Assembly: GCF_000189635.1 (NCBI RefSeq)
Contig: NW_002476417.1
Location: 744,001-808,000, forward strand
From: Tetrahymena thermophila SB210
Taxonomy: Eukaryota > Ciliophora > Oligohymenophorea > Hymenostomatida > Tetrahymenidae
Reading direction: 5' to 3'
DNA: 64,000 nucleotides
The notes below the pieces were generated by a model. The model was not told the DNA's origin. It saw only the letters and a list, made by a program, of their open reading frames with translations, and made no database searches. The position numbers and the translations under genes are program-made. This document shows, in pieces, positions 1 through 64,000 of the stretch (positions are counted from its first letter, which is position 1; the number at the start of each line of letters is the position of its first letter).

Positions 1-31
1 ATTTTTAGCATTAAACTATCTAAAAATTTAG

Positions 32-3000
32 GGAAACAGAGAGCAGAGCTTGGATAACAGCCACAGAGTAGCAGCGCTTGCATAATTCAGTTTACTCAAA
101 TAAAATCATTTCTGAATAAAATACAAATAAAGTAATTTTATATCATAATTGATAATTAAATAAAGTAGTTCTCTAACAATTAAAACCTAAAAAAATCAAG
201 CTTTATAGTCAAATGTATTACATGAAGCAGCTTATAAAGAAGTTCAAAGCCAAGAAATATTAAAGTATTTATTTTTTTTTATTCATTTTGATCTTAAAAG
301 CATAAATGAATGAAATTATATAAAAGAATTTTAATATTTAAGCAAACTAGAAAGCAAGCAAGCAAGAAAGGATTAATTAATAACTTTTGTTTTTATAAAT
401 AGTTATTAATCCTTGTCAAAAATTTAATAAGCTTAAAATCAAAATACTTGCAATATTTATTTTTTATAGAAAATTAGAAATCCAATTTTTTAATTTGCTC
501 TTATTATGAATACAATCACAACTTGTGTGGAGAATAAGTTTATAAATAATAAAAAACCAATGAATTGTACGTTGATTTATATTTTGAAAGAAATAGAAAA
601 TAATACAAATAGCTTGATACCTAGCAAAAAGAATTCTATGACATGGTATTGTTTATTATTAATATTCTTTTTTATGAATTTACTTATTTATTTATTAAAT
701 TCTATATTCATTCTCATTTACTTATATACTTATTAAACTTTAATTAATTCTTTTATTTAATTACTTATTAACTTTTTTATTCATTCTTCATTCATTTCTT
801 CAGCCATCCATCCATCCATCCATTTATTTATTTAATTTATAATTATTTTTGGTATTTATTTTTTAACTTAATTTAAAAAATAAATAAAAGAACCTTGATT
901 TCTCATTTTTACCAAATGCAATATATAATGATGCTAAAAGAAATTCTCTTTTTAGTGTTAGTTTTATTTATAATGCTGATGATACTTCTTTGATGGCTGG
1001 TAGTCCTTCTTTGTAATTAATTGATTTCATTTATAAAATTAGAAAACAATTTAATAATTTACTAAAAGGATAGATAATTTCTCTGATGCTGAATATTAAA
1101 CTTGCAAAGGAAATAACTACCCAGAACCATACGATCCACGGTGTAGACCTTGGTATATATACTCTCTTTAGCATTTAGGTATTATATTATAGGAAAGATT
1201 AATTTTTAAATTATTAAACAAAAATAAGTTTGATTTTTTTCCAAATTTACAAATAAAACATCATTAGAAACTTTTAATTATTTTTAATTGGTTTATGATA
1301 GCAATTAATTATATAGAGAAATGAATTATTAATAGTTTTGATTATAAAAAACAAATAATTTAAAAATTATAGGTTATAATTTTTATAAGCCCTATGTTGA
1401 TGCAACGAATTTTAAAGTTATAATGACAGTTTCTTCTTAAGTTTAAGATTAGTAAGGAAAATTTATATCTATTTTAAGTATTGATTTTGGTATAGATAAT
1501 CTGATTAATAGTGTGTTCGCACAGTAAGATTAAACAAACTAATAGGCTTTTGATTAATATAATGTTCTTCTCCATGAAGATTAAACTACAGTATTTATTT
1601 ATTTACTTACTTTTGTTTTAGATAGTAATTGGCATATATTTTAATAGGTTTTTTATCATAAATTTTATGATAATAATTCTGGAGTTTTAAAATCATGGGG
1701 AGATATTGAATTCAGTGGGTTATTTAACTATACCAATGATGAAAAAATAAGCTTTTAAAAATAAGTAAATGATTCTATCTAATTTATGAAATCAGGTAAC
1801 TATTCAATTTAGGAATACTAAAATGTTCTACCTCTATTTTAATATTGGACCAGAAACGGACAAAAATAGTAATTAATTAATTTTTACTTGTTAATTCATA
1901 TTATGATTTAAAAATTATCAAGTGAATTCTTCATTAAAAAAATTAATTTCTTAAATAATTAGTGTGAGCTTAATATATCCAATAATAATGAACAATAACC
2001 TCTCTTTAGTGCCAAAATAAGAAAGAGGGACTTTTGCCTTTTCCATTCTCATTGTAGCCAAAGTTTCTAAAGACTATAGAGATTAACTTTAACTTTTTAA
2101 AGTGTTTGACAATAATTAATTGATTATCCCTTTCATAACAGAAGCTGTGCTCTTAGCCTTGTTTATTATAATTTTCTTGTCGCATTACGGAGTTATTTAG
2201 ATTAGGCAAGTATATATTCCTCTGAAACTTTTAATTTAATTTTTAAAAAAGACATTAAATTAGCAGTTACTATCTGCATGCTATCAAAGAAACAACAAAT
2301 AAGATTCAAACTATCAACAAGAGTAACATACAACTCCTAAAGATAAAAATAATCTAAATATTGCTTATAAATAATCAATTTTATAAACAAAAAATATGGC
2401 AAGAAGTGTTTTATAGTATATTGATAGCCCTTAAAAGATGAGAAAGCAAAATAATTTTTAGATGGATTAGCCTCATAAAAAAGTTAAATTAAAATAGGCA
2501 TATCCTTTAAAAAATAATTCAATCAACTAATAAGCTAAAGAAATAATGAGCATTACAGAAAGAGCTGAGAGTAACTTTAATATTAATAACAATATCTTTG
2601 ATGCTTTAAAATTTAATTAAACTTAAATTTTAACTACAAACCATGACGAGGAAACATTTAAATCAAACAAATAACAATTTAATTAAATTAGAAGGAATTT
2701 AATCCAACAAGTTTACGAAATTCCTTGTACCGAAGAATAAAAAAGAATAGAGACAAGTGCTTTACCTTCTCCAACCAATAACAACTGTATGTCTAATCGA
2801 ATAGTCTAAGAAATTCAAGATAGTAATACCTATTAAGGTTTCTAAAATCTGATATAGCAGTAGGAAATACATTTAAGATCAGAGAAAAAAAAATTGACAG
2901 GTGTTATCTTATCAAATCAAAGCGAATTTAGAATTAACTCATAAAGAGAACTAACTTATTTAAATTAATTAAGAAGCTCTTATAATGATAAAAAACAGTC

Positions 3001-4927
3001 TTAATATAAAATTTATGAATCGAAAGAAAGTCCAAATATCAAAAATAGCCCCTTCAGAGATACAAAATCTGAAACATACTCGTTATATAGAAAAAAAGAG
3101 TAAAGTATTCAGTACACATAAGGCTCAGCTGAAAAGTAAGAAGACATGGAGTAAAATATTGGTTAAATTGATCCAATGTTTAAAGAAATGGATATTATTA
3201 AGGAAACATTTGAGCAATTAGAGCAAGTTATTAATTATGCAATCAGTAGCTCTCACAGCCACTCAAGCTTTATTTAAAATCTCCTTCATTTTGCAAATGC
3301 CAAATCAACTTTTCAGAAAATTTCAAACATAAGTGGGCTCAACAGATGCTATTTTAACTTAGGTATACTGAATATTTTAAATGGAAATTATGAATAATCT
3401 ATAGAATAATTAAATGCTTCTATAATTACATCATTGTAAGGAAATTGTATTTACAGCTTAGAAGATTTTGCTCTTTGTTTAGAAAAAGGGTTGATAAATT
3501 ACACTGACGATTAGCTGTTTATTTTTTCAAAAAAGCTTTTTGCTCTTTCTTATGCTCATAAGCAGATTTTACTAACAACACTTATAGACTAGAATCTGTT
3601 TAAATAAACGAAGACAAACGATGAGAAAGCTTTAGCTAATAAGAGCTTAAAATATTTAGAGTTGATAGCAAAGATAATATGGCTGAGACCTAACATTTTT
3701 TAAATTTTATTTAGACTAGTTATTATAGTTGAGTTTGTTGAGTTCAATCTCTTATTGGATCATGTTTAAATAGCTGAGAGTTACTTAGACGAGTTTGATT
3801 ATATTATTCACAATTAAAGTTAATCTTAATAATTGTTCACAATTATCAAGCAAGCTTAAAGAAAGTCTTTATCTCAAAAAAGCTTATAAAGCTTTACAAG
3901 AGAAAAAAGAGCTACTCTTGAGTAAATTTACTTGAATCTGTAATTGTAAAACGAAGACTCTGAAACTCTCATTACCTAAATCACAATAAAATCGCTCTTT
4001 CTACGAGGTTAAATTTCTTTTTATTAAAAGAAATTCAAAGATGCTGGAGAATATTTCACATTATGCATAGAAGAAGGAAAAACATATGAAAGCGAAATAA
4101 GGCACTCTTCACTACTCTTTCTGAAATAAATCTTAGAAGCCCAGAGTTTATATTCACTTGAATTAGATTACATGTTATCTTAAATCAATTAAATGAAACT
4201 TTCATATGATATTATTATCATTTTCGATAACTCTTACACTAACAGCTTTTATATTAAAAACCAAATTACATAAATAAAAAATCTAATAGAAATGGGATAT
4301 TTTAAATAAGAAGACAAAATTATGATATTAAGTTATGGAGAATAACTAAATAACATTTAACACTTTGAATAAATCCGAAGTGCTAGATAGTGGGACATTA
4401 TTTTCCACTAAATCCTTTAAAAAAACGCTAGTTGCTTAGAGTATAAACTGGATGATTTAAGGCCATACTAAGGTTTCAAATTTAATGAAGATAATTCCAA
4501 AATTTTATTATCAGAAGCACTTATATTAGGTTTTGTGCATTCTCAAGAAATTAATTAAATAACAGCAAATTAATATTAAAGTAATATTTTATAAAAGAAT
4601 AGAAGAAAGCAAATAATTTCTTTTTCAATATAGGCTTATGATTAATCAATGTCTTTTTATGATCAGATATTTTCTTAGTAATAAAAGGATTTTATTGAAA
4701 GTAATATTAAAATTAAACCTGATGTGTATCATCTGAATTTGTAAATAGATGGATCATTTGAAGATTATTTTGAACAACCTACTCCAACTACAGTTTCTTA
4801 AAGCTACTAAAACTTTTATTTATATTAAACAGAAAATTAATTTGTACAGTCTCTTTTTAAGTGCAGAGATTAACAAAAAAGTTCATTTCACAGCCTATTC
4901 CTCTCTTTTATTAGCAACTAAGAATGA
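32..4927 (+). CDS. Cache-domain membrane sensor with TPR-like and vWA-like regions, paralog A (5' partial)
   Basis: Spliced, code-6 gene whose first exon lies left of the window. Exons read: 32-131, 201-264, 470-645, 891-999, 1074-1178, 1373-1590, 1648-1868, 1963-4927 (TGA at 4925); phases agree throughout, giving about 1318 visible codons. The extracellular part carries the Cache-like motif EPYDPRCRPWY near 1120-1155. A hydrophobic helix (EAVLLALFIIIFL) lies near 2140-2185, followed by a Q/N-rich linker and a TPR-like helical block near 3230-3800. Near 4207 a vWA-like strand ends in DNSYT, close to the MIDAS form D-x-S-x-S/T. The presumed role is an extracellular ligand sensor with cytoplasmic scaffolding; the ligand is unknown. 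Identification rests on the motif and on two neighbours with the same exon plan. An apparent ORF from 506 is a shadow in the wrong frame of the 470-645 exon. Boundaries between 201 and 470 are the least certain. Confidence 0.8.
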
Positions 4928-6166
4928 ATCAAATTATTAATCTGAAATTTCAATATTCTACTAAATCATGCTTCTCAAAACTACTAAATAAATTATATAT
5001 AGAATATATGTTTATGCTCAAATACGAACATTTATTATTTATAATAATATTTATAGTTCGCTGTTTTTACTTTAAAACACAAAGCTTACACAAAAATTTT
5101 AATATTTTATTATTATTTTTATAATTTATTAATTTTATTTCTTTTAATTCACATAAAATTTAAATATATATTATCAAGTAATCTTAAATTTTGCAAAACT
5201 CATATTTTTGGATACAAAGAAAAAATGTTGATATTTAAATAAAAAAATAAAAACTTAGTCAAAATCTTTTATTTTTTTATGAAGGTTTTAAAAATATGGT
5301 GTCTGATTATCTGATATATATTATTGTTGTCGATTAATTATCTTAAAATAATTATACAACTTAAATAAATGGTGCCAAAATGACCAACATCAATTTTTTC
5401 CAACCTATTTTTATCCAAAAATTTGAGAAACAGCATCTTTTCTAATTTACAAAGTTTTAAATATCCTAATATTTTTCAATATTCAAAATTTTGAAAAATC
5501 AATGATAATTTACCACATTTACTGAAAAATACTGACTTAATAAAATTCTAATTCAAAATTAAAAACATCGCAGAATTCTTAAAAATTGATAATGGTAACT
5601 ATTAAAAATGTCCTTTTAAATAGGAAAACTTGATGTTTTTGTTTATTTTAATCAAGTTAAATTAACTAGAAAAAATATTTCTAGGAAAATATAATTTCAA
5701 AAATGATATTTATAAATTAATGCAAGAAAAAAAACAAATTAATAATTTTGTAATTAACAATTAATGGTTCTAATAAAAGGAGTGAATTTATCGAAGTAAG
5801 AGATATTTGAATAAATAAAAATAAGGTACCAAATATTACGATACTTAATAATCATAACCATAAAAAATAGAACTAAAGTTATTAAAAAATTAGTTATGTA
5901 AGTAGTTTATGAGAGTATTAATTCTTCATAGATAATAATGTGCTATTTTACACTATATGGCAGCTAATATTATAATGTTTGTAAAATATTTGCAATAATA
6001 TGAAATAAATGCAATGTAAATTGGGATTATAGATAATTGATTGATTGATTGTTATTGATAATTAATTACTTAGATTTGAAAACATATTTAATAAATATTC
6101 ATTAATATTAATAACAATATTTCAAACAATTTATTATAATAAAAGCTTACTTTAATAAAGATATTT
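4928..6166. other. Intergenic, AT-rich
   Basis: I see no gene here. The stretch is dense in all-frame TGA codons and homopolymer runs, with a short TTGA repeat near 6038-6052. It presumably contains the 3' UTR of paralog A and the promoter of the cyclic-nucleotide-binding-like gene. Confidence 0.6.
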
Positions 6167-9100
6167 ATGTCTTACTTGAAGACTAATATTTAGCTTTCAG
6201 ATGTCCTTCCTTATTTGTCTTCAAAGAGACATTCTTTTTTTGAAGATGAAAAGTAGCAAATTATCTAAGCATTTATGAACTGTCCTCACTTTTAGTTATT
6301 TAGGATGGATGAGGGTTTAAAGAAGGCAATAGAAGCTTGCTACTCAGATATTAATTATTATTTATTTGGAGCAAAAAAAATATTACATTAGTATGGAAAA
6401 AACACTGATAATCAGTTCTTTATTGTAAAAGGTGAGGCTAATGTTTATGAGTATAAAAAGGATAGTGAATTAGAAATAGAGTGCTTCTATACAGCTTCAA
6501 GATCTAAGCTAAAAGAGACCATTGACCAGAAAAAAACTCAGCTTAAAAATTTAGAGTAGGTAATATAATCAAATTAAAGCTAAAAAATATCCTAAAACGG
6601 ATTGCAAAGTTAAGATACTGTAAATCTTTAATAGCAAACTTAAAAAGAACTGTAAGCATAACTCAGTAAAGAAGTATCTGTTCTGGAAAGTGAGTTAAGG
6701 GCGATTGAAAAGATTCTTGATTAAAGATTTTCATTTTTTGATTCAGAATTAGATGCTATTAAAGGATATGATTAATTTTTTATTGATGAAGTTTGTCTCC
6801 TTAAATTTGTGAAAAAGCTTAAAGAAAACGACTCATTTGGAATTGTAGATAATAATAGAGATTAGATAATTGTATCTGTAACTGAAATTCATTTAACTAA
6901 TTTAACGACTGAGGTCTATTAGATAAATCTAATACCCTTAAAAGCAACGAATGAGTTTTTTGCTTTTTACTTAAAAGAATGCAAATTGGATAATTATATT
7001 TAATTTAGGAATCTCTATGAGAAATACTTTAATAAAGGATAAGTAGTTTATGATACGATTTATAAGCCAGTAAAGGGTAAAAAAGGAAAGTAGATAGATA
7101 GCGATGAAGATAGTGATGAGGATGACAGCAGTTTTTCAAAAGAAGAATAAAATTAGTAAAAAAATATTGAGATAAATACTATTTATTTAATTAGGAGAGG
7201 TGTGTTTTAGTTGTCTAGATTTAAAGAAAAGAGGTTTCTGCCTATTAGAACACTTTATCCTGGAGACTTTTTTGGAATTGAAGATTTATTTTAAAATAAT
7301 CATTAATTTAAAGTTACCTGCTAAAGCGATAAAAGTTCTGTTATAGCTTATAATTTTCCTTTTTTGAAAGATGGGCTTTCCTAAAATCTTTACTCTTCTG
7401 GTGAATTTATTAATACAAAATAAAAAGAGAAATTATAGGAAGTATAATAAAGATTTCTATAATATTATGTCAAAGTATACTTAGATGTGCTTGAATAATC
7501 TATTGAAAACAATAAAAGTTTTTCTAGCGTTTTTGCTCCACTGGTCAATAAAATAATTAAAAAAGAAAGAGATCCTAATTTCAGAAAAGAGGAAGAAGCA
7601 AGAGAGAAAAAATTTATAAAATTTGATGATATAATCCTAGAAATGCCGATAGAAGATGATGCTCCAAAAGGAAGATTCGATATAAAATTATAACCTTATG
7701 CAATTAATATGAAGAAATAAACCGTAATTTAAGGTTAGCAAGAATAGAAGATTTCGTTATAGTAGCCCTAGAATTTAGAGTAATAGTAAAAATAAAGTTT
7801 AATCAGTAATCCCAGCAATCCTAATTAAAATAATCCTGACATGACTTAATTAGTTAATAAACTACAAATTAAAATAAACAGTAGAAAATAATCTTAAGAA
7901 AAAATAAATTTAAAAAAGAAAGGATCTTAATAAGAAATTAGTATGGTTCAAACAATAAATTCAGGATCTAACCAAGAGACTGCTAAAATAGTATCAAAGA
8001 ATCTTTCAGCATAAAACTTAGCATAGATCTCGCATGAAATGAATAGTCAAAATAATAGGTTTTAATAAATATAAGACACTGAAAGCATATAGATGACCAA
8101 ACTTAAGAAGTAGTAAAGTATGACGAATTATTCTTTCCAACCTTATGCTGCTAAGCAAAACAGTAGAGATATTTCACCTCAAAGCAATCATATTAAAAGA
8201 TCATAAAAAAACTTTACTATAGCTCCAATAAATAGTTAAAAAGAATAATCTGCAGCTTTATATGATGCAAATACATTGCCCATTAGTACTGGATCGTAAT
8301 TAAAGTAGAGTCTTGATATCAAAGAAGTTAAATAAAATTCCCTTTAAATTTTTATTAAACAATAATAATAATAAGAATAGGAATATGATACTTAATATCT
8401 ACTTAATTCTAACCATAATAAAGCTATTCCAAAAATTTATTAAGAATAATCTAATTCAACTCCTTCTTAACAAAAGACTAAATTATTCAAAAAACAATTC
8501 TCTAAAACCTCATCAAAAGAAGCTAATAGCCCACTTTCAAACAACTATAAAACTCATTTATCTTATGAGAATTTTAATAATACAAACAATTAAGCGCGTG
8601 TAAGCTTAAGTAATTTCAATTTAAGTCGCTAAAGCAGTAACAATAAAGACAGTCACGTTTTTAATAGATTTTCAGATAACTCTCCTGATTTAGAAGATAA
8701 TCATGCAACAATCTCTTAAGAAAATAAAGTTAAGAAAAATTAAAGCAAAAAATAAAATAGTGGTAACTCAAATGAGAACAATGCAAAAAATATTGATGTA
8801 TTAAATAACTAGCAAAATAGTTTAGATAGCTTGCCTTATATTTCTTAAAATATTTCTTCCTCTTCATTGATATTTGATAAGGCTAACAAAAGTTTAAATA
8901 ACACAAGTACAAGTGGAATTAATACTACTAATAGTAGACTTCTCTCAACGAATGTTTTAAATAATTTATAAATGACTATTTCGTAAAAATCGAAGAGTAA
9001 TAACAATTTAAGCTTTAAGCATCCAACAGAAATAAATGAGTCTAATACAAATAAGAACCAATTTAACAGCTATTACTCGCCTTAGCAAAAGTAAGGTTAG

Positions 9101-9787
9101 GCTAACTATTAAACTATTCCATCTCTTACTCATTTAGATAATTAAAATAAATAATGTCAGCTAAATTAAATTTACTTTGAAGGTACCTCTAGTAGTATGA
9201 ATAACATTCCAAGCAAAAAGCTACCACTTAATTCATAAAGCTTAGGCTAAACATAAGAAAATTTTATGAGTCATAGTTCAAATAAACTGACTTCAAGTAT
9301 GATAGCAAGTAGTAACTCACCCTAAAGTAATAAGAACAGATTATAAAAAACTAATATGAATTCAGAAAGATTTTCTGAGATGGTTTTTTCTAGAAAGAGT
9401 TCTAGCCAAAAGCTTATTAATCTCTAATAATAGCAAGATTATAATACTCAAACAAATTCTAATAAAAATTTAAATAATTTAATTTCTTTTACATCTACAG
9501 CAAATTAAATAGCTAATAATTATAATAAATAATTGCATTAAGCAACAGCTTCATCTTAAGAATAAACTCATTAAAATTCTTAGTAAGTAGCTTCTCCTAA
9601 AAAAATAAAAGGACTTTTAGATACTAAGAATGAAAGTAGAAATTAACTTAATAATAATAATATTTAAAAAATGTTATGCTAAGATGTAAATCAAGCAACT
9701 AAAAGTTAATTATTATAATAAAACATTAAAAAAAAATAAAATTCGCCTTCATTAATTGAAAGTAATTTCTTTAACCATTAACTATGA
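6167..9787 (+). CDS. Cyclic-nucleotide-binding-fold protein with long insertion and Q/N/S-rich tail
   Basis: Single open code-6 frame of 1206 codons, ATG 6167, TGA 9785, no intron needed. Residues about 84-98 (FFIVKGEANVYEY) resemble the first half of a cyclic-nucleotide-binding beta roll, and residues about 361-375 (TLYPGDFFGIEDLF) resemble the second half, where the family normally has a G-E phosphate-binding cassette. The two halves are separated by about 250 residues that include a coiled-coil-like stretch and an acidic run (DSDEDSDEDD) near 311-321. The canonical cassette R-T-A arginine is not evident, so nucleotide binding is doubtful. From about residue 500 the protein is low-complexity Gln/Asn/Ser/Lys with many TAA/TAG codons. 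A signal peptide or membrane helix was not seen, so it is probably cytosolic. Its position between two Cache sensors is suggestive only. Confidence 0.8.
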
Positions 9788-10694
9788 ACAGTTAATTATT
9801 AAATAATCAGAAATTGAAAAATTAGATTGTACATATATATATTACAATAGAAGTAATTAACACATTAAGTTAAATGTTAACTGATAAAATAAATTTTATT
9901 ACATTATTAATATAAAATCAACTTTATGATTAGTTTCTTATTTATAGTTAGTAAAAATTTCTTATTAAACTTTAAATCTAACTTAAAACTTTGTTTTTTA
10001 AAAATCCTGAATAGTATTTTATTTTTAATATTTTTACTTCTACCAGTAGATTGATTGATCATCTACACAAATTAAAAAAGTATTCATACTTATTAGATGA
10101 ATGAAATTTAATTTTAATTTATATGCTAGCATTGGTTATACAAAATCTGTAAAATTTTCAGATTAACAGAGCTAAATTTTCTTCTTCTTCTATTCTTCAT
10201 ATTTCATTTATTTATTTATCTATTTATTATAATTAAAAATTTATTTATATTTATTAAAAATATAAATGAAATTAATAAATAGCCTAGTTACAAAAAAATA
10301 ATACTATTAAACAATTAAATTTTAATTTGTTAAATCAAAAAATAGTTGCTAAGAAAACTTTAATATTTAAGGTTTTACCACTTTTATGAAGTATTAAACT
10401 TTATTTCATCCATAAAATTAACAACTTTTTTGAATAATATAAATAGCTTTTCATTTGTTTACAGAAAAGTCTTTTTAAATATTAACAAACTAATTTAATT
10501 TAGTTTAAATTTTTTTTTGATTGATTAAACATTCTTAAATATCAATAATTTAATAATATAAAACTTAAGTATTAAGAATAGCAAAATAATAACCTCTATT
10601 TCATAAGTGATGTTAGCATTTAAAGAAAGAGAGAGGGTAAATTTAAGAAAGATGTTTTTACAATGTACAGTTATGATAATTAATTTCATCTTAA
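9788..10694. other. Intergenic, AT-rich
   Basis: No gene recognised; frequent stops in all code-6 frames. It ends at the tRNA-Asp gene. Confidence 0.6.
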
Positions 10695-10766
10695 TCCGAG
10701 ATAGTATAGTGGTTAGTATTCCTGCCTGTCACGCAGGAGACCCGGGTTCAATTCCCGGTCTCGGAG
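10695..10766 (+). tRNA. tRNA-Asp (GTC)
   Basis: A 72-nt cloverleaf: acceptor stem TCCGAGA with TCTCGGA, discriminator G, anticodon loop CTGTCAC giving GTC, and T-arm GGGTTCAATTCCC. It is intronless. A T5 run follows directly, as expected for an RNA polymerase III terminator. A 68-codon standard-code ORF over it is spurious. Confidence 0.97.
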
Positions 10767-10925
10767 CTTTTTATATTTTTATTGTTTTAGAACATAATTT
10801 TAAAATTAACTAATTAAGAAATTCTACTAATCGCTTAAACATAAAAAAAATAATAATAAGAAATAAAAGTAATTTTTAAAAGCCTTTTATTAATTAATAA
10901 GACTCTTATCTCCAATAATATAAAA

Positions 10926-13900
10926 ATGAAACTAACTCTAAAGTTAATTATTTCTGTGATAATACCTATTTCTATAGGAGTTGTAACAGTAATGATATTT
11001 TATTATAAACTAGTATTTTAAGCTCTCAGCGACTGGTAATTTCAAGTCATTTTTAAAAATAAATATCAATTAACGTCATTATAAAAAAGGGAGAGTATTA
11101 GTACTTAATGGATTATCTAGATATAAAAGCAGAAGCTCCATAATTAAGTGAGTCCAAATAAAATGATAGTAGAGTTAAATTTTCAAAATGTAAAAATTTA
11201 AACAAATATTGAAACATTTAACATCTATTTTTTTTTCTTTTCTTCAATAGATAGCCTTAAATACATTAATAACAGCAGACATACTTAAAAAACAGAGCTC
11301 AAAAATCATAAAAAGTATTTAATTTCAATTTAAATAAATTTATGAATTAATTATTATTAAATTGAAAGATAATCCGAAGGCTCATTACCTTATTTGTTCA
11401 TTTAGATATGCTGATTATGGTTTGTGTGATCCTACTTTCAGTTTATTACAAAATGCTAACGAGTTGTATGTAGATTTATTCTTTCATAGAGTTACTTTTG
11501 AATTAGATAAGATGACTCCGCATGATCAGATGCTTTCATGGATAGTATTTTTATTTGTATTATTTTAAATATATTTAATCATCTTTTATTAGAATTTTAA
11601 CTCAGGATTTTTTCTAAAATCTGTTTACAACACTTACAAAAATAGCTTAATAGACGTAGAACTTTTATACACAGCTGCAAATTCCACCTTAATGTATTTT
11701 GCACCTGCAGTGTAAAATAAATTAAAGATAAATTGTATTAAAGGGTCATGTTTATTTTTACTATTTTATTTATTAGATAGGCAAATTTTTCAGCAGCTAC
11801 ATATTAGACATGTATGGGAAATTCTTACATAGAACCATTTGACCCCAGATGTAGAGGATGGTATAAATCTGCTTTGAAAAATGAAGGTTATTAATTCTTA
11901 CTCAGTATCAAAAATTTATTTTTAACATTATGGAAAATAATTAGGAAAGCTTTACTTTTAATAGCCTTATGTTGATGCTCTAAGTGGCAGTGTTTTGATG
12001 ACTTCCTCTATCGAATTAACACTAAATGATACTACTAAAATGGTCTTTGGAATGGACTTTGGTATTACAAATATGATACAAAATATATTTACTCCCTAAG
12101 ACACTGGTTCAGATGGATACACTGTTATATTTCATCAAAATAATCACACAGTATTTTTTTCTTCTAGATGTATTACTTTATTTATTCATTTATAATAACA
12201 AAAAGATTTTTCACCACAAGCTCTACGATGTTAAAACAGGGCTTTTGCTAAGTTGGGAAGATGTTGAGTTTAATGCTACTAGAGGAGATATCTTCACTCC
12301 TTAACAAAAGACAGAATTTACCAGCTAAGTTAATAATAGTATTTATTTTATAGAGAATGGAAGCTATGATATTCTTAATTTCATAAATGTTGACTCATTC
12401 TATCAAAGATGGGAAAAAGGAGATAATAAATAGTAAATTTTTTATATTTTAATTCAACCATTTTTATTTTTTTAAAATAGTTTTAGTCTCACCTATCCTG
12501 CAACAATTACTATGCCATATAATTTTTAAAATTCTGACTAATTTTCTATAAATATTTTAATGCTTGGGAGAGTTAGTAAAGATATCACTGATTTAATTAA
12601 ATTAGTTAATCTCAACTAAAATCCTTTCTTTTTACTATCAATAATAATAGAAACAATTGTTATGATTTTAATTATTATATTATTTGTCTTGCATTATGGA
12701 GCTCTCCAATACAATTAAGTTGAAATTCCTATAACTATTTTGACTTAGTTTTTGTAACAAAACTACCAAGAGCAGGAATAGAATATAAAATAGGCTTATA
12801 AGGGGGAAGAATCAAAGGCTAATGAAAATAAGTACATTAAAAAAAGTAGATTCTATGTTGAAGTAATCAATTTATTAATTTAATTCACAAATTAAATTTT
12901 AACTATTAATTTTAAATTATAAAAAAGGGTGGTGAAACTACTAAAAAATTTTAAGAATTTAATACTTCATAAAAATTACAATTTGATGATTTATGTGAAA
13001 ATCAATATTCAGACAATCTAACTGATAATTTAAGATCTAGGGTTAATTCTTAATTTTATTTTAATTAATACACGGAAAACTAAAGATCTAGAGTAGATTC
13101 GTAATTCAGGATAAATCAGTATAAAAACGTAGGAAGTGTTAAAGATAGAAATTTATCAAAAAGGTTAGTTCAATAGCCTAACAAAAGTGGATTAAGATTA
13201 AAAAATGACTCATAAGACATAAAAGATAATTATGCAGATATTAAAGAAAGCTTTAATGAATACCTTTCTAATTCAGATACAAGTGTTTTAAAAAAGCAAA
13301 GTAATAAGCTTGAAAGCTAAACCATTAAAGAAAGTCATAAAGTGGAACTGAAAAAAATTGATCCTATGTTCTTGGAGATGTCTATTATCCTTGAAACTTT
13401 TTAAAAATTAGAGAGTGTGATATAATATGCAATCAGCGAGTAAAATAAAGGTTCTGTAGTAAACTCTCTAATGCGCTTTTCAAATGCAAAGAGAACATTT
13501 TCTATGATTTAAAATAATATTGGCCTAGGAATGTGCTACTTTAATATTGCTTAGCTTCATTTGCAGTCAGACAGATATGAAGAAGCTATAGAGAATTTGT
13601 TTGCATCGATTGAATGCACCTTATAAGAAATGAATTTATCTTCTCTTTAGGAGCTAACTTATAAAATATATCAAGGCAATTTAAAATCATAAGTTTACAA
13701 TCTTCGGATATTATCAAAGCGACTACTTGGATTGGCTCTTGTGCTAAAGGAAAGCTACAAAAAAAGAATAAACTACAACTATTACATCTCTTTATCTGAT
13801 GATAAAAGCCAGTTATATGAATCTATTAAATATATTCAAATATGTTTGTAAATTGTTAATGTTACTTACTAAAGCAGAAATCTTTAAAAATATGCTTTGT

Positions 13901-16086
13901 TTGTAGAATTAGCTGAAAATTATCTTTTGATTAATGATTATGATAGCTGCGTATATTATTTGAGTATTTCTGAAGTCTTTATACAAAACAATTAAGATGC
14001 CTTTCCAACTAAGGAAATTAGGAGGACTGCATCTCCAGTCTCCCCTAATACATTTAGGAAAAATTTTAGCGAAGAAAATTAAGCAGATTCAATAATGGAA
14101 GACAGTCAAAATTTATTTAGAACAAATACTTAGCACTCTCCTATTTAACTTGGTAATTACTAAGCTTAAACGAGTAATTTTTAATAGCTTAGTAATTAAT
14201 GCAATTCAGAAAAATAAACTAATAACTCTCTCCCTGACTGCATAAATTATATTAATGTAACCATTTTATAAAGTAAGATTTAATTTATACAAGGTATACT
14301 AACTTGTAAAGAATCTTACTTCTATCTAGGGTCTAGTCTACTATTGCAAACAATAGAAAACTACAGCATCTGTGATCCAACTATAATTTACTCATCCATG
14401 GTATCACTTTAGTAAGTATTTTAAGCAAATGATTTAGATTGTCAAGCATTACAGAATTAGTTGAATTTGATTAAGCTAATTTCTTATTAAGAGAATCAAG
14501 GTAACTAACAAGAGAGTAAATTATCTAATGACAACTAAGGATTAGGCGTAGAAGAAAATGCATGTAAATAATAAGGCGATATACGATTCGATATTGTTGT
14601 TGTCATCAATAATCCTTAAAATTTAAAAACTGAGAATATCTCTACTTAGATTAATTTTTTAAAATATCTGAATCAAAAATTTATAACTCCAAAGAAAGAC
14701 AGAGTTAGTATTATCACTTATAATAGTGTCTTAAAAATAATATAGCCGTTAGTCATTATAGAAAATAAAAAGTAACTCAATTTTTGTATTTATTAGATTA
14801 AAAATGACTATGACAAGCTAATTTATTAGCAATATTCTGGAGTTCTTTAACCAAATTCTAATTAATACTTTATTGATCCTAAAATTGCATTTATAGCAGC
14901 CCTGAATTTTTTCCGCAAAGAAAGAGCTACAAAATATCTAAAGTCATAACAATTAATGTAAAAAGAGTAATAATTAGATATTGTCTTAAATAATCCAGCT
15001 TTTAAAAAATATCTAAAGCTAAAATTATAACCATTAATAGTCTAATTCAAATAAAAACTTTTACAAAAATTAAACTAAGGAAGCTAAATATCAAAAAAAT
15101 AATTAACAGAATCCAACTTGATAAGCCTATAGACAGAATCTGCTGCAAGCTAACCCAATAAATCCTAAAAATTAAAAATGAGTTTCTTTAAATTACCAGA
15201 AAATGAAAATAATTCTTTCTCTTTTTTACATAAAGACAATGAGTAAAATGTATAACAAGAAATTAAATAAAATAAAAATTAATTATAAATCTTAGCAAAT
15301 GATGAATCAAAAGAAATTGAAAAACTTTATAGAAAATAATAAGCTAATTATTAAATTTAACTTTCATATAATTAAGCAAATTACGATAATAATCCAAACA
15401 TAATGAGTAATCTTAAAGATAACTAATAAACTTAGCCATAATTTTAGCAGCTTAAAATTTCTAATTCTCCACATAATCAAAAGTAAAAAAGTTCTTAATT
15501 TGATTATCTGATTGCTTGTTCAAAATAATCTATTTAGGAAATAAGTAAGAAATCTTAAAACTATGACGCATAAAACAATTAAAGTTATAATATTGAAGAA
15601 ACCTTGTTAGAGTCATCTGAGATCTAAAATGATTAAATTAATGAAACATTTATGAACCACTTTGAATAATCTTTATTTAAATCAATAAAAATTTAAAATA
15701 TTAATAAATAAAATTCTTAAAACAAACACCAAAATGAAAAATTTAATCAAGATGCTTCTTAAAAAGATAGAAAATAATTAATTGTCTTCTTTTCATTTAA
15801 TGAATTAAAAGATTCTATGAAAAATTAAATATTTGAGAAGATTTCATTCACAGATGATATAGAAATACTACATTGCTGTATATAGAAATAATCCAACTCT
15901 TAGGAAGCTGAAAACTTTTCAGAACTACTTAAAAGCCATGAAAATAAAATAAACTACAAAAATGTAAACTTGAATTACAAAATATTTTAAGATTTACAAT
16001 CTCTAATAAATCATATATAAAAATTAAAAATATCTAAATTTTACAAATATTAATTACTTTCAAGTTATCTTGGCTAGAGTTTTTGA
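10926..16086 (+). CDS. Cache-domain membrane sensor with TPR-like and degenerate vWA-like regions, paralog B
   Basis: Ten exons read in code 6: 10926-11035, 11090-11189, 11251-11314, 11369-11544, 11593-11709, 11781-11886, 11945-12150, 12206-12432, 12481-12862, 12928-16086; the sum is 4647 nt, 1548 residues, TGA 16084. Order: N-terminal membrane anchor (MKLTLKLIISVIIPISIGVV), extracellular Cache-like domain with EPFDPRCRGWY near 11828-11860, second helix (IIIETIVMILIIILFVLHYG) near 12640-12700, Q/N-rich linker, and a TPR-like block (GLGMCYFNIAQLHLQ) near 13520. A vWA-like strand FDIVVVINNPQN near 14594 has lost the MIDAS serines. Exons 2, 3 and 4 (100, 64, 176 nt) match the paralogs exactly, which fixed the splice sites. 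Donors at 11710 (GTGTAA) and 11887 (GTTATT) are atypical. Its last codons and 3' flank are repeated downstream. Confidence 0.85.
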
Positions 16087-16688
16087 ATGCAAACTAATTT
16101 TATTGTAAGTATATAATAATAAATATTTTATTCTTCAAATGACATATCAATTGTATTGTATAAAAAAACATTATTTATTTTAAAAAAATGTTTTAAAATT
16201 ATTTTGTACAAATTATTTATTTTTTTTTATTTATTCTACTTTATAATAATTCTAGAAATTAAATTCTTGTTTATCTGCATCCACAAAAACCTAACTCTGG
16301 AAATGTTATAATTAACAAAAAATTTTACCTTTAATTACAAAATATTTTAAGATTTACAATCTCTAATAAATCATATATAAAAATTAAAAATATCTAAATT
16401 TTACAAATATTAATTACTTTCAAGTTATCTTGGCTAGAGTTTTTGAATGCAAACTAATTTTATTGTAAGTATATAATAATAAATATTTTATTCCTCAAAT
16501 GACATATCAATTGTATTGTATAAAAAAACATTATTTATTTTAAAAAAATGTTTTAAAATTATTTTGTACAAATTATTTATTTTTTTTTATTTATTCTACT
16601 TTATAACAATTCTAGAAATTAAATTCTTGTTTATCTGCATCCACAAAAACCTAACTCTGGAAATGCTATAATTAACAAAAAAATTTAC
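15973..16688 (+). repeat. Tandem duplication, period 360 bp, of the paralog B 3' end
   Basis: Positions 15973-16328 recur at 16333-16688 with an offset of exactly 360 bp. I count four differences by eye: three T to C (16134/16494, 16247/16607, 16306/16666) and one T to A near 16323/16683. The first copy holds the last 38 codons and 3' UTR of paralog B; the second copy is an orphan 3' fragment. The high identity in such AT-rich noncoding DNA indicates a recent event. Confidence 0.97.
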
Positions 16689-17956
16689 TGAACTATATAC
16701 AACCAAAGAAAATAATATCAATGCACAAATAATCAATTAATAAAAAATAATAATATAATATTTTAAAAATACTTTTTATGTTCATTCTTAAAAATATCTA
16801 CATTTTACTATACAAATTGCTTACAAGTAACCTCAATCATTTTTTTTAAGAGTAAAAAAGGGAAGGAATTCAATAATAATATGTTCAAAAAAATATTAGA
16901 TTATTAAAGTAACTTATTATATTTTTTAATTAGGTAAAACTACTTAATTTTACTTCATACTTTTAATTTATTAATAAAAATTTCATATTTTTGTAAAGAA
17001 ATATTTATAAATAAAATCAAAAATTTATTTAAAATATATAAATAAATTTATTCTGTAAAAATTGATCAAAAAATATTAAGTTAAAGTAAATGAAATATTA
17101 GTTACAGATGTTATAATATATTAATCTAAATAAATAATATGAGATATAAGCTAAAAAAAATAACTAAAAGAATATTTTGGCAGTGAATTAGGTAAAAAAT
17201 TGAATAAAACCTAATCTCTAATGACAAAATTAAAGATAAAATATTAAATGACGAAGAAAAGTTAATTTTTAATTTTATATCAATATAAATATGAAAAACA
17301 ACAATAAAAGTATATAAATAAAATGTATTTATTAAATTTTATTTATAACTTCATTTTGTAGTACAGGATTCATAATTGTACATTTTGTAAAAAATATAAA
17401 AATAGATGATAAATTTATAAAAATTTTTTAAGCCAGTACAAGAAAATTTAATATAAAAATTTGATAAATTAGACAAAATTTTTTAAACAATATCATCACC
17501 TTATCTAATCTTAACAAAAATTCGGATATTCCATTCCTATTCAAGTTTTATAATGTAACTTATAGCTAGTGAATTAATGAAAATGATATTTATCTTTGTA
17601 TTACAAATATGTAATTAACAAAAAGTAAAAATTTTCTTTGTAAATATTTTAAATCCTAAATATTTTTTTTTTGCTAATAAACATGCTAAGAATTTATTTT
17701 TTAAAGTAAATAAATTTATATTATTTTTTAATGCACATTTAATAGATAATTTTTTTTTATATCTTTCTTAGTAAAATGTTGTGAATTTAATTATAAAATA
17801 ATAATAAATACATGCAAATTATGTTCATTCAATTTATAATTTATTTAATCATAGAAAATATTGAGTGAGATGCAGTAATTAATTTTATGTTTTTTTGTTT
17901 ATAGATTAATTTTAATTATTAAGCAAAGAAAGAAATTTTAATTAATAACAATCATT
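16689..17956. other. Intergenic, AT-rich
   Basis: No gene seen. Long A and T runs and many TGA codons in every frame. It separates two Cache-sensor paralogs. Confidence 0.6.
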
Positions 17957-20900
17957 ATGATCAAATCATTTTTTTTTACTTTATTTCTACCGCTTTTATT
18001 AGGTAGCACTTTTATCTTAATCATGAACTACAAGATGGTCTTAGATGCTTTAAATACATGGTATTTAGCCTAAATATAATAAAAATAATATACTTAAAAT
18101 ATCATATTATGTGAATAGGTAAATATTATCATAAAATGAGATACTCTAATAAGAAATTTAAAGACTTTAAAACTTTGTTTAGCCTAACCAAGAAATTCTA
18201 AACTTTGGTTATGAATATGTAATTATACTTTACATTTATTATATGATTTAGACTATCTTTTTAACATAAAAAGGTAAGTGTCTCTCTTAAAACTTTTGAT
18301 AAGCTTCTGAATAAGCTATCATCTGGTTAAATATTAAGTATGTTTATATAATTAAAGCAAGTATCAACTAACTAAATTTATTTTACATTAAAAGTTAACT
18401 CAAATTACAGCATCATAGAATGCTCTTATATAGATAATCAAATTTTTAAAAACTGCACTCCAGAATTTAATTAATACGCTGCTAACTAACAATATGCAAA
18501 TTAATGGTACCACATTGATTATACTGATTTCAACTAACTTAGTAAGTAGGAGTAGAAGTTTTTAATAAATGTAAACAATGATATATTAATTATTAATCAG
18601 TATAATTAAATAATTAACCAAATAAATTATTTAATAAATTAAGAATGTTAGACTCTAGTTTTTTCTAATCAGCTTAATGAAGAATACCAAATATAGCGTT
18701 TATTCATCAGCTTTATATAATACATTCTAAAGTTCCTTATTTTATAGCATTTAAAAAACGTAAATTTTAATAATTATTTTAGTTTTGATTCTAAAATGAA
18801 TATATTAAAGCTATTTTATTCATATAGAGATATGACATTAGGAAGCTTATCAGATATGAATTGTATAACAGATAAGAAAAAATTTCCATATGATCCTAGA
18901 TGCAGAGATTGGTATTAAGGAGCAATAAAATCAACAGGTACTCATTCATTAATTAATTTGAAAGCATTTAATACTAATTATATTTTTTTCATTTATTAAA
19001 TGTTTAAAACATTATTATTTTGTTATAGATATATTTTATACAAATCCATATATAAATTTAAATGGGAAAATCGGATTATCTGCATCTATTTAAATCTAAG
19101 ATAATATTGAGAATACTTTTCAAGTAGTAGGTTTTGATATTACTGTAGAGAATTTTATTCAAAATGATTTTACCTCAAAAAACAATGATAAATACTCGAT
19201 TCTATTTGATGAAGATTAAAATGTAAAATTTCATAATTTATTAATTTAAATATGTCTAAATTTAAAACTTCTTTGAAAAATATTTTAGATATTGTATCAT
19301 CAGTATTACAATACTTCTTCAAAGCAATTTCTTTGGAGTGATTTGGAGTATTAAAACATAACAACACCTAAATAACAATAAGATAAAGCAAACTTTTAGT
19401 AAGCATTGAATTAAACGATAAATTCTTTAATTTATGAAGATCAAAATAGTTATTCGAAAAACAATTTCTTTAAATTCAACAAAAACGATAAAGAATAGTA
19501 AGTTATTATTAATTTATTTTATTAAAATCTTTTATTTGATTATCCATTAAAATAATACAAAAATTAAAAATTTTTAAATCAAACGAAAAGGTTTTAAATT
19601 TTATTCTAAGAATTTTTTTTTAAATATAGCTATGCATTGATCTTACCTGTTGAGTATATGAAAAAGAGTTTTTTAGCTCACAATAAAAGTTCTATTTTAT
19701 TTTTAGGTAGAGTTTAAAATGACTTAACAACAGTGATAAATTAAGCTAATATAGCAAACAATAGCACCCTTATTATTATAAATATGTCTGGGATATTCTT
19801 TATTATTGTTTTGAACATATTAGCATTTGTGATATTTCTTATTTATTAATATTATATAATTATAATTCCTCTTTCTGCTCTCACAACATTTCTGAAAGAA
19901 ATAGTTAAGCAAAAGGAACAATCTTAAGAAAAACTATTAAACTAGTAGACGAAAAAGACTAAAAATTATAATTTAAAAACAAGATATGGACAGAATGATA
20001 GACAAACATTTTAACAAATATAAATCTTTTCCAGTAGAAATAATATTTCAAGTAGTTAAATTGCATCCAGTTAAGGTCTTTTCTTTTAAAACTTGAGTAA
20101 AGAGTCTTTTCATATAAATAAAATGAAACCAAAAAAACCTTCTGAAAATTAATCTAACTTATAAGTACCTTCAAGAAAGACTTTTTAATATGAGGCATCT
20201 GAATATATTGAACCTTAAGAAATAAAATATAATGGTTCTATGGAATCTCTCATATCGTAAGAAACAAGCGATGAAGAGGAATACTCTAAACTTGATCTTT
20301 AAAACATGGTGCCTTTTTCACTGGAAATTGAAATTATAAAAGATACTTTTTTATAGCTTGAGTAAATACTTAACTACACTTAAAGCACAAATGAGAATAC
20401 TAAAAGTTAAGATACATAATTTTTGTAAATTTTTAAAGGAATTTAAATATTCAAAGACATAAAAAATTATTTTGCAATTTAAAAGCTTTACAGTTAACTT
20501 GCAAGAATTTACTTCAATCAAAATGAATATTTAATAGCATTATAATAGTTTTAATCAAGTCTCTATTACTGTCTACTTGATCTTGGATATGGAGACGAAT
20601 AAATGCTTTGGGATTCACTTAATCAAGGAGTCTATATTTAAAATTAAGAAAAAATGTATACTCTTTCGATTAGATATTACATGATTGCCTATTGCGAATA
20701 TTAAATTTTACTTAAAGATAATTAATTTATTTAAAACTACCTCAGTTTCTAGAGCTATCCAGAAGAATAGAGCTTGTTAAAAAATTCATAAGAGCACATT
20801 TAAAAATCATTAAATATTCTTGAAAAAATATAAAAACATATTTAAGTTTCAAATAACACTTAGTCAATTAGCTATGTCTACCTTCTAGCTTGTTAGATTT

Positions 20901-22003
20901 CTCTACTTACAAGGGATTAAACTACCTTTTAGAAATATTATTAAATGATTGATATTAATAATTAGAAATATTTAAATGCTGAATCACCTCAACTTAAGAT
21001 CTAATCTTAAAGAGAAATTTAAAGCTTAAAGGAAACTGGTAATTTACTAATTTAAAATTATGCTCAATAATAGATAAAATTATTGAAAGTTATCAAGCTA
21101 CTAGTGTACAAAGATCAATCATAAGAGTTGGTTGATAATATTAAAAATATTTTTTAAGAAAGTTAATTTATTTATCCTTAACTATTCTCATTTTGTTTTC
21201 ATATACTGAAATAAAAAATATAATAAATACCTGAAATCTAAAAGGCTATTGAAGAAGAGTAACTAAATGTTTTTTTAAAGTAGAAATACAATTTCATAAT
21301 TATTATACAGGTTGAACTTTATTATAGCAGTGTAGATATTTAAAAGAAAATTGTTTTACTTCAACAATTATATGAAAGAATATAAAATTTAGATATCTTA
21401 GTTACTCTTATAATACTTTCTGAAAACTAATTTGAAACAATTCAAGCTCAATAACCAATTTAAAATGCAAGACAATTTAGTTTACTCATGGAATACTTAC
21501 ATTCAAAATATACAGCTTTAAAAAGCAAAATGTACTTTGAAAAAGCTAGTGATTTTTTATAATTTTAGTAACCTTTTATTGTGCTGCAAAACTGTATTCT
21601 CTAGTCAATTATTCAGCTATGCTCAATTTCTTAAAAAGAATCAAACAATACTTTTACTCAAAACATAGTTATTATAGATCGTTTGGAAATAAAATAAATG
21701 CAAGAAAAAGAATATAATATTTTGCAAAACTTGTAATTTTTTTCATAAGTAAATAAAATATATTAATTTTTCATTCTCACTTAAAACTGCAATAGTTCTT
21801 ACTTTAAATCAACAAAAAATCATGATTTAATAAACATAGCATCTCAAAAACTAGACTTAAAGCAAAATTTCTCTGACTTTAAAAATCCTTTTAAAAAAAG
21901 GATAATATTATCAAGGCTGGAATAAGTTTTACCTTATTTACAAATTTTGTTGATAAATAAAATACAATAAAAAAGTATTGAGTTAAATTATGTTTTTGAG
22001 TGA
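17957..22003 (+). CDS. Cache-domain membrane sensor with TPR-like region, paralog C
   Basis: Exons read in code 6: 17957-18060, 18119-18218, 18274-18337, 18395-18570, 18748-18937, 19029-19222, 19289-19497, 19630-22003; 3411 nt, 1136 residues, TGA 22001. Exons 2-4 are again 100, 64 and 176 nt. The N-terminus is a membrane anchor (MIKSFFFTLFLPLLLGSTFI); the Cache-like motif reads FPYDPRCRDWYQ near 18889-18920; a second helix (FFIIVLNILAFVIFLIYQYY) lies near 19798-19857. The C-terminal half is helical and TPR-like. At the place of the vWA strand (near 21280) the sequence is NFIIIIQVELYYS, with no MIDAS residues, so any metal-dependent adhesion is lost. 18571-18747 is also open in frame (59 codons) and could be an added exon; I treat it as an intron because the paralogs have one there. 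Confidence 0.8.
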
Positions 22004-22362
22004 ATATATATATATAATAAAATAACTTACTAATTAACTATATATTATTAACTAACTTTATATTATATTATCAAATTTTGCTTTATTTATAAAAGAATTT
22101 TTTACCTTTTTAATCATTTCAAAAAAAATTTATTTATTTATTAACTTAATTAAATAAAATTTTATTTTTTAGTTATTTAAAAAATATAAAAATTAATATA
22201 TGTTACTAGCTCATTTATTTATTTATTTTTAGTTTTGTTTAATGTTTCACATAATTTATATTTAAATTATATTTATTTACTAATAATATTGTAAAAATTC
22301 ATATAAATAATTTTATTTGTTTCAACATAATTTTCATACAAAACTTACGGAAAAAATAAAAA
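22004..22362. other. Intergenic, AT-rich
   Basis: No gene seen; AT-only stretches. The last bases provide the T-run terminator of the minus-strand tRNA-Gln. Confidence 0.6.
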
Positions 22363-22434
22363 AGGTCCTACTGGGATTCGAACCCAGGTCAAGGGATTTA
22401 GAGTCCCCAGTACTAACCGCTATACTATAGAACC
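22363..22434 (-). tRNA. tRNA-Gln (CTA), reads UAG as glutamine
   Basis: The minus strand folds as a cloverleaf: acceptor GGTTCTA with TAGGACC, discriminator T, anticodon loop CTCTAAA giving CTA, and T-arm GGGTTCGAATCCC. A CTA anticodon pairs with UAG. The body matches what I recall of the ciliate glutamine tRNAs, and the window's genes use in-frame TAG freely, so it is called Gln rather than a nonsense suppressor of another amino acid. A T-run follows the 3' end. Identity elements for glutaminyl-tRNA synthetase were not tested. Confidence 0.93.
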
Positions 22435-22854
22435 GATGATAACATTCTTAATTATTACTAATATTTAGAACTTTATCTGTTAGGGAATGCTAAAAACTAA
22501 TAAAATTAAAAGTTAAAAAATTTTATTAAGATTTTTTTAAAATAGGAAAAATTTATCTAAAATCATTATTTAAATAAATTTAATTTTACTAATAAAATAA
22601 ATGTAAAATTCAATGCTCTTTTTCTTTTATGTTATAGTATTTCTATGCCAAAACATATTTTTTATAACAATGAAAATTTATCTATGCTTGTAAAATTGAA
22701 TATTATTAACAAAATAATAATAATAATTGATAAATAATAATAGCAATAACTATCATATTGGAAATTAATTAATTAAAATAAATAAAAGTTAATTTACTTT
22801 CTTTCTTAATATTTAAGTTCTTAGATCATATTAATAGCAAAAACAAAGGCAAAA
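22435..22854. other. Intergenic, AT-rich
   Basis: Nothing recognised; probably the promoter and 5' UTR of the following surface-protein gene. Confidence 0.55.
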
Positions 22855-25800
22855 ATGAATATTCTTTTGAAGTTAGCCTTAGCATTTAATTTTTTAATGT
22901 AAGTTACTTTTCAACAATTTATATTTTCTTCTGTTCCCTAGAGCAAGTTGCTATTTTCAAATGCTGATTAAATTTAGAGTATAATTACAACAAACGATAT
23001 TGCTTATTTGAGTATTCAACAATAAGGAATATGGGTATATAATTATCTCAATTAAACATTAGTAGCAAAACTTCAAGCATAGCAATTTCAAGATGTTACA
23101 ATTTTCTGTGTTAGCTAAAATAACTCAATAATTTATTCCATTTTAGATTAAAGTATTTAAAGTTTTAACTTTTAACTTTAGATTCCAAACAATAATAATA
23201 ATTCTCAAAGTATCATATTACAAACTAACTTAAAATCTAGCTTAACGATAAGAGCTCCCATTTAAAAAATCCTATTAGATTTTAGCGAAAAAAATTTGTT
23301 TATATATGGAGGGACTCAAATAGCTCTTTATAGTAGCTTAACCCTTAGCTAGATTTCTGTTTTTGATTTGAATCAAAATATCTAACAGATGAGATTATCC
23401 TTAGATGGAAATTACTTATTTCTACTTTCTACTTACTAAGGTCAATAATTAATAAGAATTTTTTAGATAAATGAAAATCAAGCATTTAATGAAGTTGGAT
23501 AAACAATTTAGTATCCTACAGTGAGTGATTTTGAGATCTCTCACAATCGAATGTGGATTTATGGTATTGATTAAGTAAATTGTGCCATATTGATAGCTAG
23601 TGTCTAGCCAGTATATTCCAATGCATAAGGGATAGCAGTTATTTCTACCTGGTAATCAATTTGGCCATATAGCACCAAATCATCTATAATTACAATAAAA
23701 TTCACTAAAGATGATAATTATTTTATGATTGGGCTTAAATCCTAAGGGATCTTAGTGTTCGATGCATCAAACAAACTAAATCCATAATTATATTACTAAA
23801 TTACATTTTCTGAGCTACCAAAATTTTTTGAATTAAATGGGTATTTGCAAAACTACTTTGTAATCAGTGATTCTTAAGCTTTGTTATTTTATAATCAAAT
23901 ATAAATAAATTTGAATTAGAAAACTCCAAATTTATTTAATTAGCATCTTCAAGAGCTTATACCTATATCTCAGGCCAATAGATGCCTCTCTGTGAACAGT
24001 GGAGCAAATTTAATTGTATCCCAGTCCACATTAGGCTTTAGTCTTTTACAGTTTTATGACTTGAAATAACCTTATAACGTAAAAGCAAATGCATAATTAA
24101 ATCTGTAAAATGTAAATTATTAGGATGTAGTTTTTGATATTAATACTTAATCTCTCTACGGTCCTTCAACACCAACATCTAATAATCTTATGGATTATTT
24201 CAAATTAAGCTATGGAGATTCACTAAACTCTCCATAAATTACTTTGCTTTAATCTTTTTCTGCTGGAAATAATAATTTTTAATAGTAATAAGAATTTTCT
24301 AATATATACAGAAGTAAAGATGGAAATCTAATTCTATAAACATATGGTGGTAATGGTTTTCTTTTATATGATTCTTCAAAATATCCTCAGTTAAATTTAA
24401 TAAAAATGAATACTCTATTCAATTACACAGTCCACTAAGCCGACATCACAAAAGACAATAAATGGGTAATTTGTACATAAAGATAAATTGGATCTTATGG
24501 TATTGTTAGTATTTCAGATTTAAAGAATATAAATCTTTAAAATTTATTTAAAACTTCTGGAGTAGAAGGTGTTGTAACATCATCTTTAGGCAACTATGTT
24601 TATCTCTATGATGGCTCAAAGGGTATATCTATTTTAGATACTAGCTTTTTCCCTTAAATTAAAGTAATCAGTAATGTAAAAATTCATGGTTGGGTAAGTT
24701 ATGTTAACTTATTTAAAGACGAAAACTTTATTTTAGCATCTACTTATTCTACAAACTTAGTAACACTTATCGATATCAAAGATAAATAGAATCCCTTCAT
24801 AGTAGCCAATATTCAAAGAGGATAAGAAAATGGAAATTCTTCTTGTCTCTCTTATGATGAAAATTATATTTACATTTTGAATGGGAATGGAATAAAATAT
24901 CTTCCTCTGAGCACAAATAATTAAATCCACTTTTAATTAAATTCATATAACAAGGCATCTAAATAATTTTAAGAAATAGACAATTCTAGTTTTTTGTAGA
25001 TTGGATAATTGTATTCTATTCGATTTACAGTTCTTTATCCAAATCAAGGAAATGTAATAACTTAGGTTTTATATTACAGCAACTTCGAGAAAACTGCGCT
25101 TCCATCTTGGATTTCATTTGATTCTTCTACAAATATGGTTTTAATTAATGCATAAAGAGAAGGACTAGGAACATTTTAATATAGTCCACCTATATCAAAA
25201 TAAAATATTTTGTTGCTTACTGTTTAAAAGTAGGTCTAACAGACCGATTTTATCTTTGATTCAACTTTAAACGGAATACAGACATCGTAGGATTAAAGCA
25301 ATCAGATATTTTAGTAGCTTCAGCAAATGGGAACTATTAGAAAAGATAATTATTTAATATCCTCTTTCTATGAAACATAATTGTTAAATTTAAACTTACA
25401 AATAAATGGTTTCTCTACAACCTAATAACAAATGATTAACAATTTGGTCTATATGAGGCTTCAATAAACCTTAGAAATTGTTCCTATTTCATTTTAAATT
25501 TAGCAATCTTTACGATTAAATTTTCAAAACCCTTCTTAAATAATTAATACTTATTCTAACCAAGCCACTTTGACACTTTCTGTAGAAAAAAGTGCTGGGT
25601 AGTTTGTGTAAAAGCAGTATAAAAATGTTATATTTTTCTTTAATGACACCCTTAGCAGCTTATCGTTAGAAGGATCGATTTAAAATCTGAATAAAATTTT
25701 ATTTGAAAAAATAATATTTTATGCTTATCAAGAGTTATCTTAAATATCTCTAAAAATTATCGTTTAAGATAATATAAACTACTAATTAAACCAAACTATT

Positions 25801-28011
25801 TTACTGTCAGATCCTAATTCATAGTTTATTTAGTAAAAAATTGCAGTTAAGCTCAATAACCCTCTATAATAATAAATTAACAATTATCTTCCATAAGGAG
25901 TAATTTATTTATTATCAAGTCTAAGTATTTAATTTAATTAAAACTCATTCTCAGTTTCTGAGCCCTATTATATAAAATATGCTCTTTTTGTGTAATAAAA
26001 TAAAAATCAAATGAATACCATAAATAGCTAATATAATTAATTTTTAGATAGCAGCTACCTACAAACTTAATAAAATCTTGGTTTTGTACCTTTAGCAGAT
26101 GATGATTGGATTTAATTCGATTCAATCAATTTAAAGTTAAATGGTTATGCTTATATATCCTTATATTTATAAGTACGAACATATAAGCTTGTTGCTTTTG
26201 ATGGTTACAGTTACGCAGAAGATACCTTTTAGTTAAAAGTTTAAGGACTGCCAGTGAGCTTGATTTTGATATTTGTAATAATCTTGTTAATTATTTTGAC
26301 TATTCTAATAGGAATTTTTAGTTGCAGAAGTTATGTGTATAACATTTTCTACTAAAAGAAAGTTGGTTCTGCGTATGAAGAAAAAGTTATTATTAATAGA
26401 TTTTTTGTAAAAAAAATAGCAATAATTGGAGATGAACTAATAAAGGCATAAAAACTGCTTGACTCAATAATTACTGTGATGAGAAACAATAAAGATTAAG
26501 TATTTTTTTTAAGTTAAAAGCATTAAAATATTTCTGAGAGTGTGTAAGATGATATTTCTATCAAGAAAACGATCAAAGAAAAAAACACATTTTTTAGAAA
26601 CTAATTATGCAATAACGAGTTACCCGTACAAAGAGAAAGTCTTGATGATATTTTAGAATAAAATGATAAAAAGAAATAATTGCTAATAAAAAACTTCATT
26701 TTAAATGTTCAAAATAAACTAGAAATTGAAAAAGCGAACAGAAGACACATCTAAGTTGATGATAACAAATTTGTGTCTAGCTTTTAAATGAAGCAAGGAT
26801 ATACCATTTCTAATAAAATAGAACTTTGGATAATTAAAAAGAAAATATTGGCTTACTTTACAGATACTCTTTTCAAGAATATTAGCATCGACAAGATTTG
26901 GGCTTTTTTATAAAAACACAAAGTATGTTACATTTATAATGATTAAACAATTGCTCCTCATCAATACGGACTTTACTTACAGGATCCAACGAATGTTTTT
27001 TATTATTGCTTCCTATCCTGTATGAGTGAATTCTTGTTAAAAATGGATGATTTCTCCTTTCTTGTGTATAATTTACTAATTGAGTTAATAAAATTAAATC
27101 CTAAAAAGGACAAGAGAGAATGGTATGACAGGTATGTCAAAGTCACAACATTATACCCATCGATTACTGAAATATCCTCAGCACCTTTTCCTGAAGTAGA
27201 ATTTAATGAAAAACTAATAAAATCAGATTTGGATTAAATTTTTAATGAGGAGATTGCTGAATTTAAAAATTAAAAGCTACTGGAAATCAAATATTAATTA
27301 CTATAATACATAAACTTAAATTTAATTAAGCAAGTAATTATTTCCTAAAAATTAGGTATTTAAAGAACAAAGAAAAATAACTTTCAATAATATTTTTGTG
27401 AATCCTCACTGCACATACAACCAATTTAAATTAATTTAATTCAATGTTTAATAGACAAACCTTCATCAAACTGCAAAAAATTAAAAAAACTTTTTTTCAT
27501 GGACAAACAATATTACACTCTCTAAAAAAATGTTAACTTTTTGTGGCTTAAGCTAGATGTTAGAAATACCAACTGTCTAATATTCTATGGTACTCCTTCT
27601 TTTTATGAATAATAAGGACTTCAGATTAGAATCTATAATAAATCAAAATAAATAATTTCTTAATTTGAAATTAAGATTGGTTCTCTAATCGATTTCCGCT
27701 TAGATTCAAACTCTTCAACACAAAAAATCCCATAAAGCGCCTAGTAAAGCAATTCGAGACCAAGAATTTATTCTAATTTTTCTCCTTCATCGCTATCTTA
27801 AAATTAAAACAACTCACCTGTTACCAGCATCAAAAAGTTAAGTTTTAATATGTAAATTATTTCATTTAAAAAAAACAAATTAATTTTTAAATTAATATCA
27901 TAAAAGCGAGGAAAATACGATATACAACTACTAGAACTAAAGAACAAAATCTGCGTTTTAAAGATTATAGAGTTAGTAATAAACTAATACAATTACTCAA
28001 AATATAAATGA
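22855..28011 (+). CDS. Large single-pass surface protein with LVIVD/CADG-like repeats
   Basis: One uninterrupted code-6 frame, ATG 22855 to TGA 28009, 1718 residues. A signal peptide (MNILLKLALAFNFLMQVTF) begins the protein. Residues about 25-700 are beta-propeller-like repeats of the LVIVD type, clearest at about 625-650 (LVTLIDIKDKQNPF). Near 755 LPSWISFDSSTNMV is typical of dystroglycan-type cadherin-like (CADG) domains, and a weaker one (DDDWIQFDS, YKLVAFDGY) lies near 1082-1125. One membrane helix (SLILIFVIILLIILTILIGI) spans about 1135-1156, leaving a cytoplasmic tail of about 560 residues rich in Lys, Ser and Asn. Proteins of this build form large families in Tetrahymena; the function is unknown, probably surface binding. 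The standard-code ORF at 27022 is a piece of this frame, and the minus-strand ORF at 25934 is a shadow. Confidence 0.88.
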
Positions 28012-29986
28012 CAGACAAGTAGAAAGGAAAAAAATAAACCTTTAGAGAGTTGAATTACATAGTTCTTTTGAAGAAAACTTCACATGTGACACAAATGATG
28101 ATTATAAACCGATAATAGTTTATGAGACTTAATTTAAAAAAATAAAAAATAAAGAGTAAAATTGAAAAAAAGTTATTTTCAATACACTCTATTTCATTCA
28201 TATATATAAGCATCTTGAAAATATTTTTATTTTAAATTTCCAAACTTTAATAAATAATATTTTTTTAAATAGCTTAAAATTATTTTTTAAACTTTAAGAA
28301 TAAGTATTATATTAAAATTAAGAATTTATTTTGATAATGAAAAAAATATTTATTTTTATTTAAAAGAAAAAAACAATAGATCTAGTGCAAAATATATAAA
28401 TATTTCTTCATAATATTCTATAAAGAATAATTGTATTTTTATTCTTAATTAATATTGAGAAAAGTTTGATTAGATTATAAATATAAATAGAAAAAATAAA
28501 ATATAAAAACACACTGATGTTTGCTTTTAATATTTTAAAATATGTATTATGTTAACAAAAAATATTGCTTTTTTATTTAAAAAACGATGTTAACAAATGA
28601 GTTGTAAGTTATTTATTATTTATTAAAGGTATTTAAAGAGCTGATTTAAAAATAATTTATCTATAACATAAAATAATAAATATATTTTAAGGATTTAAAC
28701 ATAGATTGGCTATAATAAATATTAATCTGCCTTCGAGCTTTTATTGAAATCAAATTTTTTCACCTTAAAGATTTAAATTTTGGAATAGAAGATTAATTTC
28801 ATCTAATCATAGAATAATAAATCACTTATTCATAGAAAAATACATTATCTTTTATTAATTTGAAATCAGTAAATTATTAAATTACTTTGATTTATTAATA
28901 TCATCTAGCTAATTGTTTGATAAATAATGTGTCTATTGTATTAGAGAAAGTTGATGTGATAGCCATAAAATCTAAATACCATAGAATAATTAGAGCTAGT
29001 GTGTTTATAAAAATATATGAGTGTAGCTACTATTTTTAAATGTCATTTTAATTTAATAAATTTAATTTGAACATTAAAAAATATCTTCTCACCTGTTTGT
29101 TTCTATATCAAGGTATATCAAGTTCTGTAGATAAAAATTAAACATATTTATCTTAAAATTACTAAATCTTTTCTAAATTTGTTATTCTGAAATTATTTCT
29201 TACTTTATTTAAACTTTTTTTTTACCAAATTTGAATTATCTGAAAATATTTTTTATAAATTAAAATTTCAAGTAAATTTTTGCCAGAGAAAGTAAGGAAA
29301 AAATATGTTTAACTGAATCATGCAAAAAACAAAAAAAAACTTAAAAAAATAACAAAATATGAGTTTATTCTTTTTTTATGCTTATTTTATAAAAAGGGAT
29401 GATAAATTAGTTGTAAAGGAAGATTTTTTTAAAAGTATAAAAAAATTGAATAGAATTTTTATATAAAATTATAATATTGTTAAAACCATAATTGTTTCGC
29501 TACGATGGAAATAAATAAATAAACTTATTTTATAGATAGATATGTATGTATATATTTTTTGATGGTAAATTAAGAATTCTTTTATGCTTATGATTAATAA
29601 CTAACATAAGATTGAAATTATTTTAAGTTATTTGACTTTAAATTGACCATTAAATTGAGTAGGATACTTAATTATTTAAATAAAATTGAAGAATAGCCTC
29701 TTTAAAGCTGTTTACGATTTACCTGAATTTTAGAGTTGTTAATTATGTTACTTAAAAATATGAATAGGAAAAAAGTGATATTAGAAATATCAAATTCTAG
29801 CTGAGTTTTTGTTTTTAGCTTAGATAGATACATAGATTGATAGATATAAATTGAATTTAATTATTAGTTGATATGTCCATAAATAATAAATAATAAAAAT
29901 CAAAAATTTGATAATTAATTAAATCAACGATTTAAAACTTGTCAAAAATATTATTTATATTTATTTATCTTTGAAGTCACCTGAAA
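28012..29986. other. Intergenic, gene-poor AT-rich
   Basis: About 2 kb with no gene I can support on either strand. Near 29540 a short TATG/ATAG-rich tract occurs. The base composition is more extreme than in flanking coding sequence. Confidence 0.55.
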
Positions 29987-30337
29987 ATGTTAAGAACCAT
30001 ATTGAAAAAGTAGGCTATACAATAGGATAATGAATTGTAAGATATCTATGAAAAAATTAAATACCTTCTCCATCAAATACTAGAAACTCGCAACAAAATG
30101 CAACTTCTAATGAAGCAGTTTAGCCAAGAACCAACATAATAGCTTTGTATGAATCTTGAATAATTAATCACATAGCATGATAAAATTCGTGATGACTTCT
30201 TTTACCTAGAATAATAAGCATCAAATGTTCTATAAAACAAAGAAATAATAAAATTGTACAAGGAACAATACCTTAAGTATATATAAGTTAAATAAATCCT
30301 CAATGAATATTTTAGTAACAAAGATTTGTGTTGCTGA
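29987..30337 (+). CDS. Small coiled-coil protein, unknown; frame continues past the TGA
   Basis: ATG 29987, TGA 30335, 116 residues in code 6. The sequence is highly helical and charged (for example IYEKIKYLLHQILETRNKM), a predicted coiled coil without a membrane helix or signal. I do not recognise the family. The same frame stays open for 87 further codons to a TGA at 30599, with coding-like composition including WSYHFKNLQKFFCSKNCG. The longer product would need either a small in-frame intron (for example 30315-30359, GTAACA..AAAG, 45 nt) or recoding of the TGA. I list the short form as the minimum. Confidence 0.55.
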
Positions 30338-30601
30338 TCTCTTAAATCTAAAATTAAAGTAACAAGCAACAGCTATAAAAAAAATAATAACATAAATATA
30401 GATATAAAAACAAATTAACAAATAAATGAATCAAGTAGAAATATCTAAAAAATACTTTAGTAGACTTGGTCATACCATTTCAAAAATCTCCAGAAGTTTT
30501 TTTGTTCCAAAAATTGTGGCATAATCGATTAACCTAAATTGACCATGATTAAAAAAAAACTCCTTAAGGTTTGTACATTATTTTTAAACTATCCATCATG
30601 A

Positions 30602-31896
30602 TATAATTATATATTTATTATCCACTAAATAATTAATATTACTTAAATTAATATAATTGTGTATTTTTACTGTATAAATAACAAATCAATCATTTACTTT
30701 TACTGTATTTTGCGTAATTTTTAATATCCTTAGTTTCTAACTTAATCCTATCTTTATTAATCTTCAATCATAATCATTGAAAGTTAGTTATTTAGTTAGT
30801 CAGTGAGAGGTGCCTAAATATTTTAAAACACTCCCTTAATTAATTATTTTCTACCATTTGATTTAAATAAATAAATCAAAATATTTTTATTTATATTCGA
30901 AGTATCTATACCAGATACTTAATAAACATTGATTATAAATATTTCAAAATAAATAATCCATTAAAAGATTAATTTTAAATATTTCTTTCCTCAATTTACT
31001 TATGAATAAATTATAATATAATATAAATATAGACACTTCATACAATTAAAATTTCAATTCTTTTATACAAATAATACAGTTACATTTTAATAAGATTGTT
31101 TATTTCAAGATAAAAATATTAATACAGTAAAATAAGCATTTTAGTTGAATTTTTTATAAAACCTTACTATCTATTAATAAAAATTGCTAAAAAAATAGAA
31201 CAGATAGACAAATCATTCATTTATTAATTCTTTTATATAAATAATAATTTTTCATTTTAATAAATAAAACTGTGATTATGTATAATAGGGTAAACCTAAG
31301 ATGCAATTTTACAATCATTGAAGCAAAATTAAAAATTTATTATTAATATAATAAAAATTATTAAGAAAAAATAAATAACAAATATACAATAATTATTTTA
31401 ATCATTCATAAATTCAATTAATTTATGCAAAAATATATAGATATCTTTTCATTTTAACAAATGAGTTTGTGACTATGTTTTACAATACATGCATAAATAA
31501 ATAATTAAGAATTAGAGTTAATATCAATAATTATAATTTTATTATTAATTTATACATAAGCTGCTGCTAAAAAAGTAGAAAGGATATCCAATCATTTATT
31601 TATTAATGTTTTGTATAAATTATAAAGTTTCATTTTTTTTAAATATGAAAAATTTATTAGGTATGCCGAAATAAATAAGGCAATAAATAGATAAATATAA
31701 GCATTTAAATCGAAGTTAACAATTAATTATAAATTTATTATTAATTGAATTATAATTTGTTATTTACAAAAATATCAGTAAGAATATTTTATTTGAAATA
31801 CTTATCAAATGATAATAGTATTTTTATGATAGTTAAAATTAGTTATTTGTTAAAAACACTTCCAAGCATTTTCTTGATTGAAATTATGAAATAAAC
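30602..31896. repeat. Intergenic with a degenerate tandem repeat of about 170-195 bp
   Basis: Similar blocks centred on a motif like TTCATTTTAA-AAAT recur near 31078, 31250, 31446 and 31627, spaced 172, 196 and 181 bp. A second block (AAAAAATAGAA..GA..ATCATT) recurs near 31190 and 31568, about two periods apart. The copies are strongly diverged. No coding sequence was found between the coiled-coil gene and the minus-strand zinc-finger gene. Confidence 0.5.
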
Positions 31897-33677
31897 TCAT
31901 GCCTGAACATTTGAATAACATTCCTTAAGTGATTTAAGTACAATAGGAAGGTCTTTTTCAACTTTTTCTAAGATTTTTTTTGACTCCGTTTCTCCTATTG
32001 AATGGTATTTTTTTGATTCTTATTCAATAACTTCCATTGATTACATGATATCTTTGCATTCTTTTATTTCTTTATAATTTTTATCTTAAAGTTAGAATTC
32101 CAATAAAGCTCGACTTAATATTTAATACTCATTTGCCCTTTTTTAAAACAAATTTTCACAATTATCAATAGATTCAATATATTTTTAAAGGATAGACAAC
32201 TATTTCATCGTTTTATCCATTTAAATAAGCTAGCCTTTTCTTATAACCAACTCTTCTTAAATCCTTTTTAAAAATTCGTTTAATAATGACTCATTAGAAT
32301 ATTCATTTAGTTTTTATAGACCTTTTTCTATCTCTTCAATTTCATGCTTTGTGTTGCTTATTTAGCTGATTAGAGATTTTCTTAATTCTGTAAAGCAGAG
32401 CTTGTATTTGCATAGTAACTCATACTAATCTTAGAGAGCTTAACTTTTTTTTATTTTATTTTATTGTTCTTACGAACTGGAAGTCTATGAGTTGAAGCCT
32501 TTGCTTAATAAATTTTCAATGTAAAAACTAGAAATAAATTTTATTGAATTGTATTGGCTGATTAGATATTCTAGATTCCAGACATTTTTTGAACTCTTAT
32601 TTATATAATTGAATCCTTCCTCATTTGTCAAAAAATCATAAAGCACTATATCATCTTTATAATAAACACCAATTATTTGTAAATATGCTTCTAATTCTAT
32701 CATTCTAATTTGCGCAACTTTTATATTAAAAAATTTATAAGTTTATTTTTTTTCTCTCAACTTTCTTTGAACTTAAAGTGTAAATTCAGAGCAAAAATAT
32801 AGTAATAATGATAAGTTAATAAAACTTTACCTTCTTCTTCACTCATTTAATCTGATTATGTACCCAGCAAAGATTATAAACAAAATTGCTTGGGAGGCAA
32901 AGAGGGAAGAGGCTAGCCAAAATACTCTGGCTTGGATGAAAAATATTAGTGCAATATTTCAAATTATTTATATCTTCTTTCTACTTTAAAAACTTTCTTC
33001 ATATCTTTGATATGAGTTTCAATGCTATAAAGGACATAAGATTTTTAGAGTGCCTGCATTTGCTTGTATCTAAAACTTCCAATTAAAATTTATTTGAATT
33101 TTATATTTTAATCGTCTCTGCGAAAATTACACTCATTTACATGTTATTCAAAGAGTTTATATTCAACTAAACTTTTACAGCCTCTCTTTTAAAAAGGGCA
33201 ATAAACTTACAAATCTTTCAACAACCCAACACAAAATTCTTCAGGTTCCTTAATTATTAAAGAATTACTTGCAGCAATAGGACAAAATGAACATCTTTAA
33301 ACAGACTCAAAGCATTTTAAGCATGAGTGTTTCTTGCAAGTCTTACATTTCTTCGGATTCCAAAGTATATTTTTACATTTTTGGCATAATAAATACTATT
33401 TGCATAAACCTTTCTACTCTTGCTTGATCCAATCAATATTTAAACCATTTTATATGTCTATTATTTCTACTTAAGTCCATTCTTCAGGGAATTCAATCTC
33501 ACAATTAAAAATATCATTTTTCTAATTATCTTCTCTGTCTTCATCATTATCATTAATTTATTCATTATAAAACTTTTCTAAATTTGCCTAAAGCTTGTCA
33601 TTTTACAACTATATTTTATTCTTAGATCCATCACTGTTATCCTAAAAATTTAGGAATTTCAAATCTGCATTGTCCAT
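31897..33677 (-). CDS. RING/TRAF-type zinc-finger protein with C-terminal coiled coil
   Basis: Two exons on the minus strand: 33677-32831 and 32717-31897, joined by a 113-nt GT..AG intron; 1668 nt, 555 residues, TGA 31899-31897. After an acidic N-terminus, residues about 95-140 hold Cys pairs (LCQKCKNILWNPKKC, CKTCKKHSC, CLKCF, CSFC), a RING or modified-RING pattern. Then comes a TRAF-type finger, CPFQKRGCKSLVEYKLFEQH followed by VNEC, near residues 167-190. Exon 2 is largely a long coiled coil. The order finger, TRAF finger, coiled coil suggests a ubiquitin-ligase-like or scaffold protein; catalytic activity is inferred from family only. Without splicing, the frame hits TGA at 32759-32757. 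The stretch between the TRAF finger and MSEEE (about 33110-32845) could hide another intron; two adjacent genes are a less likely alternative. Confidence 0.72.
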
Positions 33678-34805
33678 AACTTGTCAGATGAAATAAAAAG
33701 ACAAATCTGATTGATAGCTAGATATTTCTATTTACTAATATCTGCTTTAAAAATAAATTAAAAAGTAAGAAGTGATATTTTAGATTGGGAATAGAATGAT
33801 TAAAAATATTGAAATTAATCATCAAAATTGAAGGTATAAATTCTAAATACTATTTACTATCAATCTATTTTAAAAAACAACAAATTCAATAAAAAAAATT
33901 TAGTTTTCTATCAAAAATCTTTTATTTTAATTTTAATTGTTTTGAAATATCAATCAAAAAGGAAATCTATAATTTCAAAAATTTTCTATTATTAATGATA
34001 ACTTATCTCAAAAAAAAATTAATCTGTATGTGAAAAGAGCCTCTAACGTTAAAGATATAATATCTGCTTTGCTAATTTATAAATTTTTGAGCTATTAACT
34101 CTCTTATCAAGCAAGCAAGCTAAATATTTTCTTTGCTTGGTGGGATTCAAATATTTAATTAATTTTTTAATCTTTTAAAAAAATTTTCTTAAGAATATGT
34201 TTTATGAAATACTTTTAGGATTAAAGATAAAGTAGCAATTTTATTATTTTCTAAAAAATTGAAGTAGATAAATTAAGATCTTGCATTCGAAGAATTAATT
34301 TTTGTTAAATTAAATCTTTTTTAATCTTTATAATAAATAGTAGGATTATAGAAAGATAATTTGCAAATAAATAAATATAAATCACCCATAATATTTTTCT
34401 AATGCGTTGAAATGTAAGATTTGCTAGACTAATTTGTTTTGTGCTAGTTAATTATTAAAAAATGTTTATATTTATCAAGATTTTTGTAAAATAGTTTATT
34501 AATAAATAAATTCTGATATTTATCTTCAAAATTAAATTTATTTTTTGAGAATTCATCTATTCTATTTTAATGTATAAAAAAGAATTGATTCAAGCATTGT
34601 CCTTATTTTATATTATTTATTTTAGGAAATGTGGATCGAATTAAAACTAAACTAGTTATCAACTTTATACTTATTTAGCAATTGATTTTTAATTAAATTG
34701 CATTTTATAAATAAAAAAATAAATTAATTAAACAAAAAATATAAAAAGTAAATTTAGAAAACTATTAATTAATTATAAAAATAATAAGTAAGTAAGTAAA
34801 TTAAA
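33678..34805. other. Intergenic, AT-rich
   Basis: No gene recognised. It lies between divergently transcribed genes, so it should contain both promoters. Confidence 0.55.
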
Positions 34806-35291
34806 ATGGGATGCTCAAATTAAAAGTAAACAGATTTATCTGTTAAACAGCTTAAAAAGCAGTGCTTTAACTTAAACAAAGAAATAACTTAATTGTAAAG
34901 AAAAATATTGTTTACAAATGTAGAATACCAATTTAAATACAATAGAACGATAGAAAAAAAGGTCCATAGCCAAGAAACTAAAAATAACTTCACAGACAAT
35001 TCTAATACATCTAATGAAGATTTTGCTAAGGAAGACTTAATTAGCAAATTTTATGTTTAAATGAAAGAATTTTAAAAATAAGCCTAAAATATTTTTATCA
35101 AAGGAGAGACAATAATGCAAAAATATAACATGAAAGCTGTCGAAAATCAGTAATTTTATCTTTAAATAAGATAAAAACTAAAACTTTTGCATGAATTCGC
35201 CTTTATTCTTGTAATTAATTCTGAAATGAAAAATTCCAAAGATCAAATTATGTTTCTAGGAAGTTTTTGCTAATCTCTAGTAATTGCTTGA
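34806..35291 (+). CDS. Small MGC-type (myristoylation-signal) protein, copy 1
   Basis: ATG 34806, TGA 35289, 161 residues in code 6. It begins MGCSNQKQTDLS, a good N-myristoylation signal with an adjacent Cys suited to palmitoylation, so it probably sits on the inner face of a membrane. The rest is soluble, helical and Lys/Gln-rich, with no recognised domain. The C-terminal block RQKLKLLHEFAFIL aligns with GQKLMILQDFAFKV in the protein at 38655-39152, so the two are diverged paralogs on the same strand about 3.8 kb apart. Function unknown. Confidence 0.75.
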
Positions 35292-37062
35292 TTCTATATC
35301 TGATAATTAATTGATGATCATTCTTAAAAGCTACATTAAAAACCAATAGATTATAACTTAAAACAATTTATTAACTTATTTATTTATTTATAAACTTTTA
35401 TATTTCTTATATAGTTGTATTATATATAATACGTTACTTGCTCTAATAATGCTTAAGATTATTTCCTCTATTTATTTATTAATTAATTTCACTATTATTT
35501 ATTCATTTTTTGTGGTTTTATCAACCAACAAAAAATTATAATTTCAGCTGATTAAAATTAAATTTGTGGCTCTTATTTTTACCTTACAAAATCTAGTGAA
35601 TTTAGCAAATAGATTTAAATATTAATAAACTATTAAATTTTTAAATATATCTTCAATCCTCATTAATTAAAATCTATCTACCCTTCCGTAGATTGTATAC
35701 TTGATTGAAGGATTACAGAAAATCTTAAAAAGAGGTCTCAATATGAAGATTGATGATTGATTATTGACGGTATCTAAAAATTTTGCATAATTTGATTAAA
35801 AATCACAAAAAAAATATCTTTTAAATAGTAAAATTAAATAATCAATGGTCTTTCATTTTATTCACTTTTAAAAATATAATATTAAGTTATTAATTCATAT
35901 AAAAAACTAAATAATTTAAAACTATTATAACTATTTAACCAATTCAATTAAAAGCTTTGTTTTAAATATTTAATTTTATTATTGCAAACAATTTTTACTT
36001 TCGTTTCGACGTTTATTTTACTGTAATTAAATTAAATTACTTTAGCAATCAATATTTTTTTAATTTTTGATCATTATCATCATCAGATAATTCTAATATT
36101 TATTAATTTTTATATTTTCTATCTATCTATTTTTCTGCCAGTCTTACCCAAAAATGTTTGATTTTAATTTTAAAGAATCTAATAAATATCTGGTTTGATT
36201 TACTTTTTTTTATTGTTTGAGGTTTACATCTAAATGATAACATTGTGTGTAATTATTTTATATCTGATTAGTTATATCAATCTTTACATTATTGTAAAAA
36301 TATTTACTGATAGTTTTCCCCCAACTTGCTGAGTCCAAATTAAATATTGTCTCATAAATCAAGGTTCTATTAAAATTACTATGATTTACTAGAAAAATAT
36401 TTAATTAAAATTTCAGTACACTCCATAATAATTTAAGTCACATTAAAAAAATTATTATCAGTTCAGTCAACATATATCTACTCTTTTAAAAAAATATTTA
36501 TTTACTGATGAATTTATTTATTTGTAGTTGTAATTTAAAATAATAATATTCAATTATATATTTTGCTTACAGATATTGTAAAAGACAAATTTAAAATATG
36601 TATTTATGTAATAAGCTTTAATCATATAGATGTTTTAGTTAAAATGGTTCTAATTACCTAATTAAAAGTTAAAAAGCATCCAGTTTTATTAGATAATTTA
36701 ATTAATATTTCATGTGAGCTAATAGAAATGTATTTATGTTATCTCTCTTTAGCTTAATCATAGAAATTAACTTTAGAGCTAATTTACTTCATTATATAAA
36801 TACAAGTATTTTCAGATAAATATTACTCTAAATACATTAAATTTCAATAAATTATCAAATTTAAAAAATTACAAAAATGAGTTAGTTTTGAAGTCAAAAT
36901 AATAAATTATGAGTCTTTTTTATATGGATTAATCGTCAGTCTATCTTATATAAATTATGATTAATTAATCATTTGATTTTGCCCATTCAAAGCTTTATGA
37001 AATTTATTTTCCTTAAAATATAAATGTTCGAATTATTAAATTTACATATTTTCACATTTATA
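35292..37062. other. Intergenic, AT-rich
   Basis: No convincing coding sequence. TGA codons are frequent in every frame. Confidence 0.5.
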
Positions 37063-37063
37063 G

Positions 37064-38541
37064 TTACTAATGATGGTAATTAAAAATACTATAGTTTTCG
37101 ACTGAAAAATACAGAAGATTAGTCTGAAAAGGAGTTTTTTTTCTATTTATGCATATACACAATATCAGATATTTTATTAATTGCATGATGGATAAATTTG
37201 TTTATGACTAATGTTTTGTATATTTGTTATAAATATGTTATTTTAAAAATTAATAATTATTCTAGTATTTACTCCTTAAACAAAGCTAGAACTACTTTTC
37301 CTAACATAGTAATTATCAAGTAAATATTTTATTTTAGTTCATTATATTCAGTTTTTACGATACTATTTGAATTTATCAAGTTACTTGAATGAATAATAAA
37401 ACTTAAGTAAAGATATAGCTTGAATTTATAAAATTACTTCTAATAAATCAATCTGATTAACCTTCCTATATTGATAATAGGAAAATTATCATAGTGAGCA
37501 TAAAAATATATGAGGATATTATTACATTGCTTAATTAGGTATAGAAAATAAATAATTTCTTTCACAGATTTTAATTGAAAAGTTGATCATTTTAATAATA
37601 TTTATTTATTGTATTTGAATATCTTATATATTGTTACTTATCCAAAATATTTGATTTTGTAATCGCATGAATTTAATTTTTTGTGAAATTTTATCTCCTG
37701 TTAATTAATTGTCAACCAGCCTAAAAGCTTGATTGATTGAATTTCAATAGTATTTGGGATAAATGTTTTTTGATTTTTCTTTGTCAAATTTAATAACTTG
37801 GATTCTTTACCTATTTTGCATATGAAGCACTTTTTGTTACTTTATGTTTTATCTAAAAGTATTTTATTATTTTTATAGCAAAAGCTAGCTTTAATAGAAA
37901 TGAGAGTTGAAGTGATGCAATAAGATAGGTATATTTTTTGAACATTCTAATTTTAATTTAATTTAAAGATACTTTTTTCTAACTAAAATTAGGGCAGTAA
38001 ATAATTCAAAATACTTTCTAACTTGCTAATCATATTGAAGTGTTATAGAATTATTAATTATGTATATTAGTTTGGGTAGTTCTATCTATCTCAATATCTC
38101 TTCTATGTTCTTAGAAAATATTAGTGAATATTCTTAATAATTTTTATCATGGAGAGAACATGCATTAAATAACTTTTGTTGATAAAAGTTACTAAATTAT
38201 TAATAAGAAATAGGTTTTTATACTAAGTATTTTTATTTATCAATATACTCTACACAAGTAGCATTTTTTACAATTCTAAAATTAGTTTTTTATTTTATTT
38301 TTTGTTGATTATGACTCTATTGATTTGTATATTTAACTACAACTTTAATAATTTTTAGCATCTCTTCTTTCAATATCAAAGTGATAAATAAATAGAAGAT
38401 GAGAAATTCAATTGGTACGCACAGTCATTTGATAATAAAAAACAAATATCAAAAAGCAGATTTATTTAACCCTTATAAAATTTCTTTAATAGATAGAATG
38501 GTCTACCGATAGTGAAAATTATTTATGTAAAGGAATTGTGA
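37064..38541 (+). pseudogene. Possible multi-exon or decaying membrane-protein gene
   Basis: Four coding-like segments, each after a plausible acceptor AG, lie on the + strand. 37064-37188 includes KNTEDQSEKEFFFYLCIY and ends at a TGA. 37879-37928 reads QKLALIEMRVEVMQQD. 37993-38225 includes a membrane-like helix LCILVWVVLSISISLLC and FYHGENMHQITFVDKSYQ. 38359-38541 reads FQYQSDKQIEDEKFNWYAQS and ends PIVKIIYVKEL then TGA. I could not join them with consistent phases, and one TGA is unexplained, so the locus may be a pseudogene or may have exons I missed. No family recognised. Confidence 0.35.
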
Positions 38542-38654
38542 ATGAACAAAATTAATATTTTAATTAAAAACTTTCACAAAAAAATTAATATTTTGTAAAA
38601 AAAAAAATTAACAATACTTAAAAAATAAATTCCATAAAAAATAAGAATACTACT

Positions 38655-39152
38655 ATGGGCTGTACTAACGCAAAGGAATCAAATCCTCAAAAAAAAACTC
38701 AAGACGTCAGAAGATGCTTGCAAGAAATCGAATAAATAATAAAGCAAGTTGAGAGCTTAAATTGTTTTTATCAATAAGAATAAAAAATCGCTTGCAACAT
38801 CAGTCCTTCGATTGAAAAAGTAGAGGAATTCATAAAATACGCATTCTAAAATTACAAGAGCGAGTCAATAATAACTCAAGCTACTATGCAGCAAAAAATA
38901 ACTTATGACTCTTATGCTTATTAACTAAAATCTCTTCAATAAAATGCCATGTAGGTAGTAGGCTATGGGACGAAAATTTACCTTTAAAAACAAAATATAG
39001 ATAAATCTCCAGTTTTTTAGGCTTTCGGATAAAAACTGATGATTCTGTAAGACTTTGCTTTTAAAGTGAAGATTCCTTAAATATAAATCTAAGATTTAGA
39101 AAGTAAACTTTAAAATTTGGTAAAGTGTCTCAGTCTAAGTCAATCTATTTGA
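38655..39152 (+). CDS. Small MGC-type (myristoylation-signal) protein, copy 2
   Basis: ATG 38655, TGA 39150, 165 residues, intronless. It starts MGCTNAKESNPQ, again a myristoylation/palmitoylation-type N-terminus. The body is helical (VRRCLQEIEQIIKQVES) with a C-terminal block GQKLMILQDFAFKV shared with the protein at 34806-35291. GC content is clearly higher than in the flanks, supporting a real gene. Membrane-peripheral location is inferred; function unknown. Confidence 0.78.
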
Positions 39153-40408
39153 ATAACCCTATGATATACTCTTTAACTAAATACTGTCTGCATTTGCAAA
39201 CAATTTTTGAATATATTTGTTTATAAATGCTTAATTAACGCCAGATTAATATTAACTGGCTTCCACAACACAATCTTTACTCACTAATAATTAATCAATA
39301 GCAATTAATTTGCCTATTTGGGCATACTTTAATTAGCTATTACTTTTTGAACACCTCTAAAAACTTAAATTGAATTTATAAAATCACTATATCTCCATCT
39401 ATTTATATGTATATTATTCATAATAAATATTTACTATATCTTTAAAAAACCTATTTATATTCTCAAATTTCAATTTTTACAGTAAGTTGGTTGTGCAATT
39501 TTTTAGGCTGCCTGAATAATATAGAATAGAAAATTAACTTCAATTTAATTGAATTTAATTCATTCTATTTTTATTTTTAAAAGCATGAATGAGCTTACAG
39601 AATCTTTATCATAATTTATAAATTTCTTCTAATTAAAAATAAATTCTAAATTATTAAGAAACCCTAATTTTTAAATAAAAATAAAGAAAGTTACTCAATC
39701 TAAATAATTAATTTAACTAGTTGGTTTTATTTTATGTAGCATCATAATTTATAGAATAAATTTATAATCAATCTTAAATTTAGATATCCTTTTTTCTTTA
39801 AAAATTAAGCTCAAATTATAGCTTTTTCTAAAAAATATTTCAACCTATTATTTTTACTTTACTTTATAAATTAAGCATACAAAAATCAATTATTTTAATA
39901 TTTTGATAAAATATAAAATATGTTCCAAAAGTTTCCATTATATCAATAATCAAGCAATTATTAATAAAATAAATGCCAACTGAGTATTGACCTTACAGAC
40001 TGAGCACTCGTTAAATACTGACAAAAGTTTTTATCCTAAATTTAAATTTTAATTATAAAACTCATTTATATATCAGGCAAAGACAGGTTTCACTGTACAA
40101 ATAAAATTTTGACTATTTTAAGATTAAAGAGAAAACAGTAAGTCATTTTCAATTCATAATGTCAAAAGAACTTATCTATAAAAATAAAAATGTAGTGATA
40201 AAATATATTTCAAAATAAAATAAATGTACTTTACTTTTATATTATTTTCCTAAATTATTATTTAAAATATTTTTGAGAAACTAGAAACTTTGTTAGTACA
40301 ACAAATAAATATTTATTTTTTTCAATTTAAAGTCTAAAATTTACAAAAATTTTGATTAAAAACACTTAAGTTTAAAAATTTGAGTAAATTTAAATAAAAC
40401 TAAAAATT
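39153..40408. other. Intergenic, AT-rich
   Basis: No supported gene. A 106-codon code-6 ORF starting near 39585 (MSLQNLYHNLQ) is within the length expected by chance in such AT-rich DNA. Confidence 0.5.
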
Positions 40409-40481
40409 AGCCCGCCGTGGGGCTCGAACCCACGACCACAAGATTAAGAGTCTTGCGCTCTACCGACTGAGCTAGGCGGGC
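40409..40481 (-). tRNA. tRNA-Lys (CTT)
   Basis: Minus-strand cloverleaf with acceptor GCCCGCC and GGCGGGC, D-arm TAGCTCAGTCGGTAGAGC, anticodon loop CTCTTAA giving CTT, and T-arm GTGGGTTCGAGCCCCAC. It is intronless with a T5 run just after the 3' end. Its high GC makes it stand out from the surroundings. Confidence 0.97.
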
Positions 40482-41744
40482 GGAACAATCAAACACAAAT
40501 AAAAATTCAAAATTTTGTTAAATTGTTTCAATTCGAATCCTTTATATTTACTATTTAAATTTTATCATTAAAAAAGATTTTATATTTTTCTGATTCCTGC
40601 AAATAAGTAAAGGTTTTGTGAAGACTGAGAAGGATTTAGTTTAATGTGTTTTTAATTACCCAAATATTCTTTTGAAATTAATAAATAAAACTCTTCAACA
40701 AACTGATTATTTAACTATAATACATACCAAAACTTCTAGCTTTATTTAATATATTAGAACAACATATAAAATTCTCTTTATAATAATCAATGTAAACTTT
40801 TTTAACAAAGACAAAAAATTATTAATGTAACCTTTAAATTTCAAAAAATATTGGTTTTGAATAGCTGTAAAAGCATATTTGAAATAGTTTTTTTTAATTT
40901 TAAGAAAATTATATTAAGGTAAAAGCTGCTAAAAACTAGTTTATGAGAGCTTTTCATTTATAATTTGTAAATTTTGAATGCATGTGCAAATCAGAACAAG
41001 TTTTAAAGTGATAAAGTTTCGTTCATAATCATATTTTTAAGTTTACCATTGATTATGTAATAAAAATTTTGAAGAGGGTAATTTAATAATCACTAAACAT
41101 ATCCAAAAATAGTTTAAAATATCAAGAAAATAAATAGAAATATAATATAATATTATATCTAACTATCATATATTTCTACTTATTACTTATTCTATTAGAG
41201 GATTTTGTTATTATATATAAAAATTCTAACTATGTTTTATTATTTACTTTATAATTCTTCTTTAAGTTGCTCTTTTAATAAAAAAAATTTCTAAATAAAA
41301 ATCATGGATTTCGACAGGATATTTAATAATTAACATAATAACCAGAAAAAAGAAGAAGAAATTAGACCATTAGTTTGAAATATTATTTTTTTATGAATAT
41401 TTTATTTCTGGATATTTTTGTGATAAAAATCTGGCTGAAATCTGTGTAATTAATTTCTAAATCAAGTGATTTTTTAACTCTTTCAGTATAAAAAAAATTA
41501 AAAAAATAGTTATTATTTTTTAAGTGTTATTTTTGAGTTGATAAGAAAGAAAGTTAGAAATATTTTAATTTGCTAATTGATATGAGATGAATAAAATACA
41601 TTTTCCATTAATACCAAATAAACAATACACATTTAAACATACTTTTATTAATAATATTAATTATTTTGCTTTCAAAATAGCAATGCTACTAAAGCTAGAA
41701 GAAAAACTATATAAAAACTGATAAACGCAGAGTAGGCAAGGATA
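40482..41744. other. Intergenic, with a possible short upstream exon
   Basis: Mostly noncoding. At 41304 an ATG opens a 24-codon reading (MDFDRIFNNQHNNQKKEEE) that stops at TGA. It might be a first exon of the following gene, but the only nearby donor is the weak GTTTGA and the phases do not match. Confidence 0.4.
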
Positions 41745-42092
41745 ATGCAATTATTAGCTTAAGTTATATAACCAGCTAAATTTGCATTGTTTGAAGTACA
41801 TTAGCTCATACAATTTGAAAAGCTAGAAAGTGTAGTTTACTATGTAGCACAAGAACTAAAGCAAGTTCCAAATGTTCTATAGTCTTTCATGCATTATACA
41901 TCATTTCCATAGCAAGGATTTACCAAATTTTAAATGCAGTTAGTGGCGCTTTAAAGTGGTGTAACAGTCTATTAGGAAGAGTTTGTGTTAGTATTTTAAC
42001 AGGATACTATTCCAATTATTAATAAGCTAATTAAAAAGAGTCTCATTAAACCTAACTTAGGGGTAATTTTTATGCTTATATGCTTGATATGA
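41745..42092 (+). CDS. Small protein, unknown, tandem paralog 1
   Basis: ATG 41745, TGA 42090, 115 residues in code 6. The frame is open upstream to an acceptor-like AG at 41680-41681 (AATGCTACTAAAGC..), so an upstream exon is possible. The protein is hydrophobic-helical (AKFALFEVHQLIQFEKLESV) without a clear signal peptide. It resembles the next gene at several places: ARIMQL versus ARLMQL, and ALQSGVTVYQEEF versus KLQIQVNAFYRGV. Function unknown. Confidence 0.55.
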
Positions 42093-42725
42093 AATAAATT
42101 TTAAGAGTTATTTTTATGATTTTTTTCAATTTTTAAAAAAAAAATTTATAATTAACAAAAATTAGTTTATATTAAGAAAGATAAGTTTATATTTTCATAC
42201 AAAACAAATACATACATACCTACATTCATAAATAAGATTAGATGATCTATTAATTAGTCATTCTACTGAACAAACAATACATTTTTACTCAATTTTGTAT
42301 TTTATAAAATTTTCAAAACCAGATATATAAAATAAATAAACAAACAAACAAACAAACAAAAAACAATTAGTTAGTTAGTTAATACCTTTTATTTATATAA
42401 AAATACAATGTATCTTGTTAAAAAATCAATCAATTTATGCAGCTCAAATATATTTTTAAAAACTTTTCTTAAAAATGAAAATATCAAAAACTTTTATTTT
42501 TAAAAAACGTTATTTTAAAATAATAAATACGTCATATTTTATTAAATTGGTGATCTAAAAAATGAAAATTAAAAATCACTATTACTAAATTTAAATTAAA
42601 AAATGTGAATTATTTAAAAGTATTATGGAGTTGATTAAATTGCTTAATATATATTAAAGTCAGTCAGTTTTTGTTTTGATCATAAACTAAATACAAGTAG
42701 AATTATACAAATAAATTTAAAATTT
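42093..42725. repeat. Intergenic with CAAA and TTAG microsatellites
   Basis: A (CAAA)n tract lies at about 42335-42360 and is followed by TTAGTTAGTTAG at about 42369-42380. No coding sequence seen. Confidence 0.6.
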
Positions 42726-43055
42726 ATGATGGTTGAAATAGCAAGACTGATGCAATTATCTACTTAAACTACATATTCATTAATTTTTGTACTAGTCACT
42801 TTACAGCCACCGATGCAACCTCTTAATGAAGAAACGCTACCTGAATCAGCCATACATTAACTTGAACAACTGTTATAGCTTTAGAAAGAATCAACACAGT
42901 CTACTTCAGAAGCATTACATGGATTAGTTAAACTTTAAATACAAGTTAATGCATTTTACAGAGGTGTCACAGCACCATTCTAACAACTTGAGAACCTATT
43001 TATCACCAAAATAATTAGAAAAAGCTAATAAAATTACATCTTTATATTAATTTGA
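42726..43055 (+). CDS. Small protein, unknown, tandem paralog 2
   Basis: ATG 42726 (MMVEIARLMQLST), TGA 43053, 109 residues, intronless in code 6. The middle is Gln/Leu-rich and helical (AIHQLEQLLQLQKESTQS), followed by FYRGVTAPFQQLENLF. It is a diverged paralog of the gene at 41745-42092, same strand, about 630 bp apart. GC content is above the flanks. No family or membrane signal recognised. Confidence 0.6.
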
Positions 43056-43906
43056 TTTTGTTTCAAGCTTGAAATAAATTTTTTGATTTAGCTTTACTTC
43101 TAAATTTTAATAATTTGTTTTCTCAATTAATGAATTAAACGCACACAAATATATATATATATATATAAACTTTGTACTGACTTTATCAACTATTTATTTT
43201 ATTGTCAAAAATCAAATGAAGAACTCTTTTTAATTTATAAATACCAATTTTTAAACTATTTCAATATTTTTTTCAAAGCTTAAACAAATAACTAAATTTA
43301 CAACTTTTGACATTTTATAATACAATTTTACTTTTTTATTTGAATCATACATGATATTAGATAAAATAATTAATATTAATAAGCAAGATAATTATTGCAT
43401 ATTCATTAAAATAAATTAAATAAGTTATTTAGTTATACATACACTAGAGAGAGTTAATTAATTAATTAATTATTTACTTATCATATTTTAATAATTCTTA
43501 TAGTAGAATAAAATTTTAAAGCATAATCAAATATATTTATTATTTATCGGATATTTTATCATAAAATTTTAAATATTTTTAAAAATTTGTTTTTTGTTCA
43601 GTTGATTCATAATTTTAATAATTTTTCTATAAATATTGCTTTTGCGTTTGCTTCATAATTTTAAGAATTTTATTTGTTATATCATCTAAAAAGGGATTGA
43701 ATTTTTGAAGAAACAAATAGAATGATGCATTGAATATCAAAGCATGTATTAAATAAGTATATTATGGCTTTGAATTTAACTATCTACAATTATTTTTTTA
43801 ATTGTTAGTTATTTTAATTAAAGTAAGTAACTAAATTTGTAGTTTGTTAAAATATTGAATCTAAAATACATTTAAAAATTGTGCTTATTAGATTTTATTT
43901 TTATAG
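43056..43906. other. Intergenic, AT-rich
   Basis: No gene seen. A (TA)n run lies at about 43149-43167 and a TTAA-rich run at about 43453-43473. Confidence 0.55.
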
Positions 43907-46900
43907 ATGTCAAACAAGACTATTTTGATAAAGTATTTATTTATAGCTGCGATACTTGAATTTGCAAGAGGATAAGGTAAATTTTAATATTATTCCCTTA
44001 CTTTAAATCCATTTTATTATAATGTTAATAAAAATTTTATTATTTAGTATTTGAAAATAGAAATTTAAATGTTTAAAGTTCTTGTGCTTAGAAATTCAGA
44101 TTTTGCTCAGAATGCGATGTCAATTTATAGAATTGTCTCTCCTGCTAATGGGGATTTTAGTTGAATTAAAATGGGAAGTGTTAATCCTAGTGCAGCAATA
44201 ATTTATACTGGAATAATTATGATTAAGAAAACAATAATCAAATTAGCTGTGTTAGTGTTTGTGATGTAGGATATGAAATAAATCAAATATATGGAGTATG
44301 TGATTAGGTTTAGCAATGTCCAACCTACAAAATTTAGGATTATTTATTTCATGGTAGTAATATCACAGACATTTTATATCTTGGTGGTGGGTTATTTGTG
44401 AGCTTAGACATTTCTTCTACTTTTTATTTATGGAAATACTCTGAGCCTGTTGTAAGTATTAATATAATTTCTCTATCAGATTAATATAGCATACAAAGAA
44501 TGTAAAAATCGAGCAATAGTTCTATATTTTGGGCTTGGAATGACTACTATTTAATGTCCATATCTATACAAAACATGAGAGTATAAATAATTATATTTAT
44601 TTTATTAAATAATTTTACATTCAATATTATTAAACAGATTGCTGATATGTACAAAATATAATTAGAAGAATTTACTTTTCCAAAAGAATTAATAATTCTT
44701 GAATAAAATAGTGATACTGTGAATGTTGTTTTACTAAATTAAAAATAAACGCTTGTTTGCAATATCAATCTCAAATATCAAGATTAGAGCAACTGTGCTA
44801 AAAATGAATTATAAATAAGACCTGATATTCCTTACAACTAAAATAATAATTACATATCTATAATTCATATTAATTAATTTTTAGTTTATGATAGTTCAAA
44901 TTTAACAAAAGGTTATTCAAATGTGCTCACTCAACCAAAATATCTAATCAGAATTTAGTAATTTAAAAGTTAAAATATTTAATTTGGTGTTGTGGATTAA
45001 AACTTTATTAGCTTCTTTTTTGCTTCTAACTCAGATTAAAGTTCCTGCTATTTTGAGACATACAGCTAAAATTAATCACTTTAACTGGGATAAAGCATTA
45101 TTTTAGAGACTAAAAACATTATTTTGAATATTAATTAAAACATCACTTTGTACTAATACAACCTTAACAAAACCAGCTAAAATGCTTCATTTAACATTTT
45201 ATAACAATTACCTTGTAATATAACTTATAGTATGAAAGATTATTAATGTTAGCAGCTTATTTCCTCTGATTATTTGGTGATAAAAAACACACTTTTGCAA
45301 GTGGCAATGTCATTCAAATTAAACGAATATCCTTAGTTATTTCTTTAAATTATGATACAAATAAATCTTTAAACAAACGAAATGATCTATTTATACTCTG
45401 ACATTGATATTTAAAACTAGATTAGATTCATCAATAATAGTGTATTTATTGCCTTCTCTTAAAATTAGATCTAAATTAAGAAATCGTTAAATAATAATAG
45501 AAGATTTCTAGAATAATAAAAGCCTTATCGCTTTATGCAATATGTAAATAATAATTTAAAAAAAAGCTTTAATAGTAATAGCATTCTAAGTTAAATGCTG
45601 CAAAAAGATAATAACTAAATACTTAACTATCAGAAATAAATAATCACAAATATAAACGTATCTATAGATTTAAATGAGCTAAGGAAAGGTAAGAGTATGT
45701 TTTCTGATGATAAACAAATAGTAATTAATGTAGGTTAGAATGTATTTTACTTTTATGATAGTGTCTTAGGTAACTTAAATCACTTGTACAACTTTGATGG
45801 TAACATAGTGGATTTTGTCGTCACAGGTCAAAATCTATTAATACTTAGCTCGAATTAAATATTAAACTATAACATCTTAAAATATTCAATTTAACTAATC
45901 AGTCAATATGACTTGTCATTCAATCAAGCTAGCTTTAACTCTATAGTAAGTATATAAAATTCTATTTATTTATACAATCCTACTCAAGTAGTGCTAATAA
46001 AATTAGACTTCCTGCAAATGCAGTAACAAAGCTAGATAATATACTCCTAGTTAACCATATAGAGCACTATTCTTTTAGTTTTATTTAATAAAATTTATTT
46101 ATAAAATGATGAAAATGATATGTAAATTTTTACTATTTTAGATCAAAGTTTGTAAGTCATCAATAAATTTGATTTTACATAATACTTTCTTCTATTTAGC
46201 TCGGATAGTGGTTAAGCTATTCTTGTTTATGATGGAATTAACTCTACTATTTATGACTCAAATTTATTATAACCTATTTGCTAAAGCTTTGCTTTCAATT
46301 ATGATCCTATTTTACTGTTATATGCATAAAAGTAAATTATAGTAATGTAAAATAGTAAGATAAGTATATTCAATTTGGATTTAATGTAAGTAATTAAATA
46401 ATTACAAAATTCTTATTTTTTAAATTTAGAAAAATTCTATTACAATAACATATTATAAAAGCTCATCATTAAATAAAAGAATAATAAAGTAAATTCAATT
46501 TCTAGTGTTAATCTTAACTCTGGATAAGTAGAATAAGTCATAAACTTAGACAGCCAAGTAAATAAAAATTATCTATCTTTTTAATTTTAATATCTTTAAA
46601 AATTAATTTAAATAGGAATTAGTTATCATTTTAAATGATATGAAAACAAATACTTTTTACTCTATAACACCAAATGGATTAAATAAAATTAGCTTGTTTG
46701 TAGAAAAATATGATTTTTATTAAATCACCTTTGATGATAATGAATATCCATACTGTGATTTCGATATGGATAGAAATACCATGTATTTAATGGCTTATTA
46801 CTGCATAATTAGAAACTAATACTTTATTTAAATTATTAATATCCTAAATAACTCTATTTAGTTAAACTATAGTGAAACTGGATATGATTACTATGATTTA

Positions 46901-49900
46901 ACAATCATACCCTTGATCAATATTAATTCGATTGCTGTAATCAAAAAAATTGGGTTTAAAATCGTTGATTTAACCTTATAAATTTCTATTTTTGATTTGA
47001 ACTTCTCAACTAAAAATTAATCTTATTTAAAGTTTAATTTTTTTCATTATCTTGAAGATACTAAACAAATAATTTACAGCTATGATAACACAGGTAATTT
47101 ATTAATAAATTAATTATTTAAAAATTATTTATTCTTAAATTAATTATTTGAGGTTGAAAAAAACTTTAAAAAAATTTTTTTTCTTCAAAAATTTAAGAAT
47201 AACCATACTCTTTTAAATTTTGACTTAAAATGTTTATGTTATAATTCCCTCCCATAAAAACAGTTTCTAACTGATATTAATACTTTTAATAAGTAATTAA
47301 AGCTAAAAATTTGATTAGATAAATGTTAATATTTTATAAATAATAAATAGTTGAGGTACATTAATATAATAGTTCTGGGTTCAATAAAGTTTGTTAATTT
47401 TCTTGTGATGCGAGCTAAGTATTTACTGATTTTATTAATATATAAAAATAAGAAGACATAATCTATCTGCTTTCTAAATCTACATAAGTTGAAATATTCA
47501 TTCCGTTAATATAGATAATTTATTAATTTAATATAGCAAGCTGTGCTCTCAAAAATAGTGGATAGCTTTTCAAAAGCGATAATCCTTTTTTATTTTATCA
47601 AGACTAATAATTAGAAAATCTTAGTTAACAAATAATTCTTTATACATAATCTTAAATTTTAGCTGTAAGCTTTTCTGGATAAGGATTCTCTTAATCAGTC
47701 TACTAGTATTCCTCTATTTTTGTTGGCAAAGATGTATTTTACTTACTTTACAATGATGTATTAGTAAATTATTCAAGATTGTAAGATAAATTAGGTGATT
47801 AATTAACATCAATAGTTTTACATTCTGTTCCTCTCTACGTCAGATAATCAGAAGATAAAATTTACATAATTTCTTCAAGCATGATAGAAGTATATGATAC
47901 TGTTCTTAAAAAGGGTTTACTACAAATAAAATCTTCTTTTTAGATTCAAAATGTTTTTACTTTAGCGGACTAATCTTCAATTCTTTTAATTTCTCCTTTT
48001 ATTGATTTTGCTATTTTTGATATAAACACTTAAGCATTCGTATAGTAGCTTAAGTTTTCCTCAATACAACAAATACCTACTAGCATAAAGTATTTTTCCT
48101 CTATAAATGTTTTAATTATCATTTGTTAAAATGTAATGTACCAAATAGATTTAAATTACATATTTGATTTTCAAAAGAGTGTTTAGATGTAGAATTTTTA
48201 TACAATTATTGCTGAATAGCCTCAATAAATTTACTCCTAAATCAATAGCATCTAGCATGTTAGCATATATCTTTTTGATACTAAGTAAATTCTATGGTGG
48301 TTTAATTAATAAAATAAATTTTAGATTATTGCAACTTTTTATGGAGAGAACTTGGTTCAATATTTAATGAATGGAGAATCAAATAGTATTTTACTTGGAC
48401 TAAGATCTTATTTTGCCTTCATTTATAATAACAATCAATAAACTCTAATGAGAAATGAATCACTATCGGGTATTGATATCTTATGCCAAAATAGATACTT
48501 TGTGCTTCAAGAATAAAGGAAGAATATCTACGAGATAGTAGCTAATTCAAGCACATTTAATAGTTAGCTATATTATTCCATTGATCAAAATGATGACACA
48601 ACTATAAGCTACTTTTTGGTTTTTTCTGATTATCTAACTATTGTATATACAAATAAAAACTAATTGATGGCAAACAATACTTTAATTTATGACTTCAGTC
48701 AATACTTTTAGAAAGATGATAATTTAACATTTGTAGATTTAATATTGGCTGATGGAAAACAGAATTGTTTTGCTGTTTCTTTTAATAGTTATTTTTTTAT
48801 TTATTATTACAGCACATCAGTTAACGATTAAACTATCAATCTCGCCTTTTATCAAATTTATTCATCCATCAATAACTTAGATAACGGATTTATCATCGAT
48901 AAGCTGCTTATGTTTTAAAATACTGTTTACTTTACAATATCATATAATAGGGTTTGTGTTGCTTATTCTTTACCTACATAAATTATAAATAGCCCAAAGG
49001 CATTATAGGGATTAGACCCAAATATTATTTATTCTACTAAAGTTTCGCATTTAGAATATTTAAATTTTACTAACAAATTTTACCAATCGTTACAGAAATC
49101 ATTATTAATAGCACCATGCAGTGATAAAAATAAGAAAATTTTCGTTAACAATTATGTAAGCATTTTGTTCTGCAAATACTCAATGAATGTTTACTTAAAA
49201 AATAATAATATGTTTGTATTTAGCTAAGTTTATCAAATGTTTGGGTTAATTGAAATATTCAACATTCAAAATACAAACTTACTGATTTTGCGATCTAACG
49301 ATGAAATGCATGTTCTTCTATATTCTATTCCAGATTAAACATTGATTTTACAAAAGATAATTGAGTAAAATACTGATAAAATTGTTTAACTTAACTTGAT
49401 AGATGGTATTCAGAAAGGAAATGGAAAAAATTAAATAACACCAAACTCTGTAATAAATGTCTAAGCAATACTTTAATATGATGTTATTTCTTTTCAGATA
49501 GTACTGTCATTATACTATGATTAATAAGGCTCTTACTTAAATATTATGAGTAATACGGTTAATTCGCTTACTTGCTATTAAAATTATGATACAGGTATGT
49601 CAACTGATATTGTAAGCAATTAGATTTAAGAAACTTACAACAATTTAAACTATATAGGCTAATTTTATTAAATATCTTCAATATTTTTAAAACTTCCAAC
49701 TTCAGGATAATAACAGATTAAAAAGTAAAAACTAGATCAAATAATAAATTAAACTCTAGATTATAATAAATTTAGTAATGAATTTACTTTTTATTCACCC
49801 AATTTAGAAGATACTTAAACATAGTCATTACAAAGATTCTTTAATTACAACATATCATCTCTAAAAATGAAAAACATCCCAATTAACTTATCAAATAAAA

Positions 49901-52900
49901 CAGAGATAAAATCTCAATTTATAATTGATTCTCTCATAATGGAACAATTATACATTAAACATATTTTAAATTTTAGTAAAGTCAGTTTAAGTAACATGTC
50001 CACTTTAATAATCACAGACATGACAATTGAAAATTTGAAATTCATTACAAATTAATTGTTTTTATTCTAAAACATAACCACAATACTTCTTAAGAATATT
50101 GTGATCAGAAATATTTCTGGATTCACATAGAGTCTCTTCACTATCAAGGAAACAAGTAAATAAATTCTCAAAAAATTTTTTTTAAATTTATTTAAATATT
50201 TTATAAAAAGCAAAAATAACTATAGATGGATTGTATATAGCTGATATAAATCATTTTGATTTCAAATCTATTTTTAATATAAACAATTCTATAGAACTAT
50301 AAATGAATAACATCACTATTAGAAATATTTCATCAAAATCTGAATAAAGTACTATATTTAACACATCTATCATAAATTAGTAAACTATCACTGCACTGGA
50401 AGCTGAAAATCTCTTAAACATAGTGATACATTAGTCAGTTAACTATGATTAAGAATATGATATGTTATAAATTTTATAAAAAGATGTTTTCTCTTACTTT
50501 TAACTTAGAATTAATAACTGTACATAAAATTATTCTCTTTTTAATGTTATGTCGAATTAATGCTTATTTTATTCTTGCTAAGTCTCAAATATTTTATCTA
50601 AAGATTCTTTAGGTTCTTTTTTGGTGTTTTAAGGAGGTTAAATTTCTATAATTTAATCTAACTTTACAAACAATACAGCTAAAGAAGGAGGATCAATTTA
50701 TTTATTCAACTCGCAAGTAAACAATGTTATAAAAGATTCATACTTCACCCACTGTAAAGCATTAGGTAGAGGAGGCGCAATTTATTTAGATACCACATTT
50801 ATATAAATTAAAGACACTTATTTCACTTCTTGTTCTTCTCTAATAGGCGGATCTATATTCTACAACTCTTATCGACCATAAATTTTTATCTAAAACAAGA
50901 TCCAAACTTCTTACCCCTTTTAAGGTTTTTCTAATAATTCTGCTTAAATATATGGCTAAAATATTGGAAGCTACCCTGCAGAATTTTATATAATTGATGG
51001 GTAAAGTTAAGAAAATAATAAAATTGTGTAAAGTGATAATAACTATTTTTTAGGGAACTTAAGAAGTGGAGAGGTAGTTTCTTTTCAGATTTAAATTGTA
51101 GATGAGGAAAATAATCCAATAACAATCAGATAAGATTACTAAACAGCTTATCCTGCATTTATAAACTAAATGATTTTAGAATTTAGCATCAAAATTTAAA
51201 TTGCAAACCCAGTAAATAATGATATTGAAATTAGTGATCAAACTTATGCAGATATTTCTAATTATGTTCATCAAACTAAAACTTGGAGTTTTACTAATTT
51301 AAAGATAACCTCAAGCACAGATTATTAAAGTAACTTAAATCTTCTTAAACATTTTATATTACTAATGACTTATTTTTCATTTAATTTATGAAATATTTAG
51401 GTAGCCAAAAAATAGGTGTCATTCAAATTGTTTGTTATGGGGTGAAAAAAAATAATGATCTCGGTAAGCTTTTAGACTAAGATTACTCAAAAAATTTATC
51501 AATAAGCTTTAGATAGTGTAAGAAAGGAGAGGTGCTTAATGCAAGAAATGGTATTTCAGAATGTATACCTTGCCCTAATGGATTTTTTTCAATGGATTAA
51601 CCTGTTGCAAGTTAATTTATCGAATGCAAACCTTGTCCATAAGAAGCCTATGAATGTGAAAAAGATTAAATTTATTTAAAGCAAGGCTATTGGAGAAATA
51701 ATAATTCACTTAACATTTATTATTGCAATAATAGGCCAGAAAATTGTGAAGGTAAATTTAAAAATTTAATTAAAGATTAAAAATAATTTTCAGTGCTTTC
51801 ATAATATAAAAAATTTTTATCCCTTTAAATTTCAAAAAAAAAAACGGATAAAAAAATAATAAAATTTAAAAAGAAAAAGACAAGTCAATAAATACTATTG
51901 AATATATAACAAAAGCTTTAATTTAAATAATAGTTTTTATTAAATATTTTATCTCAAATTTTGTTTTTAAAAATCTTTTAATTTTAAAATAAAAACATTG
52001 AAATAAAATAGTACAACAAAAATTAATTTTAATAATAAATTTTTCAAACATAAAAAGATAATTTTAAAGTTTTAAATTAAATCTACAAAATCATTATTTT
52101 AAAATAATCAATCTAATTTAAATAAATTTCATTTTTAAATCTTAATAAATTTAAAAAATGAGCTATCTAATAAATTTTTGAATCAAAAAAATGAAATAAG
52201 ATAGATAAAGAGATAATATATTTCAAGCGATTATGAATATTGAGACCAAAAATAATGATAACATATCTAATTTTTTGTATATGATTAGATAAGGTATTTT
52301 TTTATATTTAAAATTTAGGATCTCTAAAAGGAAATAGAAATTATTGCAGTGAAGGATTTGTAGGTGCTTTGTGTGAAAGTTGTGACAGTTATGGATCAGT
52401 ATGGGGTTAAAAGTATATGAAAATGGGATAATTTAACTGTGTCCCTTGTGTTGATGCTAAAAGCTACTATTTTATCTTTCCTATTATAATCTTTTTGATT
52501 TTGATAGTCTTTTATGTGGTATTTTCTATAAATAATGCAATTAAAATAAGCAAATAATTGTCCTAAGCTTACTATTTCAAAAAGATTGGGATCTTTAATT
52601 TAGGCAGAAGCTCTTTAAGAATTTTATCACCATTTTTGGCTAAATAGCTCATGCACTTTTTATAAATATCTGGATTAATTAATTCATACAAATTGGCTCT
52701 TCCTTCCTTTTTTGTTGTGTTGACAAATGTTATCTCTTAGCCAATTACAAATTTTCAGTATGTTCTAGATTGCTTTTTTGTTCCAGATTAGCATTCATAA
52801 TTGTAAAGTGACGGAGACTCTAGTGCACATTAAACAACAAATACAACTATCCCTTTAGTTTTTATGAGAGCTATTTGGAATTTATGTATTCCTTTTATCA

Positions 52901-54651
52901 TACTGTTATTGGTTTCTATTGTATACTCTATTCTATTTTGTATAAAAGCTGTTTAATATAAACACTTTTATGCTTACAATGGAGTCTTTTTTTTAATGAT
53001 CTTTTTGTAGCCAAATATAGTATCAAGCCTTATCTCTGTTGTTTCTTGTAAGACAATAGATGGAATTTCTTATATAAAAAGTGATAGCAACTATCAATGC
53101 TACACATATGAGCATGTTAAATATAGTCTTTTAATATTACTTCCTACTCTAATCCTTTGGGCATTCATTATTCCTCTATTTATTCTTTCTAGACTAATTA
53201 TATAGAGAAATAATTTGGAAAGTATATCAACTAGATTAAAATTTGGTTTTCTCTACCAGGAATTTAAAAGTAAATATTTCTATTGGGAATTCATCAAGTC
53301 TTACAAAAAAATACTGCTTGTAATTATTTATAATTTTGGATAAGATTTCTTTTACTTAAAATCTTGCTTGATGCTTCTAGTTTTATTTATCTACTACTTA
53401 AGTATTCTAAAGAGGAGTCCATATTAATTAAATAGCTTTAACAAAACTGATTAGAACCTAATTATTTGCATGCTATTTATTTTAATAATGAATATTATTT
53501 TACAAGACACGAATATATATTGGATAACAGTGACAGGAGAATTTTTTACTGCTCTATTCACTATATTTATAATATGTTTTCTTATCATTTAAATCCTTTA
53601 TTAAAAAATCTATTCTATAATACCCCATAAAATTTATTCAATTTAAATGTTTTTAAAAGCAAAACTGCCCTTAATCTTATTTTGGGTCTAACCAAAAAAA
53701 CCTCTAAATGCTATGAGAGCCTTTAAAAATTGGAAAAAAGTAAAGAATATCCTATTAACCAAAGGAGTATTTAAATAAAATGAGAGAGAAACTAATTAGA
53801 ATCAGAGGCAATCTACTTCTTTGGCAAATTAAAACAAACCATAAAATGATAATAGCTAATAAAATTAATAAGTATAAATTATAAAATAAATTTAGTAAAT
53901 TTAAGCATTCACTCCTAAAAATAATCAATAGAAATAAAAGAAAGGTTCAAATAAACCTATTTAATTAGAATCATCCTCTTCATAAGAGCTTTCTAATTCT
54001 GATATATCCAGTTCTGAATAAAGCAAAAATGAATAAAAAACAACCTATAAAAAATAAAAGAAATAGAATAAATAAGGCAATATAAAGTAAATAACAAACA
54101 ATGTTTTTATATCAGATTATCAAGACATATACTAAAATCACTCTAACACATTAAATATTAATGATATTAATTCTTAAAACTAATTCCATTTTGCTTCAAG
54201 TAATCAATTATCTACTTCCAACAATTTTCATCAATAGAAAGGACTTCAAATGCTATCGAATTCAACGGATAAGGGTCATTTTAAAAAAATTATGAATGGC
54301 GAGTCTATTGACACTAGCTAAATAGATATGTGCAAACTTTTAAACGTTTACCCTTCAATTTTGAATCATAGATAAGATCTGGTTGAAGCAAGTTAAATTT
54401 CTCATATTAATTTTGAATAAAATAATTCACCATCCCTGATAAATTCAAATACTGATCTCAATAATAAAACAATTCAAAGAAGTTACTTTTAAAAAAATAT
54501 AAATCTAGACAAACAAGAGTAGAATTAAGAATAAAATACTTAGGTTAAAAGTGAAGATAGTAATAATTAATAAAATTAAACAACTGCCTAAAATAAAATA
54601 AACGATAACAATGATAATAACAATTTAATAGTATTTGATGAAAGCGAATGA
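43907..54651 (+). CDS. Giant multi-pass surface protein with Cys-rich, beta-helix and 7-helix regions
   Basis: Eight exons in code 6: 43907-43976, 44048-44580, 44638-46557, 46616-47093, 47351-50155, 50226-51329, 51401-51751, 52319-54651; 9594 nt, 3197 residues, TGA 54649. A signal peptide (MSNKTILIKYLFIAAILEF) is followed by a Cys-rich stretch (CSECDVNLQNCLSC). Then come about 1900 residues of beta-rich repeats with many potential N-glycosylation sites. GGSIYL, GGAIYL and GGSIF repeats near 2090-2150 are typical of PMP-like parallel beta-helices. GCC2/3-like cysteines (CIPCPNGFFS, CKPCP) and a C-x-x-C block (GALCESC) precede about seven membrane helices at residues 2470-2850. The tail is Q/N/S-rich. 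This is a ciliate-expanded surface-protein architecture; ligand and role unknown. The last intron (567 nt) is unusually long and might hide an exon. The intron at 44581-44637 is 57 nt and frame-neutral. Confidence 0.82.
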
Positions 54652-54898
54652 AATTTATAGTTTTTTTATATTTGTTTAAATCTTTAGAAATATTTATTTT
54701 TAAAAAAAACTCTTTACTATATGTGTCATTTAATATTTATGTGGCTTTAAATTGGAGGTTTAAACTAAAATTTAGCTTAAAATAGTTTTATTCAATTAAA
54801 ATCTAAAAATTGTAGAAATACTTTTGAGATTTTAATCTAAATATAATAAAAATAAATTCAAATATAATCATCATGAAATTTAATTCTAAAATAAAAAA

Positions 54899-54972
54899 TG
54901 CCTGCGGAGGGGATCGAACCCTCGGCCTCGAGATTATGAGACTCGCGCTCTAACCAACTGAGCTACACGGGC
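54899..54972 (-). tRNA. tRNA-Met (CAT), elongator type
   Basis: Minus-strand cloverleaf with D-arm TAGCTCAGTTGGTTAGAGC, anticodon loop CTCATAA giving CAT, and T-arm GAGGGTTCGATCCCCTC. The normal TTCGA T-loop and the G1-C72 pair favour the elongator over the initiator. The acceptor stem GCCCGTG/CGCAGGC contains one C-A mismatch at the fourth pair. A T-run follows. Confidence 0.9.
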
Positions 54973-55234
54973 TTGGTAGAATAAATATTTTTTCTTTTAT
55001 GATTAGCTTCTTATCTATCTTGTAAAAACCCATCAATCTAATAAAAATTTATCTTAAGTATTAATAATAATTAAAAATAAATTAAATTTAATATGCATTT
55101 TTTTAAAAACAAACACTTAATTTAAAATAATTTTCTATTTGTTAATTTTAAATTTTTATATTATTATTAATAATCTTTATAAAAAACTCAAATATAAATT
55201 CAAATATACACTTTAAAACCAAAGAGAGAAAAAA

Positions 55235-55279
55235 TCCGAACTCCCGGGATCGAACCGGGGACCTACGGATGACTACAAA
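55235..55279 (-). pseudogene. Truncated tRNA-Tyr, 3' half only (copy 1)
   Basis: Only the 3' acceptor, T-arm, anticodon 3' side and part of the intron remain; it breaks after GACTACAAA and runs straight into spacer sequence like that at about 57170-57216. It has the variant bases GGGATCG and CCTACGG shared with the copy at 56967. Apparently a deletion joined half a gene to the next spacer. Confidence 0.9.
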
Positions 55280-55324
55280 ATGAATAAATTATCAAGCATA
55301 GTAATTAATTAAATATATAAAAAA

Positions 55325-55408
55325 TCCGAACTCCCGGGTTCGAACCGGGGACCACCGGATGACTACAAACTTTACAGTCCGATGCTCTTCCAACTGAGCT
55401 AAGTTCGG
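55325..55408 (-). tRNA. tRNA-Tyr (GTA), intron-containing (copy 2)
   Basis: 84 nt on the minus strand: acceptor CCGAACT/AGTTCGG, anticodon loop CTGTAAA with GTA, an 11-nt intron at 55361-55371 just 3' of the anticodon, and T-arm CCCGGTTCGAACCCGGG. Discriminator A; a T-run terminator follows. Canonical copy with CTAGACCT upstream at about 55436. Confidence 0.97.
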
Positions 55409-55583
55409 TTCGGTGATATTTTTAATTTTTTTTTCTAGACCTAATTAAACTAACTAATAAAAAACAGATAAAGTTATAGAATATGAAATTTACAATTAAT
55501 ATGAAGAGATTAATTATTATTCGTATTCTAAAAATAAATTAAGTATAAAGATTAAATTATCAATCATTTTATTTTTAAAAAAA

Positions 55584-55667
55584 TCCGAACTCCCGGGTTC
55601 GAACCGGGGACCACCGGATGACTACAAACTTTACAGTCCGATGCTCTTCCAACTGAGCTAAGTTCGG
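55584..55667 (-). tRNA. tRNA-Tyr (GTA), intron-containing (copy 3)
   Basis: Identical in sequence to copy 2 as read, including the 11-nt intron. A CTAGACCT motif lies about 20 bp upstream on the + strand right side, and a T-run terminator follows. Confidence 0.97.
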
Positions 55668-56012
55668 TTCGGTGACTTTTTATACCTAGTGTTCTAGACC
55701 TTTAATATGATATCAAAAATAAAAATGAATCATAATTATAAAGTGAAAAATAAAAAAGCTAATTTAATCAATTTAAAAATACTCAACCTATTTAATTTTC
55801 CTATAAGCTTAAAAATCTATTGATATTTTTAGATGGTAATAATTAGCTAATTAATATCATTTTATTTTTGAATAAATATCTTTTTAACAGAGCTTCTAAA
55901 TAACTCCTAAGATTAGTCTCAAAAAAATATTAAATTAAAGTGCATTTATAAAATTTATTTATTTTTAATTTAATATATCACTTTTCTTTTAAATTATTTT
56001 TAGAAAAAAAAA

Positions 56013-56096
56013 TCCGAACTCCCGGGTTCGAACCGGGGACCACCGGATGACTACAAACTTTACAGTCCGATGCTCTTCCAACTGAGCTAAGTTCGG
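56013..56096 (-). tRNA. tRNA-Tyr (GTA), intron-containing (copy 4)
   Basis: Same 84-nt sequence as copies 2 and 3 with the same intron. The right flank repeats the TTCTAGACCTAATTAAACTAAC block seen beside copy 2. Confidence 0.97.
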
Positions 56097-56261
56097 TTCG
56101 GTGATATTTTCAATTATTTTTTCTAGACCTAATTAAACTAACAAAAAATAAGAGATAAAATTATCAAATGAAAATTATATTGAATATTTAGATTATATTT
56201 AATGTCTTTTATATTAATTAAGAAAATTTCTTTATTGATAAATCATTTTATTTTTAAAAAA

Positions 56262-56344
56262 TCCAAACTCCCGGGTTCGAACCGGGACCTAAGGATGACT
56301 ACAAACTTTACAGTCCGACGCTCTTCCAACTGAGCTAAATTTGG
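56262..56344 (-). pseudogene. Diverged tRNA-Tyr, probably nonfunctional (copy 5)
   Basis: 83 nt. The acceptor is CCAAATT/AGTTTGG: position 3 has changed on both sides, keeping the pair, and position 6 is now a wobble. The anticodon and 11-nt intron are intact, but the 3' anticodon stem reads TCCTT instead of TCCGG, breaking two pairs, and one base is lost between the stems. The right flank is the CCCTGGAGTAATCAAATC type. Confidence 0.85.
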
Positions 56345-56524
56345 TTCAGTGATATTTACAATTTATTATTTTAACCCTGGAGTAATCAAATCAAAATAAT
56401 AAATGTTTTATATTTAATAAGTCGCTGTTTTTAATTGATAGTAAGTAGGTGATACATCTAAGAAAAATAAAAATGATACAATAAATAAAATTTCCATGTT
56501 TTCTTGATTAAAAAATAAAAAAAA

Positions 56525-56608
56525 TCCGAACTCCCGGGTTCGAACCGGGGACCACCGGATGACTACAAACTTTACAGTCCGATGCTCTTCCAACTGAGCT
56601 AAGTTCGG
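56525..56608 (-). tRNA. tRNA-Tyr (GTA), intron-containing (copy 6)
   Basis: Canonical 84-nt sequence with the 11-nt intron and a T-run terminator; CTAGACCT is present in the right flank. Confidence 0.97.
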
Positions 56609-56770
56609 TTCGGTGATATTTTTAAACTATTTTCCTAGACCTTAACTAAATAAAATATTTTATTAGAGATAAAATGTAAAGTTATATGCAATATTTACTC
56701 TACAAAGTATGATATTTAATTTTAAATCTAATAAGCAATTTAATAAATAAATATATAATTTAGTCTTGTC

Positions 56771-56795
56771 ACTCTTCCAGCTGAGCTAAGTTCGG
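56771..56795 (-). pseudogene. Truncated tRNA-Tyr, 5' end only (copy 7)
   Basis: Only the 5' acceptor strand and D-arm remain, in the variant form with CTTCCAGCTGAGC. The right flank is the CCCTGGGGTAATCAAATC type shared with copy 8, showing that spacer and gene were duplicated together before the truncation. Confidence 0.85.
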
Positions 56796-56966
56796 TTAAT
56801 GTTTTGATTTATTATTTTAGCCCTGGGGTAATCAAATCTAATAATAAATATTTTATATTATTCCTATGTTTTTTTTATGATAGATAGTGAGTGAATATTT
56901 AAAGCAGAATAAAATTTATAAAATGGATAAATTATCAAACTAAGCAAAAATTAAATATATAAAAAA

Positions 56967-57050
56967 TCCGAACTCCCGGGATCGAACTGGGGACCTACGG
57001 ATGACTACAAACTTTACAGTCCGACGCTCTTCCAGCTGAGCTAAGTTCGG
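56967..57050 (-). tRNA. tRNA-Tyr (GTA) variant with stem mismatches (copy 8)
   Basis: 84 nt with acceptor, anticodon and intron intact. The T-stem has a mismatch (CCCAG with CCGGG), the T-loop is changed to TTCGATC, and the anticodon stem has a terminal T-T. It may be functional but suboptimal, or an early pseudogene. The right flank is the CCCTGGGG type. Confidence 0.75.
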
Positions 57051-57216
57051 TTAATTGATATTTAAATTTATTATTTTAGCCCTGGGGTAATCAAATCTAA
57101 TAATAAATATTTTATATTATTTATATGTTTTTTTATGATAGATAGTGAGTGAATATTTAAAACAGAATAAAATGAATAAATTATCAAACTAAGTAATTAA
57201 TTAAATATATAAAAAA

Positions 57217-57300
57217 TCCGAACTCCCGGGTTCGAACCGGGGACCACCGGATGACTACAAACTTTACAGTCCGATGCTCTTCCAACTGAGCTAAGTTCGG
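57217..57300 (-). tRNA. tRNA-Tyr (GTA), intron-containing (copy 9)
   Basis: Canonical 84-nt gene body identical to copies 2-4 and 6, with a T-run terminator. It is the first transcribed copy on the right edge of the cluster, and its right flank lacks both the CTAGACCT and the CCCTGGGG blocks. Confidence 0.95.
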
Positions 57301-57384
57301 TTCGTTGACAATTTGATAAATTTTAATAATATTTTTATTATAATAAATATGTACAAAAAAATAAAATAAATCAACAATAATTTT

Positions 57385-60300
57385 TCAAAATTCACTTAAG
57401 AATGTAAATTCTTCATATCCTTATAGCCTGCTTAAAATTAAATTTTGATATCTTTTAATAATATTAAAAATATATTTTTAAATTAACATTTTTAAAAACT
57501 ATTCTTACTTGATAGAATTTAAATAGATATTAAATTTTTTATCTTTTTTGATAGCCTTTAAATTTAATATTAAATGTTGTACCATCTATTCCGTAAACTT
57601 TGAACTTCTAAATATGGTTATAATATGAAATTAAGATGACGGAAAAAATAAAAAATAATTTACTCTAAAATTATACTAATTTATTCTAGACTTTATTTAA
57701 GTTAGATAAACCCAATTAGATTTTTTAAGGATTCGTCTGACAATTATTTGGAGTTTCTTTTTATTTAAATGAAATAGATATAATGTTTTCCATAATAAGA
57801 ACATTTAAAAATTACCTGAGATTAATTTAAAAAACATTTAGTTATTGCGATTTTAAACTTTAAAGAAAATCATCAAATGAAGCATCTGAAATATTTTCAC
57901 TAAACCTATTAATTATATTTTTAAGTGAATGATTAGAATTTAAGCACTAATTAAATAATTTAATTTTTATAGGTTAAAAATTATTTAATATTTTTTGTTG
58001 GATTAAATTATATATTAATTTTTTTTTAAGTATTTACTCAAAGCTAACAGAAATAGATTCAATTCTCTTAAGTTTTTTAATGGTTGATGCCATTATTTAT
58101 AAAGCTTCGTCACCTAAATTTTCACTGCATCTTAAAATAATCAAATTAATTCGTAAATATTTTTTTAGCTTTAAAAATATTTTTATAAATTTACTTAAAT
58201 CTAATAAAGAATTTATCAAGAAAAGTATTTTTCTTAATGAATTTGAAAAATGTATTCAAAGATGATTCATTTATTTCTGAGCAGCTAATAAAAATGAAAA
58301 ATGAAAAATTAAATCAATTTAAATTATGTATTACTCAAAATCTAATTCTAATTGGTTCAGATGAATATTTTAAGACAAATACTCTCCTAATTATATTATT
58401 ATTTCATTAATGATATTTTTACTTTTACTGATTAAAAATACATAAAAAATTAATATTTTGAAAATATTATTAAAATTTTACCTAAGTAAAAGTTTAAAAG
58501 CAACTAATTGCTTAGTGCTTATGATTGATTTAATTACACTCATGTCTTACCATTATATTTAATTACTTTTCAAAACCATTAATCAATATTTATTTTTTTT
58601 TGAATATTTTACTTAAAATCAAATTCTATATGCTCTAGTTTTTCTTATTTTTATATAGATTAACTTAGCAATTCTAAGCTTTTATTTTCTATATTTGCTG
58701 AACTTTAACTTTAAAAAATAGGAATTTAAATAAAATTTTTAACTTTATAAAATATTTTACTTAAAGTCAAACTCTAAACTTGTTATAGAAGAAAAACATG
58801 TCAGAGAGGAAAATAGCACCTAAAATCCTTTTTCGGCAATATTTTTTGTTTCTCTTTTATTTATTTTTAAGAGATTTGAATAATACTTAAATATTCAGTT
58901 AATACCTGAAGTTCAATTTTAAAGTCTCTAACTCATTTATTTATTAAATTGATTAGCCAAGGTTTATTACGCACTAAGTATTTAAGTTTTAAGACTTCCT
59001 ATTTATTTAAAATAAAATTAAAGATTGAATTGATTTATAAAAATTAATTACTAAAATCCAAAGTTAATATTTCTTAGGCTTTTTATTTTTCCTAAGCAAA
59101 CAAACAGTTCTGAGATTCCAGTTTCAGTGCATTTCTAATTATAACTAATAGAGACTTTTTAATTCAAATTTGAACAAATTTAAATTACTTAAAATCTAAA
59201 AAAAGTGTATTGAGTTCTTGTTAGTTTTGTAAAGCAAGTGATAGTTGAAAGAAACTCTAATCTTCTACGTTGTTGTTATTTCTTATCACATCATATGTAA
59301 ATGGTTAATATAATTTTGTAAAAAATATAAATTTTACGTTAAAATGAGAGTGATACTTTATAACTAATTAATTGACAGAATTGATTTAGCTAGTAACTTG
59401 AATCCTCTCAATGTAATATTTGATTGCCTAAACAAATAAAAATTCGTTTTAATTTCTATTACTTTAAATTTTAATATGTATATATACCCTAACCCTAAAT
59501 ATAGGTTTGTAAGCTTTTGTGATAACTTGATAGCTCTTACTAAATTATAGAGGAAATAGTCGTTTATATTTGGATTGAAGCTATTTAAACATTATTTTTA
59601 ATTAGTCGATTGAAATAAAAAGTAATTTTATTTGAAGATAATTCTAATTTATTTTATTTTACTTAAGAAAAAGACTAAGATTATATAAGGGATAACATTT
59701 AGAAATGGCTTTTGCTAGATCGTTTAGTAAAAAAGCATTGATGGTTCTATTTTATCTATTTATTAATACTTTTTAATAGTATAAAAGCCTAATAAAAATA
59801 AAATACCCTAAACTAAATTGTATATGGCTAATTTTTTCATGTTAAACGATTATATCTTAAATTTATTACTGCAGAGTTAAATCTGATTCCTTTTCATTTC
59901 TTTTTTAAAATAAAATTAATTTTCTTTATATTTTAATAAAAAATATTCTTTACAATTAAAATTCATATTTATAATCATCTTTTTATTCTATTTCCTCAAT
60001 ATGCTTGCTCAATTTTATAGTCTTATTTTTTAAACCTATTTTTTTAGAATTGAAAATATTTAAAAATGATGTTGGTTGCAATCAATTACTTACTATATTT
60101 TGAATAAATTTGTGGTAGCTATATATTTTCACTAATAAAATGATTGGCAAACTCTGAAATATAATCTGCTACAGTCTTTCTCTAGTTTATTGTAGTATCT
60201 ATAATGTCTTAAACTATTTCACATAAAAAGCAGTTATACTCATGTTTGAGCTTTTTAGGAATTTTCCCTTTAATCAAAGATGAATACAATTAATCCTCAT

Positions 60301-61388
60301 TATCTATAAAGCTTTGTAAGTAGAACTAAGGATTATCAATAATAATAAATATCAATGCCACACTAATTAAATCATCCTTTTGATTTTTAAAAGGAAAATA
60401 TATATTTGGTCAAGATAAAACATATTAAAATAAATCAAAAATATTAGAAATTTGCAAAAAAAAAATACCTAATGCGATCTATGTGATTTGGATAAACTTA
60501 GTTAACTTTCCTTTATATTAAATAAGATATTTTATTATTTTATTTTCTAAAAAATTTACCACACTTATCAAAAAATTAGAATTTAAGTCTTAAGGAATAA
60601 AACCTAAGTAACCTTTTATTATATTTTTATTAATTAATTAAGAATTTAACTTCTAATATTTCAACACATTTTATTTATAATTAAAACATAAATGTTTCTA
60701 ATGGAGGATATTTATTTATTTACCTAATTTAATGCTATTATTCTTAAGAAATACTTTAGTTATATCTAAGTTTCCATACTATATTTAATTTTGATGTAGC
60801 GTATTCAAAGCATCTAACAATTAAACTGCATACTATAATTTTTAATGCTTGTAGTTGTTTAGCATTTTAGTACTATCAATTATAAATCCAAGTGTATCTG
60901 TTAAGAAAAATATAAAAACTTTATCAAAATTCAATTAGGAATTAAAATAAAATTGAGAATCCAATAAAATATTTCAATAAATAACTCAGTTGTTTACCTT
61001 GGCAGAACTCTAATTAAATTGCATAGAATTTACCATGATCATTTTCTAAAATAGTACAAGAGAATATTTACACTAAATAGGGTTATTTGTTTTAAAATAT
61101 TTTTTGTATTTAATTAGATGATTCATTTATTTGTTTTTAATCAACATCTTAAAAAGGCATAACTTTTAAAACTACTTTCTAAAGAATTTGTTTGTTAAAC
61201 CCAGTAAAAGTAAGACTATTTTCATTTCGACACTAAAATTCAATATCAATCATCGAAAACTATTCTTGAGCCTATTTTATTATGTCCATAATTATTGAAT
61301 CATTACTGTCAATAATACTAGGAAATTATATTTAAAATTTATCTGCTTGATACTCTTCTAATCTCTGTCTATTGCAACAACCACCCAT
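57385..61388 (-). CDS. Pseudokinase (CK1-like) fused to leucine-rich repeats, 22 exons
   Basis: Minus strand, code 6, 2628 nt, 875 residues. Kinase exons: 61388-60998, 60897-60724, 60612-60560, 60510-60469, 60376-60094; linker 60035-59954. LRR exons: 59899-59807, 59755-59663, 59580-59488, 59427-59338, 59281-59189, 59144-59052, 58998-58906, 58853-58761, 58708-58613, 58565-58482, 58427-58335, 58284-58195, 58130-58038, 57905-57816, 57756-57664; last 57607-57385. N-terminus MGGCCNRQ suits myristoylation/palmitoylation. The domain keeps a beta3-like lysine (VVLKVMPF) and a CK1-like HRSHQDDLISVA, but HRD-LKPEN is replaced by YGNLDITKV and DFG by YLG, so catalysis is unlikely. Each of 15 exons of 84-96 nt encodes one repeat (for example NIENKSLELLSQSIQKQEKL). 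Kinase-LRR fusions are known in Tetrahymena; the ligand is unknown. Ending the gene at TGA 59996 after the kinase is possible without the 60093 donor, but consistent phases favour one gene. Confidence 0.82.
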
Positions 61389-62969
61389 TTTTTATTTGTA
61401 AGTAGATAGATTAAATATTTCAAAAGTTTTGTATTTATTAAAAATTTAGCTTATCTATTAATTTTTGCTGTTATTAATTTAATGATAAAATACATTTGAA
61501 TTTATAAAAACTTACTTTTTTAAGATTTTTTAATATTTGATTATGGAATATAAATATTTGTTTTATTTTGTACTTTTTTATAAATTTCATAAAAATATAT
61601 GATTGACCAACCATTTATTTAGTTTTAAAAAATATCAACACCAAAATATACTCAAAAAAATACAAATTTTAATTTATTGAATTGTATTTTTTAAAAAAGT
61701 TCAGAAAACAATAAAAAAATAATTTTCAATCTTTTATTTTCAATTTTGATTTGAGTTAAAATTCAATATTCTTAAAAAAATTAAATTTATTTATTAAAAT
61801 TTGATAATCTTTCAAAAAAACACTCTAATTTAAACAAAAAAATTATAAAATAAGATAAATAAATTTGCATTTTAGTATCTTATTTAGGGAGAGTATTATT
61901 TTAAAATTTGTTAATTTTAAAGAAAATTATAATTAATTGACTTCAAGTTAATAATCTTCTTCAATTTTATTTCACTAAAATATAAAATTTAATCATAGTA
62001 TTTTGTTTAAGATATTTTTTGGACAAAAAATTGAACTTTTTGAATAAAAAAATTAGTTGTTAAAATAAATCAATGCAAATGCTTTTTAATCTTAAAAGCT
62101 ATCAAGAAAAAGTAAATAGATTAGCATTTAAATAAATAATTATTATCACAAAATTAATTTTAAAAAAATATTATTTAATTAAATAAAATTAATTTAATTT
62201 TTATATAAATTGATAGATTGATAAATTCAAATAATTTAAGATTAAATTTATTTCTACAAGTAGCATTTTTAAATTATTTTTTGTTTTAGACTTTTACAAG
62301 TAGGAAAAATAATTTGCTGTAAATCAAATAAAAAACATTTTCCTGTATTTATTTATTTAAAATCTAATATTAATTTAGTTATAATCAGATTTAAAAAATG
62401 CTTGTAAATTAAAATTAAGGACTATATATATTTTTAGCTTAATTAATTGTAATAAAATAAATAGAAGATATAGAGATTAATTTGATTGGCAAAAGAAATT
62501 TAGGAAAAGTAATTGAAATTTTGAGAAATTTCTATTTAACATATTAGGATAAAAAGAAAATTGATAGAAAATCTAGTGAATGAAGTAGAATATCAAAGTG
62601 ACTACTTAAATGATCAAAAAGGTGCAAAATATAAAGTTTAATGATCATATATAGTGAAGAAAGAATATTTAAAGAATTTTGTTTTATAACATAAGATTTA
62701 AAAATGTATTTGTAAGCAAAACTAGCGAGTAGTGTATATTTATGAAAAAGAAATCTGTTTGTTTTTATAAAATAAATGAGACAAAAAAAATTGTAAATTG
62801 TGAGATTTGTAATCAAAACTAGCAAACACACAAATAAACAAACAAACAAACAAACAAACAAACAAACAAACAAATAAGCAAACATTATTTGATTAGATTT
62901 GAGCAAATATTGCAAACACTAAAATTAAATAATATTTTGCATAGTTTTAACGATAGAAGCGAAGGAGCA
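61389..62969. repeat. Intergenic with a long (CAAA)n microsatellite
   Basis: No gene supported. A (CAAA)n tract spans about 62826-62885; on the minus strand it produces a 123-codon standard-code ORF with FVCL repeats, which is an artefact. The remainder is AT-rich and lies between divergent promoters of the pseudokinase-LRR gene and the carrier gene. Confidence 0.7.
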
Positions 62970-64000
62970 ATGTTTTAAAAAGATGACAGAAAGGCAATGT
63001 ATATTTTGCCTGCCTCAACTCTAGCGTCTCTGATATCTGCTCTCATAGTTAATCCTCTCGATGTTCTGAAAGTGCGTTAGCAGAAAGGATCAAGCTAAGA
63101 GTGCCATATTCATAACAGACCACAATTAAATGTGATACAATTTACAAATTTATAATAACAAAATAAACAAAATGTTCAATTCAAATAACCACTAAGTACA
63201 GCTAATTAGCTGACTACCCCTTCAATTTCTTGTTCATCTTTGAACAATAAATTAAAAAAATAATCAAAATAATATCTAAATTAATGCTCATAATCTCCAT
63301 TTAAATAATCTCCTTAGTATTCGTACGTGAAGAGTTGTCTTTGTTTGGACAAAAAGAGTCTTATTAGTGGAATCGCACAGATATGGAAAATGGAAGGCAT
63401 CAAGACATTTTACAATGGCTTGAGATACTCTTTATACTCCTCAACAGCATCCACAGTCACTTACTTTTACTTCTACGAAACATCCACTAAATAAATTAGA
63501 AATAGAATTACAAACCACAAGATATATCTTCCTCTTTTGGCATCTGTTTTCTCGCGTTCTTTAACAACTACTCTCACTTTCCCTCTAGAATATTGGCGTA
63601 CAGTCCAGTAGGCATAAATAGGTTTCACCAAAAAGACAGGTTTATAGCTTGGTAACCGTGTCTTTTCTGCTTACTTTGTTACTTTATAAAGAGACGTCAT
63701 ATTTAGTTCCCTTTATTGGGTTCTTGCTGAAAATATTCGTGACTCTTTGCATGGATTTTGGTGTAATTATCCATAAGCAATGTCCAAGTATTCAGAGGAG
63801 CATTAAGAATACCACAAGAGTCATCCTGCAAATATAAGTTGCAGATGGAAGTTTTTGATAACCAACATAATTGCAGGTTCAGTTGGAGGTGGTATAACAG
63901 CCTTACTTACTCTTCCTTTAGATGTTATCAAAACTAAAAGACAGCTTTATGAAAAGTATTCAAAGGATTCAACTTTATAAATTATGAGATAAATTGTACA
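62970..64000 (+). CDS. Mitochondrial carrier, SLC25A39/40 (Mtm1) type, 3' partial
   Basis: ATG 62970, open in code 6 to the window end (343 codons visible). Three carrier signatures of the P-x-[DE]-x-x-[KR] form are present: NPLDVLKVR near residue 25, FPLEYWRT near 205 and LPLDVIKTK near 318. The first repeat continues with GIAQIWKMEGIKTFYNGLRY after an inserted low-complexity Gln/Asn/Ser stretch of about 90 residues; a long first matrix loop is typical of the SLC25A39/40 subgroup, which is linked to mitochondrial glutathione import and manganese/iron homeostasis. It would sit in the inner mitochondrial membrane. Subfamily assignment is by resemblance only; the third repeat is cut by the window. 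Confidence 0.88.

Follow-up and report, generated by a model that had tools for sequence, protein, structure and literature searches.

A gene predicted on the minus strand of the window (the whole 64,000-nucleotide stretch of Tetrahymena thermophila SB210 DNA analyzed here), running from position 61388 to position 57385, is very probably an old, intact-looking relative of the Tetrahymena leucine-rich repeat (LRR) genes that carry one intron per repeat, fused to a degenerate kinase domain. The exon-per-repeat, phase-2 layout of the gene is already published (Xiong et al. 2019, PLoS Biol, PMC6564038); what is new is the 93-bp mode of its repeat exons, together with an intronless relative of the same architecture. 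The class is known, and the gene is an old variant of it with a 93-bp unit.

Gene model

Under the ciliate code (code 6), the predicted gene is one open reading of 871 residues in 21 exons, with TAA in frame 49 times, TAG in frame 18 times and TGA at its end only, as in that code. The parts of the gene, with the basis of each assignment or a remark on it, are as follows.

60998..61388, minus strand: exon 1, MGGCC start, kinase-like N-lobe, VVLK lysine (K75); acylation site predicted from the MGGCC start
60560..60897, minus strand: exon 2, kinase-like hinge, helix E, catalytic loop YGN (N173), no aspartate in the DFG region; alternative donors exist
60094..60376, minus strand: exon 3, remaining kinase-like C-lobe, weakly supported; hhalign match stops at residue 189
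59954..60035, minus strand: exon 4, charged linker, followed by the first phase-2 intron; alternative starts exist
59807..59899, minus strand: LRR exon 1, 93 bp, weakest LRR, perhaps a cap; gene model, fails the profile test
59663..59755, minus strand: LRR exon 2, 93 bp; gene model and LRR profile
59488..59580, minus strand: LRR exon 3, 93 bp; gene model and LRR profile
59338..59427, minus strand: LRR exon 4, 90 bp; gene model and LRR profile
59189..59281, minus strand: LRR exon 5, 93 bp; gene model and LRR profile
59052..59144, minus strand: LRR exon 6, 93 bp; gene model and LRR profile
58906..58998, minus strand: LRR exon 7, 93 bp; gene model and LRR profile
58761..58853, minus strand: LRR exon 8, 93 bp; gene model and LRR profile
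58613..58708, minus strand: LRR exon 9, 96 bp; gene model and LRR profile
58482..58565, minus strand: LRR exon 10, 84 bp; gene model, outside the profile scoring
58335..58427, minus strand: LRR exon 11, 93 bp; gene model and LRR profile
58195..58284, minus strand: LRR exon 12, 90 bp; gene model and LRR profile
58038..58130, minus strand: LRR exon 13, 93 bp; gene model and LRR profile
57816..57905, minus strand: LRR exon 14, 90 bp, unit one residue short; gene model, fails the profile test
57664..57756, minus strand: LRR exon 15, 93 bp; gene model and LRR profile
57509..57607, minus strand: LRR-like exon 16, 99 bp, phase 2 on both sides; gene model, without a signature match and outside the profile scoring
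57385..57427, minus strand: terminal exon, TGA stop; gene model

A sequence-only reading of the locus had listed 15 consecutive repeat exons (93, 93, 93, 90, 93, 93, 93, 93, 96, 84, 93, 90, 93, 90 and 93 bp), and these lengths proved exact, the exons lying between 59899 and 57664 on the minus strand. Its statements that the exons are symmetric and that the introns fall at one place in the repeat hold as well: all 15 have AG and GTA borders, are open under code 6 and are phase 2 on both sides, and in 15 of the 16 repeat exons of our model the end falls on the LxxLxLx(L/F) strand, the codon at the junction being split. An exon begins immediately behind one LxxLxLx(F/L) strand and extends through the following one, so that the junction codon is split and the LRR exons are frame-neutral. 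Plant LRR receptor kinases and brown-algal LRR-ROCO genes also have a symmetric exon per LRR, with 24-residue repeats, in other lineages.

Beyond the earlier list, the model holds a sixteenth phase-2 exon (99 bp, 57607-57509) and a last exon of 43 bp (57427-57385) that ends in TGA. The first three introns are in phase 1, 0 and 1, and the 17 that follow, from the one between exons 4 and 5 (just before the first repeat exon) through the one between exons 20 and 21, are all in phase 2, with lengths of 44-132 bp (median 54 bp). In 16 of 16 exons the G+C content is higher than in the intron on either side. The exon borders of the kinase-like part are less sure, ten open models having been found, from which we chose the one with the most typical-looking donors; the LRR part of the model is independent of this choice.

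Chance expectation and LRR identity

The exon chain was evaluated by searching for successive open phase-2 exons of 78-102 bp that end in the LRR strand signature. The longest such chain comprises 15 exons in the gene, compared with at most one in 300 dinucleotide shuffles and at most one in 44 other segments of the window, and the same search on the opposite strand of the gene gave none. When the signature was dropped from the search, the longest chain was 16 in the gene and at most six in 60 shuffles. A 15-exon chain by chance is excluded.

Because the signature was taken from the gene's own exons, a second test leaves it out and uses an LRR profile built from other genes of the genome, restricted to the first 18 of 26 unit positions, which lie outside the signature. 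With units 10 and 16 omitted from scoring, 12 of the 14 scored units did better than 95% of their shuffled versions, and the summed score was higher than in all 2,000 shuffles; the two failures were unit 1 (207 of 1000 shuffles as good) and unit 14 (735 of 1000), which is one residue short. A profile made from 14 near-identical young 90-bp repeats did not place the gene's repeats above shuffles; that profile is narrow, and the broader set from other genes was used for this reason. A Pfam search with the whole protein returned no kinase or LRR family, and one with a 249-residue stretch returned no LRR family (PF13516 and kin), so that the LRR nature of the repeats is drawn from the genome's own LRR profile in place of a curated Pfam match. 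A search of the PDB with the spliced protein gave no match at E up to 0.1.

The kinase-like part

The sequence-only reading had called the N-terminal part a pseudokinase, and this is borne out to the extent that profile methods support kinase homology over approximately residues 58-189, at a level that Pfam places below threshold. Searched alone, the first 338 residues match PF00069 with an E value of 6.8e-5 and 22.8 bits, under the curated cut-off of 31.7, and hhalign gives a probability of 89 for residues 58-189, where ten shuffles reached no more than 1.4 and an LRR stretch 0.5. The outcome of scoring against kinase profiles of the same genome varied with the composition of the profile. Using 27 ordinary kinases, the kinase part ranks first, only 0.3 bit over the best shuffle; using 30 kinases (the same 27 plus three kinase-LRR relatives), it ranks first against 2,000 shuffles (22.4 versus 9.1 bits); and using the three fused relatives alone, it comes second, behind one shuffle (2.0 versus 5.6 bits). 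A search of the genome at E up to 0.001 yielded no paralogue of the kinase part.

The lysine of the VAIK motif is kept (K75), the aspartate of the HRD motif is aligned to an asparagine (N173), and no aspartate occurs between D175 and D234, where the DFG motif should lie; the alignments stop before that motif. Given the replacement of the HRD aspartate and the lack of an aspartate in the DFG region, the kinase-like part is likely to be a pseudokinase, as judged from these residues.

Relatives in the same genome

That the kinase-like and LRR parts form one gene and not two, as had been read from the sequence, is supported by three relatives (L045, L069 and L070) that carry both parts in single uninterrupted open reading frames (ORFs). 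L045 (contig C53) has an MGC start, a kinase domain (Pfam, 65 bits) in which the HRD aspartate is replaced by asparagine, and about seven repeats that end in LxLxF, with spacings of 31, 31, 31, 31, 30 and 31 residues. It is like the window gene in its start, in its altered kinase and in its 31-residue repeats ending LxLxF, and differs in its uninterrupted ORF. L069 has a repeat spacing of 30 (eight of eight) and, by eye, a catalytic loop HNN; L070 has spacings of 28, 30 and 30 and, also by eye, a catalytic loop HSD and NYG in the place of DFG. A fourth relative, L075 (contig C31), combines kinase-like fragments with a subsequent array of 12 phase-2 exons, each exactly 90 bp long, and introns of 50-138 bp (a thirteenth exon in its chain is probably spurious); it shares with the window gene the order of a kinase-like part and then a short-intron phase-2 array, but its exons are all 90 bp. 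These four genes together show that the kinase and LRR parts belong together, and that the fusion is found both with and without introns.

The genome thus holds a kinase-like LRR family with altered HRD or DFG motifs, seen in L045, L069 and L070 as single ORFs and in L075 with 12 exons; additional kinase-only matches of L045 on contigs C308, C134, C65 and C228 may be more members. Other candidates fell away on inspection. A kinase near a young LRR array on contig C355 (L067) is, by eye, an EF-hand-like kinase that ends before the LRR exons, and the loci on C112 and C258 (L073 and L074) are long uninterrupted LRR ORFs and not exon arrays; C67:41500-43300 (L076) holds no exon array.

Among genes with exon-per-repeat arrays, L066 (C79:44800-50000) is young, with 15 exons of exactly 90 bp in 347-bp units and introns of 239-258 bp except for one of 157 bp, the commonest length being 257 bp (six of 14); its 347-bp units and 257-bp introns are the values that the main text of PMC6564038 gives for T. 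thermophila. L068 has seven exons of 90 bp, and in L077 all six exons are 90 bp. L066, L068, L075, L077 and the window gene all have phase-2 junctions that split a codon at the LxxLxLx(L/F) strand.

The repeat units of the window gene were compared with those of 25 LRR genes, a small sample of a family put at 1,874 genes in T. thermophila in the main text of PMC6564038. The nearest single gene at the unit level is the intronless L045, which scores 22.8, the second-placed gene scoring 19.2, on the basis of 12 of the 16 units. The class averages of the unit profile are 8.87 for 90-bp array genes, 7.54 for 30-residue intronless genes and 4.39 for 31-residue intronless genes. On these scores the sequence affinity of the units is mixed, the class averages favouring the 90-bp arrays and the 30-residue intronless genes and the single nearest gene being L045.

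Comparison with published 90-bp arrays

According to its main text, PMC6564038 reports about 72,000 exons whose length is exactly 90 bp; most lie in LRR genes, more than 96% are flanked by phase 2 introns, and some arrays are fused to protein kinase domains. The definition of an array there requires three or more successive exons, each exactly 90 bp long. Genes of the older group II have at least one 90-bp exon, are not masked by young consensus repeats and have introns near 56 bp, their arrays having arisen by duplication of exon-intron units and then aged; genes of group III have repeat units at the DNA level and long introns, whose lengths in T. thermophila peak mainly at about 257 bp. The exon-per-repeat LRR genes of Tetrahymena are held to descend from one or a few 90-bp exons.

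The window gene shares with the 90-bp-exon genes of groups II and III, as the main text describes them, the exon per LRR, phase 2, the splice position (in 15 of 16 exons, as in canonical arrays) and the kinase fusion, and all 17 of its introns from exon 4 onward have the phase of the published arrays. It differs from them in that its exons are mostly 93 bp (ten of 15), giving 31-residue units. Only LRR exons 4, 12 and 14 are 90 bp, and none of these are adjacent, which leaves the gene outside the strict array definition of the main text; it is laid out alike and probably shares the origin of the arrays. With regard to group II, the gene has three 90-bp exons, a median intron of 54 bp and hardly any internal DNA similarity; those of group III (DNA-level units and long introns) are absent from it. 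In its low internal similarity and short introns it would fit the older group II as the main text of PMC6564038 draws it.

The frequency of 93-bp exons elsewhere in the genome was estimated from a pattern that covers the 3' end of the exon and the donor only, which gave 463 matches compared with 117 for a reversed control. From the matches listed (contigs C1 to C67), 21 regions were taken by eye, preferring sequences unlike young repeats; these were L075, L076, L077 and 18 others, 15 of which held chains of at least two exons by an automatic procedure that may admit some false exons. The 62 exons sampled comprise 45 of 90 bp, three of 93, five of 87, three of 84 and six of other lengths. The share of 93-bp exons is therefore ten of 15 in the window gene (with three of 15 at 90 bp) versus three of 62 in the sample (Fisher p 6e-7). 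Among intronless LRR relatives a spacing of 31 is the commonest in 11 of 15, in a sample that leans that way, most having been fetched with the repeats of the window gene itself. By eye, the 31-residue units, set beside the 30-residue units, carry their extra residue in the loop that directly follows the splice junction. In a search of the literature that covered titles and the openings of abstracts, PMC6564038 was the only paper found to describe such LRR exons or a ciliate kinase-LRR family.

Chromosomal setting and other features of the window

The contig of the window, 819,503 bases long, has repeats of the CCCCAA type on the left and GGGGTT repeats on the right at its two ends and on this account looks like a complete macronuclear chromosome, with the pseudokinase-LRR gene 14-18 kb from the right end; L070 (C130:8300-10300) lies about 8 kb from the opposite end of the same chromosome. 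Taken in 4-kb segments, the G+C content of the window is 18-26%.

A tandem cluster of seven tRNA genes, each 83-84 nt long, occupies 55325-57300 on the minus strand, ending just downstream of the gene (five copies identical, two at 90-93%), with partial copies at 55235-55279 and 56772-56795; ARAGORN leaves them unnamed with anticodon gtaa, and they are probably tRNA-Tyr genes with an intron. Another tRNA at 22363-22434, with anticodon CUA and an ARAGORN call of Pyl, is presumably, in a code 6 genome, a glutamine tRNA reading UAG. Two long ORFs, 1907-4927 and 12862-16086, are paralogous to each other (34% over 221 residues, E 5e-25), and the ORF 19277-22003 matches the former (24% over 201 residues, E 6e-9) and not the latter directly. 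A recent tandem duplication relates 15945-16328 to 16307-16688, with 97% identity over 384 bases.

Origin and present state of the repeat array

We compared the repeats of the gene with each other at the DNA level. The 120 exon pairs have a median identity of 0.555 versus 0.538 for shuffled sequences, one pair exceeding the best of 360 shuffled pairs, and the 105 intron pairs have a median of 0.576 versus 0.552, five exceeding the best of 315; in contrast, the medians in the young array L066 are 0.85 for exons and 0.89 for introns. Since both exons and introns are barely above shuffles, little homology is left to drive unequal crossing-over, and the suggestion of the sequence-only reading that repeats may still be gained and lost finds no support in these comparisons. 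The symmetry on which that suggestion was built is itself real: deleting exons 5-20 singly in silico leaves the frame intact through to the TGA in 16 of 16 cases, and removal of exon 2, 3 or 4 breaks it. Skipping of single LRR exons would, judging by the predicted reading frame, leave the frame intact. Seven introns have a length that is a multiple of three, and six of these contain no in-frame TGA, so that their retention would also be translatable.

The most likely history is that an ancestral unit of one exon plus a phase 2 intron was duplicated in tandem and that the present layout would be its remnant; the unit in this gene is mostly 31 residues (93 bp), one above the usual 30 (90 bp). 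After the duplication the repeats would have diverged to near chance-level DNA identity, with introns of the short size usual in this genome. From the divergence of the repeats and the shortness of the introns, we infer that the array is now probably static. The protein would probably be a catalytically dead kinase scaffold, membrane-anchored if the MGGCC start is acylated as predicted, and its LRR solenoid would bind a ligand or partner.

A different history, in which introns were gained repeat by repeat in a once-intronless, L045-like gene through a favoured insertion site in the repeated motif, could account for the finding that L045, with the same architecture and a 31-residue period, is the nearest unit-level relative of 25; the predominance of the 31-residue spacing in intronless relatives (in the leaning sample given above) agrees with it, as does the low mutual similarity of the introns. 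It would nevertheless demand about 17 parallel gains at one spot, which is less economical than duplication, at a position and in a phase equal to those of the 90-bp arrays, in which L066 shows unit duplication at the DNA level; moreover, the class averages of the units are nearest to the 90-bp arrays and then to the 30-residue intronless genes, not to the 31-residue intronless ones. We consider repeat-by-repeat gain improbable.

Duplication followed by divergence must also be weighed against a locus still active in exon shuffling or variable in splicing, whose repeat number would differ between strains or transcripts. The 16 singly skippable LRR exons and the six introns translatable if retained would permit this, and repeat number varies between genes of the family according to the main text of PMC6564038; however, there is little exon or intron similarity for unequal crossing-over, and the terms exon skipping, alternative splicing and isoform are absent from that main text. 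Such a locus seems distinctly improbable to us. We think it very improbable indeed that the gene is decaying or is a chance string of splice-like sites: the sub-threshold Pfam results, the failure of two of 14 units in the LRR profile and the lost catalytic residues are what decay or chance would give, but these have to be set against a chain of 15 exons versus at most one in shuffles, 871 open codons, an LRR profile kept in 12 of 14 units and a G+C contrast present in 16 of 16 exons.

Tandem duplication of an exon-intron unit with subsequent divergence is accordingly the reading we prefer. It is conceivable, if rather unlikely, that the window gene represents a separate 31-residue, 93-bp lineage of intron-per-repeat LRR genes and that about 17 introns were gained or lost wholesale between it and its paralogue L045. 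Should such arrays of 93-bp exons be older than the 90-bp clone, the published account, which starts from one or a few 90-bp exons, would have to be revised. For the turnover question, the expectation is of exons that are frame-neutral with no sign of present turnover. The window gene and the intronless L045 make a gene pair in which it can be asked whether the introns of these repeat genes multiplied together with the repeats or were lost, for example by copying through RNA.
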